Assembly (NCBI GenBank): GCA_900113385.1
Contig: FOPE01000021.1
Coordinates: 1 to 51,041, forward strand
DNA: 51,041 nucleotides
From: Lachnospiraceae bacterium C7
GTDB lineage: Bacteria; Bacillota; Clostridia; Lachnospirales; Lachnospiraceae
Direction: 5' to 3'
The notes beneath the pieces are model-generated. The model saw only the letters and a list, made by a program, of their open reading frames with translations. It had not been told where the DNA came from and did no database searches. Positions 1 through 51,041 of this stretch are shown here, in pieces. Positions within the stretch are counted from its first letter, which is position 1; each line of letters opens with the position of its first letter. Both the position numbers and the translations under genes were made by a program.

Positions 1-67
1 AGCTCCTTTGATTATGTTTTTCTGGACAATTAACATTCTATCAAAGAAATGTCTCATGAGCTTTTTT

Positions 68-110
68 ATTTAGTTGTCCAACTTCATTTTACAATCGGTG
101 ACAACTAAAT
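68..110. promoter_or_regulatory. Inverted repeat with TTAGTTGT motifs (possible operator)
   Basis: ATTTAGTTGTC at 68-78 is repeated exactly as its reverse complement GACAACTAAAT at 100-110. The left arm continues into a small palindrome, AGTTG-TC-CAACT (72-83). The same TTAGTTGT core occurs again, reversed, at 343-350 just after the promoter, and a variant AGTTGTATTAGT lies at 128-139. Repeated short dyads upstream of ABC half-exporters often bind MarR- or TetR-type repressors; no regulator gene is visible in the window, so the binding protein is inferred. Confidence 0.4.
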
Positions 111-244
111 GAAAAATTACATACGACAGTTGTATTAGTAAGTCATGATATGGAATGCATAAATATGTGCCACAGAAAAATAGAGATGAAGGATGGAAAA
201 AATATAAGTGAAAGTTAATTAAACTTTTCGTTTTATAAAGTAAG

Positions 245-293
245 TACCCTATTTACTGAATGATTCAGAATTCGGTAAATAGGGTATTTTTTT
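245..293 (+). terminator. Rho-independent terminator
   Basis: A 12-bp stem, TACCCTATTTAC (245-256) with GTAAATAGGGTA (275-286), encloses a smaller palindrome CTGAAT-G-ATTCAG and is followed by a run of seven T. It lies upstream of the promoter of the ABC remnant and would end a transcript entering from the left. Confidence 0.8.
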
Positions 294-303
294 ATTATAT
301 TTG

Positions 304-351
304 TTGACAAAACAAGTGAAATGTATATAATAAAAGTTAGATACAACTAAC
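304..351 (+). promoter_or_regulatory. Sigma-A-type promoter with adjacent dyad
   Basis: TTGACA (304-309) and TATAAT (326-331) are both perfect consensus hexamers, separated by 16 nt. Five bases after the -10 box is the dyad GTTAG-ATACAA-CTAAC (336-351), placed where a bound repressor would block transcription. The promoter reads into the ABC transporter remnant at 479, about 140 nt downstream. Confidence 0.7.
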
Positions 352-478
352 TCAAACATAACACAACACATAAAACTTACAACATGACTAAAAAAAGGCA
401 TAAAATAAGACAAACACAAATGAAAACAAGCCATTTACATGGATTTTAGAAAAATGTTTTATAAAAGGAGGCAAAATT

Positions 479-3207
479 GTGAAAAAAGAAAAGAAAAAAT
501 CTGCGCTATTTAGAATTTTAGATTATGCAGGAAATTACAAAATACTGACATATTTAGGTGTGATTTTATCAGCAATAGCAATGGCAATGGGAATGGTTCC
601 ATATGTTTACATATGGAAGATAGTTAATGAGCTGATTAAATGTGCACCTAATTTTGAAGAAGCAAACAATATTGTCAATTATGGATGGATTGCATTTGCT
701 TTTTCAGCAGGACAAATAGTAATTTATTTCATTGGCTTAATGTGTACTCATTTAGCAGCATTTAAAACTGCGTCAAACATAAGAAAAATTGGCATGAAGA
801 GGATTTTAAATGCACAATTAGGATTTTTTGAAGATAATGCATCTGGTTTATTAAAAAATAAACTTAATGCAGCAGCAAGTGATACAGAATCATTATTAGC
901 CCATAGTTTGGCAGACATATCAGGTGCAGTTGTGATGTTTGTTTCATTAATCGTTTTGATTTTTGCATTTGATTGGAGAATGGGATGCGCTTGTTTGTTG
1001 GCGGTTATTATTTCCATTAGTACTCTCTTTTTAATGATGGGCGGAAAGAATGCTATTGTTTTAGCAGAATATAAAAAAGCTCAAGATAATATGAGTAAAT
1101 CAGCAACAGAGTATGTTAGAGGCATTCCTGTTGTTAAGATTTTTCAACAAACTGTATATTCTTTTAGAAATTTTAAAAATGCAATTTTATGTTTTTAGTT
1201 CCAGTGGCAATGTTCATTGCCCCAAAAGAAATAGCATCAGGCAATGCAATAAGTTTTATGACTAACTTTGCTTTTTATGCTATATTTTCAGCAATTACTT
1301 CTACGGCATTGAATAAAATTATGTATACAATGGCATATTCTATGGAAGCAGAATCAGCAATTAACAGAATTGAACAGGTAATGGACGCACCACAAATTGT
1401 GGAAACGAAAAATCCTAAGATGCCTAAAGATAGTAGCATAGAGTTTAGAAATGTTTCATTTAGATATAGCGAAGATGAAAATTATGCAATTAAATCATTA
1501 ACGAAAGAAAAAACAGTAGTAATGATTGCACATAGGTTGTCAACAGTTGTAGTTAATTTGATAGTTATGTCCGGAATTGCAGTTTTATATTATGTAATGG
1601 ATGGATATATGAAAAACATAGAAAATGGTGCACCACTTCAAAAAGCATTGCCTATCATATTGAGTATTTTGCTTTTTGCAGTTTGTTCATTTATCACACA
1701 TTTACAGCAATATATTGCAACATATGGTCTTGTATATGGAGATGTAAAAGATATTAGAATTGGCTTAGCAGAATCCCTAAGAAAACTTCCATTAGCTTTC
1801 TTTGGAAAAAAAGATTTATCAGATCTTACAGAAACTGTTATGAGTGACGTTAATAGAATGGAGCATGTGTGGTCCCATGTTTTGCCATATTTGTACGGCG
1901 CATATATTTCAACATTTATTATAGGAATTGGTATGATGATATGTGATTGGAGAATGGCTATTGCATGTTTATGGGGCGTTCCAGTGGCTTTTGGAATGAT
2001 TTTTTTAACAAAGAAATTTACAAAGGCAACAGTCGCGAAAACAAAAAAAGTAGAAATTAAAGTTTCAGATGGTATGCAAGAAATAATAGAAAATGTCAGA
2101 GAAATCCATTCAATTAATGGCAAAGAAAAATTTTATAATAAGATATGTGCAGACATAGACGATTATGAAAAAAAATTAAGAGCAGGTGAATTTAGCATTG
2201 GAATATTTGTCAATATAGCAAGTGTTGTTATGAGATTAGGTGTTGCAACTACAATACTTCTTGGGGCAAACTTAATTGTTAAAGGACAAATTGATTTTAT
2301 GATTTTCTTTGGATTTATTTTAGCAATTACTCGTATTTATACACCATTTGATCAATGTTTAGCTTTGTTATCTGAATTATTTTTATCAGAGGTTTCAGCA
2401 GAAAGATTAAGAAATATTTATGATGAAGTTCAAGCTAGTGGAGAAAATAAATTTGAACCACAGGGACATGATATTAAATTTGAAAATGTTTCTTTCTCAT
2501 ACGATGATGATGTGGTGCTTGATCATATCAGCTTTACAGCTAAAGAAGGTGAAGTGACGGCATTAGTTGGACCTTCTGGTTCAGGAAAAAGTACATGCGC
2601 GCGATTAGCAGCAAGATTGTGGGATGTTTCAGGAGGAATTATTGAAGTTGGTGGTGTAGACATTCTAAAAGTAGAACCAGAAACATTACACAGAGATTAT
2701 TCAATGGTATTTCAAAATGTTTTGCTTTTTGATGACACAATAATGGAAAACATTCGAATTGGAAAACATGGCGCATCAGATGAAGAAGTTATGCAAGCCG
2801 CAAGATTAGCCAATTGCGATGAATTTGTAAAAAATATGAAGGATGGTTATAACACTATCATTGGGGAAAATGGAGAAAAACTATCTGGAGGAGAAAGACA
2901 AAGAATTTCGATTGCTAGGGCTATTTTAAAAGATGCACCAATTGTATTTTTAGATGAAGCAACTGCCTCTCTTGATGTTGAAAATGAATCTAAAGTACAA
3001 GAAGCTCTTTCAAGATTGCTAAAAGGTAAAACAGTTCTTGTAATTGCACATCGAATGAGAACTGTAGAAGCAGCGGATAAAATAATTGTTTTAAAAAATG
3101 GCAAAATTGTGGAAGAAGGTAAGCCATCTGAACTTATGAAGGATGAACATGGTGAATTTAATAAAATGTTAAATCTTCAAAGGAATCAAGCTCAATGGAG
3201 CGTGTAG
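479..3207 (+). pseudogene. Two tandem ABC half-exporter genes collapsed into a decayed fusion
   Basis: The first frame (479-1198, GTG start after AAAGGAGG) is the N-terminal part of an ABC exporter membrane domain and stops shortly after a VVKIFQQ motif. Reading resumes in another frame at about 1189 with the end of that membrane domain (LVPVAMFIAPKE) and the first strands of its nucleotide-binding domain. It then jumps at about 1500 from there directly to TVVMIAHRLSTV, so Walker A, Q-loop, signature and Walker B are absent. At about 1550 it jumps again into the middle of the first helix of a second half-transporter. The second half is otherwise complete: membrane domain, then GPSGSGKST, LSGGERQ and DEATASLD motifs up to 3207. 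Family knowledge says such pairs work as heterodimeric exporters. At least three deletions, one frame-shifting, make a working transporter unlikely. The frame starting at 1189 has no ribosome binding site. Mis-assembly is the alternative. Confidence 0.8.
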
Positions 3208-3328
3208 GAAAATAACAGCTTTGAAACAAGCCTAGGCAGCAGAACTTCCAGAAGGATATAAAAACACAAAAAAGTGTGGTATTGACTAATAAATTATGTT
3301 GGTGTTACCATGTATTTGGGTATTAAAA

Positions 3329-3360
3329 AAATCGTAAATCTTAGGGTTTACGATTTTTTT
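3329..3360 (+). terminator. Rho-independent terminator
   Basis: AAATCGTAAA (3329-3338) pairs with TTTACGATTT (3347-3356) over an 8-nt loop and runs into T residues. It ends transcription from the ABC remnant before the response regulator gene. Confidence 0.85.
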
Positions 3361-3441
3361 TACTCATCTCGAGGAAGATTCGAGAGAAATTTAAATATAA
3401 TTTCATGATTACACAACATAAAGGAATTGAGAGAATAGAAA

Positions 3442-4146
3442 ATGAGAGTAGCAATTGTAGATGACAGTTTATCAGAACTAAATGATTTATCAAAATATCT
3501 AAGGACTTTTTCCCAGGAAACAAAAGAAAGTATGACTGTAGATAAGTATGAGGATGGTAATGTATTTTTAAAAAATTATAGTAATCAATATGACTTGGTT
3601 TTGTTAGACATTGATATGCCAAAAATTAGTGGAATTGATGTAGCAAGGAAGCTAAGAGAGATGAATGAAGATGTGGTATTAATGTTTGTAACAGCTATGA
3701 CACAATATGCTTTAGCAGGATTTGAAGTTGATGCAATCGATTATGTTATTAAGCCAGTTTCATATCCAGATTTTGCATTGAAACTCAAAAAGGCAAAACG
3801 TTATATAGAAATGAACAGAAATGATACACCACTTTTGTTGCAGACCAAAGAAGGTATAATAAACATAAGTGTAAAGGATGTTTTATATGTTGAGTCAGCG
3901 TTACATTATTGCATTTATCATACATCAGATAAAGAATACAAGGTACGTGAAAATATTTCTAGTGCAGAACAAAAATTAGCACCTTATCATTTCGCAAGAT
4001 GTAATGCAGGTTACTTAGTCGCTCTAAAACACGTAGAATCAATAGTAAAGGATGAAGTTTATGTAGGTGATTATGTATTAAAGATTAGCCGAGGAAAAAA
4101 GACAAAATTTATTGAACAATTTACTAGAGTTTTAGGGGGATTATAA
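3442..4146 (+). CDS. LytTR-family response regulator (AgrA/LytR type)
   Basis: This 234-residue protein has a receiver domain (about 1-120) followed by a LytTR DNA-binding domain (about 130-234). The receiver shows the acidic pair near the N terminus (IVDD), the phospho-acceptor D56 in LLDIDMP and the lysine in YVIKPV. LytTR proteins bind direct repeats upstream of genes for quorum sensing, bacteriocins or surface functions. The start is preceded by AAAGGAATTGAG. Its stop codon overlaps the ATG of the kinase gene by one base (TAATG), so the two are translationally coupled and form a two-component system. Targets cannot be read from the sequence; the GH3 gene immediately downstream is a candidate by position only. 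Confidence 0.9.
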   Translation: MRVAIVDDSLSELNDLSKYLRTFSQETKESMTVDKYEDGNVFLKNYSNQYDLVLLDIDMPKISGIDVARKLREMNEDVVLMFVTAMTQYALAGFEVDAIDYVIKPVSYPDFALKLKKAKRYIEMNRNDTPLLLQTKEGIINISVKDVLYVESALHYCIYHTSDKEYKVRENISSAEQKLAPYHFARCNAGYLVALKHVESIVKDEVYVGDYVLKISRGKKTKFIEQFTRVLGGL

Positions 4147-5477
4147 TGTACGGTATTACAGCATTTGAAATTTTTGAAGAATTTAGGTTTATAGTGGAAA
4201 TGTTAGTAGCGGAATTGTTGTTTTTAATTCCGTTTGCTCCAATGAAAAAAAGATTTGTAGAGAAAGTAGTGTTTTTATTTGCAACATATTTACTTATTGC
4301 ATTAGGTTATTTTGGATGGATAAGGCTATATACTACTATAGGAAAACATGTTGTGATTATCGGAATGTGGTATATAGTTCTTACAATAAGTACTTACTTT
4401 TTTTGTAAAATATTATTTGATATACAAGTTGTAGATTGCCTATATGTGATTGTATCAGCATTTTGTAGTCAACACATAGTATATGTTTTGATTCATGAGT
4501 GGGTAGAATCATATATGGATGATTATTTTAAAACACGACTATTATTATATATTGGAATGAGTATTGTAGGATGTTCATTTATATATTGGATAATTTATAT
4601 GCTTTTTGCAAGAAAACTTAAATGTTGTGATGGAAAATTGTATGTAGACAACTTTTTTATGAGAACATTTTATGTGATGATATTAATAATTACAGTAACG
4701 TCAACATTTTCTGCTCAACATTTATTTAGAATAGGTGAGGAAGTAAGAGGATTTGGAGTCTTATGGGGAATAATGACTTGTGTTTTTGTACTTGGAATTC
4801 AATATGCAAATTTTAAATCTACAGTTGCTATGAAAGAGCAGGCTATTATTTCTAGAATGCTTAAGGATTCTGCAAGACATTATGAGATTTCAAGAGAGTT
4901 AATTGATTTAGTTAACAGAAATGCACATGATATGAAACATAAACTTAAAGCTCTTAGAAAATCTACAGAAGAAGAAAGAGATAAATTTATAGAAAATCAA
5001 ATGTCGAATATAGAGAATTATCAAAAACTTGTTTTTTGTGATAACGAAGTCCTAAATACAATCTTAGCTGAGAAAAGTTTGTATTGCACATCAAAATCTA
5101 TTGTTTTTTCTTGCTCGGTAAAACAGGTAGATTTAGACTTTATCGAAGTCACCGATTTGTACGCATTATTAGGCAATGCTATTGATAATGCTATAGAAAG
5201 TGTAGCAAAATTTAAAGAAGAAAATAAAAGAGTAATTGACTTAACTGTTTTTTCAAAAAGCGCTTTTACTATAGTTCAAATAGAAAATTATAGTGAAGAG
5301 ACAAAAACTGTAAAAAACCGCTTGCCAGCTACAACTAAAGGTGGAGTAGGACATGGTTTTGGACTGAAAAGTATAAGATATATAGCAAAAAAATATGGGG
5401 GAAACATGTACTGGACTAATAAAAATGGGATTTTTTCTCTTCAAGTTACATTTCCGATACCAATTATGCCAAAATAA
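4146..5477 (+). CDS. Membrane sensor histidine kinase, GHKL type (AgrC-like)
   Basis: The 443-residue protein has about six hydrophobic segments in residues 1-225, followed by a cytoplasmic dimerisation and ATPase region. The phospho-acceptor region reads NAHDMKHKL, with H261 the likely site. The ATP-binding GHKL domain contains an N-box (NAIDNAIES) and a G-box (GHGFGLKSI). This layout matches the peptide-sensing AgrC/ComD/VirS group. Unlike agr loci, no AgrB-type processing protease and no small pro-peptide reading frame is visible next to it, so the signal is unknown. It overlaps the response regulator gene by one base, and its partner is clear. Confidence 0.88.
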   Translation: MYGITAFEIFEEFRFIVEMLVAELLFLIPFAPMKKRFVEKVVFLFATYLLIALGYFGWIRLYTTIGKHVVIIGMWYIVLTISTYFFCKILFDIQVVDCLYVIVSAFCSQHIVYVLIHEWVESYMDDYFKTRLLLYIGMSIVGCSFIYWIIYMLFARKLKCCDGKLYVDNFFMRTFYVMILIITVTSTFSAQHLFRIGEEVRGFGVLWGIMTCVFVLGIQYANFKSTVAMKEQAIISRMLKDSARHYEISRELIDLVNRNAHDMKHKLKALRKSTEEERDKFIENQMSNIENYQKLVFCDNEVLNTILAEKSLYCTSKSIVFSCSVKQVDLDFIEVTDLYALLGNAIDNAIESVAKFKEENKRVIDLTVFSKSAFTIVQIENYSEETKTVKNRLPATTKGGVGHGFGLKSIRYIAKKYGGNMYWTNKNGIFSLQVTFPIPIMPK

Positions 5478-5500
5478 AAACCAGTAGTGCCAAAGCTATT

Positions 5501-5534
5501 TAAGTTAATATCCATTTTTTGTATCATTAACTTA
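5501..5534. promoter_or_regulatory. Inverted repeat between kinase and GH3 genes
   Basis: TAAGTTAAT (5501-5509) is matched exactly by ATTAACTTA (5526-5534) with a 16-nt T-rich loop. It lies in the 79-nt gap before the GH3 gene and 23 nt upstream of its start codon. The stem has no G/C clamp and no trailing T run, so it is a poor terminator. An operator or weak mRNA hairpin is more plausible. Confidence 0.35.
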
Positions 5535-5556
5535 TATTAATGAAGGAGGGACAAAA

Positions 5557-8500
5557 ATGGATAAAAAGCATGCATTAAGATGCACAATGGCAAGTGTAGT
5601 AGCAGTAGCAATGGTGGTATGCGTTATTATTGCAAACGTTTATACTACCAAGTATGCTAGTTTGATTTCTGTATTTCTAGGTGCAGATACTCAAAAAATA
5701 GTCAACAATGAAGGTAAGGATAAGGACAAATTTGCTTCCGATTTCAAAGATAAGAATCAAATGAAAAAACACCTTCAAAAAGTAGGCGCAGATATTGAGA
5801 GTGAAGGTGCTGTTTTATTAGAAAATAATGGTGGACTACCATTATCTAAAAAAAGTTCTATAACATTATTAGGACAGGATTCAGTAGATTTAGTCTATGG
5901 CGGAGGTGGATCTGGTTCAGTTGACGTCAAAAAAGCAGTTAGCTTATATAAAGCTCTAGATAAAAAAGGTTTTAAAACAAATGATACAGTGAAAAAGTTT
6001 TATGAATCTGGAGCTGGTTCTAAATATAGAAAGACAGTAGTAGATCAGTACGGAAAAGGTGAATTTTCAGTTAATGAAGTTCCACAATCAGAGTATACAG
6101 ACGATGTTAAAGACAGTTTTAAGGATTATGATGATGCAGCAATAGTTGTAATAGGTAGAAGCGGAGGTGAAAGTGCAGATTTGACAAGGGACACACTTTC
6201 TACAGGAGCTAAATATTTACAATTAGATAAAAATGAATTAGATCTTATTAAAATGGCCAAAGATAACTTCAAAAAGGTAGTTGTATTATTAAACACACAA
6301 AATCCTGTTGAACTTGGTGAATTAAAAGATTTAAACGTTGATGCTGTTGCATGGGTTGGAGCATTAGGTGAAACTGGAGCAAATGGACTAGTTGATTTAT
6401 TAGATGGTACAAAATCATTTAGTGGTAGATTAGTTGACACATATGCATATGATAGTCAATCAGCTCCTGCAATGGAAAATTTTGGCTCATACAAACTTAC
6501 AAATTCTAAAGCCATGTTTGGAAATAACTATATGGTATATGGCGAAGGTATTTATGTAGGATACAAATATTATGAAACTAGATATGAAGACGTTGTAATG
6601 GGTAAGGAAAGTAAGGATAATTACGATTATTCTCAGACAGTTCAGTATCCTTTTGGATATGGTCTTTCATATACTGATTTCAAATATACTTCATATGAAG
6701 TAGACGAAAAAAGAAAAAATATTAAAGTAAACGTTGAAGTTGAAAATACAGGAAAAGTAGCAGGTAAAGAAGTAGTTCAGATTTACATGCAATCACCTTA
6801 TACAGATTATGATAAAGAAAATCAAATCGAAAAATCTTCAGTTGAGTTAGTTGGTTATACAAAAACTAAAACTCTTAAACCAGGTGAAAAGCAAAAAGTG
6901 GAAATCAAGATTCCAAAGTCTGTAATGAAGACTTATGATGCATATAAAACAGGATCTTATGTATTAGATGCAGGAGATTATTATTTTGCAACTGGAAAAA
7001 ATGCACATGATGCTTTAAACAATATTCTTGCCCAAAAAGGATATAGTAGTGCAAACGGCATGGATCAAGAAGGTGATTCAAATTTAGCACATAAAATAGA
7101 AATTTCACATATGAATACTGAAGAGTATTCAAAATCTGAAAAAACAGGTCAAAAGATTACAAACCAGTTTACAGATGGTGATATCAAAAAATATGATAAC
7201 AATTACAAATATTTATCACGTTCTGATTGGGAAGGAACATGGCCAAAAACATATAACGATGGTAAATGGGATGCACCTTCAAAATTAGTAAAAGGTGAAG
7301 CTATAAAGACGGTTAAAGATACTGTAAAGAAAAAACCAGTACTTAATAAAGTAGACAGTAAAAAAGGCAAATTAACTGTAGCAATGATGCAAGATGTGGA
7401 TTATGATGATCCACTTTGGGATACACTTATTGACCAAATGTCTTTAGAAGAAATTGATAAGTTAGTACGTGTTGGTGGATATAGTACAGTAGGTGCAGAT
7501 TCTATTCAACTTCCAGCAACTACAGATAAAGATGGTACAGCAGGTATTTCAAGTACACTTGTAGGTGGTGAAAATGGAACAGCTTTTCCACCTGAAATAG
7601 TAATTGCTTCTACATTCAATGATGAATTAGCTAAGGAATTTGGTAAATGCATTGGTGAAGATAGCATAGATTTGAAGGTATCAGGTTGGTATGCTCCAGC
7701 AATGAATATTCATAGAACACCATATTCAGGAAGAAACTTTGAATATTATTCAGAAGATGGATATCTCTCAGGAAAGATGGGAGAAAAAACTGTAGAAGGT
7801 GCTCAATCAAAAGGAGCAATGGTTACAATTAAACATTTTGCATTAAATGACCAAGAAACAAACCGAATGGGTGTAAATATTTTCGCAAATGAGCAGTCAA
7901 TTAGAGAATTATATCTAAAAGCTTTTGAGCCAGCAGTAGAACAAGCAAATGCTCATGGTGTTATGGCTAGTATGAATCGTATAGGCAATACATGGTCAGG
8001 TGGACACAAAGGCCTTATGACTAATGTTTTAAGAAAAGAGTGGGAATTTAAAGGATTTGTAGTTACAGATCAGGCATCTTACGCATCATTTGCTTATGAA
8101 GACCTAAGAGAAGGCATGGCAGCAGGAACTAACTTATGGTTGAATTCTGATGCAGAATTATGGAAATTAGAAGATTCAGATATGAATAATACGATTATTA
8201 CTAATATGAAGAATTCAGCTAAAAATATTGTATACGCAATTTCAAGAAGTAATTCAATGAATGGATTATCTGAAAAAGCAAAAATTGTTCAGATAACACC
8301 TTGGTGGCAATATGCTTTATATGCAGGATACGTAGTAATCTTATTATTAGCATTTATGCCATTAGCCGTTATGATTTTCTCATATAAGAAAGTTGAGAAA
8401 ATTAAATTGACTATTGCAGCATATGCAGTAGAAATTATATACAGTATTATTATTGCAATTAGTGGTGTAGTTATGATGATTGCAACACAAAATGATGACG

Positions 8501-8616
8501 ACTTAAGCGCAGAATTTGTTCCATTAGGACAGAAGTTTACAGTTTCAGGTATAGTACTAGCATTAGCCGTTATAGTAGCTATTTACTTTGCAAAGAAATG
8601 GTCAAAAGAGAAATAA
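5557..8616 (+). CDS. Membrane-anchored GH3 glycoside hydrolase with reversed domain order
   Basis: The protein has 1019 residues. An N-terminal membrane segment (about 12-32) is followed by the GH3 alpha/beta sandwich domain (about 70-380, ESEGAVLLENNGGLPL), a fibronectin-III-like domain (about 385-475, with EVVQIYM) and only then the catalytic TIM barrel (about 625-900). The barrel shows NIHRTPYSGRNFEYYSED, TIKHFALNDQETNR (K759, H760) and the nucleophile aspartate D838 in GFVVTDQ. Most GH3 enzymes have the barrel first; the reversed order is known from Butyrivibrio and Ruminococcus beta-glucosidases. Three further hydrophobic segments close the protein (about 917-1015), with positive charges on the predicted cytoplasmic side. 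The enzyme should therefore face outward, tethered at both ends. It probably removes beta-linked glucose or xylose from oligosaccharides; the exact substrate cannot be read. GGAGG precedes the ATG. Confidence 0.88.
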   Translation: MDKKHALRCTMASVVAVAMVVCVIIANVYTTKYASLISVFLGADTQKIVNNEGKDKDKFASDFKDKNQMKKHLQKVGADIESEGAVLLENNGGLPLSKKSSITLLGQDSVDLVYGGGGSGSVDVKKAVSLYKALDKKGFKTNDTVKKFYESGAGSKYRKTVVDQYGKGEFSVNEVPQSEYTDDVKDSFKDYDDAAIVVIGRSGGESADLTRDTLSTGAKYLQLDKNELDLIKMAKDNFKKVVVLLNTQNPVELGELKDLNVDAVAWVGALGETGANGLVDLLDGTKSFSGRLVDTYAYDSQSAPAMENFGSYKLTNSKAMFGNNYMVYGEGIYVGYKYYETRYEDVVMGKESKDNYDYSQTVQYPFGYGLSYTDFKYTSYEVDEKRKNIKVNVEVENTGKVAGKEVVQIYMQSPYTDYDKENQIEKSSVELVGYTKTKTLKPGEKQKVEIKIPKSVMKTYDAYKTGSYVLDAGDYYFATGKNAHDALNNILAQKGYSSANGMDQEGDSNLAHKIEISHMNTEEYSKSEKTGQKITNQFTDGDIKKYDNNYKYLSRSDWEGTWPKTYNDGKWDAPSKLVKGEAIKTVKDTVKKKPVLNKVDSKKGKLTVAMMQDVDYDDPLWDTLIDQMSLEEIDKLVRVGGYSTVGADSIQLPATTDKDGTAGISSTLVGGENGTAFPPEIVIASTFNDELAKEFGKCIGEDSIDLKVSGWYAPAMNIHRTPYSGRNFEYYSEDGYLSGKMGEKTVEGAQSKGAMVTIKHFALNDQETNRMGVNIFANEQSIRELYLKAFEPAVEQANAHGVMASMNRIGNTWSGGHKGLMTNVLRKEWEFKGFVVTDQASYASFAYEDLREGMAAGTNLWLNSDAELWKLEDSDMNNTIITNMKNSAKNIVYAISRSNSMNGLSEKAKIVQITPWWQYALYAGYVVILLLAFMPLAVMIFSYKKVEKIKLTIAAYAVEIIYSIIIAISGVVMMIATQNDDDLSAEFVPLGQKFTVSGIVLALAVIVAIYFAKKWSKEK

Positions 8617-8842
8617 TTATTTAAGGTATTTTTAACGAAAATTTAATACTTTTTTATTGCTATTTAACGATTAAAAGAATAACCACTATATTATTTCGTC
8701 ACATTGACAAAGAAAATTAACAATATTTGGTTATTTGCCTATGGAAATTAAATTGGAAAATGAGTAATATAAAAGTATAGAAAAACACAAGAAATTGTGT
8801 AAAAAATAACATGAATGTTAGACTTAGGGAGGAATTAAGGAA

Positions 8843-9955
8843 ATGGCAAGTTTATCATTAAAAAACGTATGCAAAGTATATTCAAACGGCTTTGAAGCTG
8901 TTAAGGATTTTAACCTTGAGGTAAAGGATCAGGAATTTATTATTTTCGTAGGACCATCAGGATGTGGTAAATCAACAACACTTAGAATGATCGCTGGACT
9001 TGAGGAAATTTCATCAGGAGAATTAAAAATCGATGGAAAACTCGTAAATGATGTAGAACCAAAAGATAGAGATATCGCAATGGTATTCCAGAACTACGCA
9101 TTATACCCACATATGACAGTATTCGACAACATGGCATTTGGTCTTAAACTTAGAAAAGTTGACAAAGCTGAGATCAAAAAGAAAGTTGAAGAAGCTGCTA
9201 GAATTCTTGATCTAGAAAAATTATTAGATCGTAAACCAAAAGCTTTATCAGGTGGACAAAGACAACGTGTTGCTATGGGTCGTGCAATCGTTCGTAATCC
9301 AAAAGTATTCTTAATGGATGAGCCTCTTTCAAACCTTGATGCAAAACTTCGTGTACAGATGAGATCAGAAATCGCTGCATTACACAACAGATTAAATGCA
9401 ACAATCATCTATGTAACACATGATCAGACAGAGGCTATGACACTTGGAACAAGAATCGTAGTATTAAAAGATGGTGTTGTTCAACAGGTAGATGCACCAC
9501 AGAAATTATACAACGAGCCAGATAACTTATTTGTTGCTGGATTCATCGGATCACCACAGATGAACTTCATCGATGCTAAAGTTTCTAGAAACGGAAATAC
9601 AGCAGTTCTTGATTTTGCTGGTAACAAAGTAGCTTTATCAGCAGAAAAATCTAAGAAAATCTTAGATGGTGGATACGAAGGCAAGACAGTTGTTATGGGT
9701 ATCAGACCAGAAGATACATATGATGATGAAGAGTCATTAGAGAAATTTGCAGCATGCAACTACGAAGTTGATGTTACAGGATACGAATTATTAGGTGCTG
9801 AAGTATTATTATACTACACATTAAATGGAACAAATATGACAGCAAGAGTTGTATCTGATACAGCTGCTCGTATGGGTGACCATATCAAACTTGCAATTGA
9901 TCCAGAAAAAGTTCATGTATTTGACAAAGAAACAGAATTGACAATTACTAACTAG
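8843..9955 (+). CDS. ugpC: Sugar ABC transporter ATPase (UgpC/MsmX/MalK family)
   Basis: This 370-residue protein is the nucleotide-binding subunit of a carbohydrate importer. Walker A is GPSGCGKST (37-45), followed by the Q-loop FQNYALYPHMT, signature LSGGQRQR, Walker B VFLMDEPLSNLDAK and the H-loop VTHDQTEAM. A C-terminal regulatory TOBE region (about 240-370) is typical of MalK-like subunits. No permease or binding-protein gene is near, as with the multitask ATPase MsmX of Bacillus that serves several importers. Codon use is richer in C-ending codons than in neighbours, which suggests high expression. A strong terminator follows. The symbol is a family label; msmX or msmK would serve equally. 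Confidence 0.92.
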   Translation: MASLSLKNVCKVYSNGFEAVKDFNLEVKDQEFIIFVGPSGCGKSTTLRMIAGLEEISSGELKIDGKLVNDVEPKDRDIAMVFQNYALYPHMTVFDNMAFGLKLRKVDKAEIKKKVEEAARILDLEKLLDRKPKALSGGQRQRVAMGRAIVRNPKVFLMDEPLSNLDAKLRVQMRSEIAALHNRLNATIIYVTHDQTEAMTLGTRIVVLKDGVVQQVDAPQKLYNEPDNLFVAGFIGSPQMNFIDAKVSRNGNTAVLDFAGNKVALSAEKSKKILDGGYEGKTVVMGIRPEDTYDDEESLEKFAACNYEVDVTGYELLGAEVLLYYTLNGTNMTARVVSDTAARMGDHIKLAIDPEKVHVFDKETELTITN

Positions 9956-9990
9956 TTCGGTACAATTAAATAGTTGTAAATTATTATTTC

Positions 9991-10026
9991 AAACTGGGTG
10001 TAATATTTTACACCCAGTTTTGTTTT
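9991..10026 (+). terminator. Rho-independent terminator after the sugar ATPase gene
   Basis: AACTGGGTGTAA pairs with TTACACCCAGTT over a TATT loop and is followed by TTGTTTT. The stem is about 12 bp and GC-rich for this genome. Confidence 0.9.
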
Positions 10027-10045
10027 GCACAGCATACAAAATAAG

Positions 10046-10058
10046 TGCATGTCATGCA
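10046..10058. promoter_or_regulatory. Palindrome upstream of the PucR/CdaR-type regulator gene
   Basis: TGCATG-T-CATGCA is a perfect palindrome 62 nt before the regulator's start codon. It lies inside a looser inverted pair, TTTTGCA (10023-10029) and TGCAAAA (10055-10061). An operator, perhaps for autoregulation, is possible but not demonstrated. Confidence 0.35.
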
Positions 10059-10119
10059 AAACAAAACAAGCAAAAATTAGATATTTTGTTTTTTTGAAGG
10101 TATAAAGGAGTTTTTTATT

Positions 10120-11211
10120 ATGTTCACAAATCAGAAATTACAACATACATTAGATGAGATAAAAGATATTTCTAAAAGAGATACTGCACTTTTTACACCA
10201 AAGGGTAAATTAGTAGCAAATACTATGAACCTAGATTCAGAAGTTGAAGAAATGGTTAATGAGTTTAGTCACTCTATGGCAGAAAGTCAGACAGCCAAGG
10301 ATTATCAATTTTTCAAAATCATTGTAGAGGGTGAGACAGAATATATTTTAGTTATGACAGGAGCAGGCGAAGATACATATATGGTAGGACGTCTTGCGGT
10401 TTGTCAAATTAGAAATCTTGCAGCAAGTGCAGCAGGACAGTACGATCGTAATAATTTTATTCAAAATGTATTACTTGGAAATATGTTAATTGTAGATATT
10501 TTTAGTAAAGCTAGAAAGCTACATATAGAGCAAGATCCTAGAGTGGTTTTTGTGATTGATACAAAAGATAAAGGTATTGACGATGCTATGGAAATGGTCA
10601 AGAACTTATCTAATGTTAAGACAAAAGATTTTGTAACAAGTGTGGATGAGCACAATATTGTACTTGTTAAAGATGTTTCAGATATTAATGAGAAGCATAT
10701 GGAAAAAGAGCTAAATAAAATAGCTTGTTTATTAGTTGACACATTGCAGATGGAGGCCATGATTAAGGTTCGCGTCGGATACGGTAATGTTGTATACCAA
10801 ATTCCTGAGATTACAGAGTCTTATCAAGAAGCTAAGATGGCATTAGAAGTGGGACGTGTTTTCTCATTTACAGATAGTACTATTTCATATGCCAAACTTG
10901 GAATCGGAAGACTTATCCATCAATTACCAATGAGCTTATGCGATATGTTCATTAAAGAAGTATTTGGTGATGGAATTCCAGAAATTCTAGATGATGAAGA
11001 GTCTATGTCTACTATTATGAATTTCTTTGCAAATAATCTTAATATTTCAGAAACAGCAAGACAATTATATGTACATCGCAACACTTTAGTTTACAGATTA
11101 GAGCGAATTGAAAAAGCAATTGGCTTAGATATTAGAAAATTTGATGATGCTATGACATTTAAGATTGCTGTAATGGTTATAGCTCATATGAAAGATCAAA
11201 AAAGGAGTTAA
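10120..11211 (+). CDS. PucR/CdaR-family transcriptional regulator
   Basis: The 363-residue protein ends in the PucR C-terminal helix-turn-helix (about 300-355): NISETARQLYVHRNTLVYRL followed by ERIEKAIGLD. The middle (about 130-290) fits a GGDEF-like CdaR domain, and the N-terminal 110 residues would hold a sensor region. CdaR controls sugar-diacid use in E. coli, but many Clostridia carry this type next to the MsmX/UgpC ATPase, as here, and a role in sugar uptake control is inferred from that. A good AAAGGAG lies before the ATG. The gap to the topoisomerase gene is only 9 nt and no terminator is visible, so it may be co-transcribed with it. Confidence 0.85.
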   Translation: MFTNQKLQHTLDEIKDISKRDTALFTPKGKLVANTMNLDSEVEEMVNEFSHSMAESQTAKDYQFFKIIVEGETEYILVMTGAGEDTYMVGRLAVCQIRNLAASAAGQYDRNNFIQNVLLGNMLIVDIFSKARKLHIEQDPRVVFVIDTKDKGIDDAMEMVKNLSNVKTKDFVTSVDEHNIVLVKDVSDINEKHMEKELNKIACLLVDTLQMEAMIKVRVGYGNVVYQIPEITESYQEAKMALEVGRVFSFTDSTISYAKLGIGRLIHQLPMSLCDMFIKEVFGDGIPEILDDEESMSTIMNFFANNLNISETARQLYVHRNTLVYRLERIEKAIGLDIRKFDDAMTFKIAVMVIAHMKDQKRS

Positions 11212-11220
11212 CAAAAGAGT

Positions 11221-13143
11221 ATGGCAAAAAAACAATCATACGATGCAAGTAGTATCTCTGTTTTAGAAGGACTTGAAGCTGTTCGTAAACGTCCAGGAAT
11301 GTATATAGGAAGTGTATCACGAAAAGGTTTAAATCACTTGATTTACGAGATAGTAGATAACTCTGTTGACGAACATTTAGCAGGAGCCTGCGATAAGATT
11401 TGGGTTACACTTGAAGCAGATGGTTCATGTACTGTAGAAGATAATGGTAGAGGTATTCCAGTTGGGATGCATGCTAAAGGTGTTTCTGCAGCTAGGGTAG
11501 TTTTTTCTACTTTGCATGCCGGTGGTAAATTTGATAATAACGCATACAAGACATCTGGTGGTCTACATGGTGTAGGTTCATCTGTTGTTAATGCATTATC
11601 AGCATATATGGACGTAGAAATTCGTAGAGATGGAAATATTCATCACGATAGATATGAAAAAGGACATCCAACAGTAGAGCTAGTAGATGGTTTGCTTCCT
11701 ACAATTGGAAAAAGTAGAACCACAGGAACAAAGATTAATTTTTTACCAGATGGAACAATTTTTGAAAAAACCAAATTTAAAGCAGATGATGTAAAAAATA
11801 GAATGCATGAAACTGCTTATTTGAATCCAAGACTTACTATCATATACGAAGATAAACGTGGAGATGAAGTTGAACATATAGAATTTCATGAGCCAGAAGG
11901 TATTGTAGGTTTTGTTAAGGATTTAAATAAAAATGTTGAAGCACTTCATGATGTAGTTTACTACAAAGGCGAAAATGACGGTATAGTAGTTGAAGTAGCT
12001 TTCCAATATACAAATGAATTTCATGAGAATATTTTAGGATTTTGTAATAACATTTATAATGCAGAAGGTGGTACACATATTACAGGATTTAAGACAATGT
12101 TTACTACTGTTATTAATAACTATGCAAAAGAGTTAGGCATTTTAAAAGAAAAAGATCCTAATTTTACAGGAGCAGATATCCGTAATGGAATGACTGCAGT
12201 TGTATCAATTAAGCATCCAGATCCTAGATTTGAAGGACAGACAAAGACAAAGCTAGATAATCAAGATGCTTCAAAAGCTGCAAGTAAAGTTACTGGTGAT
12301 GAAATCCAACTATTTTTTGACCGTAATTTAGATACATTAAAAAAAGTTATTTCATGTGCAGAAAGAGCAGCTAAAATTAGAAAAAGCGAAGAAAAGGCAA
12401 AGACTAATTTACTTACAAAACAAAAATTTTCTTTTGATTCAAACGGTAAGTTAGCAAATTGCGAGAGTAGAGATGCAGAAAAATGCGAAATCTTTATCGT
12501 AGAGGGAGATTCGGCCGGTGGTTCAGCTAAGATGGCTAGAAATCGACTTTACCAAGCTATTATGCCTATTCGAGGTAAAATTTTAAATGTAGAAAAAGCA
12601 AGCATTGATAAGGTTTTGGCAAATGCAGAGATTAAGACAATGATTAATGCGTTTGGTTGTGGATTCTCTGAAGGATATGGAAACGATTTTGATATTACAA
12701 AATTAAGATATGACAAGATTATTATAATGGCCGATGCCGACGTTGATGGAGCTCATATCGCCACTTTACTTTTGACATTATTTTATCGTTTTATGCCAGA
12801 ACTTATTTTTGAAGGTCATGTTTATGTAGCTATGCCACCACTTTACAAGGTTATTCCAAAAAGAGGTAAAGAAGAATATCTATATGATGATGACGCTTTA
12901 GATAAATATAGAAAGAGCCATACTGGAAACTTCACTTTACAAAGATACAAAGGTTTAGGTGAAATGGATGCAGAACAGTTGTGGGAAACTACACTTGATC
13001 CAGAAAGTCGTATGCTTAAGAGAGTTGAAATAGAAGATGGAAAAATGGCTTCAGAAGTTACAGCTATGCTTATGGGTACTGACGTTCCACCTAGAAAAGC
13101 TTTTATTTATGAACATGCAAAAGATGCAGAGTTAGACATTTAG
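11221..13143 (+). CDS. parE: Type IIA topoisomerase B subunit (ParE-like)
   Basis: The 640-residue protein has the GHKL ATPase domain (EIVDNSVDEHLAG, DNGRGIPV, GGLHGVGSSVVNALS), a transducer domain and a TOPRIM domain (EGDSAGGSAK and DADVDGAHI), closing with YKGLGEMDAEQLW. It powers strand passage by the A subunit encoded 13 nt downstream. GyrB and ParE are hard to separate by eye; the ParE call leans on the partner, which lacks a GyrA box. The gene sits away from any dnaA-recF-gyrB-type neighbourhood, which also favours topoisomerase IV or a second gyrase-like pair. It follows the regulator gene by 9 nt, with AAAAAAGGAG overlapping that gene's end. Confidence 0.85.
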   Translation: MAKKQSYDASSISVLEGLEAVRKRPGMYIGSVSRKGLNHLIYEIVDNSVDEHLAGACDKIWVTLEADGSCTVEDNGRGIPVGMHAKGVSAARVVFSTLHAGGKFDNNAYKTSGGLHGVGSSVVNALSAYMDVEIRRDGNIHHDRYEKGHPTVELVDGLLPTIGKSRTTGTKINFLPDGTIFEKTKFKADDVKNRMHETAYLNPRLTIIYEDKRGDEVEHIEFHEPEGIVGFVKDLNKNVEALHDVVYYKGENDGIVVEVAFQYTNEFHENILGFCNNIYNAEGGTHITGFKTMFTTVINNYAKELGILKEKDPNFTGADIRNGMTAVVSIKHPDPRFEGQTKTKLDNQDASKAASKVTGDEIQLFFDRNLDTLKKVISCAERAAKIRKSEEKAKTNLLTKQKFSFDSNGKLANCESRDAEKCEIFIVEGDSAGGSAKMARNRLYQAIMPIRGKILNVEKASIDKVLANAEIKTMINAFGCGFSEGYGNDFDITKLRYDKIIIMADADVDGAHIATLLLTLFYRFMPELIFEGHVYVAMPPLYKVIPKRGKEEYLYDDDALDKYRKSHTGNFTLQRYKGLGEMDAEQLWETTLDPESRMLKRVEIEDGKMASEVTAMLMGTDVPPRKAFIYEHAKDAELDI

Positions 13144-13156
13144 TGGAGGTTAAGAT

Positions 13157-15397
13157 ATGGATAATCCAAACATAATTCAGACAGAATATTCAGAATTAAT
13201 GCAGAAATCTTACATCGATTATGCAATGAGTGTTATCGTTTCTAGAGCTCTGCCAGATGTAAGAGACGGACTTAAACCCGTTCAAAGACGTACTTTATAT
13301 GATATGTACGAATTAGGCCTTAGATATGATAAGCCTTATAGAAAAAGTGCACGTATTGTTGGTGATACAATGGGTAAGTATCATCCACATGGTGATTCTT
13401 CTATATATGATGCTTTAGTTGTGATGGCTCAAGATTTCAAAAAAGGAATGCCACTTGTAGATGGACATGGTAACTTTGGTTCTATCGAAGGTGATGGAGC
13501 CGCTGCTATGCGTTATACAGAGGCTAGATTAGAGAAATTTACACAGGAAGTTTATCTATCGGATTTAGATAAAGACGTAGTAGATTTTGGACCAAACTTT
13601 GATGAAACTGAAAAAGAACCTATTGTTTTACCAGTTAAAGTACCTAATATTTTAATAAATGGTGCGGAAGGTATTGCAGTAGGTATGGCTACAAGCATTC
13701 CACCACATAATTTAGGCGAGGTTCTAGATGGTGTTATTGCTTATATGAAAAATCCAGATATTACTAATGAGCAGATGATGGAATATATTCCAGGACCTGA
13801 TTTCCCAACAGGCGGAATTATAGCTAATCAAAAAGATTTATTAAATATTTACGAAAATGGTACTGGAAAGATCAAAATTCGTGGAAAAATCGAATTAGAA
13901 AAGGGCAAAGGAAACAGAGATCGTCTTGTAATTACAGAAATTCCATACACTATGATTGGTGCTAATATAGGTAAATTCTTAAATGATGTTTACTCATTAG
14001 TTGAATCAAAAAAGACTAATGATATTGTAGATATTACAAACCAATCATCAAAAGATGGAATCCGTATTGTTCTCGATTTAAAAAGAGGAGCAAATGTAGA
14101 GGCTCTTAAAAATCTTTTATATAAAAAGACAAAACTCGAAGATACATTTGGTGTAAATATGCTTGCAGTTGCAAATGGAAGACCAGAGACACTTAGCCTT
14201 GTTTCAATTATTAAGCATCACGTAGATTTTCAATATGAGGTTGCCACAAGAAAATATAAAAATCTTCTTTCAAAAGCTCTTGAAAAGAAAGAGGTCCAAG
14301 AAGGATTAATTAAAGCTTGCGACGTAATTGATTTAATTATTGAAATTTTACGTGGAAGTAAAAATATCAAAGATGCAAAAGCATGTTTAGTAAACGGTGA
14401 TGTTTCTAAAATTAAATTTAAATCAGAAGTTTCAAAGATACAAGCTGGAGAACTTCACTTTACAGAGAAGCAGGCAACAGCTATCCTTGAAATGCGTTTA
14501 TACAAACTTATAGGTTTAGAACTTGAGGCTTTAAAGAAAGAATATGAGTCTACTTTAGCTGACATTGCAACATATGAGGATATTTTAAACCACAGAGCTT
14601 CAATGGCTAAAGTTATTATTAAACAACTTAACTCTTATAAAAAGAATTTTGGCAAAGCACGTAAAACTGAAGTTGCTAACTTAAAAGAAGCTGTTGTAGT
14701 TGAGCAGAAAATTAAGACAAAAGATGTAGTATTTTTAATGGATCGTTTCGGATATGCTAAAACAGTTGATGTCTCAGTATACGAACGTAACAAAGAAGCA
14801 GCAGATGCAGAAAATAAAACTATTTTAACTGTTAAAAATACAGATAAGTTGTGTTTGTTTACTGAAGAAGGACAGATGCATTTAGTTAAAATACTAGATT
14901 TGCCGCATGGTAAGTTTAGGGATAAAGGTAGTCCAATTGATAATTTCAGTAATTTTGATGTAAAAGAAGAACACATTATTTTTATAGATAGTATACTTAA
15001 TTTGAAAGATAGAAAACTTCTATTTGTTACTAGAAATTCAATGGCTAAAGTTGTTGAAGGAAGTCAATTTGATGTGTCTAAAAGAACAACAGCATCTACT
15101 AAATTAGCAGATGAAGATTCAATCCTTAGTATAAGTTACTATAATGAAACAGATACAATTGTTTTCCGCTCGAAAAAAGAGATGTTCTTACGTTTTAACG
15201 CAGATTCAATACCTGAGAAGAAAAAGGCAGCAATCGGTGTTCGTGGAATGAAATTAACAGATAATGATGAAATTAAAGAAATTTATTTCATTGGAGCAGA
15301 AGACGTTGAGAATCAAGAAGTTGAAGTACGTGGAAAGAAAATAGTACTTAATAGACTTCACGTTGCTAATAGAGATACAAAGGGTGTAAAGAAATAG
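13157..15397 (+). CDS. parC: Type IIA topoisomerase A subunit (ParC-like)
   Basis: The 746-residue subunit cuts and rejoins DNA. The catalytic tyrosine is in [10 protein letters not shown]. The quinolone-resistance region reads [10 protein letters not shown], with the serine and aspartate of sensitive enzymes at the positions of E. coli GyrA S83 and D87. The C-terminal beta-pinwheel (about 500-740) lacks a canonical GyrA box (QRRGGKG type): the first blade reads [16 protein letters not shown] where that motif is expected. The box is needed for DNA wrapping and negative supercoiling, so a ParC-like decatenase is more likely than gyrase. TGGAGG precedes the ATG, and folC starts 15 nt after the stop. 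Confidence 0.85.
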
Positions 15398-15412
15398 AGG
15401 GGCGATCGTAAA

Positions 15413-16729
15413 ATGTGGACATATGAAAAAGCAATAGAATTTACCAAAAATGCAGCAAAGAAAGGTTCGGTGTTAGGCTTAGAGAGTATACAGAATTTAA
15501 TGGCAGAATTAAATCATGTAGAAAATGAGATTAGATGTGTGCATATTGCAGGCACTAATGGTAAAGGATCTACAGGAGCCTTTTTAGAAAGCATTTTAAT
15601 TGAGGCTGGAATGAAAGTCGGAAGATTCAGTTCGCCAGCAGTATTTGATGCTTTTGAAGTATGGAAAATAAACGGTCAATCAATATCAAAAAAAGAATAC
15701 ACTACTATAATGTCACAGGTAAAAAAAGCCTGTGACATTGTGGTATCTAAAGGATTTTTAGAGCCAACAATTTTTGAAATAGAGACAGCAGCCGCTTTTT
15801 TGTATTTTTATCAAAATAAAGTAGATATAGCTTTGATTGAGGTAGGAATGGGTGGAGCTACTGACGCAACCAATGTAATTAATAGCCCTGTAGCTTCAGT
15901 AATAACATCTATTAGTATGGATCATATGGCATTTTTAGGGGATACATTATCTGAAATTGCAATGGTAAAAGCTGGGATTATAAAGAAGAATTGTCCAACA
16001 TTTTCAGCAGTTCAAGATGCTGAGGTGGCAAATGTTCTTAAAAAGGTAACTAATGAGAAAAATAGCCAATTAGTTATGGTAAATCCTGAAGACATAGGTT
16101 ACATATCTTTAAATATAAACGAAAATAAGTTGGAATTTTTTTATAAAAATAGGAAATATGTTATAACTTTGCTAGGAGAGTATCAGGCAAAAAATGCAAC
16201 ATTGGCAATAGAGACAGCAGAATATCTTTTGAAAAATATCAATATAATTCATATGACACCAGTTGAAGTGGAGGCAGTCATATTTAATGGATTGAAAAAA
16301 ACGATTTGGCCAGGAAGATTTGAAATTATTAAAAAAGAGCCTTTTTTTATAATAGATGGCGCTCATAATTATGATGCAGCTATTCAATTAAGACACATTA
16401 TTGAAAAAAATTTCCCAAAAGAGCAATTAAATTTCATAATAGGTGTTTTAAAAGACAAAGAATATGGTAAAATCATAGATGTAATGATTCCATTTGCAAA
16501 TAGGATTATAACAGTTACAACACCAAACAATCCTAGAGCGCTAGATGGAGAAAAATTAAAAGAGGAAATAATAAAGCGTAATAAAAAGCTTGAGGTTTAT
16601 GTTGCAAGTAGTTTAGAAGAGGCTGCAAAGTTAAGCATAGCATGGGCTAATGAAGATGGACACAAAACGATTGCGTTTGGTTCATTGTCATATTTAGGGG
16701 AGATGAAAACATATATTAAGAAGTTATAG
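15413..16729 (+). CDS. folC: Folylpolyglutamate synthase / dihydrofolate synthase
   Basis: The 438-residue protein adds glutamate to folates using ATP, which traps them in the cell. The P-loop is GTNGKGST (47-54). Other family marks are a Mur-ligase-like central domain with EVGMGGATDATNV, SMDHMAFLGDT, WPGRFEII and DGAHNYDAA. Length is normal for FolC. It is the third gene of the topoisomerase operon and precedes a gene whose FolB/FolK parts are degenerate. No folP, folE or folA is in the window, so FolC here may act only on imported folate. Confidence 0.93.
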   Translation: MWTYEKAIEFTKNAAKKGSVLGLESIQNLMAELNHVENEIRCVHIAGTNGKGSTGAFLESILIEAGMKVGRFSSPAVFDAFEVWKINGQSISKKEYTTIMSQVKKACDIVVSKGFLEPTIFEIETAAAFLYFYQNKVDIALIEVGMGGATDATNVINSPVASVITSISMDHMAFLGDTLSEIAMVKAGIIKKNCPTFSAVQDAEVANVLKKVTNEKNSQLVMVNPEDIGYISLNINENKLEFFYKNRKYVITLLGEYQAKNATLAIETAEYLLKNINIIHMTPVEVEAVIFNGLKKTIWPGRFEIIKKEPFFIIDGAHNYDAAIQLRHIIEKNFPKEQLNFIIGVLKDKEYGKIIDVMIPFANRIITVTTPNNPRALDGEKLKEEIIKRNKKLEVYVASSLEEAAKLSIAWANEDGHKTIAFGSLSYLGEMKTYIKKL

Positions 16730-16827
16730 TTGCAGTAATAGCATTAAATGCAGGATTGTTGCAAGGTTGTAATTTATTATGAGGTTTTCTGTAATGACAT
16801 AATTAAGTGCGCGGAAAGGGATTAAAC

Positions 16828-19176
16828 ATGGACAACATTAGTATTAACAATTTAAAAATTTTTGCTACAACAGGACGTTTTTTTTACGTAAATGCCAAAT
16901 TATATGAGGATGGCAAAAAAGTTGCAATTGATGATGGAACAGACAATGCAACAAATTATAATCAGGTGTGCGATTTGATTATAAGTGAATTTTCTAAGAC
17001 AGATTTTGAATTCTTAGAGACTATTGCAGATCGAATTTGCAAAGAAATTCTAGTAAGATTTCCATTAATTCAAAAAGTTGAAGTAGAGGTGGCAGATGAT
17101 GACACTTCAAAAGACTTATCTTATGATACAATTTCTGTACAAGTAGAAAGAAAAGTAAGTACAGTTTATGTATATTGTCAAGCAGATTTCGATGAAAATA
17201 AATCAGAAAATAAAGGGTTGTTTTTAGATACAGTTGATGAGATTGCAAAACATGATCTTATTAGAAATGTAACTCGCTCATCTATAAATGAGGTCGAATA
17301 TGATGGAATTGTTCTTAATGCAGCCATTCGATTTGATACAATACTTGAGCCAGAGGATCTGTATTTTTATTTAAAATACATTGAAGATAATGCAGAACAT
17401 AATAAGAAATTTGATATGAATCTTGAAATTATTTTCTTTGGAAATGAAGTATATGACAGTGATGAAATAGTTATTCCATATGTGGGAGTAGAGGATAAAC
17501 TATATATTTTAAAGCCATTATATGAGATTAATCCAAATTTTCATCATCCAATTTCACGAGTAACAATTGGAGAACTGTATGAGGAAAAATTAGAACGAGT
17601 AAAAAGAAAATTTCTTAAAGAAGCAGAAAACAAAAAAAGAGAGCAAACTAATAATTCAACTAAAATAACTAATAATGTTAATTTGCCTGAAAGTGAGACT
17701 TCCGATGATTCTATAGAAAGTATACAAGAAGATGCCCAGGAAAATGTTCAAGAAAAGGCTTACGAAGGCGTACAAGAAGTTTCTCAGAAGGAAGCTATAA
17801 GCAAACCAAGGGTGGAAGTAGAATTTGAGTTTGATACAGATCTATTAGAAGAATCAGAAGATTTAGAAGATGATTCAACGGAAATAGCAACAGATTTAGA
17901 TAAAGATTCAGAATCAGATAATGTTCAAGAAGATGAAGTAGAGTGGAGCTATTTAGAACCAGATTTAGAATTTGAATCAGATCTAGATCGAGCTTCATTT
18001 TCAGACACAGAAGTTGAAGCGGATTCGGATGCAGATTTAGATTCAGAATTAAACACAGAATCAACCATATACTCAGACAAAGCTTCAGATTTAGACAAAG
18101 CTTCAGAATCATACACAGGCATAACTTCAGAATCAGCACAATATTCAGAAGTAGACGTTGATTTTGATATGGATAATTATCAAGACGAAGAAGATTATCA
18201 AGATGAAGATGACAAATTAGTAGAAACAGATAATGAATACTTTGTTGATGAGAAATTTGATGTAGAACCTGGTGCCGCTGATTATTTTAGTTTCGAACCA
18301 GTAACAACTGGGGTGAAAAAGGCAGTCAAGAAAATCGATAACACAGAAAAAGTCGAGAATGAAAGCTTTGATAAAGAATTAGAAATCGAAGTTGAGAGAA
18401 AATTGCCACAAAAAAATAAACTAGAAAATAAAATATTAGAAGCAAAAAATATTTTATTCGCAAGTAAAAATTTAAAAGCCAATGAAACAATTCAAAGAAT
18501 GGAAAAAGCTTCTAAGGACAGCTCAAAGCTTGTACTATTTGACTTAGATGGTACTTTAATAGATTCCTCTGAAGGTATTACTAAAAGTGCAAGATATGCA
18601 TTAAATCACTTTGGAATTTGGGATACAAAATTAGATGATTTAAGATTTTTCATTGGACCACCTCTTAGAAATACATTTATGGAACACTATGGATTTTCGG
18701 AGGAAAAAACCAAGAAAGCAATTTCTATATTTAGAGAACGCTATACAAAAGTTGGAATGTTCGAGTGTAAATTATATAGCAATGTAGGTAAATGCTTACG
18801 TGAGTTGAAACGTAAAGGATATAAAATTGCATTAGCATCTTCAAAACCAGAAAGTTCATGTAGACAAATATTGGAATATTTTAATATATTTAACTATTTC
18901 GATGAGGTGGTAGGAGCATCAGCTGATGGTAGAATTAATACAAAAAGTGAAGTCCTTGATGAAGTATTTAGAAGATTTAGTGATATTCCAACTGAAAATA
19001 TGTGCCTTATTGGTGACACAAATTATGATGTTACAGGTGCTGCCGAAAAAGATATTCCATGTATTGTTGTGTCATATGGTTTTGGCGATATAAATGAAAT
19101 GAAAAAAAATAAAATTGCGGCAATTTGTAATGACACAATAGATATACCGGAGGTTTTGAGAAAAGTATGGAATTAA
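16828..19176 (+). CDS. Chimera: degenerate FolB and FolK domains, acidic linker, HAD phosphatase
   Basis: The ATG at 16828 is chosen because GGAAAGGG lies 7 nt upstream; a GTG at 16807 has no such site. Of 782 residues, 1-110 resemble dihydroneopterin aldolase (FATTGRFFYVNAKLY, FLETIADRI). About ten residues carrying the usual catalytic glutamate are missing after G16, and the usual lysine-proline near 90 is replaced by ADDD. Residues 112-260 follow the HPPK (FolK) fold pattern, but the GSN loop, the RWGPR motif and the DLDIL metal aspartates are lost (the segment reads DMNLEIIFF), and the IPHPR histidine is tyrosine. Residues 265-565 are a low-complexity D/E/S-rich linker with short internal repeats. 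Residues 566-782 are an intact HAD subfamily IA phosphatase: FDLDGT (D572, D574), ASSKP and GDTNYDV. The folate domains are probably inactive as enzymes. The role is unknown. Confidence 0.82.
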   Translation: MDNISINNLKIFATTGRFFYVNAKLYEDGKKVAIDDGTDNATNYNQVCDLIISEFSKTDFEFLETIADRICKEILVRFPLIQKVEVEVADDDTSKDLSYDTISVQVERKVSTVYVYCQADFDENKSENKGLFLDTVDEIAKHDLIRNVTRSSINEVEYDGIVLNAAIRFDTILEPEDLYFYLKYIEDNAEHNKKFDMNLEIIFFGNEVYDSDEIVIPYVGVEDKLYILKPLYEINPNFHHPISRVTIGELYEEKLERVKRKFLKEAENKKREQTNNSTKITNNVNLPESETSDDSIESIQEDAQENVQEKAYEGVQEVSQKEAISKPRVEVEFEFDTDLLEESEDLEDDSTEIATDLDKDSESDNVQEDEVEWSYLEPDLEFESDLDRASFSDTEVEADSDADLDSELNTESTIYSDKASDLDKASESYTGITSESAQYSEVDVDFDMDNYQDEEDYQDEDDKLVETDNEYFVDEKFDVEPGAADYFSFEPVTTGVKKAVKKIDNTEKVENESFDKELEIEVERKLPQKNKLENKILEAKNILFASKNLKANETIQRMEKASKDSSKLVLFDLDGTLIDSSEGITKSARYALNHFGIWDTKLDDLRFFIGPPLRNTFMEHYGFSEEKTKKAISIFRERYTKVGMFECKLYSNVGKCLRELKRKGYKIALASSKPESSCRQILEYFNIFNYFDEVVGASADGRINTKSEVLDEVFRRFSDIPTENMCLIGDTNYDVTGAAEKDIPCIVVSYGFGDINEMKKNKIAAICNDTIDIPEVLRKVWN
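18075..18107 (+). repeat. 15-bp direct repeat inside the acidic linker
   Basis: AGACAAAGCTTCAGA occurs at 18075-18089 and again at 18093-18107, encoding two copies of a SDKAS/LDKAS-like unit. The surrounding linker repeats the Ser/Asp/Glu codons in many near-copies, so replication slippage is a plausible source of its length. Confidence 0.7.
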
Positions 19177-19925
19177 AAAAAGGTAAAGTATTAAACTCTA
19201 CTTTAGGAGCACTAGTTTTATATCATGTAATATTTTATGCTTCAGTTATATTAATGAGAAATATAGTTGGTCTTGCAAAAGAAAAATACATGATTTGCCA
19301 TACAGTAGGTGCCATCATAACAATTTTGTTTATGATGGTTGCCTATGGCAAAAATATTGTTTTTATAGAAAAAAAAGAAGACGGTAAAAGAAAAATAAAA
19401 CAACTTTTGTTTTTATCTTTTAGTATCATAGTTATGGCAATTGGATTAAATGATTTGATAATGTCAACTGTATTGGTGAAGCAATCTGATGGATTTCAAA
19501 ACACAAATGCTTCATTTTATGCAGGGGCTTTTGCAATTCAGATGGTTGGTAATGCAATTTTTACGCCTATAGCCGAAGAAATATTGTATAGAGGAATTGT
19601 TTTAAAAAATTTATCAAGTGTTATAGATACAAAAAAAGCGATAGTATTTACAGCCTTGATTTTTGGAGTATTGCACGGTAATATTGTTCAATTTATCTTT
19701 GCAACAATTCTAGGAATTGCTTTTGGAATAGCTGCTACATATGCCAAAGGGATATATTTGCCAATAATCTTACACATGATAATTAATTCAATTAGTTTAA
19801 TAAGAACTAATTTTGGTATTGCAAATTTTCAGAACATTTCATCTACAATTCATATAATGGTGGCAACAGTATTACTTGTTGTAGGAGCGCTAGGTATTTT
19901 TATATCTTTAAAAATAAAAAAATAG
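19167..19925 (+). CDS. CPBP-family intramembrane metalloprotease
   Basis: The 252-residue protein is mostly hydrophobic, with about seven predicted membrane segments. The three CPBP (Abi/CAAX-like) motifs are present: EEILYRG, FGVLHGN and HMIINS, which hold the glutamate and histidine metal-site residues. Family members cleave prenylated or other membrane proteins, or give immunity to bacteriocins; the substrate here is unknown. The ATG overlaps the end of the chimeric gene by ten bases, so the two are translationally coupled. Confidence 0.88.
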   Translation: MELKKGKVLNSTLGALVLYHVIFYASVILMRNIVGLAKEKYMICHTVGAIITILFMMVAYGKNIVFIEKKEDGKRKIKQLLFLSFSIIVMAIGLNDLIMSTVLVKQSDGFQNTNASFYAGAFAIQMVGNAIFTPIAEEILYRGIVLKNLSSVIDTKKAIVFTALIFGVLHGNIVQFIFATILGIAFGIAATYAKGIYLPIILHMIINSISLIRTNFGIANFQNISSTIHIMVATVLLVVGALGIFISLKIKK

Positions 19926-19952
19926 AAGTAGAACATATAGAAGGAGAACATG

Positions 19953-20567
19953 ATGAAATATAAGAATATAGTTTTTGATATGGGAAATGTTTTGTTGACT
20001 TATAATTCAGATAACGCAGCAAAACAATACACAGATGATGAAAAAATTATTAGAGAAATAAGAAATATAATTTTTGCATCAGCTGAGTGGGAACTACTTG
20101 ATGGTGGCTTAATTACAGAAGAAAAAGCTATGGAAAAATGGTTGCCTAGATTTGAAAATGATAAACAAAGAGAGATTGCTAAAAAGAGTTTTGCAACTTG
20201 GGATAAGGTTTGTATGCAAACTGATGAGAGAATGGGAGATATAGTAAGAGAATTAAAGGCAAAAGGGAAAAATGTTTACGTCCTTTCAAATGCAAGTCTT
20301 CGACTTCCTAAAATGTACAAAGAAGTTATTCCAGCAGCAGATGAGTTTGATGGAATTTTCTTCTCAGCAACAGAAAAGTTATTGAAACCTCAAAAAGAGA
20401 TCTACGAAAGGTTTTTTGAAAAATTCAATTTGAAACCAGAGGAATGTGTTTTTATTGATGATTTACAAGATAATATTGATGGCGCAGCATTAGCTGGAAT
20501 GGATGGCTATTGTTTTAAGGATAGAGATGTGAGTAAATTAAGAAAATTTTTAGAATTAGAAGGCTAG
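19953..20567 (+). CDS. HAD-superfamily hydrolase, subfamily IA
   Basis: The 204-residue protein has the HAD motifs FDMGNVL, LSNAS, KPQKEIYERF and FIDDLQDN, placing it with YihX-like sugar-phosphate phosphatases. Two adjacent ATGs are possible (19950, 19953); the second has better spacing from AAGGAG. It lies 27 nt after the CPBP gene and ends in a terminator that overlaps its stop codon. The substrate cannot be read from the sequence. Confidence 0.88.
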   Translation: MKYKNIVFDMGNVLLTYNSDNAAKQYTDDEKIIREIRNIIFASAEWELLDGGLITEEKAMEKWLPRFENDKQREIAKKSFATWDKVCMQTDERMGDIVRELKAKGKNVYVLSNASLRLPKMYKEVIPAADEFDGIFFSATEKLLKPQKEIYERFFEKFNLKPEECVFIDDLQDNIDGAALAGMDGYCFKDRDVSKLRKFLELEG

Positions 20568-20588
20568 GAGAAATCCTAGTCTTTTTTT
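20564..20588 (+). terminator. Rho-independent terminator overlapping a stop codon
   Basis: CTAGGA-GAAA-TCCTAG followed by TCTTTTTTT. The left arm includes the TAG stop codon of the HAD gene. It closes the operon that starts at the topoisomerase genes or earlier. Confidence 0.85.
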
Positions 20589-20606
20589 ATTACAGAATTT
20601 TTATAA

Positions 20607-20651
20607 TAATATAAAATAAAAAGTAATATAAAATAAAAAAATAATATAAAG
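20607..20651 (+). repeat. AT-only tandem repeat, 17-18 bp unit
   Basis: TAATATAAAATAAAAAG (20607-20623) is followed by a near-identical 18-bp copy (20624-20641) and a partial third copy (20642-20651). It lies just before the palindrome upstream of the DUF1858 gene. Confidence 0.7.
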
Positions 20652-20660
20652 TAACAAAAA

Positions 20661-20678
20661 ATGTTGTAGGTACAACAT
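20661..20678. promoter_or_regulatory. 18-bp palindrome upstream of the DUF1858-hemerythrin operon
   Basis: ATGTTGTA-GG-TACAACAT is a perfect inverted repeat of 8-bp arms with a 2-nt centre. It is about 136 nt upstream of the DUF1858 start codon and is not followed by a T run. Size and symmetry suit an operator for a dimeric regulator, for example a CRP/FNR-type protein; the binding protein is unknown. Confidence 0.5.
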
Positions 20679-20813
20679 AAACGTTTTCTGATGCATGTTA
20701 AAGTATTACTATCAACAAACAAAACCTACGAGCAAGAACAACGGCATAAAATGATTTTGATTCAAAGTTTATGCCAAAATACTTGCTTGTTTAAATGGAA
20801 AGGAAGAATTGAA

Positions 20814-21005
20814 ATGATAGAAAGACAAATGTTAATCGGGGAAATAATTGCTGTAAACCCAAGTTTAGTAGACGTATTAACTGCGTGCGGAATGCATTGT
20901 ATTGGATGCCCAGCATCACAGATGGAATCAATTGAAGATGCATGTGCAGTACATGGCCTTGACGTAGATGACGTGTTAGCTAAATTAAATGAGGTAGGTT
21001 TATAA
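20814..21005 (+). CDS. DUF1858 redox-disulfide protein
   Basis: This 63-residue protein belongs to the DUF1858 family, also named the hybrid-cluster-protein-associated redox disulfide domain. It has three cysteines, C25, C29 and C32, in the segment ACGMHCIGCPAS, and ends with the usual VHGLDVDDVLAKLN. The ATG at 20814 follows GGAAAGGAAG; the frame is open a further 41 codons upstream, but that part is not family-like and lacks a start signal. Members often sit beside genes for nitrosative or oxidative stress. Here the next two genes are separated by one base each, so all three form one operon with a hemerythrin-like protein. A role in redox or NO/O2 response is inferred. Confidence 0.87.
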   Translation: MIERQMLIGEIIAVNPSLVDVLTACGMHCIGCPASQMESIEDACAVHGLDVDDVLAKLNEVGL

Positions 21006-21006
21006 T

Positions 21007-21618
21007 ATGAGTTTAATGTTAGGACCAATTCATACTTGGTTATTTAGAAAAATTAAATTACAAAACGAATTAGTTGATAATATTATTGCAAAATCAATTG
21101 AATTAAAATACATTGAAGATGATTTTAAAGATATGATTGATAGACGCTATGGTGTTTTAGAAGATGGAGATTTAGCTGATATTTGTGATTCATCTAATAT
21201 CCATGGTTGGTTGCAAAGCAGAATTACATTAGTAGAAAATAGACTAGCATTTACAGTTACTTTTATTACAGATGGAAATGAAGACCGAATAACAGATATT
21301 ACAGGTGTTGCTTATGACTTTGGTAAGAGATATCCTAAAGAAAAACTAGAAAAAGTTGATGACGCTTATAAATTCTTAGGTGATGTTTTAGTAAATGGAA
21401 TGCCATGTGATAGAGTTAATTCAGTTGTTTCAAGTGATGACAATAGTATTTTATGGGAGCAGACAGTTGATATTCATGGACCATATTGGGAATGCATTTC
21501 AGGCAATATGGAATTCTATGAAGCAATTAAAGAGGCACTTATTATTGGACTATTGGAAGAAACAGATTTTACGTTTGAAAAGGTAAATGATAATCTCTAT
21601 GAATTAAGGAGAAAATAA
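21007..21618 (+). CDS. Unrecognised protein between DUF1858 and hemerythrin genes
   Basis: The 203-residue soluble protein is not recognised. It starts MSLMLGPIHTWLFRKI and carries several residues that could bind a metal or haem: H9, a histidine-tryptophan pair in IHGWLQ, a cysteine in GMPCDRV, and H-W-C close together in DIHGPYWECI. No membrane segment or signal peptide is visible. It starts 1 nt after the DUF1858 stop and ends 1 nt before the hemerythrin start, so all three products are likely made together. A supporting role for the di-iron partner is a guess from context only. Confidence 0.8.
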   Translation: MSLMLGPIHTWLFRKIKLQNELVDNIIAKSIELKYIEDDFKDMIDRRYGVLEDGDLADICDSSNIHGWLQSRITLVENRLAFTVTFITDGNEDRITDITGVAYDFGKRYPKEKLEKVDDAYKFLGDVLVNGMPCDRVNSVVSSDDNSILWEQTVDIHGPYWECISGNMEFYEAIKEALIIGLLEETDFTFEKVNDNLYELRRK

Positions 21619-21619
21619 T

Positions 21620-22180
21620 ATGTACGGAATCGAATTATTAGTAGAAGAGCATAATAATGTTTTATTTTTTACAGATATTTTAAGAAAAGTATCGGCTTTA
21701 ATTGTTGAAGGAAAAGAAGTTGAAGTTGCTTTTTTAAGAGAATGTGTTGATTTTGGAAGGGATTATTCTGAGAATCAACATCATGGTAAAGAAGAAAAAA
21801 TCTTGTTCCAGCACATGCTTGATAAACTTGGTCCAGTTGCTGAAAAGCTAATTAGAACTGGTATGTTAGTTGAGCATGACTTAGGTAGATATTACATGGC
21901 TAAGTTGTTAGAGGCTACAGACAAATATGAGACAGACAAATCAATGGAAGTTAAACTTGATATAATTTGTCACGCAACAGGCTATGCAGATCTTCTTAGA
22001 AGACATATTGATAAAGAGAATACTGTTGTATATACCTTTGCAGAGCGTATGTTATCTGATGAAGATAAAGAAATGATCAATAAAGAGACAGAAGAATTTG
22101 AAAAAGAAGCCTCAGAAAATAATATCCAAGTTAAATATACTACTTGGTTAAAAGAAGCTGCAAATAAATTATCCCTATAA
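21620..22180 (+). CDS. Hemerythrin-like di-iron protein
   Basis: The 186-residue, mainly helical protein shows the ligand pattern of the hemerythrin HHE family: H11, H54 or H55 with E58/E59 (NQHHGKEE), H86 in LVEHDLG, and H129 with E133 in RRHIDKEN. Such proteins bind two iron atoms and sense, store or remove O2, NO or peroxide. The ATG follows GGAG 1 nt after the previous gene. A strong terminator ends the operon. In an anaerobe this operon would fit defence against oxygen or nitric oxide, as an inference. Confidence 0.88.
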   Translation: MYGIELLVEEHNNVLFFTDILRKVSALIVEGKEVEVAFLRECVDFGRDYSENQHHGKEEKILFQHMLDKLGPVAEKLIRTGMLVEHDLGRYYMAKLLEATDKYETDKSMEVKLDIICHATGYADLLRRHIDKENTVVYTFAERMLSDEDKEMINKETEEFEKEASENNIQVKYTTWLKEAANKLSL

Positions 22181-22260
22181 TTTATTTTATAATATAATAC
22201 ATAATACTTTTACTAACAATATATGTATACTCCCCCTGCAAGCATAGAAAATTGTATAAA

Positions 22261-22298
22261 AAACAGACACAACTTCAAAAAGTAGTGTCTGTTTTTTT
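22261..22298 (+). terminator. Rho-independent terminator after hemerythrin gene
   Basis: AAACAGACAC (22261-22270) pairs with GTGTCTGTTT (22285-22294) and runs into a T stretch. Confidence 0.9.
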
Positions 22299-22559
22299 GC
22301 GTTATTGAAAAAATAATAAGAAAAATGAAAAAATAATCAATGAAAATTGTTTGTAAAACAACATAAAAATACAAACAAAAAGAGAAGAAATCAGAAAACT
22401 ACGTAGAAAATACAAAGAAGTCAAATAATTAGACAATACAACCCCAAAAAGGTATTTACAAAATAAAAAAAGGAGAGTATCATTTAAATTAATAAATTCA
22501 TGAATTTAGTGTAATAAATTATAAGCGCACTTCAGATGCGCAAGAGAGAGGATAAGGCT
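22299..22559 (+). other. A-rich leader region before gltB
   Basis: About 260 nt of A-rich sequence without a plausible gene. No T-box, riboswitch or clear consensus promoter was recognised. A weak candidate is TTCATG (22497-22502) with TATAAG (22520-22525) at 17-nt spacing, but it lies very close to the start codon. Confidence 0.5.
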
Positions 22560-25500
22560 ATGAATGAACGTTTGAACGAAAGTAACAGAATAGCAGAAGG
22601 ATTGTATGATCCTAGTTTCGAACATGATAACTGCGGTATTGGTGCAGTTGTTAATATCAAAGGTATTCCATCACATGGCACAGTTACAAATGCTCTTAAG
22701 ATAGTTGAAAATCTTAAGCATAGAGCAGGTAAAGATGCAGATGGTAAGACAGGCGATGGAGTTGGTATCTTACTCCAAATTTCCCACAAGTTTTTTTCAA
22801 AAGTAGCAAAAGAAGTTGGAATTGAATTAGGAAAACCTAGAGAATATGGTGTAGGTATGTTTTTCTTTCCAGAGAATGAATTCCAAAGAATTCAAGCAAA
22901 GAAAATGTTTGAAGTTATTGTAGAAAAAGAAGGAATGAAGTTCTTAGGTTGGAGAGAAGTACCAATTGATTCTACGAAGATAGGCAAAAAAGCTTATGAT
23001 TGTATGCCACATATTATGCAGGCATTTATTCAAAAACCAAAAGATGTAAAAGCTGGAATTGATTTTGACAGAAAATTGTATGTTGCAAGACGTGTTTTTG
23101 AACAGTCTAATGAAAATACCTATGTTGTTTCATTATCTAGCAGAACTATTGTTTACAAAGGTATGTTTTTAGTTGAACAGTTAAGAGAATTCTTTGTAGA
23201 TTTACAGGATGTAGATTTTGAATCTGCTATTGCATTAGTTCATTCAAGATTCTCAACTAATACTAATCCAAGTTGGGAGAGAGCACATCCTAATAGATTT
23301 ATTGTACACAACGGTGAGATTAATACTATTAAAGGTAATGCTGATAAAATGTCAGCTCGTGAAGAAACAATGGAAACAGAACATCTAAAAGGTGAATTCC
23401 AGAAAGTCCTTCCAGTAGTTAATACAGAAGGTTCAGATTCTGCAATGCTTGATAATACATTAGAGTTCCTTGTTATGAGCGGAATGGAATTACCACTTGC
23501 AGTTATGATTATGATTCCTGAACCATGGGATAATAATAAGATGATGTCTCAAAAGAAAAAAGACTTTTATCAGTATTATGCCACAATGATGGAGCCATGG
23601 GATGGACCAGCATCAATTTTATTCTCAGATGGCGACATTATGGGAGCAGTATTAGATAGAAATGGACTTCGTCCATCAAGATATTATGTTACAGATGATG
23701 ATTATTTAATTCTATCATCTGAGGTAGGTGTTTTACCAGTTGATTCTAATAAAGTAGTTGCAAAAGATCGTTTAAGACCAGGAAAGATTCTTTTAGTAGA
23801 TACTGTAGAAGGTAGAATAATTACAGATGATGAAATTAAAGAAAAATATGCATCAAGTCAGCCATTTGGAGAATGGTTAGATCGTAATTTAGTAAATTTA
23901 AAAGATATTAAAATTCCAAACGAAAGAGTAAAAAGTTATAAAAAAGAAGAACGTCAAAGAATGCAAAAAGCATTTGGATATACTTATGAATCATTAAAAG
24001 ATGCAATTTTACCAATGGCTAGAGATGGCGCAGAAGGAACAGCAGCAATGGGTACAGATACTCCACTTGCAGCTATTTCAGGTAATAGAGAGCCATTATT
24101 TAATTACTTTAAACAGCTTTTTGCACAGGTTACAAACCCACCTATTGATTCGATTCGTGAAAAAGTAGTTACTTCTACTACAGTATATGTAGGTGCAGCA
24201 GGAAATATTTTAGAGCAAAAAGCAGAAAATTGTAAATTCTTAAAAATTGATAACCCTATTTTAACAAATACAGATTTAATGAAGATTAGATCTATGAAAA
24301 TAGATGGATTTAAAGTAGAAACAATTCCAATTATTTATTATAAAAATACTAGCTTAGAGAAAGCAGTAGAGCGACTTTTCGTAGAAACAGATAGAGCATT
24401 CAAAGATGGAGCAAATATCATTATTTTATCTGATAGAGGCGTTGATGAAAACCATGTTGCAATTCCATCATTACTTGCAGTATCAGCATTACAGCAATAT
24501 CTTGTAAATACAAAGAAAAGAACATCACTTTCTATTATTCTTGAGTCTGGTGAGCCAAGAGAAGTACATCATTTTGCAACACTTCTTGGATATGGCGCAA
24601 CTGCAATTAATCCATATCTTGCCCAAGATACAGTAAAACAGTTAATTGATGATGGAATGCTTGATAAAGATTACTATGCAGCAGTTAATGATTACAATAA
24701 TGTTATTGTATCTGGTATTGTAAAAATCGCTGCTAAAATGGGTATTTCAACATTACAATCATACATGGGTTCTAAGATCTTTGAGGCAATTGGAATCGAC
24801 AAGAGTGTAATTGATAAATACTTTACAGGAACAGTAAGTCGTGTAGGTGGAATTAAAATAGAAGACATTGAAAACGATGTTGATGCACTTCACTCAGAAG
24901 CTTATGATCCATTAGGACTTGAAACAGATTTGACTCTTGATTCAAAAGGTAGACATAAGATGAGAAGTGGTGCAGATTCTCATTTATACAACCCACAGAC
25001 AATTCATTTGTTACAGATGTCTACAAGAAAAGGCGACTATGAACTTTTTAAACAGTACACACATTTAGTAGATGAAGAAGAAAAAGATACAAATCTTCGT
25101 GGACTTATGGATTTTGTATATCCTAAAAAAGGTATTCCATTGAAGGAAGTAGAAAGCGTAGACAGTATTGTTACTCGTTTTAAAACAGGTGCTATGTCAT
25201 ATGGTTCTATTTCAAAAGAAGCGCATGAAACACTTGCAATTGCAATGAATAACTTAAAAGGTAAGTCAAACACTGGTGAAGGTGGAGAAGACAAAGATAG
25301 ATTAGTGATTGGTAAAGATGGAAAAAATCGTTGCTCAGCTATCAAACAGGTTGCTTCAGGTCGTTTTGGTGTAACAAGTAGATATTTAACATCAGCAAAA
25401 GAAATCCAAATCAAAATGGCTCAAGGAGCTAAACCAGGTGAAGGTGGACATCTTCCAGGCAAAAAGGTATATCCTTGGATTGCAAAAACAAGACTTTCAA

Positions 25501-27110
25501 CACCAGGCGTAGCGCTTATTTCACCACCACCTCATCACGATATTTACTCGATTGAGGATTTAGAGCAGTTAATTTATGATTTAAAAAATGCAAATGAAGA
25601 TGCTAGGATTTCTGTAAAACTTGTTTCAGAAGCAGGTGTAGGAACAGTAGCTGCAGGTGTTGCTAAAGCAGGTGCGCAGGTAGTTCTTATTTCAGGATAT
25701 GATGGTGGTACAGGAGCTGCTCCAAGTAGTTCAATTCACAATGCAGGTTTACCATGGGAGCTTGGTTTAGCAGAAGCTCACCAAACACTTATTATGAATG
25801 GCCTTCGTAATAAAGTTAGAATCGAAACAGATGGTAAATTAATGAGTGGTAGAGATGTTATTGTAGCTGCATGTTTAGGTGCTGAAGAGTATGGATTTGC
25901 AACAGCTCCACTTGTTACATTAGGTTGTGTAATGATGAGAGTATGCAACTTAGATACATGTCCAGCTGGAATTGCAACTCAGAATCCAGAGTTAAGAAAA
26001 CGTTTTTCAGGTAAAGCAGAATATGTAGAAAACTTCATGCGCTTTATTGCAGAAGAAATGCGTGAATACATGGCAAAATTAGGATGTCGCACAGTGGATG
26101 AACTTGTTGGTAGAAGTGATTTGCTAAAAGTTCGTGAAGACTTAAATGATGCTGAAAAACATATTGATTTACGTAGAATTTTAGATAACCCATATGCTTC
26201 AAAGCAAGGAAATGTAATTTATGATCCAAAACATATTTATGATTTTGAATTAGAAAAAACTAAAGATAAGACAGTTATTTTAAATCAGCTAGAACTTGCC
26301 CTTAAAAATAAACAAAAACGTGAAATAGAGATTGATGTAACAAATACTGATCGTTCACTTGGTACAATTTTTGGCTCTAAAATCACAAAAATGTATGATG
26401 ATACTCTCGAGGAGGATTCATATGTTATTAAATGTAAAGGTGCAGGCGGACAAAGTTTTGGTGCATTTATTCCAAAGGGATTGACACTTGAATTAACAGG
26501 TGACTCTAACGATTACTTCGGAAAAGGCTTATCAGGTGGTAAATTAGTTGTTTATCCACCAAGAGGAAGCAAATTTAAAGCAGAAGAAAACATTATTATT
26601 GGTAATGTTGCTTTATATGGTGCAACAAGTGGTAAAGCCTTTATCAGTGGTGTAGCTGGAGAACGCTTCTGTGTAAGAAACTCTGGTGCAACAGCTGTAG
26701 TAGAAGGCGTTGGTGATCACGGATGTGAATATATGACAGGCGGTCGTGTAGTTATTTTAGGTAAGACTGGAAAGAACTTTGCAGCAGGTATGTCTGGTGG
26801 TATCGTTTATGTATTAGATGAAAACAATGATTTATACATGCGTACAAACAAGACAATGGTATTTACTGAAAAAGTTACAAATAAATATGATGTTTTAGAA
26901 TTAAAACAGATGATTGAAGAGCATGTAACTTTAACTAACTCTGAAAAAGGTAAAGAGATTTTAGATAAATTTAGAGAGTATTTACCAAAATTCAAGAAAA
27001 TCGTACCTTATGATTATCACAAAATGCAGATGGCAATTGTTAAGATGGAGGAAAAAGGTTTGAATCCACAGCAAGCACAGATCGAAGCATTTTATTCAAG
27101 TATCAAATAG
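22560..27110 (+). CDS. gltB: Glutamate synthase large subunit
   Basis: The 1516-residue subunit makes glutamate from glutamine and 2-oxoglutarate. The ATG at 22560 follows GAGAGAGG; an upstream ATG at 22536 lacks a ribosome site. A 24-residue propeptide precedes the Ntn amidotransferase nucleophile C25 in EHDNCGIG, which must be exposed by cleavage. The middle and FMN-binding synthase regions follow (GEGGEDKDR, GAKPGEGGHLPG, SGYDGGTGAAP), then the 3Fe-4S cysteines in GCVMMRVCNLDTCPAG and the C-terminal beta-helix with repeated glycines. Length is normal. The small subunit gene follows after 21 nt, and together they form the NADPH-type enzyme central to ammonia assimilation. Confidence 0.96.
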   Translation: MNERLNESNRIAEGLYDPSFEHDNCGIGAVVNIKGIPSHGTVTNALKIVENLKHRAGKDADGKTGDGVGILLQISHKFFSKVAKEVGIELGKPREYGVGMFFFPENEFQRIQAKKMFEVIVEKEGMKFLGWREVPIDSTKIGKKAYDCMPHIMQAFIQKPKDVKAGIDFDRKLYVARRVFEQSNENTYVVSLSSRTIVYKGMFLVEQLREFFVDLQDVDFESAIALVHSRFSTNTNPSWERAHPNRFIVHNGEINTIKGNADKMSAREETMETEHLKGEFQKVLPVVNTEGSDSAMLDNTLEFLVMSGMELPLAVMIMIPEPWDNNKMMSQKKKDFYQYYATMMEPWDGPASILFSDGDIMGAVLDRNGLRPSRYYVTDDDYLILSSEVGVLPVDSNKVVAKDRLRPGKILLVDTVEGRIITDDEIKEKYASSQPFGEWLDRNLVNLKDIKIPNERVKSYKKEERQRMQKAFGYTYESLKDAILPMARDGAEGTAAMGTDTPLAAISGNREPLFNYFKQLFAQVTNPPIDSIREKVVTSTTVYVGAAGNILEQKAENCKFLKIDNPILTNTDLMKIRSMKIDGFKVETIPIIYYKNTSLEKAVERLFVETDRAFKDGANIIILSDRGVDENHVAIPSLLAVSALQQYLVNTKKRTSLSIILESGEPREVHHFATLLGYGATAINPYLAQDTVKQLIDDGMLDKDYYAAVNDYNNVIVSGIVKIAAKMGISTLQSYMGSKIFEAIGIDKSVIDKYFTGTVSRVGGIKIEDIENDVDALHSEAYDPLGLETDLTLDSKGRHKMRSGADSHLYNPQTIHLLQMSTRKGDYELFKQYTHLVDEEEKDTNLRGLMDFVYPKKGIPLKEVESVDSIVTRFKTGAMSYGSISKEAHETLAIAMNNLKGKSNTGEGGEDKDRLVIGKDGKNRCSAIKQVASGRFGVTSRYLTSAKEIQIKMAQGAKPGEGGHLPGKKVYPWIAKTRLSTPGVALISPPPHHDIYSIEDLEQLIYDLKNANEDARISVKLVSEAGVGTVAAGVAKAGAQVVLISGYDGGTGAAPSSSIHNAGLPWELGLAEAHQTLIMNGLRNKVRIETDGKLMSGRDVIVAACLGAEEYGFATAPLVTLGCVMMRVCNLDTCPAGIATQNPELRKRFSGKAEYVENFMRFIAEEMREYMAKLGCRTVDELVGRSDLLKVREDLNDAEKHIDLRRILDNPYASKQGNVIYDPKHIYDFELEKTKDKTVILNQLELALKNKQKREIEIDVTNTDRSLGTIFGSKITKMYDDTLEEDSYVIKCKGAGGQSFGAFIPKGLTLELTGDSNDYFGKGLSGGKLVVYPPRGSKFKAEENIIIGNVALYGATSGKAFISGVAGERFCVRNSGATAVVEGVGDHGCEYMTGGRVVILGKTGKNFAAGMSGGIVYVLDENNDLYMRTNKTMVFTEKVTNKYDVLELKQMIEEHVTLTNSEKGKEILDKFREYLPKFKKIVPYDYHKMQMAIVKMEEKGLNPQQAQIEAFYSSIK

Positions 27111-27131
27111 TGATGAGGAGGCAAAAAGAAA

Positions 27132-28619
27132 ATGGGTAAGCCAACAGGATTTCTAGACTATGAAAGAGAAAGTGCTAAGGAAGTGGAACCACTAGAAAGA
27201 ATAAAAAATTATGATGAATTTCACATTTTCCTTTCACAAGAAGAACAACAAAAACAAGGAGCACGCTGCATGGCATGTGGCGTCCCTTTTTGCCAAGCAG
27301 GAATGACTATTTCAGGAATGACATCAGGTTGTCCATTACACAACTTAGTTCCTGAATTCAACGATTTAGTGTATTCTGGTAACTGGCGTCAGGCATATAA
27401 TAGATTAAGAAAAACAAATAACTTCCCAGAGTTTACATCAAGAGTATGTCCAGCTCTATGCGAAAAAGCTTGTACATGTGGACATTGGGGAGAACCAGTA
27501 ACAGTTAGAGATAATGAACATGGTATTATTGAAAATGCATATGAAAAAGGATATGCAGTAGCAAAACCACCAAGAGTTCGTACAGGAAAGAAAGTAGCAA
27601 TTATTGGTTCAGGTCCTTCAGGTCTTGCTGCAGCAGATCAACTTAACCAAAGAGGTCATAGTGTAACAGTATTTGAGCGTGATGACAGAATTGGCGGACT
27701 TTTAATGTATGGAATTCCAAACATGAAGCTAGACAAAAAGGTAATTGATAGAAAAGTTAATATAATGAAAGAAGAAGGAATTACCTTTAAAACAGGAGTA
27801 AATGTTGGAGTAGATGTAAAACCTAAGGATTTATTCAAGGAATATGATAGAGTAATTATGTGTTGTGGTTCTAAAAAACCAAGAGATATTAATGCAAAAG
27901 GTAGAGACGCAAAAGGAATTTACTACGCAGTTGATTATCTTTCAAAAAACACAAAAAGCCTTTTGGATTCGGGTTTAAAAGATGGAAATTACATTTCTGC
28001 TAAAGGCAAAAATGTAGTTATTATCGGTGGAGGAGATACTGGTAATGATTGTGTTGGTACTGCTATTAGGCAGGGAGCTAAAAGCGTGACTCAGCTTGAA
28101 ATGATGCCAGCACCTCCAGTAGAAAGAGCAGAAGATAATCCATGGCCAGAATGGCCAAAAGTTCTTAAAACAGACTATGGCCAAGAAGAAGCAATTGCAA
28201 TGTTTGGACATGATCCTCGTGTTTACGAGACAACAGTACAAGAATTCCACAAGGATAAAAACGGAAATGTTAATGAAATTACAACAATTAAATTACGTAA
28301 AGAAGTTAATCCTGAAACTGGAAGAGTTCAAATGGTAATTGTAGATGGTAGCGAGAAAAAAATAAAAGCTGATTTGGTTTTAATAGCAGCTGGATTTATA
28401 GGAACAGAAGATTATGTTGTTAAATCATTTAAAGTAAAAACAACTAATCGTGGAAACGTAGAAACTCAAGATGGCTCATATGCTACAAGTATTCCAAATC
28501 TTTATGTCGCTGGAGATAACAGAAGAGGTCAATCCCTTGTTGTTTGGGCAATTAGAGAAGGAAGAGAAGTTGCCAAAGAAGTTGATACAAGCTTAATGGG
28601 ATATTCATATTTACAGTAA
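27132..28619 (+). CDS. gltD: Glutamate synthase small subunit
   Basis: The 495-residue flavoprotein passes electrons from NAD(P)H to the large subunit. The N-terminal 4Fe-4S region has cysteine clusters in RCMACGVPFCQAG, SGCPLHN and VCPALCEKACTCG. The FAD-binding motif is IIGSGPSGLAAADQL, the NADPH-binding motif is VIIGGGDTGNDC, and a second FAD motif, PNLYVAGDNRRGQSLVVWAI, lies near the C terminus. GAGG precedes the ATG. It pairs with gltB immediately upstream. Confidence 0.96.
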   Translation: MGKPTGFLDYERESAKEVEPLERIKNYDEFHIFLSQEEQQKQGARCMACGVPFCQAGMTISGMTSGCPLHNLVPEFNDLVYSGNWRQAYNRLRKTNNFPEFTSRVCPALCEKACTCGHWGEPVTVRDNEHGIIENAYEKGYAVAKPPRVRTGKKVAIIGSGPSGLAAADQLNQRGHSVTVFERDDRIGGLLMYGIPNMKLDKKVIDRKVNIMKEEGITFKTGVNVGVDVKPKDLFKEYDRVIMCCGSKKPRDINAKGRDAKGIYYAVDYLSKNTKSLLDSGLKDGNYISAKGKNVVIIGGGDTGNDCVGTAIRQGAKSVTQLEMMPAPPVERAEDNPWPEWPKVLKTDYGQEEAIAMFGHDPRVYETTVQEFHKDKNGNVNEITTIKLRKEVNPETGRVQMVIVDGSEKKIKADLVLIAAGFIGTEDYVVKSFKVKTTNRGNVETQDGSYATSIPNLYVAGDNRRGQSLVVWAIREGREVAKEVDTSLMGYSYLQ

Positions 28620-28677
28620 AAAATTGTATAAATTTTTAGTTCAAATTATAAAATTTCCATTTTTTTGCTCTTTGTGG

Positions 28678-28683
28678 TATACT
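28678..28683 (+). promoter_or_regulatory. Possible -10 box upstream of the MYG1-like gene
   Basis: TATACT, preceded by TGTGG, lies about 35 nt before the start codon. The matching -35 position (TTCCAT, 28655-28660) is poor, so this is a weak call. Confidence 0.35.
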
Positions 28684-28718
28684 TAGCAAATGAGTAAAAA
28701 ATAAGGAGTATATTTTAT

Positions 28719-29564
28719 ATGTTTGAAAATAAAGAAGAGATTTATACAATAAAAGATGGATATACACATGCAGGAAAGTTTCATTCAGATGATGTATTTG
28801 CTACAGCATTTTTGAAGATTTTGAATCCTGATATAGAAATACATAGAACCTTTAGTGCCCCTGAAGAAACCACAGGTGTAGTATATGATATTGGTTTAGG
28901 CCAATTTGATCACCATCAAAAGGACAGAAGAGTTCGTGAAAATGGTGTTCCATATGCTGCCTTTGGTTTGTTATGGGAGGCATTAGGCACATTAGTGATG
29001 AGTGAAGAAGCTGCGATTAAGTTTGATGAAGATTTTATCCAAGGATTAGATTTGTCAGATAATACAGGTTGTGAACATGAAATCGCTTTTGCTATTGCGG
29101 ATTTTAATCCTGCTTGGAATGAAGAAAAGGATCAAGATGAAGCATTTTTTGAAGCTGTTGAATTTGCAAAAGGAATGCTAGAAAGACGATTTAAAAAGAT
29201 TGCTGCAGGAGAAGAAGCATACAGTATTGTAAAAGAAGAATTAGCAAGCCAAGATGAAGGAATTGAAGTGTTTGAATTACAGCATGATGTTCCTTGGAAA
29301 GGCGCTGTAAAAGATACAAATATTAAGTATGTTATTTACAAGTCAAATAGAGGCGGTTACAACGTACAGTGCGTTCCTTCAGATGAAGACAAAGATGTGT
29401 TAAAGAAGGCTTTACCAGAAGAGTGGAGAGGAAAAACACAGCAAGAATTAGAAGAAATAACTAAAGTTGAAGGCTTTAGATTTTGTCACAATTCAGGATT
29501 TTTATGTGCAACAGAGACCTTAGAAGGTGCAAGAAAAGTGGCAGATTTAGCGCTAAATTACTAA
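28719..29564 (+). CDS. MYG1-family (DHH-like) phosphoesterase/exonuclease
   Basis: The 281-residue protein has the MYG1 family signatures HAGKFHSDDVFATAFL near the N terminus and YDIGLGQFDHHQKD at about 65-78, which supply the histidines and aspartates of a DHH-like metal site. The C-terminal part includes GFRFCHNSGFLCATET. Eukaryotic MYG1 is a 3'-5' RNA exonuclease; bacterial members are little studied, and a nuclease role is inferred from the family. AAGGAG precedes the start. The next gene begins 17 nt after the stop, so the two probably share a transcript. Confidence 0.85.
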   Translation: MFENKEEIYTIKDGYTHAGKFHSDDVFATAFLKILNPDIEIHRTFSAPEETTGVVYDIGLGQFDHHQKDRRVRENGVPYAAFGLLWEALGTLVMSEEAAIKFDEDFIQGLDLSDNTGCEHEIAFAIADFNPAWNEEKDQDEAFFEAVEFAKGMLERRFKKIAAGEEAYSIVKEELASQDEGIEVFELQHDVPWKGAVKDTNIKYVIYKSNRGGYNVQCVPSDEDKDVLKKALPEEWRGKTQQELEEITKVEGFRFCHNSGFLCATETLEGARKVADLALNY

Positions 29565-29581
29565 AGTGGAGGAACTAAAAC

Positions 29582-30991
29582 ATGAAAGTAAAAAAGAAAT
29601 TATTTGTGATTATTTTTTGCTTTGCTATGCTTGTAGTGACAACATCAGTTTTTGCAGTTATTATCAATGATAATCATAGTGGTGAAGCAACAGTCAAGCT
29701 TGCAGATAGTGAGAATATATTAAAAGGAGAAGGCGTCTCCATCACTAATAATATAATTACCATTAATAGGGCTGGTACATATGAATTCGATGGTAATTTG
29801 TCAGATGGTCAATTAGTTGTTGACGTAAAAAGTGGTAATGTAGTTATAAAATTAAATAATGCTAATATTACATCAAAAAATGGATCAGCTTTATTGGTTA
29901 AGAATGCACATAAGGTGTCAGTGCATGTTGAAAAAAATACGACTAATACTCTTACATCAGGATGCAAGAATGATGGAATTAATTCAAAAGCCAAAAAAGT
30001 AAATACAATATCAAGTACTCAACCTATTTCTTTTTCAGGAACAGGTGATTTATTTGTTAATGGTTATAAAGGCGATGGAATTAGTTGTACTAATGGTTTG
30101 TTTTTTACAAAGTCTAATGTTGATATTACTTCCAATTATCGAGGAATATATACAGCAGACAATATAGATATGAGGGAAGGAAGCTATCATTTTAATACAA
30201 AAGAAGAATGCTTATATGTTAAAGGCTATGTAACAAGTAATGAAGCAACTATTAAAATGAATTCAAAGAAGACAGGAGTAGTTGTGGATGGAAGCGTTTC
30301 TTTTGCAAAATGTAAAATGACAGTAGAGGCATTGCAAAAGGGCATTAAAACAAATGCAGGTATTATTTTAACAGAGAATAATATTAAGATGACTTCAAAT
30401 GACAGTGCATTAGAAGCAAAAGATACCATAAAAGACTCAGACAATAATTTAGTTGTTTCAAATTCGTTAAATGGATTTGTTGCAGGAAATATTATAAGTT
30501 CAGATAAATCATTAGGCATAACAGCTCAAAATAGTGCTTTTATTGCAAAAGATTCATCTAAAGATATATCCATTCAAAGTGGTAAAATGACGTTTAACGT
30601 TGGAGAGGCAGTGTTTAAAACACCTGGAAATGTTTTGATTGAAAATGGTGATATGTGCATAACTAATCAAGGCGATTTGAAAAAGATCCTTGAAAGTGAA
30701 ACAGGCAAATTAATTATGGAAACAGGTAAGTTTTTTGCTGCAACTAAAGGCGATGTTGAAGGTGTCTTTAGTGATGAAACAAAAGTTGATTATGCAGTTG
30801 TTACGCTTCCTGAAGTTGTTCCAGTTGGAACTGAAATAAGCATATGTGATGTTAATAATAATGAATTATATAAATATACAGCTAATTCAGACACAAGTAG
30901 CTTAGTATATGCTGCGGATGACCTTCCTGATAAGGTAATTATTAAATATAATGATAAGGCTATAGAACAGCCCGTTACTGTACAGCAGTAA
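29582..30991 (+). CDS. Secreted Cthe_2159-like carbohydrate-binding beta-helix protein
   Basis: The 469-residue protein starts with a signal peptide or anchor (about 6-28) and then shows short beta-helix-like repeats. GTYEFDGNLSDGQLVVDV and VVIKLNNANITSKNGSALLV are characteristic of the Cthe_2159 (DUF4353) family. The founding member binds acidic sugars such as polygalacturonate and folds as a right-handed beta-helix. Here the helix would cover about 35-400, followed by a small C-terminal domain (ISICDVNNNELYKYTAN). No lipobox cysteine or sortase motif is visible. It is probably a surface or secreted polysaccharide-binding protein; the ligand is not known. Confidence 0.8.
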   Translation: MKVKKKLFVIIFCFAMLVVTTSVFAVIINDNHSGEATVKLADSENILKGEGVSITNNIITINRAGTYEFDGNLSDGQLVVDVKSGNVVIKLNNANITSKNGSALLVKNAHKVSVHVEKNTTNTLTSGCKNDGINSKAKKVNTISSTQPISFSGTGDLFVNGYKGDGISCTNGLFFTKSNVDITSNYRGIYTADNIDMREGSYHFNTKEECLYVKGYVTSNEATIKMNSKKTGVVVDGSVSFAKCKMTVEALQKGIKTNAGIILTENNIKMTSNDSALEAKDTIKDSDNNLVVSNSLNGFVAGNIISSDKSLGITAQNSAFIAKDSSKDISIQSGKMTFNVGEAVFKTPGNVLIENGDMCITNQGDLKKILESETGKLIMETGKFFAATKGDVEGVFSDETKVDYAVVTLPEVVPVGTEISICDVNNNELYKYTANSDTSSLVYAADDLPDKVIIKYNDKAIEQPVTVQQ

Positions 30992-31004
30992 TGGGTTGTT
31001 TTCT
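30966..31004 (+). terminator. Rho-independent terminator overlapping the gene end
   Basis: A stem of about 15 bp with two G-U pairs, AACAGCCCGTTACTG (30966-30980) and CAGTAATGGGTTGTT (30986-31000), with a short T tail. The left arm lies inside the last codons of the preceding gene. Confidence 0.8.
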
Positions 31005-31006
31005 GC

Positions 31007-31035
31007 TTGCAAAAAAGTAATAAATTTATTATAAT
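31007..31035 (+). promoter_or_regulatory. Sigma-A-type promoter upstream of the ArsR-type gene
   Basis: TTGCAA (31007-31012) and TATAAT (31030-31035) are spaced by 17 nt. The start codon is about 118 nt downstream, which leaves a leader with a weak hairpin (ATGCGCG at 31086 with CGTGCAT at 31106). Confidence 0.7.
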
Positions 31036-31153
31036 TTTATATCTGAGACAAAGAATAGACACAGAAAGTTGCTAGAATAATTTTCATGCGCGCAAAACAT
31101 ATAAATCGTGCATTAGGACTTTTCTGGAATTTAACGAGAAAAGAGGTAAAACT

Positions 31154-31525
31154 ATGGCACAATATAGAGATGAAGACTTTAGATGTGAAGTACAGGAGAT
31201 ACATAGAGATTTGCTAGACAAGGTTAATAGCACTATGCCAGAAGAAAATACATTATATGATTTGGCTGAACTCTTTAAGATTTTTGGTGACTCAACTCGA
31301 ATTAGAATATTATTTGTTTTATTTGAGGCAGAGGTATGTGTGTGTGATTTAGCAGAGGCTCTTAATATGACACAATCAGCTATTTCACATCAGCTTAGAA
31401 TATTAAAACAAAGCAAACTTGTTAAAAGCAGAAGAGACGGTAAATCGATTTTTTATTCCCTTGCAGACGATCATGTATATTCAATAATTGGTCAAGGGTT
31501 AGATCATGTTTTAGAAGGAAAATAA
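31154..31525 (+). CDS. ArsR/SmtB-family metalloregulator
   Basis: The 123-residue winged-helix protein has the recognition region NMTQSAISHQLRILKQ and wing RRDGKSIFYSL. Two known kinds of metal site are visible. The alpha-5 site D105-x-H107...H118-x2-E121 matches the zinc/cobalt site of SmtB and CzrA exactly in spacing. The alpha-3 site C62-V-C64-D resembles CadC and ArsR, with C11 near the N terminus as a possible extra ligand. It should release DNA when bound to metal. No metal exporter is nearby; the gene ahead of it is unrelated and the one after it is a Cof-type phosphatase 23 nt downstream. The target is therefore elsewhere or includes the phosphatase. Confidence 0.88.
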   Translation: MAQYRDEDFRCEVQEIHRDLLDKVNSTMPEENTLYDLAELFKIFGDSTRIRILFVLFEAEVCVCDLAEALNMTQSAISHQLRILKQSKLVKSRRDGKSIFYSLADDHVYSIIGQGLDHVLEGK

Positions 31526-31548
31526 TTTAGTTTTGAAAGGATTTTTTT

Positions 31549-32343
31549 ATGAACGACACTAAGATAATTTTTTTTGATATAGACGGTACAATTTGGGATA
31601 GTGAACATAAAATACCACAGAGTACAGTTGATACAATTAAACAGTTGAAAGCTAATGGCCATAAGACAGTGATTTGTAGTGGACGTGCAAAAGGCAATAT
31701 TGTTGACTCTAATCTACTAGATCTTGGATTTGATGGAATTATAGCAGCATGTGGAAATCATATTGAGATGAATGGTAGAATTTTATATCAGAATATTTTG
31801 TCAAAGGATCTAGTAAAAAAATCCCTTGCTGTTATGAAAAAGGAACATATCCCAGTTGTTTTAGAGGGACCTATTTTTCATTGGTTAGATATTGAAAAAT
31901 TTGAAAATAGAGATCCTTATGCCATTAGAATTAAAACATTGCTAGGAGATCGTGCAATGCCAATCCAAGGTCACGAAGGAGAATACATTATTAATAAATT
32001 CTCAGGTGATATTACAGACCAAACTGATTTAAAGGTTGTTGAGAATGAATTAGGTAAAGATTTTGATTTCTTAATTCATGAGGGAAATGTTATTGAATTT
32101 ATTCCTAAAGGTACATCAAAGGCTACTGGAATTAAAAAAATGTGTGATATTTTAGATATTCCAAGAAGCAACACATATGCTATTGGTGATAGCGTTAATG
32201 ATGTAGAAATGCTTAAGTATGCAGCAAATGGAATTGCAATGGGAAATTGTACTGAAGTTGCTAGAGAAGCAGCAGATTATGTAACAACTGATTTATGGGA
32301 TGACGGAGTATATAATGCAATGAAGCATTTTGAGTTAGTATAA
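31549..32343 (+). CDS. Cof-type HAD-IIB sugar phosphatase
   Basis: The 264-residue protein has the HAD motifs FFDIDGTIWD, ICSGR, the lysine in GTSKATGIKK and AIGDSVNDVEML, with a type IIB cap between them. Such enzymes dephosphorylate sugar phosphates or pyridoxal phosphate with broad specificity. It follows the ArsR-type gene by 23 nt with AAAGGA before its ATG. Its last codons form the first copy of a 28-bp tandem repeat that continues after the stop. Confidence 0.9.
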   Translation: MNDTKIIFFDIDGTIWDSEHKIPQSTVDTIKQLKANGHKTVICSGRAKGNIVDSNLLDLGFDGIIAACGNHIEMNGRILYQNILSKDLVKKSLAVMKKEHIPVVLEGPIFHWLDIEKFENRDPYAIRIKTLLGDRAMPIQGHEGEYIINKFSGDITDQTDLKVVENELGKDFDFLIHEGNVIEFIPKGTSKATGIKKMCDILDIPRSNTYAIGDSVNDVEMLKYAANGIAMGNCTEVAREAADYVTTDLWDDGVYNAMKHFELV

Positions 32344-32393
32344 TGCGATGAAGTGCTTTGAATAGTATAATGTAATGAAGTATTTTGAAATAA
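32311..32393 (+). repeat. Three tandem copies of a 27-28 bp unit spanning a gene end
   Basis: Copies at 32311-32338, 32339-32365 and 32366-32393 share the pattern TATAATGCRATGAAGY followed by RYTTTGARTAG. The first copy is the 3' end of the phosphatase gene, whose stop codon lies at the start of copy 2. The copies differ at a few positions, so the duplication is not recent. Confidence 0.85.
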
Positions 32394-32432
32394 TATAATT
32401 AAAATAATATTTTTGTATTAGATTTTTAACTT

Positions 32433-32478
32433 AAATCTTCTGTGACGACTTTTAGCCGTGCAGAAGATTTTTTTTTCT
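32433..32478 (+). terminator. Rho-independent terminator after the phosphatase gene
   Basis: AAATCTTCTG (32433-32442) pairs with CAGAAGATTT (32461-32470), with an inner ACG/CGT pairing, followed by a long T run. Confidence 0.9.
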
Positions 32479-32565
32479 TAGAATTTTTTTCTTAGAATTT
32501 TTTTCGCATAGATTTTTTAAACCTAGAATTTTTTCGCTTAGAAATATTTTTGCTTAGAAATATGT
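32477..32565 (+). repeat. Six degenerate 14-16 bp tandem units, CTTAGAATTTTTTTCG type
   Basis: Units begin near 32477, 32491, 32507, 32523, 32537 and 32553. Each carries a CTTAGAA-like head and a T-rich tail. The array begins in the T tract of the terminator, which suggests it grew from it by slippage. The rest of the gap up to the groES promoter is A-rich and empty. Confidence 0.75.
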
Positions 32566-32677
32566 AATTAGTGTATAAAAAATAGATACTAAAAGCAAAA
32601 CACATGAAAAAAGGAGAAAAAAGGAGTAAAATCCCAAAAAATTAAAAAAATACAGTGAATTACGCAAAAATACAAAG

Positions 32678-32706
32678 TTGCAATTTGCACAATAACAATC
32701 TATTAT
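32678..32706 (+). promoter_or_regulatory. groES-groEL promoter
   Basis: TTGCAA (32678-32683) and TATTAT (32701-32706) with 17-nt spacing place the transcription start near 32713, immediately before the CIRCE element. Confidence 0.75.
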
Positions 32707-32717
32707 AAAAACATAAA

Positions 32718-32744
32718 TTAGCACTCGAGTTAAATGAGTGCTAA
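32718..32744. promoter_or_regulatory. CIRCE operator (HrcA binding site)
   Basis: TTAGCACTC, 9 nt, GAGTGCTAA is a perfect match to the CIRCE consensus. HrcA bound here represses the chaperonin operon, and heat or unfolded protein relieves it. The element would lie at the very 5' end of the mRNA. Confidence 0.97.
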
Positions 32745-32797
32745 TAATCAAAGACTATTATATAATTATTATATTGATTTAAGAGGAGGCTTTTTTT

Positions 32798-33085
32798 ATG
32801 AAGTTAGTACCATTAACAGACAGAGTTGTATTAAAACAGGTAGAAGCAGCAGAAACAACTAAATCTGGCATTATTTTAACAAGTGCTGCACAGGAAAAAC
32901 CACAAGAAGCAGAAGTTATTGCAGTTGGACCTGGCGGATTAGTAGATGGAAAAGAAGTTAAAATGCAGGTAAAAGAAGGTCAGAAAGTTATTTATTCTAA
33001 ATATGCAGGTACTCAGATTAAACTTGATGGTGTTGAATATATTGTTGTAAGACAAAATGATATTTTAGCAATCGTAGAGGATTAA
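32798..33085 (+). CDS. groES: Co-chaperonin GroES
   Basis: The 95-residue protein is the heptameric lid of the chaperonin. The N terminus (LVPLTDRVVLKQ), the mobile loop region (about 18-33, ETTKSGIILTSAAQEKPQ) and the C-terminal EYIVVRQNDILAIVED are typical. AGAGGAGG precedes the ATG. It is the first gene after the CIRCE element, with groEL 75 nt downstream. Confidence 0.97.
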   Translation: MKLVPLTDRVVLKQVEAAETTKSGIILTSAAQEKPQEAEVIAVGPGGLVDGKEVKMQVKEGQKVIYSKYAGTQIKLDGVEYIVVRQNDILAIVED

Positions 33086-33154
33086 TTTTTGTATAGTACT
33101 AATTTTTACAGAATAAACATAGACATGAATATAACATTTTAAGGAAAGAGGTAA

Positions 33155-34783
<1,629 letters not shown>

Positions 34784-34925
34784 TAAAAGGTGTTTGATGG
34801 TTTATAAAATATTGTAAAATTTTAAAAATACAACAAAATATCAAAACATCGAAAATATCATAAAGATATTACAAAGAATTATCATAAAAAATATTATAAA
34901 AAGTATCAAAAAAACATAGCTAAAA

Positions 34926-34963
34926 GCCCCACTTATTGGAAAATATAGGTGGGGTGTTTTTTT
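34926..34963 (+). terminator. Rho-independent terminator after groEL
   Basis: CCCCACTTAT (34927-34936) pairs with ATAGGTGGGG (34945-34954), with one G-U pair, and a T tract follows. Confidence 0.9.
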
Positions 34964-34985
34964 GCAAAATTAATTATTAAATATA

Positions 34986-35015
34986 TTGCCAAAATTATAT
35001 GTTGTATGGTATAAT
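34986..35015 (+). promoter_or_regulatory. rpsB operon promoter
   Basis: TTGCCA (34986-34991) and a perfect TATAAT (35010-35015), spaced 18 nt, with TGG just before the -10. The start site near 35022 gives rpsB a leader of about 155 nt. Confidence 0.75.
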
Positions 35016-35021
35016 TTTGTA

Positions 35022-35178
35022 GGTTTGGCATAGGTGTGTGTCAATGTTTTACTCATTTTTGTCACACACGAAGTCAGATTAATAACAAGTAAACACGCAC
35101 AATGACGGTGAAACCGGTGCCTTAGGGTAGCTTTACCGAAAGATTTGTGCGGAAGAATTAAACCATGGAGGTATTAAA
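35022..35178 (+). promoter_or_regulatory. Structured 5' leader of rpsB (candidate ribosomal-protein leader)
   Basis: Two folded units are visible. The first is a hairpin with GTGTGTG (35034-35040) and CACACAC (35063-35069) plus an inner AATG/CATT pairing. The second is a closed three-way structure: outer stem CGCACAA (35096-35102) with TTGTGCG (35145-35151), and inner hairpins CGGT-GAA-ACCG (35106-35116) and GGTA-GCTT-TACC (35126-35137). The Shine-Dalgarno GGAGG follows 16 nt after the outer stem. Ribosomal protein operons often carry such leaders for feedback by the encoded protein, here S2. That function is inferred; I do not recognise a named RNA family. Confidence 0.6.
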
Positions 35179-35904
35179 ATGAGTGTTATTTCAATGAAAC
35201 AATTATTAGAAGCAGGTGTACACTTTGGACACCAGACAAGAAGATGGAACCCTAAAATGGCTCCATACATTTACACAGAGCGTAATGGTATCTACATCAT
35301 CGACTTACAGAAATCTGTAGGTAAAGTAGACGAAGCTTACGATGCTGTATCTGACATCGTTGCTCAGGGTGGAACAATCCTTTTCGTTGGTACAAAGAAA
35401 CAGGCTCAGGATGCTATTAAAGCAGAAGCAGAGCGTTGTGGAATGTACTATGTAAACGAGAGATGGTTAGGTGGAATGCTTACAAACTTCAAGACAATCC
35501 AGAGCCGTATCGCTAGATTAAAACAGATCGAGACAATGTCTGAAGATGGAACATTCGACGTTCTTCCTAAGAAAGAAGTTGTAGAACTTAAAAAAGAATG
35601 GGATAAATTAGAGAAAAACCTTGGCGGAATCAAAGATATGAAGAGAATTCCAGACGCTATCTTCGTAGTAGATCCTAAGAAAGAAAGAATCTGCGTTAAA
35701 GAAGCTCAGTCTTTAGGAATTTCATTAATCGGTATCGCTGATACTAACTGTGATCCAGAAGAATTAGATTACGTTATCCCAGGTAACGACGATGCTATTA
35801 GAGCTGTTAAATTAATTGTTTCTAAAATGGCTGATGCTGTTATCGAAGCAAAACAGGGTATCGAAGAAGTAGACTCAGAAGCTGACGCAGAAGCAGAAGC
35901 TTAA
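35179..35904 (+). CDS. rpsB: 30S ribosomal protein S2
   Basis: The 241-residue protein has the S2 signatures [20 protein letters not shown] at the N terminus, then [19 protein letters not shown] and PDAIFVVDP. The C terminus ends in an acidic tail ([10 protein letters not shown]). Codon use is strongly biased. GGAGG lies before the ATG. It opens the long conserved cluster and is followed by tsf after 158 nt that hold alternative hairpins. Confidence 0.98.
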
Positions 35905-35970
35905 TTTGCATTATCCTTTTAAAACAAGAAGAGGAACTTTATCTTAGATAAGAGTATACGTAATGTATAT

Positions 35971-36018
35971 TTGAATGGCATTCAATGGGGATATGTTTTA
36001 CATAACTCATTGAATGTC
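35971..36018 (+). promoter_or_regulatory. Alternative hairpins between rpsB and tsf
   Basis: The segment GGCATTCAATG (35977-35987) can pair with CATTGAATGTC (36008-36018) over 11 bp. Its part CATTCAA can instead pair with TTGAATG at 35971-35977. These pairings exclude each other. No T run follows, so this is not a simple terminator; control of tsf translation, mRNA processing or S2 binding are options. Confidence 0.5.
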
Positions 36019-36062
36019 AATCTATGATAATAAAAAAATTATACAATTGGAGGATGAAAATA

Positions 36063-36995
36063 ATGGCTATTACAGCAGCTATGGTAAAACAATTGCGTGA
36101 ATTAACAGGCGCAGGAATGATGGATTGTAAGAAAGCTTTAAATTCAACAGAAGGAAATATGGACGAAGCAGTTGAATTTTTAAGAAAAAACGGACAGGCA
36201 AAAGCAGAGAAAAAAGCTGGTAGAGTTGCAGCTGAAGGTCTTTGCGCAGTTAAAATCGAAGGTAACTCAGCAGCAGTTGTTGAAGTTAACTCTGAGACAG
36301 ATTTCGTTGCTAAAAACGAAAAATTCCAGAACTTCGTAAACGCTGTTGCAGTTCAGGCTCTTAAATCTGATGCAAATGATTTAGATACATTAATGACAGA
36401 AAAATGGAATGAAGATGAAAGCAAGACTGTTCAAGAAGCTTTAGTTGAGCACATTGCTGTAATCGGTGAGAACTTAAAAATCAGAAGATTTGAAAAAGTT
36501 TCAGCTGAAAACGGATGCGTAGTTTCATATGTACACGGTGGCGGAAGAATCGCTTCTATCGTTGTTGCTGATACAGAAGTTGTTAACGATGAAGTTAAAG
36601 AAGCATTATCTAACATCGCTATGCAGGTTGCTGCTTTAAATCCTAAATTTGTTTCAAGAGAAGAAATCTCACCAGAGCACATCGCTCACGAGAAAGAAAT
36701 TCTTCTTGCTCAGATTAAAAATGATCCTAAAGAATCTCAGAAACCTGAGAAAGTTATCAAAGGAATCATCGAAGGTCGTGTAAACAAAGAATTAAAAGAA
36801 GTTTGTTTAGTAGATCAAGTTTATGTTAAAGCTGAAGATGGTAAACAGACAGTTGCTAAATACTTAGATGAAGTATCAAAAGCAGTTGGATCAAAAGTTT
36901 CAATCAAGAAAATCGTTCGTTTCGAGACTGGTGAAGGAATCGAAAAGAAAGAAGAAGATTTCGCTGCAGAAGTTGCTGCTCAGTTGAATGCATAA
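36063..36995 (+). CDS. tsf: Elongation factor Ts
   Basis: The 310-residue protein exchanges GDP for GTP on EF-Tu. The ATG at 36063 is chosen because TTGGAGG lies upstream and homologues begin MAITAAMVKQLRELTGAGMM; the frame is open 13 codons further. It has the UBA-like N domain (MMDCKKALNSTEGNMDEA) and the core with SETDFVAKNEKF. A hairpin with a weak T tail follows, so downstream genes have their own promoter. Confidence 0.97.
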   Translation: MAITAAMVKQLRELTGAGMMDCKKALNSTEGNMDEAVEFLRKNGQAKAEKKAGRVAAEGLCAVKIEGNSAAVVEVNSETDFVAKNEKFQNFVNAVAVQALKSDANDLDTLMTEKWNEDESKTVQEALVEHIAVIGENLKIRRFEKVSAENGCVVSYVHGGGRIASIVVADTEVVNDEVKEALSNIAMQVAALNPKFVSREEISPEHIAHEKEILLAQIKNDPKESQKPEKVIKGIIEGRVNKELKEVCLVDQVYVKAEDGKQTVAKYLDEVSKAVGSKVSIKKIVRFETGEGIEKKEEDFAAEVAAQLNA

Positions 36996-37028
36996 TATTT
37001 TTTACAGAACAGATTAAGTTCTGTGCAA

Positions 37029-37068
37029 CCCCAAAGTTCGTTTGATTTTCAAGAACTTTGGGGCTTTG
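37029..37068 (+). terminator. Hairpin terminator after tsf
   Basis: CCCCAAAGTTC (37029-37039) pairs perfectly with GAACTTTGGGG (37053-37063). The trailing sequence CTTTGTATA is a weak T tract, so partial read-through is possible. Confidence 0.75.
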
Positions 37069-37160
37069 TATATAATAGAAAATTAAATATAGATATTATT
37101 GATTGATTTGAAGAAGAGTCTGACAACGCTGAATTTTTATGCTTTTTTCCATAATATTTG

Positions 37161-37188
37161 TTTACAATGTCATGAAATATGATAAAAT
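37161..37188 (+). promoter_or_regulatory. Promoter for the deacetylase-bactofilin genes
   Basis: TTTACA (37161-37166) and TAAAAT (37183-37188) with a 16-nt gap, about 30 nt before the start codon. It may also drive pyrH and genes downstream. Confidence 0.6.
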
Positions 37189-37218
37189 ATAAGCAGAGGA
37201 TACTCTTAGGAGGGGGTT

Positions 37219-38163
37219 ATGGAAGAAAAAACAGAAGACTTAGAGGAGATAAGGAATCGACGAAAACGTATTAACCGAATGAAGTCTATTATTGTAATGA
37301 CAATTACGATTTGGATGGTGGTTTCTTTAATGGCCATTATATGCTTAAGTGTGGTTGTTGTTCGTCTTAATAACAAGATTAACGATATCTCTTCGACTAG
37401 AATGGAAAAGGTGGAGGATTCTAATAGGTTTTCTAAGGTACAGAGTATTAATGAGGGGAATAAACCAACTGCAAATAGTAGTACGATTGTTTCTAACATG
37501 GATTCTAAGGACAATCTAGCTAAGAAAAATGATACACATTATGTGTACCTTACATTTGATGGTGGCCCTGATGATAATACCAATGCTATTTTAGATAAGC
37601 TTAAAGAATATCAGGTTAAGGCCACTTTTTTCGTATCAGGAGCTGAAGATGAAAAATCAGCTGCCATATATCGTAGAATAGTCGAAGAAGGGCATACTCT
37701 AGGTATGCATTCATACTGTAATAAATATAGTCATATATATGGTTCCAAAAAAGCATTCGAACAAGATTATTTCCAATTACGCAACAAACTTTATGAAACA
37801 ACTGGTGTTACTAGTAAATATTATAGATTCCCAGGGGGAAGCAATAATAAAGTGAGTAATGTGGATTTAACCACTTTTATCAGTTTTTTAAAAGAGCAAA
37901 ATGTTACATATTTTGATTGGAACGTTTCCGCAGGTGATGAATCAGATGATTACACTAAAGATGATGTTATAAATAATGTCATTAGCGGCGTTTCAAAGTA
38001 CAAGACGTCAGTAGTACTTTTACATGACGGTAATGATAAGTCAATGACGGTAGAAGCATTAGGCCCATTGCTAGAGCAACTTAATTCTATGGGGGCTAAA
38101 GTTTTACCGATTGATGATGATACAGACGTTATTCAATATGTTAGTGCTGATAGCGTTGAGTAA
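37219..38163 (+). CDS. Membrane-anchored polysaccharide deacetylase-like protein (NodB fold)
   Basis: The 314-residue protein has a short charged cytoplasmic start, one membrane segment (about 22-48) and an outside NodB domain (about 108-305). Motifs are YLTFDGGPD, ATFFVSG, GHTLGMHSYCNKY, YRFPGGSN, DWNVSAGD and VVLLHDG. Active peptidoglycan deacetylases have TFDDGP and HSxxH. Here the metal aspartate is G115, and the second histidine is N168, while D114 and H164 remain. Two of three zinc ligands seem lost, so activity is doubtful, or the metal site differs. GGAGG precedes the ATG. It sits with a bactofilin gene 26 nt downstream, inside a cluster where pyrH normally follows tsf; a cell wall or cell-shape role is inferred. 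Confidence 0.85.
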   Translation: MEEKTEDLEEIRNRRKRINRMKSIIVMTITIWMVVSLMAIICLSVVVVRLNNKINDISSTRMEKVEDSNRFSKVQSINEGNKPTANSSTIVSNMDSKDNLAKKNDTHYVYLTFDGGPDDNTNAILDKLKEYQVKATFFVSGAEDEKSAAIYRRIVEEGHTLGMHSYCNKYSHIYGSKKAFEQDYFQLRNKLYETTGVTSKYYRFPGGSNNKVSNVDLTTFISFLKEQNVTYFDWNVSAGDESDDYTKDDVINNVISGVSKYKTSVVLLHDGNDKSMTVEALGPLLEQLNSMGAKVLPIDDDTDVIQYVSADSVE

Positions 38164-38189
38164 GAAAGGGATTAAATGGAGGTTTGAAA

Positions 38190-39011
38190 ATGGGACTTTT
38201 TAAGGATTTTAAGGATGATTTTTCGCAGGCAGTTAATGAAATGACACCTGCAGAGGCAGAAAAAAAAGCAGGAGAAAAGGCTAAAACAATTGAACTTGAT
38301 GTGGTTAATAAACCAGCTACAGAAAATACAACTGTAGAAAATGAATTGTCAAAGTTAGATGGCTTACTTGAAAAAGTAAACGATTCTAAAATGGCACAAA
38401 GTGTTCAGCAGAAGCCAGCTAGACCTGTTTCACAGCCAACACAAAATGCAGCTGATGTCTTTGTAAAAAGAGAGGAAAGAGCTGTTACAAATCATATTGA
38501 GGAATCTAGAATTATGGCAAATGCCACAAATGATTTTAATCAAATAAATCCATCAGAAGCATCAGAAGAAACATCAGTTATAACAGTAGGAACTACTCTT
38601 ACAGGTGATATTCAAACAACAGGTTCGTTAGATATTCAAGGTGCTATTAATGGTAATGTAGCATGTAACGGTAAACTTAATGTTACAGGTATGATTACTG
38701 GTAATAGTAATAGTGCCGAATTCTTCTCAGATGCAGCTAAAATTGAAGGTGAAATCGTTAGTACTGGAACTGTTAAAATCGGAGCTGGTTCAGTTATCAT
38801 TGGAAATATTTCCGCTACATCTGCAGTTATTGCAGGAGCAGTTAAAGGTGATATTGATGTAAAAGGACCAGTTGTTGTAGATACTTCAGCAGTTGTAATG
38901 GGTAATATTAAATCTCGTTCAGTACAGATTAACAATGGCGCTGTTATTGAAGGATTCTGTTCACAAGCATATGCAGAAATAGACGTTCAAGGCTTATTCA
39001 CAGAGAACTAA
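38190..39011 (+). CDS. Bactofilin (polymer-forming cytoskeletal protein)
   Basis: The 273-residue protein has an N-terminal segment of about 125 residues rich in charged residues, Q and P, then a beta-helical bactofilin domain (about 130-270): VGTTLTGDIQTTGSLDIQG, KIEGEIVSTGTVKIG and repeated GDI/GNI turns. Bactofilins self-assemble into filaments that place cell-wall enzymes. The ATG at 38190 follows TGGAGG by 7 nt; a TTG two codons earlier is less likely. The pairing with a membrane deacetylase-like protein is typical of bactofilins placed near wall-modifying enzymes. pyrH starts 15 nt after the stop. Confidence 0.87.
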   Translation: MGLFKDFKDDFSQAVNEMTPAEAEKKAGEKAKTIELDVVNKPATENTTVENELSKLDGLLEKVNDSKMAQSVQQKPARPVSQPTQNAADVFVKREERAVTNHIEESRIMANATNDFNQINPSEASEETSVITVGTTLTGDIQTTGSLDIQGAINGNVACNGKLNVTGMITGNSNSAEFFSDAAKIEGEIVSTGTVKIGAGSVIIGNISATSAVIAGAVKGDIDVKGPVVVDTSAVVMGNIKSRSVQINNGAVIEGFCSQAYAEIDVQGLFTEN

Positions 39012-39026
39012 AGAGGTATTTTATAA

Positions 39027-39725
39027 ATGAAACGTATTTTATTAAAGTTAAGTGGCGAGGCACTTGCAGGTGACAAACACCACGGTTTTGATGAAGCTAC
39101 AGTAACAGTAGTTGCAAAACAAATTAAAGAATTAGTAGACAAAGGAACTCAAATCGGTATTGTTATCGGTGGAGGAAATTTCTGGAGAGGAAGAAGTAGT
39201 GAGACTATTGATCGTACAAAGGCTGATCAAATCGGTATGCTTGCTACAGTTATGAACTGTATTTATGTATCTGAAATTTTAAGATCAGTTGGATTAAAGA
39301 CAGCAGTTCTTACACCATTTGAATGTGGTTCAATGACAAAACTCTTCTCAAAAGATAGAGCTAATAAGTATTTTGAACATAACATGGTTGTTTTGTTCGC
39401 AGGTGGTACAGGTCATCCATATTTTTCAACTGATACTGCTACAGTTCTTCGTGCTATTGAAATTGAGGCAGAAGGAATTTATTTAGCAAAAGCCATTGAT
39501 GGTGTATATGACAGTGATCCAAAGGTTAATCCTGAAGCTAAAAAGTTTGACGAAATTTCTATAGATGAAGTCATTGATAAGAAATTAGCTGTAATTGATT
39601 TAACAGCATCTATTATGTGCATGGAAAATAAAATGCCAATGTATGTATTTGGCTTAAATGAAGAAAATAGTATTGTGAATGCTGTAACAGGTAAATTTAA
39701 TGGCACAAAAGTAACAGTTTCTTAG
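39027..39725 (+). CDS. pyrH: UMP kinase
   Basis: The 232-residue amino-acid-kinase-fold enzyme phosphorylates UMP to UDP with ATP. Motifs include LLKLSGEALAG, VIGGGNFWRGR, DQIGMLATVMN and GTGHPYFSTDTA. The length is typical. It is followed by frr after 11 nt in the standard order. Confidence 0.97.
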   Translation: MKRILLKLSGEALAGDKHHGFDEATVTVVAKQIKELVDKGTQIGIVIGGGNFWRGRSSETIDRTKADQIGMLATVMNCIYVSEILRSVGLKTAVLTPFECGSMTKLFSKDRANKYFEHNMVVLFAGGTGHPYFSTDTATVLRAIEIEAEGIYLAKAIDGVYDSDPKVNPEAKKFDEISIDEVIDKKLAVIDLTASIMCMENKMPMYVFGLNEENSIVNAVTGKFNGTKVTVS

Positions 39726-39736
39726 GAGGAAAAAAT

Positions 39737-40291
39737 ATGGACGCAAGATTAAATACATTTGATGAAAAAATGCAAAAATCTTTAAACAATTTAAAAGAAG
39801 AATATTCTTCAATTCGTGCAGGTAGAGCTAATCCACATGTACTTGATAAAATTCGTGTAGATTATTATGGTACTCCAACTGCATTACAACAAGTAGCAAA
39901 CGTTTCTGTTCCAGAACCAAGAATGATTCAAATTCAGCCTTGGGAAGCTTCACTTGTTAAAGAAATTGAAAAAGCAATTTTAGTATCAGATTTAGGCTTA
40001 AACCCTACAAATGATGGTAAAGTTATCCGTTTAGTATTCCCTGAGTTAACAGAGGAAAGACGTAAAGACTTAGCTAAAGACATTAAGAAAAAAGGTGAAG
40101 GCGCTAAAGTAGCAATTAGAAATATCAGACGTGATGCTAAAGATACTTTCAAAAAACTTAGCAAAGAAGGCGACGTTTCTGAGGATGAAATCAAAGATCT
40201 TGAAGATAGCGTACAGAAATTAACTGATAGCTACATCAAAAAAGTTGATGAAGCAGTTGATGCTAAGGCAAAAGAAATTATGACTGTTTAA
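39737..40291 (+). CDS. frr: Ribosome recycling factor
   Basis: The 184-residue protein splits post-termination ribosomes together with EF-G. The signatures EEYSSIRAGRANPHVLD, VRNIRRD-like AIRNIRRDAKD, and DLEDSVQKLTDSYIKKVDE are present. TTAGGAGG precedes the ATG. A short hairpin follows before uppS. Confidence 0.98.
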   Translation: MDARLNTFDEKMQKSLNNLKEEYSSIRAGRANPHVLDKIRVDYYGTPTALQQVANVSVPEPRMIQIQPWEASLVKEIEKAILVSDLGLNPTNDGKVIRLVFPELTEERRKDLAKDIKKKGEGAKVAIRNIRRDAKDTFKKLSKEGDVSEDEIKDLEDSVQKLTDSYIKKVDEAVDAKAKEIMTV

Positions 40292-40317
40292 TAATTGCAC
40301 AATTTGTGATTTGACTA

Positions 40318-40345
40318 GTGGGGCATGGCATCAGTCGTGTCCCAC
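40318..40345 (+). other. Hairpin between frr and uppS
   Basis: GTGGGGCA pairs with TGTCCCAC (one G-T pair) over a 12-nt loop. Only TTTCTACG follows, so termination would be weak. It may adjust expression between the two halves of the operon. Confidence 0.5.
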
Positions 40346-40367
40346 TTTCTACGTAAGGAGAAAATAT

Positions 40368-41099
40368 ATGAGCACTTCAGAGGAAAATATGCAAAATTTA
40401 AAAATTCCAAACCATGTTGCTATTATTTTAGATGGTAATGGTAGATGGGCTAAAAAACAAGGAAAGCCAAGGACATATGGTCATACTGTTGGGGCAAAAA
40501 ATGTAGAGACTATTTGTCAAGCAGCTGATGAAATAGGCATTAAATATTTAACTTTATATGCTTTTTCCACAGAGAATTGGAATAGACCAGAAAGTGAAGT
40601 TAAAGCTTTAATGAAGCTTTTAGAAAATTATCTTTCTACATGTATCAAAACAGCAAACAAAAATAATATGCGAGTGCGTGTTATTGGAGATAAAACAGGA
40701 CTTTCCAAAAAATTCCAAACTAAAATTGCACAATTAGAAAAAGAATCAAGCGTTAATACAGGTCTTAACTTATCTATTGCTATTAATTATGGAAGTCGAG
40801 ATGAAATCATTAGAGCAACAAAGAAAATGGTTATTGATGTTACAGAAAATAAAATTTCAGTAGATGATATTAGTGAAAAACTATTTTCTTCTTATTTAGA
40901 TACAAATGATTTGCCTGATCCAGATTTGATGATTAGAACAAGTGGTGAAGAAAGATTGTCAAATTATTTATTGTGGCAGCTAGCATATAGTGAATTTTAT
41001 TTTACAGACATCCCATGGCCTGATTTTAACAAAGAGGCTTTATTAGATGCTGTAAAAGATTACACTAAACGAGATAGAAGATTTGGTGCTGTTAAGTAA
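40368..41099 (+). CDS. uppS: Undecaprenyl diphosphate synthase (cis-prenyltransferase)
   Basis: The 243-residue enzyme builds the C55 lipid carrier for cell wall synthesis. The catalytic D22 is in ILDGNGRWAKK, and other marks are TLYAFSTENWNRP and RTSGEERLSNYLLWQ. The ATG at 40368 follows TAAGGAG; the frame is open 19 codons upstream but that stretch covers the intergenic hairpin. Note that uppS, dxr and ispG, all of isoprenoid synthesis, lie in one cluster. Confidence 0.96.
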   Translation: MSTSEENMQNLKIPNHVAIILDGNGRWAKKQGKPRTYGHTVGAKNVETICQAADEIGIKYLTLYAFSTENWNRPESEVKALMKLLENYLSTCIKTANKNNMRVRVIGDKTGLSKKFQTKIAQLEKESSVNTGLNLSIAINYGSRDEIIRATKKMVIDVTENKISVDDISEKLFSSYLDTNDLPDPDLMIRTSGEERLSNYLLWQLAYSEFYFTDIPWPDFNKEALLDAVKDYTKRDRRFGAVK

Positions 41100-41122
41100 G
41101 GTGAAAAGTAAGGAGAACAAAC

Positions 41123-41926
41123 ATGTTTAAGACTAGATTATTAAGCGGAATTGTATTAGTTGCATTATCAATTGCATTAATTGTTTGTGGTGGAGATGTA
41201 TTATTATTATCTACACTTGCAATTTCTTTAATTGGAATGTTTGAATTATATAGAGTATTTAAAATAGAAAAAAGTGTAGTTGCTATAATTGGCTACTTGG
41301 CAGCTATAGCACTATATGGAAATATTAGATTTAATTTTTTGAAAGAATCCATAGCACTAGTAATGATTTTTATGATTTTATTAATGTTTGCTTATGTGTT
41401 TACATATCCAAAATATAATGCAAATCAGATTAGTGTAGCATTTTTTGGAATGTTTTATGTGGCAGCTATGCTTTCTTATGTTTATAGAATTAGAACACTT
41501 AAAAATGGACTATATTTAGCATTTTTAGTATTTTTATGTTCTTGGGGATGTGATACATGTGCATATTGTTTTGGTAAATTATTTGGAAAACATAAAATGT
41601 CACCAAAGCTTAGTCCTAAGAAATCAATAGAAGGTGCTATAGGCGGAATTTTAGGTTCAGCATTACTTACAGCATTATATTTATGGATATTTAGCAAAAA
41701 AATGAATATGATGCCAGTAGAAATACTAGTACTAAGTATTATAGCAGCTGTAGCAGCATTTATTTCAATGATAGGCGATTTGACAGCTTCAGCTATTAAA
41801 CGAAATTATGAAATTAAAGATTATGGAAAACTTATTCCAGGACATGGCGGAATCATGGATAGATTTGACAGTATGATTATTACAGCGCCAATTATATATT
41901 ATTTAGCAGCATATACGCTTCAATAA
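41123..41926 (+). CDS. cdsA: Phosphatidate cytidylyltransferase
   Basis: The 267-residue membrane enzyme makes CDP-diacylglycerol. About seven or eight hydrophobic segments are present, and the C-terminal signature SAIKRNYEIKDYGK followed by LIPGHGGIMDRFDS is intact. AAGGAG precedes the ATG. It is 23 nt from uppS and precedes the internal promoter for dxr. Confidence 0.95.
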   Translation: MFKTRLLSGIVLVALSIALIVCGGDVLLLSTLAISLIGMFELYRVFKIEKSVVAIIGYLAAIALYGNIRFNFLKESIALVMIFMILLMFAYVFTYPKYNANQISVAFFGMFYVAAMLSYVYRIRTLKNGLYLAFLVFLCSWGCDTCAYCFGKLFGKHKMSPKLSPKKSIEGAIGGILGSALLTALYLWIFSKKMNMMPVEILVLSIIAAVAAFISMIGDLTASAIKRNYEIKDYGKLIPGHGGIMDRFDSMIITAPIIYYLAAYTLQ

Positions 41927-41961
41927 TTTATGTTTTTTTAATGACTTTTTTCTGGATTTTG

Positions 41962-41990
41962 TTGAAGTGCTAATTTAAACGATATATAAT
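41962..41990 (+). promoter_or_regulatory. Internal promoter before dxr
   Basis: TTGAAG (41962-41967) and TATAAT (41985-41990) with the ideal 17-nt spacing, 38 nt before the dxr start. It lets dxr-rseP-ispG-polC be expressed apart from the upstream genes. Confidence 0.75.
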
Positions 41991-42027
41991 AATTAGTGCT
42001 ACAAAGAAAGAAAAGAGGAAAAGTTTA

Positions 42028-43170
42028 ATGAAAAAGATTGCTATTTTAGGATCCACAGGTTCCATTGGAAAGCAGACCCTTGAAGTAGTGGCTGAACAGG
42101 GCGACATTAAGGTGGTTGGTTTAGCTTGCAAAGGAAACATTAAATTATTAGAAGAACAAATTAGAAAATTTAAACCACGTAAGGTTTGTGTATATGATGA
42201 AAATAAAGCAAAAGATTTAAAAATCGCAATTAGTGATTTAGAAGTTGAGATTGTTACAGGAATGGACGGTCTTATAGAGATTGCTACCATGGAAGAGTCA
42301 GAGATAGTTGTAACTGCAGTTGTAGGAATGTTGGGAATTAGACCAACAATTCATGCAATAAAAGCACATAAAGATATTGCATTAGCCAATAAAGAGACAT
42401 TAGTTACTGCAGGACATATTATTATGCCCCTTTCTAGAGAAATGGGGGTTAAGATTCTTCCAGTGGATAGCGAACATAGTGCTATTTTTCAATCACTTAA
42501 TGGAGAACATTTCAATAAAATTAATAAAATTTTATTGACAGCATCAGGTGGTCCATTTAGGGGTAAAAAGCTAGATGAACTTCGTGAGATTAAAATCGAA
42601 GATGCCTTGAATCATCCTAACTGGTCAATGGGTAAAAAAGTTACGATAGATTCATCAACATTAGTAAATAAAGGTTTAGAGGTGATGGAAGCTAAATGGC
42701 TTTTTGGTGTGGATTTAGATCAAATTCAAGTGGTAGTGCATCCACAAAGTGTTATTCATTCAGCAGTTGAGTATGATGACGGAGCTGTTATAGCACAATT
42801 AGGAACACCAGATATGCGTTTGCCAATTCAATATGCATTGTATTATCCTTTAAGACGTAACTTATCAGGAAAGAGATTAGACTTATTTGAACTTCAGTCT
42901 TTAACTTTTGAAAAGCCTGATTTATCAACATTTAAAGGTTTAGATTTAGCATATCAAGCAGCGCGCAAAGGTGGCAATATGCCAACAGTATTTAATGCAG
43001 CAAATGAAAAAGCGGTTGCATTGTTCCTTGATAAGAAAATTAAATATTTGGAGATTATTGATATTATACAATCTTCTATGGAAAACTGTAAGTTTATAGA
43101 AAAACCAGATTTAGAGCAAATATTACAAACAGAAAAGGAAACCTATGAGTTTATAGGTGAAAGGTGGTAA
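42028..43170 (+). CDS. dxr: 1-deoxy-D-xylulose 5-phosphate reductoisomerase
   Basis: The 380-residue enzyme makes methylerythritol phosphate with NADPH, the second step of the MEP isoprenoid pathway. Motifs: ILGSTGSIGKQTLEV (NADPH site), IALANKETLVTAG, PVDSEHSAIFQ (metal site) and TIDSSTLVNKGLEVMEAKWL. The length is standard. rseP begins one base after its stop codon. Confidence 0.97.
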   Translation: MKKIAILGSTGSIGKQTLEVVAEQGDIKVVGLACKGNIKLLEEQIRKFKPRKVCVYDENKAKDLKIAISDLEVEIVTGMDGLIEIATMEESEIVVTAVVGMLGIRPTIHAIKAHKDIALANKETLVTAGHIIMPLSREMGVKILPVDSEHSAIFQSLNGEHFNKINKILLTASGGPFRGKKLDELREIKIEDALNHPNWSMGKKVTIDSSTLVNKGLEVMEAKWLFGVDLDQIQVVVHPQSVIHSAVEYDDGAVIAQLGTPDMRLPIQYALYYPLRRNLSGKRLDLFELQSLTFEKPDLSTFKGLDLAYQAARKGGNMPTVFNAANEKAVALFLDKKIKYLEIIDIIQSSMENCKFIEKPDLEQILQTEKETYEFIGERW

Positions 43171-43171
43171 A

Positions 43172-44218
43172 GTGAGCGTATTAATAGCAATAATTATATT
43201 TAGTGTAATTGTTTTATTTCATGAATTGGGACATTTTTTATTTGCAAAAGCAAATAATGTTAGAGTTAATGAATTTTCCTTGGGTTTAGGACCAACAATT
43301 TGGGGATTTAAAAAAGGCGAAACAAAATATTCCATTAAGGCATTGCCGTTTGGTGGGGCCTGCATGATGGAAGGTGAAGATGAAGAAAGTAATGATGGTA
43401 GAGCATTTAATAATGCATCAATTTTAGGAAGAATGAGCATTGTTTTTGCAGGCCCATTTTTCAATTTTATTATGGCCTTTGTTTTTGCAACAATTGTAAT
43501 TATGGCAGTGGGTTACGATAAGCCAACAGTTATGGGAATCAGCGATAATTCAGCCGCTCAAGAGGCTAGTATTAAAGCTGGAGATGAAATTGTTGCAATG
43601 AACAATAAAAAAATTCATTTCTTCTCTGAGATAGGTGCATATAGTATTTTTCATCCAGGTGAAAAAGTAGATGTAACCTTTGTTAGAAATGGAAAAGAAA
43701 AACATGCTTCTCTTACTCCAAAATACAGTAAAGAGTATAAAACATACATGTATGGTTTTATGGGAGGCGACGTTGAGAAAAAGCCAACGTTAATTGATTC
43801 AGCTAAACATGGAGTGTATAAATTTAATTATTATATTTACACTACTTTTGAAAGCTTGAGATTAATGGTAACAGGTAAAGTCTCAGTAAATGATTTAAGT
43901 GGCCCGGTAGGAATTGTTAAGAGTATGGGTGATACCTACAATAGTGCCAAAACTACAAATGGATTGTTTGTAGCACTTATCTCATTATTAAATTATGCAA
44001 CTATGCTTTCCGCAAACTTAGGAATTATGAACTTATTACCATTGCCAGCATTAGATGGTGGTAGATTATTGTTCCTTATTTTTGAAGCTATTTTAAAACC
44101 ATTTAATAAAGAAATAGACAGAGAAAAAGAAGGCATGGTTAATTTAGCAGGAATACTTATATTACTATGCTTGATGGGTGTGGTAATGTTTAATGATATA
44201 AGAAAATTGATAATATAA
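43172..44218 (+). CDS. rseP: RseP-type site-2 intramembrane metalloprotease
   Basis: The 348-residue protease has the zinc motif HELGH (17-21) in its first membrane helix, a single PDZ domain (about 115-190) and NLLPLPALDGGR with the third zinc ligand near the C-terminal helices. The GTG at 43172 is preferred because AAGGTGG lies just upstream and the protein then starts at the first helix. A GTG at 43157 inside dxr lacks a site. It cleaves membrane-bound anti-sigma factors or signal peptides; the substrate here is unknown. Confidence 0.93.
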   Translation: MSVLIAIIIFSVIVLFHELGHFLFAKANNVRVNEFSLGLGPTIWGFKKGETKYSIKALPFGGACMMEGEDEESNDGRAFNNASILGRMSIVFAGPFFNFIMAFVFATIVIMAVGYDKPTVMGISDNSAAQEASIKAGDEIVAMNNKKIHFFSEIGAYSIFHPGEKVDVTFVRNGKEKHASLTPKYSKEYKTYMYGFMGGDVEKKPTLIDSAKHGVYKFNYYIYTTFESLRLMVTGKVSVNDLSGPVGIVKSMGDTYNSAKTTNGLFVALISLLNYATMLSANLGIMNLLPLPALDGGRLLFLIFEAILKPFNKEIDREKEGMVNLAGILILLCLMGVVMFNDIRKLII

Positions 44219-44237
44219 TTAGATTTTTGGAGGCAAT

Positions 44238-45293
44238 ATGTCTAGAAATACAACAAAGATTGTTAAAATTGGAGATAAAGTCATTGGTGGTGGCAATCCA
44301 ATTATGATTCAATCTATGACAAATACTAAAACAGAGGATGTTGAAGCAACTGTTGCTCAGATTAATCGTTTAGCAGCTGCAGGTTGTGATATTATTAGAG
44401 TTGCTGTTCCTACAAAGGAAGCAGCTTATGCAATTAAAGAGATAAAAAAACAAATTAATATTCCTCTTGTGGCAGATATTCATTTTGACTATAGATTAGC
44501 AATACTTGCAATGGAAAATGGAGCTGATAAAATTCGTATTAATCCAGGAAATATTGGAAGTGATGAAAGAGTCAAAGCTGTAGTTGACGTTGCAAAAGAA
44601 AGAAATATACCAATTCGAGTAGGTGTTAACTCTGGTTCTTTAGAGAAACACATCATTGAAAAATATAATGGTGTAACAGCTGAGGGACTAGTTGAAAGTG
44701 CTTTAGAAAAAGCAAAATTAATTGAAGATATGGGATATGATAATCTAGTAATTAGTATTAAGTCTTCAGATGTGCTTATGAGTGTTAAAGCACACGAACT
44801 TATTGCAGATAAAACTGATCACCCACTTCATGTAGGAATTACCGAAGCAGGAACTTTACTTCGTGGAAACATTAAATCATCAATAGGATTAGGTTTAATA
44901 TTAAATCAAGGAATTGGTGATACTATTAGAGTTTCTTTAACAGGTGATCCGGAACAAGAAATTAAAACAGCAAAGCTTGTTTTAAAAACACTAGGATTAA
45001 GACAAGGTGGCATTGAAGTTGTATCTTGTCCAACATGTGGTAGAACACAGATTAATTTAATCAAACTTGCTAATGAAGTGGAAGATCTTGTTGCTAATTA
45101 CGATCTTGACATCAAAGTGGCAGTTATGGGCTGTGTCGTTAATGGACCGGGAGAAGCTAAAGAAGCAGATCTTGGTGTTGCAGGTGGTGCTGGAGTAGGT
45201 CTTTTGATAAAGAAAGGCGAAGTATATAAAAAAGTTCCAGAAGAACAATTACTTGCAGAGTTAAAAAATGAATTAGATCACTGGGGAGAATAA
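44238..45293 (+). CDS. ispG: 4-hydroxy-3-methylbut-2-enyl diphosphate synthase (flavodoxin)
   Basis: The 351-residue enzyme works near the end of the MEP pathway with a 4Fe-4S cluster. Marks: MIQSMTNTKTEDVEAT, RINPGNIG, and the cluster cysteines in SCPTCGRTQ and VMGCVVNGPGEAKEAD. GGAGG precedes the ATG. polC begins 3 nt after the stop codon. Confidence 0.97.
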   Translation: MSRNTTKIVKIGDKVIGGGNPIMIQSMTNTKTEDVEATVAQINRLAAAGCDIIRVAVPTKEAAYAIKEIKKQINIPLVADIHFDYRLAILAMENGADKIRINPGNIGSDERVKAVVDVAKERNIPIRVGVNSGSLEKHIIEKYNGVTAEGLVESALEKAKLIEDMGYDNLVISIKSSDVLMSVKAHELIADKTDHPLHVGITEAGTLLRGNIKSSIGLGLILNQGIGDTIRVSLTGDPEQEIKTAKLVLKTLGLRQGGIEVVSCPTCGRTQINLIKLANEVEDLVANYDLDIKVAVMGCVVNGPGEAKEADLGVAGGAGVGLLIKKGEVYKKVPEEQLLAELKNELDHWGE

Positions 45294-45296
45294 ACA

Positions 45297-48200
45297 TTGA
45301 AAAAGTTTTTTGAAGTGTTTCCAACCTTGAAAATCGAAGATGGCAGCGTTCATCAATTAATGGAGAATGCTGATGTAACTAGAGTAAGTGCGAATCATGA
45401 CAGAAGTCATATTCGCATTTATTTACATGCAGAAAGATTGATTTTCAAGTCAAATATACATAAGATTGAAAATGAAATAAAAAAACAATTATTTCCTAGA
45501 AATGACATACGAATTAATATAATAGAAAAATTTACATTATCTAGTCAATATACACCCAAAAAACTTTTAGAGGTGTATAGAGATAGTCTTTTAGGGGAAC
45601 TAGAAGAGCATAGCGTAATGGAATACAATCTTTTACGTAAAGCTAAAATGGAATTTACAGATGATACTCATCTTAATTTAACTTTAGATAATACTATAAT
45701 TGCAAAGACACGTTCAGATGAAATAGTAGAATTCCTTGAAAAAGTAATTTGTGAAAGATGTGGCTGTGATTTGTGTATTAAGGTACTTTACGAGGAACCA
45801 GAAGAAAGTAAATACCGTAAAAATAGTGAAGAACAAGTTAGACAAAAAGTAGCTCACATTATGGAACGTACAAGAGGCGCTCTTGAACAAGAAGCTGATG
45901 ATCCATACGAAGATGGTCAGGATGAAAAAGACCGTTTGAAATCAATAGATAAAGTCTTAGGTCAAATGGAAAAAGGTGGCAGTAAAAAAGACAAAAATAA
46001 CGATTCTAGTAAAGGTGGTAAATCTGCAAAAGCAGGAAACACTCACAATGATGGCAAGTCCAAAAAGTCCGATTTCAAAAAAGGTGACTTTAAGAAATTT
46101 GATAGAGGCTTTAAAAAATCCAATAATCCAGATGTAGTATATGGAAGAGACTTTGAAGAAGAAGCAATAGCTATTGCTAAAATACAAGAGCCAATTGGTG
46201 ATGTAGTAATTCGTGGACAGGTTCTTTCAGTTGACACAAGAGAAATCCGTAATGAAAGAACTATTATTATGTTTAATGTTACAGATTTTACAGATACAAT
46301 TTGTGCAAAGATTTTTGCAAGAAACGAGCAAGTCGAAGAAATTACAGCGTGGGTTAAAAATGGCAACTTCGTAAAAGTAAAAGGAACAGCAATTTTAGAT
46401 AAATATGATGGTGATATTACAATCAATTCAATATCAGGTATAAAAAAAATGGCTGATTTTACAACTACCCGCATGGATACAGCACCAGAGAAAAGAGTAG
46501 AATTACACTGCCATACTAAGATGAGTGATATGGATGGTGTTACTGATGTAAAAGATTTAGTAAAACGTGCAATGAAATGGGGACACAAGGCTTTAGCAAT
46601 TACTGATCATGGTGATGTGCAGGCTTTCCCAGATGCTAATCATGCAGTTGAAGGAATAGATACTGATTTTAAAGTTATTTATGGAGTAGAAGCATATTTA
46701 GTAGATGATACAAAAGACATTATTACAAATTCAAAAAATCAATCACTAAAGGAAACTTACGTTGTTTTTGATTTAGAAACAACAGGTTTTAGTCCAGAAA
46801 ATAATAAAATCATAGAAATTGGTGCAGTAAAAGTCGAGGAAGGTAAAATAGTCGATAAATTTTCAACTTTTGTAAATCCAGAGACACCAATTCCGTTTAG
46901 AATTGAACAATTAACATCAATAAATGATGGAATGGTTATAGATGCACCAACTATAGATGCTATTTTGCCTCAGTTTATGGAGTTTTGCAAAGGTGCTATA
47001 ATGGTTGCACATAATGCAGATTTTGACATGAGTTTTATTAAACGTAATTGCAAATTGTTAGGTATTGAATGTGATCCAACGATTATTGATACTGTTTCTT
47101 TGGCGCGTATTTTATTGCCACAGTTAAATAGATTTAAGCTTGATACAGTAGCTAAAGCTTTAGGAATTTCGCTGGATAATCATCATAGAGCTGTAGATGA
47201 TGCAGGATGTACAGCAGAGATATTTGTTAAATTTATTGAAATGTTAGGAGAACGTGATATTTATACTCTTGATGAAGTAAATAAATTAGGTGTAGCCACT
47301 GACGAGACTATAATGAAAATGCCAACATATCATGCAATTATTTTGGCTACATGTGACCAAGGTCGTACTAATCTCTATAAGTTAGTATCAATGGCTCACG
47401 TAAAATATTATAGGAAGCGACCAAGAATTCCAAAGAGCCAATTTATTAAATATAGAGATGGGCTACTAATAGGATCAGCTTGTGAAGCTGGTGAATTATT
47501 CAAAGCTATTGAAGGTGGACGACCAGAAGAAGAGATTGCTAGATTGGCTGAATTTTATGATTATTTTGAAGTACAACCAATAGGCAATAATGCCTTTATG
47601 TTGAAAAGCGATAAATCTCCAGCAGAGACAGAAGAAGATTTACGTGATTATAATCGTAAAATCGTTAAATTAGGTGAAGAGTTTAATAAATTAGTAGTTG
47701 CAACATGTGACGTGCATTTTATGGATCCAGAAGATGAGATCTATAGACGAATTATCATGGCTGGTAAAGGTTTTAAAGATGCAGATGATCAGCCACCATT
47801 GTATTTACATACAACACAAGAAATGTTAGATGAGTTTGAATATTTAGGTAGCGAAAAAGCAGAAGAAATCGTTATAACTAATACAAACAAAATCGCTGAT
47901 ATGTGTGAAAAAATATCACCAGTTAGACCAGATAAATGTCCTCCAGTTATTGAAAATTCAGATCAAATGCTTAGGGATATTTGTTACAATAAAGCTCATA
48001 ACATGTACGGTGAAGATTTGCCACCAATTGTAAAAGAAAGGTTAGATCGAGAACTTAATTCCATTATATCGAATGGATATGCCGTTATGTATATTATTGC
48101 ACAAAAATTAGTGTGGAAATCTAATGAAGATGGATATTTAGTAGGATCCCGTGGATCTGTAGGAAGTTCTTTTGTTGCTACAATGTCAGGTGTAACAGAA

Positions 48201-49859
48201 GTTAATCCTCTTCATGCCCACTATTTATGTCCAAAATGTAAATACAGTGATTTTGATTCAGATCTTGTAAAATCCTATGCAGGCCGAGCTGGGTGTGATA
48301 TGCCAGATAAAATTTGTCCAGTATGTGGAACACCACTAGGAAAAGAAGGATTTGATATTCCTTTCGAAACTTTCCTTGGATTTAAAGGTAACAAAGAGCC
48401 AGATATCGATCTTAATTTCTCGGGAGAATATCAAAGTAAGGCTCATAAGTATACAGAGATTATCTTCGGAGAAGGCCAAACTTTTAAAGCCGGAACAATT
48501 GGAACTTTAGCTGATAAAACAGCTTTCGGTTATGTTAAAAATTATTACGAGGAACGAGATCAACACAAGAGAAACTGCGAAATTGATAGAATTGTTAAAG
48601 GATGTGTAGGAGTAAGACGTACAACAGGACAACATCCCGGAGGAATCGTAGTATTACCAATGGGTGAGCAAATTTATACTTTTACACCGGTACAGCATCC
48701 AGCTAATGATATGACTGTTGATATTACAACAACACATTTTGATTATCACTCAATTGATCATAACTTATTAAAACTAGATATTCTCGGTCATGATGATCCT
48801 ACCATGATTCGTATGCTTCAAGATTTAACTGGACTTGATCCTACAACAATTCCGCTTGATGATAAAGTGGTTATGTCATTGTTTCAAGACACATCAGCCC
48901 TTGGGGTTACACCAGACCAATTACGTGGATGCGATTTGGGAGCATTGGGTATTCCAGAGTTTGGTACAGATTTTGCCATGGGCATGCTTAGGGATACTAA
49001 ACCTCAAGAGTTTTCAGACTTAATACGAATTTCAGGATTGTCTCATGGTACTGACGTATGGTTAGGAAATGCTCAAACCTTAATTCAAGAAGGTACAGCA
49101 ACAATTTCAACTGCTATTTGTACTCGAGATGATATTATGACATATTTAATTCAAAAAGGATTAGACTCAGAAGAATCATTTAAAATAATGGAAGCAGTTC
49201 GTAAAGGTAGAGTAGCTGGTAAAAAATGTGCAGAGTGGGATGAATGGAAGCAAGATATGATAGATCATGGCGTTCCAGATTGGTATATGTGGTCTTGTGA
49301 AAAAATTAAGTACATGTTCCCTAAAGCCCATGCAGCAGCTTATGTAATGATGGCTTGGAGAATTGCATATTGTAAAGTTTACTATCCTTTAGCATATTAT
49401 GCAGCATATTTTTCAATTAGAGCAACAGCCTTTAACTATGAGATTATGTGTATGGGCCAAGAAAAATTAGAAGCAAATATGGATAAACTAGAGCAGAATG
49501 AAAACTTGAGTAAAAAAGAACAAGATATGTATAAAGATATGAAAATAGTTCAAGAGATGTATGCTCGTGGTTTTGAATTCGCGCCAATTGATGTGTATAA
49601 AGCAAAACCAAATAGATTTCAAATTGTAGACGGTAAGCTTATGCCATCTTTTAATAGTATAGAGGGCTTAGGTGATAATGCAGCAATTAATATAGCAGAA
49701 GCATCAAAAAATGGCCCTTATCTTTCAAAGGATGATTTCAAAGAAAGAACTAAAGCTCCACAAAAAGTTTGTGATACTATGGCAGAACTTGGATTGCTTG
49801 GTGACATACCAGAGTCTAATCAGTTGTCATTGTTTGATTTTGCAGGTGGTGCCTTTTAA
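45297..49859 (+). CDS. polC: DNA polymerase III subunit alpha, PolC type
   Basis: The 1520-residue replicative polymerase of low-GC Gram-positives. The TTG start has GGGGAG upstream, within the end of ispG. Domain order: N-terminal domain (1-200), a lysine-rich low-complexity linker (about 215-285), an OB fold (about 300-395), a PHP domain (from about 401, VELHCHTKMSDMDG) that is split by a 3'-5' exonuclease (from about 488, VFDLETTGF, D492/E494), then the polymerase with a four-cysteine zinc site (CPKCKYSD ... CPVCG) and PDIDLNFSGEYQ. It is about 80 residues longer than Bacillus PolC, partly from the linker. It ends with SNQLSLFDF, the beta-clamp-binding type motif. Confidence 0.97.
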   Translation: MKKFFEVFPTLKIEDGSVHQLMENADVTRVSANHDRSHIRIYLHAERLIFKSNIHKIENEIKKQLFPRNDIRINIIEKFTLSSQYTPKKLLEVYRDSLLGELEEHSVMEYNLLRKAKMEFTDDTHLNLTLDNTIIAKTRSDEIVEFLEKVICERCGCDLCIKVLYEEPEESKYRKNSEEQVRQKVAHIMERTRGALEQEADDPYEDGQDEKDRLKSIDKVLGQMEKGGSKKDKNNDSSKGGKSAKAGNTHNDGKSKKSDFKKGDFKKFDRGFKKSNNPDVVYGRDFEEEAIAIAKIQEPIGDVVIRGQVLSVDTREIRNERTIIMFNVTDFTDTICAKIFARNEQVEEITAWVKNGNFVKVKGTAILDKYDGDITINSISGIKKMADFTTTRMDTAPEKRVELHCHTKMSDMDGVTDVKDLVKRAMKWGHKALAITDHGDVQAFPDANHAVEGIDTDFKVIYGVEAYLVDDTKDIITNSKNQSLKETYVVFDLETTGFSPENNKIIEIGAVKVEEGKIVDKFSTFVNPETPIPFRIEQLTSINDGMVIDAPTIDAILPQFMEFCKGAIMVAHNADFDMSFIKRNCKLLGIECDPTIIDTVSLARILLPQLNRFKLDTVAKALGISLDNHHRAVDDAGCTAEIFVKFIEMLGERDIYTLDEVNKLGVATDETIMKMPTYHAIILATCDQGRTNLYKLVSMAHVKYYRKRPRIPKSQFIKYRDGLLIGSACEAGELFKAIEGGRPEEEIARLAEFYDYFEVQPIGNNAFMLKSDKSPAETEEDLRDYNRKIVKLGEEFNKLVVATCDVHFMDPEDEIYRRIIMAGKGFKDADDQPPLYLHTTQEMLDEFEYLGSEKAEEIVITNTNKIADMCEKISPVRPDKCPPVIENSDQMLRDICYNKAHNMYGEDLPPIVKERLDRELNSIISNGYAVMYIIAQKLVWKSNEDGYLVGSRGSVGSSFVATMSGVTEVNPLHAHYLCPKCKYSDFDSDLVKSYAGRAGCDMPDKICPVCGTPLGKEGFDIPFETFLGFKGNKEPDIDLNFSGEYQSKAHKYTEIIFGEGQTFKAGTIGTLADKTAFGYVKNYYEERDQHKRNCEIDRIVKGCVGVRRTTGQHPGGIVVLPMGEQIYTFTPVQHPANDMTVDITTTHFDYHSIDHNLLKLDILGHDDPTMIRMLQDLTGLDPTTIPLDDKVVMSLFQDTSALGVTPDQLRGCDLGALGIPEFGTDFAMGMLRDTKPQEFSDLIRISGLSHGTDVWLGNAQTLIQEGTATISTAICTRDDIMTYLIQKGLDSEESFKIMEAVRKGRVAGKKCAEWDEWKQDMIDHGVPDWYMWSCEKIKYMFPKAHAAAYVMMAWRIAYCKVYYPLAYYAAYFSIRATAFNYEIMCMGQEKLEANMDKLEQNENLSKKEQDMYKDMKIVQEMYARGFEFAPIDVYKAKPNRFQIVDGKLMPSFNSIEGLGDNAAINIAEASKNGPYLSKDDFKERTKAPQKVCDTMAELGLLGDIPESNQLSLFDFAGGAF

Positions 49860-49863
49860 TACA

Positions 49864-49897
49864 AAATGCTAGGAAATAAATTCCTAGCATTTTTTTA
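49864..49897. terminator. Bidirectional Rho-independent terminator
   Basis: AAATGCTAGGAA (49864-49875) pairs perfectly with TTCCTAGCATTT (49881-49892). T runs on the right, and A runs on the left, allow it to stop both polC transcription and the converging gene. Confidence 0.9.
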
Positions 49898-49899
49898 TT

Positions 49900-50940
49900 T
49901 TAAGCGCCAGCTTTGATTTCTAGAGGATTAATTCTTTCAGGTGCATTAATTGGTGCATAGTAAGCTTGTTTTGTAGAATAGTCAAAAAAGAAAACATAGT
50001 TTGATGTTATATTGATATTAGTGAAGATACCTACTTTTACTTGAACGGGATCTTCATCTTTATTTAAATTTTTATAGCAAAGGCCTGGCTTTTTAGAATC
50101 ATTTTTTTGGTAAAATACCATATTTTTTGAAACATTATAACAGTCAACTCTATCATTTATAATTGTTTTAGCTTTAGTATCAGCAGTTGTCATTGAAAGA
50201 GAATAATTCTTGTTTACATTCATGTAAAAAATGCGTCCGGATTTGTCAACCAAAGGTTTATAACAATTGCAATTGTAGTATAAATCAGAAGTATCTGTAC
50301 CAGTGTTAAATTTATATAGTTTACCTTGTTCATCTGTATTGTTGTAGTAAAAAGCATCTTCCTTAGAAGCACATGTGAAAATATAAGTCGGTAGAACCTG
50401 TTGCTTTTCTTCGCCGTCAATTCTTACTTTATATAAAGTTGTAGCACTTTCCGTGTCATAGTGCAAATAGTAAATATAGTTTCCAAGCAAGGAGGCATAA
50501 ATACATGGCTTTTCATCTAAAATTAAAGTATCACCTTTCCCATCTTTTCTAATACGACATAAACTATTGTTATTGTATGAGAAAAAAGAATAGTCATTAT
50601 TTGAACTAGTATTATTGCGAACATAATATATATAATTATCATCTACATTAATATACATTACACAATCATCATTTATTTTTTGGGCTTTCGTTAAATCAGA
50701 ACTCATTTTATAAAGTTTATTGCCATCACTTGGATTTGCAAAATAGATTGTGTCATTAAATTCGCAGAAAAGTCCAGCATTATAAAGATTGCCACCACTA
50801 TTTCCATTTACATAATTAGTGTTCATTATTGTTTTTTCTAAATTACGCTTATTAATTACCATAATTGCCACTACTATTACAATAACTGCAACGATAATGA
50901 TAGGAATAATTATTTTTAACAATTTAATAACTTTTTTCAT
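49900..50940 (-). CDS. Membrane-anchored DUF5050-type beta-propeller protein
   Basis: The 346-residue protein has one N-terminal membrane segment (about 8-30) and an outside part made of repeated short strands: NTIYFANPSDGNKLYKM, NYIYYVRNN, NSLCRIRKDGKGDTLI, NYIYYLHYDTES, TLYKVRIDGEEKQ and similar. The pattern (I/L)Y-x-(I/M)-x-x-D-G matches the DUF5050 family, which forms beta-propeller-like surface domains in Clostridia. The function is unknown. The start has only a weak AGG upstream, so the true start is not certain. It converges on polC with a shared terminator. Confidence 0.78.
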   Translation of the reverse strand: MKKVIKLLKIIIPIIIVAVIVIVVAIMVINKRNLEKTIMNTNYVNGNSGGNLYNAGLFCEFNDTIYFANPSDGNKLYKMSSDLTKAQKINDDCVMYINVDDNYIYYVRNNTSSNNDYSFFSYNNNSLCRIRKDGKGDTLILDEKPCIYASLLGNYIYYLHYDTESATTLYKVRIDGEEKQQVLPTYIFTCASKEDAFYYNNTDEQGKLYKFNTGTDTSDLYYNCNCYKPLVDKSGRIFYMNVNKNYSLSMTTADTKAKTIINDRVDCYNVSKNMVFYQKNDSKKPGLCYKNLNKDEDPVQVKVGIFTNINITSNYVFFFDYSTKQAYYAPINAPERINPLEIKAGA

Positions 50941-50968
50941 ATATATTAACCTGTTATGAAGTGACCTT

Positions 50969-50974
50969 TGTCAA
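50969..50974 (-). promoter_or_regulatory. Possible -35 box for the DUF5050-type gene
   Basis: Read on the minus strand, TTGACA lies 29 nt before the start codon. A good -10 box is not evident (TTAATA at the expected distance abuts the start), so the transcript might be nearly leaderless or the promoter may lie elsewhere. Confidence 0.3.
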
Positions 50975-51041
50975 GTGTAAATTGCAAAAATCACCACATT
51001 TCCTTTCTTTTAAATTTTAACACTGGGTACAGAGGTAGAAC

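Follow-up and report, generated by a model that had tools for sequence, protein, structure and literature searches.

A single gene of Lachnospiraceae bacterium C7 joins a FolB-FolK pair without its catalytic residues, through a long acidic linker, to a HAD phosphatase domain with intact motifs, and a second species (genome G072) carries the same fusion. We hold it somewhat better than an even chance that the dead pair is an exapted pseudoenzyme serving the phosphatase as a scaffold and perhaps as a regulator. The fold, the domains, and the pathway are known already; a HAD domain carrying a dead FolB-FolK pair was not described in titles or abstract openings among the literature matches listed. 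It offers a tree-placed case in which two neighboring vitamin-pathway enzymes appear to have become a non-catalytic domain upon pathway loss. Since the dead pair can be compared with an intact sister lineage, with HAD relatives that stand alone, and with an intact fusion that looks independent, the retention and reuse of dead enzymes become directly testable.

The window, meaning the whole 51,041-nucleotide stretch analyzed, is contig C53 of a genome of 2.84 Mb in 91 contigs with a completeness score of 100. The original prediction had described one reading frame of 782 codons with a dead FolB-FolK pair, an acidic linker, and a HAD domain, and the open reading frame (16828-19176, with ATG at 16828, 782 aa, and a stop at 19176), the Pfam matches, and the alignment all bear this out. 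The features of the locus are as follows:

15413..16729, + strand: folC, a remnant of the upstream fol cluster (TIGR01499, 335.5 bits)
16815..16820, + strand: likely ribosome-binding site aaaggg, 7 bases before the ATG (read in the sequence)
16828..17151, + strand: FolB-like (dihydroneopterin aldolase) domain, residues 1-108 (Pfam, alignment, predicted fold)
17152..17613, + strand: FolK-like (HPPK) domain, residues 109-262 (Pfam, alignment, predicted fold)
17566..17673, + strand: helix predicted at the C-terminal end of FolBK, residues 247-282, overlapping the FolK part
17674..18360, + strand: acidic linker, residues 283-511, with weak short repeats, predicted disordered and mostly unalignable to G072
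18361..18513, + strand: helix predicted ahead of the HAD domain, residues 512-562
18514..19176, + strand: HAD phosphatase domain, residues 563-782, plus stop (Pfam, match to 3mc1, motifs)
19167..19925, + strand: CPBP/Rce1-type membrane protease gene, overlapping the last 10 bases of the fusion

By composition, residues 263-563 form a linker of 301 aa with 31% D+E, matching the acidic linker of about 300 residues expected. In the full-length structure model, which gives per-residue confidence without inter-domain scores, pLDDT is below 50 at residues 287-512. Conservation with G072 reaches residue 262 within the C-terminal helix of the FolBK part; beyond it little of the linker can be aligned, apart from a segment in the pre-HAD helix, which is best conserved at residues 526-540 (10/15 identities). 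The HAD domain matched the Pfam HAD_2 model over its cut-off (108.2 bits, residues 569-748) and retains the DxD motif, the Ser and Lys, and the acidic residues of motif IV (D572/D574, S671-K673, D730/D734), so the motifs are intact as had been claimed. Among the 25 of 28 NCBIfam matches listed, this domain exceeded the cut-off of no model. It resembles the 3mc1-like HAD phosphatases in its motifs and in a match to the predicted phosphatase 3mc1 over 203 residues (E 6.5e-52), but these are free-standing in relatives, unlike the fused domain here.

The FolB Pfam model matched residues 16-106 over its cut-off (45.6 bits) in the protein scan, and the HPPK model scored 23.8 bits in that scan, under its cut-off of 25.7, and 27.3 bits, over it, in a six-frame search. 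TIGR00525 (the FolB equivalog) reached 38.9 bits, short of its cut-off of 72.15, and TIGR01498 (FolK) reached 31.5 bits, short of 54.1. A FolB match by itself is no proof of folate synthesis. Residue losses were read from an alignment with 26 intact FolBK proteins, a non-random set of rows chosen for an open and clearly placed frame. In the FolB part, 9 residues including the catalytic Glu are missing between residues 18 and 19, the KPxAP lysine is replaced (by Asp in the window protein and Tyr in G072), and His15 is gone. In the FolK part, the GSN loop has changed throughout and gained 4 residues, WGPR is missing with the Arg lost in both dead copies, the DLD motif has exchanged both Asp (for Asn and Glu in the window protein, for Glu and Asn in G072), and Tyr stands in place of the PH histidine. 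The losses that had been read from the lone sequence, in FolB as in FolK, are thus visible in the alignment. In the intact enzymes, catalysis involves the Glu and Lys of FolB and, in FolK, the two metal Asp, the WGPR Arg, the His, and the GSN loop. The FolB-FolK fold was predicted with high confidence, with intact rows present in the model's alignment; this supports the expected retention of the fold, and an N-terminal part folding unlike FolB and FolK was not seen. The FolB part, then, has the fold and the Pfam family but lacks the catalytic Glu and Lys, and the FolK part has the HPPK fold but lacks the metal Asp pair, the Arg, the His, and the GSN loop; a kept predicted fold, purifying selection (see below), and absent catalytic residues together mark a pseudoenzyme domain. 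SulD of Streptococcus pneumoniae (a bifunctional FolB-FolK, PDB 2cg8) is an intact enzyme pair, whereas the window protein is without the catalytic residues and has the linker and HAD domain in addition.

At least 85% conservation among the 26 intact proteins defines 71 columns. While intact rows retain 61-71 of these, each dead copy retains 29; 24 are retained in both dead copies and 37 are lost in both, of which 21 changed identically (9 as gaps). The new residues common to both copies include two cysteines, 48 and 117, and they would suit a putative new catalytic activity of the FolB or FolK part through other residues, as would a burst of change followed by constraint. However, the catalytic Glu and Lys, the metal Asp pair, the Arg, and the His are all gone, and we regard a new enzyme as highly improbable.

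A search for the same fusion in relatives, as the original prediction had proposed, found it in G072, where it is 609 aa long from the matching ATG, has a shorter linker, and lies between parC and CPBP without folC there. The two proteins are 54-56% identical in FolBK, 72-73% in HAD, and 59% overall where aligned, and four indels are common to both: the 9-residue FolB deletion, the 4-residue GSN-loop insertion, and two FolK deletions of about 5 residues. In a midpoint-rooted parC tree of 50 of the 62 genus genomes plus the uncultured Lachnospiraceae genome RUG115 (12 were omitted with parC missing, split, or not fetched), the window species and G072 form a clade (100/100), with the intact G003 as sister (97/84). 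Therefore, the fusion is more than chance, as a second species carries it, and it predates the split of the two species. An assembly error and a recent loss of a stop codon were both rejected, given the same fusion with a different linker in G072. A profile search of the 62 genus genomes found no dead copy other than that in G072, and among the matches listed for one profile in 397 family genomes (G072 not included), the next after the protein's own 547.7 bits scored 161.7. The labels parC and parE were chosen here: the genome has a second GyrA-type gene, 41% identical, and NCBIfam calls the first subunit of the parE/parC pair gyrase-like. Elsewhere in the window, a 203-aa ORF (21007-21618), flanked by genes for a prismane-associated redox-disulfide protein and a hemerythrin-like protein, had no Pfam or NCBIfam match at E 0.001.

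To describe constraint on the dead part, we used NG86 ratios with raw codon-position counts; maximum likelihood dN/dS was saturated or odd (dS up to 40; parC 0.69) and was set aside. The NG86 dN/dS was 0.26 for FolBK, 0.13 for HAD, and 0.29 for the alignable linker, compared with 0.53 for CPBP, 0.08 for parC, and 0.05 for parE, ratios that are rough because synonymous sites are near saturation. In FolBK, 17.6% of second codon positions differ, against 62% of the 37 four-fold sites. FolBK identity within the dead pair is 56.1% at 84.4% parC identity; intact pairs at 80-88% parC identity (n = 35) span 39.9-75.1% with a mean of 61.7%, so the dead pair lies within the intact range and below its mean. 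Dead and intact FolBK are 26.5-35.9% identical (42 pairs), far below the 44.4-67.5% of intact pairs at 70-76% parC identity (n = 72); in all these comparisons, 21 of the 22 intact genomes were used (intact G068, with a split parC, was omitted), and the pairs share lineages and are non-independent. Because the dead pair falls within the intact range while dead and intact copies are much further apart, the sequences suggest that FolBK changed fast on the stem and slowly since. The expected selection on the protein is thus supported, with dN/dS well below 1 and nothing near 1 in the N-terminal part, by evidence of constraint that comes from one species pair carrying the dead form with saturated synonymous sites. 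It is conceivable that the dead part is a roleless passenger in slow decay, kept because translation has to pass through it to reach the HAD domain; the lost active sites and the fast-evolving linker, which differs in length between the two species, fit this. Against it stand the low dN/dS, the second-position change far below four-fold change, the divergence since loss within the range of intact enzymes, the frame open in both species, and the confidently predicted fold (though with intact rows in the alignment), and we judge decay to be very unlikely. Since the sister species kept the same disabled protein under selection, the dead protein probably has a new, non-catalytic job.

The organism is a gut-type bacterium in which folate synthesis appears to have been lost. 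Profile searches found no other FolB or FolK in the window's genome and no FolP in that genome or in G072, and the sole pterin-binding match in each is a MetH-type protein of 814-839 aa, which scored 502 and 504 bits with metH, below the model cut-off, and exceeded the cut-off of the methyltetrahydrofolate methyltransferase domain model. Both genomes have a FolT gene behind a THF riboswitch (89.2 and 84.0 bits), DHFR, and a FolC gene outside the fusion locus. Given that no FolP was found, that FolT lies behind a THF riboswitch, and that FolC and DHFR remain, the bacterium looks like one that salvages folate. Two full folC genes (G000:C62:85533-86693 and window 15413-16729) occur in the window's genome, while no folP was found there. 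Among 60 genus genomes, some of them incomplete, 22 have FolP-strength matches (at least 264 bits) and 32 have FolT above its cut-off, with FolT in 2 of the 22 with FolP vs 30 of the 38 without it. The absence of a FolBK match is the commonest state in the genus (38 of 62 genomes; 15 of the 30 that are at least 90% complete), and FolB matches without FolP occur solely in the window's genome and G072, the labels fol- and folB+ standing for profile matches in draft genomes, some less than 80% complete. The proposed loss of folate synthesis thus stands as regards FolP and import, but not as a loss of every pathway gene: FolC and DHFR remain, and FolE loss was rejected, as the gene sits in a queuosine operon (queD-queE-folE-queC-queF) in both genomes. 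All five genes of this operon pass NCBIfam cut-offs in the window's genome; in G072, FolE was profiled and its neighbors were read by eye.

FolE was searched in 12 genomes and found in 4/4 with FolP, in 2/2 with the dead fusion, and in 0/6 other folate-minus genomes. The FolE product is dihydroneopterin triphosphate. A putative pterin or folate sensor, in which the FolB pocket would bind pterin or guanine and the bound state would switch the HAD domain, is consistent with this contrast, which involves just 2/2 vs 0/6 genomes, and is in our judgment unlikely. Both dead copies have kept FolB Tyr44 and the anchor Glu64, despite the loss of 37/71 conserved columns, as well as FolK Asn164. By alignment, E64 of the window protein probably corresponds to E. 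coli Glu73. In E. coli FolB, the Glu73 carboxylate and backbone amides are described as holding the pterin (PMC4176595). However, the FolK pterin pocket is mostly gone, with the loop carrying Phe/Tyr deleted along with WGPR; FolB His15 and the catalytic-Glu loop are lost, and the kept residues may be structural. It is doubtful that the dead pair is a putative pterin- or guanine-sensing domain that would control the tethered HAD domain by reading a pterin pool fed by the queuosine-operon FolE and imported folate.

Gene order was compared at ten intact-FolBK loci fetched from the genus. HAD follows folBK directly, as a separate gene, in 4/10 (L044, L045, L047, and L049), and CPBP does so with no HAD between in 5/10 (L053, L054, L055, L056, and L058); L057 has neither after folBK. 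Separate FolBK and HAD genes in relatives combined with a recent stop-codon loss, which would have spoken against the original prediction, are not what is seen: separate neighbors do occur, but the fusion is older than the species split. L054 belongs to the sister G003, so the route of fusing neighbors is unseen in the closest intact relative, where CPBP and no HAD follows folBK. In eight loci (L036, L039, L042, L046, L048, L050, L051, and L052), no fol genes are left at the spot and HAD and CPBP adjoin parC directly, which indicates that HAD needs no FolBK domain in general. We also observed folT under a THF riboswitch between parC and HAD (L035, L038, L040, and L043) or near HAD (L037), an import gene at or near the former site of the fol synthesis genes.

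RUG115 encodes a 491-aa FolBK-HAD fusion (L106:5989-7464) with a related HAD domain, the same three domains in the same order as the window protein; it differs in having no linker and intact FolB and FolK (124.0 and 128.6 bits). It lies between a folP-like and a CPBP-like gene, and the locus also has folC and folE (these four read by eye) and an HD-domain gene (Pfam). HD (HDIG) proteins in folate clusters have been proposed as FolQ2 (PMC1971073). As the parC tree sets RUG115 well apart from the dead pair, its fusion is probably independent, and a shared origin is disfavored by its place on the far side of the midpoint-rooted tree, its intact FolBK, and its lack of a linker. This suggests that a FolBK-HAD junction can arise more than once, and the RUG115 fusion makes HAD a candidate folate-pathway partner in some species. 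A putative pterin-linked job, in which HAD would dephosphorylate dihydroneopterin monophosphate with the dead domains positioning pterins, draws on this fusion, on the four loci where HAD adjoins intact folBK, and on the belief that this phosphate is removed by a non-specific phosphatase (PMC1971073). Five of the ten loci have no HAD behind FolBK, though, HAD stands beside parC without fol genes at the spot in the eight loci above, and the window's genome cannot use the product for folate; we give this job little credence.

We prefer the reading of the dead pair as a scaffold, for which the following course of events may be proposed. (i) In the ancestral state, folB and folK would have formed one bifunctional gene and HAD a gene of its own within a cluster parE-parC-folC-folE-folP-folBK-HAD-CPBP, an order still seen in some relatives. 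(ii) In the ancestor of the window species and G072, folP would have been lost and folate imported via FolT, and folBK would have been joined to HAD, with the FolB and FolK active sites lost and the folds staying. (iii) We infer, as for this order of events, that the dead FolBK came to serve the phosphatase as a non-catalytic domain, and this would most likely be an oligomeric hub to which flexible acidic tethers attach several HAD domains. The simplest reading sees FolBK as the hub of several HAD arms, given that FolB assembles as tetrameric rings (PMC4176595, PMC4790348). FolBK may also tune HAD through the remnant FolB pterin site. Octamers at least may have been lost, since the deleted FolB loop presumably lies near the Trp20 contact of E. 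coli DHNA. This tetramer-tetramer contact of the E. coli enzyme involves Trp20 (PMC4176595). Decay predicts neither renewed constraint nor an open frame in two species, which argues that FolBK has been retained to give HAD a structural or regulatory domain; counting against a scaffold, the dead form occurs in two species only and its FolBK identity is below the intact mean.

The two-domain DHNA of Pneumocystis (fasA and fasB) belongs to a working folate pathway, unlike the window protein. There, two domains of one fused folate protein are described as sharing the FolB-type activity (PMC4790348). Among other family genomes (G155, G156, G214, and G355), FolB-FolK is fused to prephenate dehydratase (L139, L140, L141, and L142), resembling the window protein in that FolBK is joined to an unrelated downstream enzyme; L139 and L140 were confirmed by Pfam, with FolBK intact by score, and L141 and L142 were read by eye. 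These fusions link folate and phenylalanine enzymes, and in G156 a chorismate mutase domain lies between FolBK and prephenate dehydratase.
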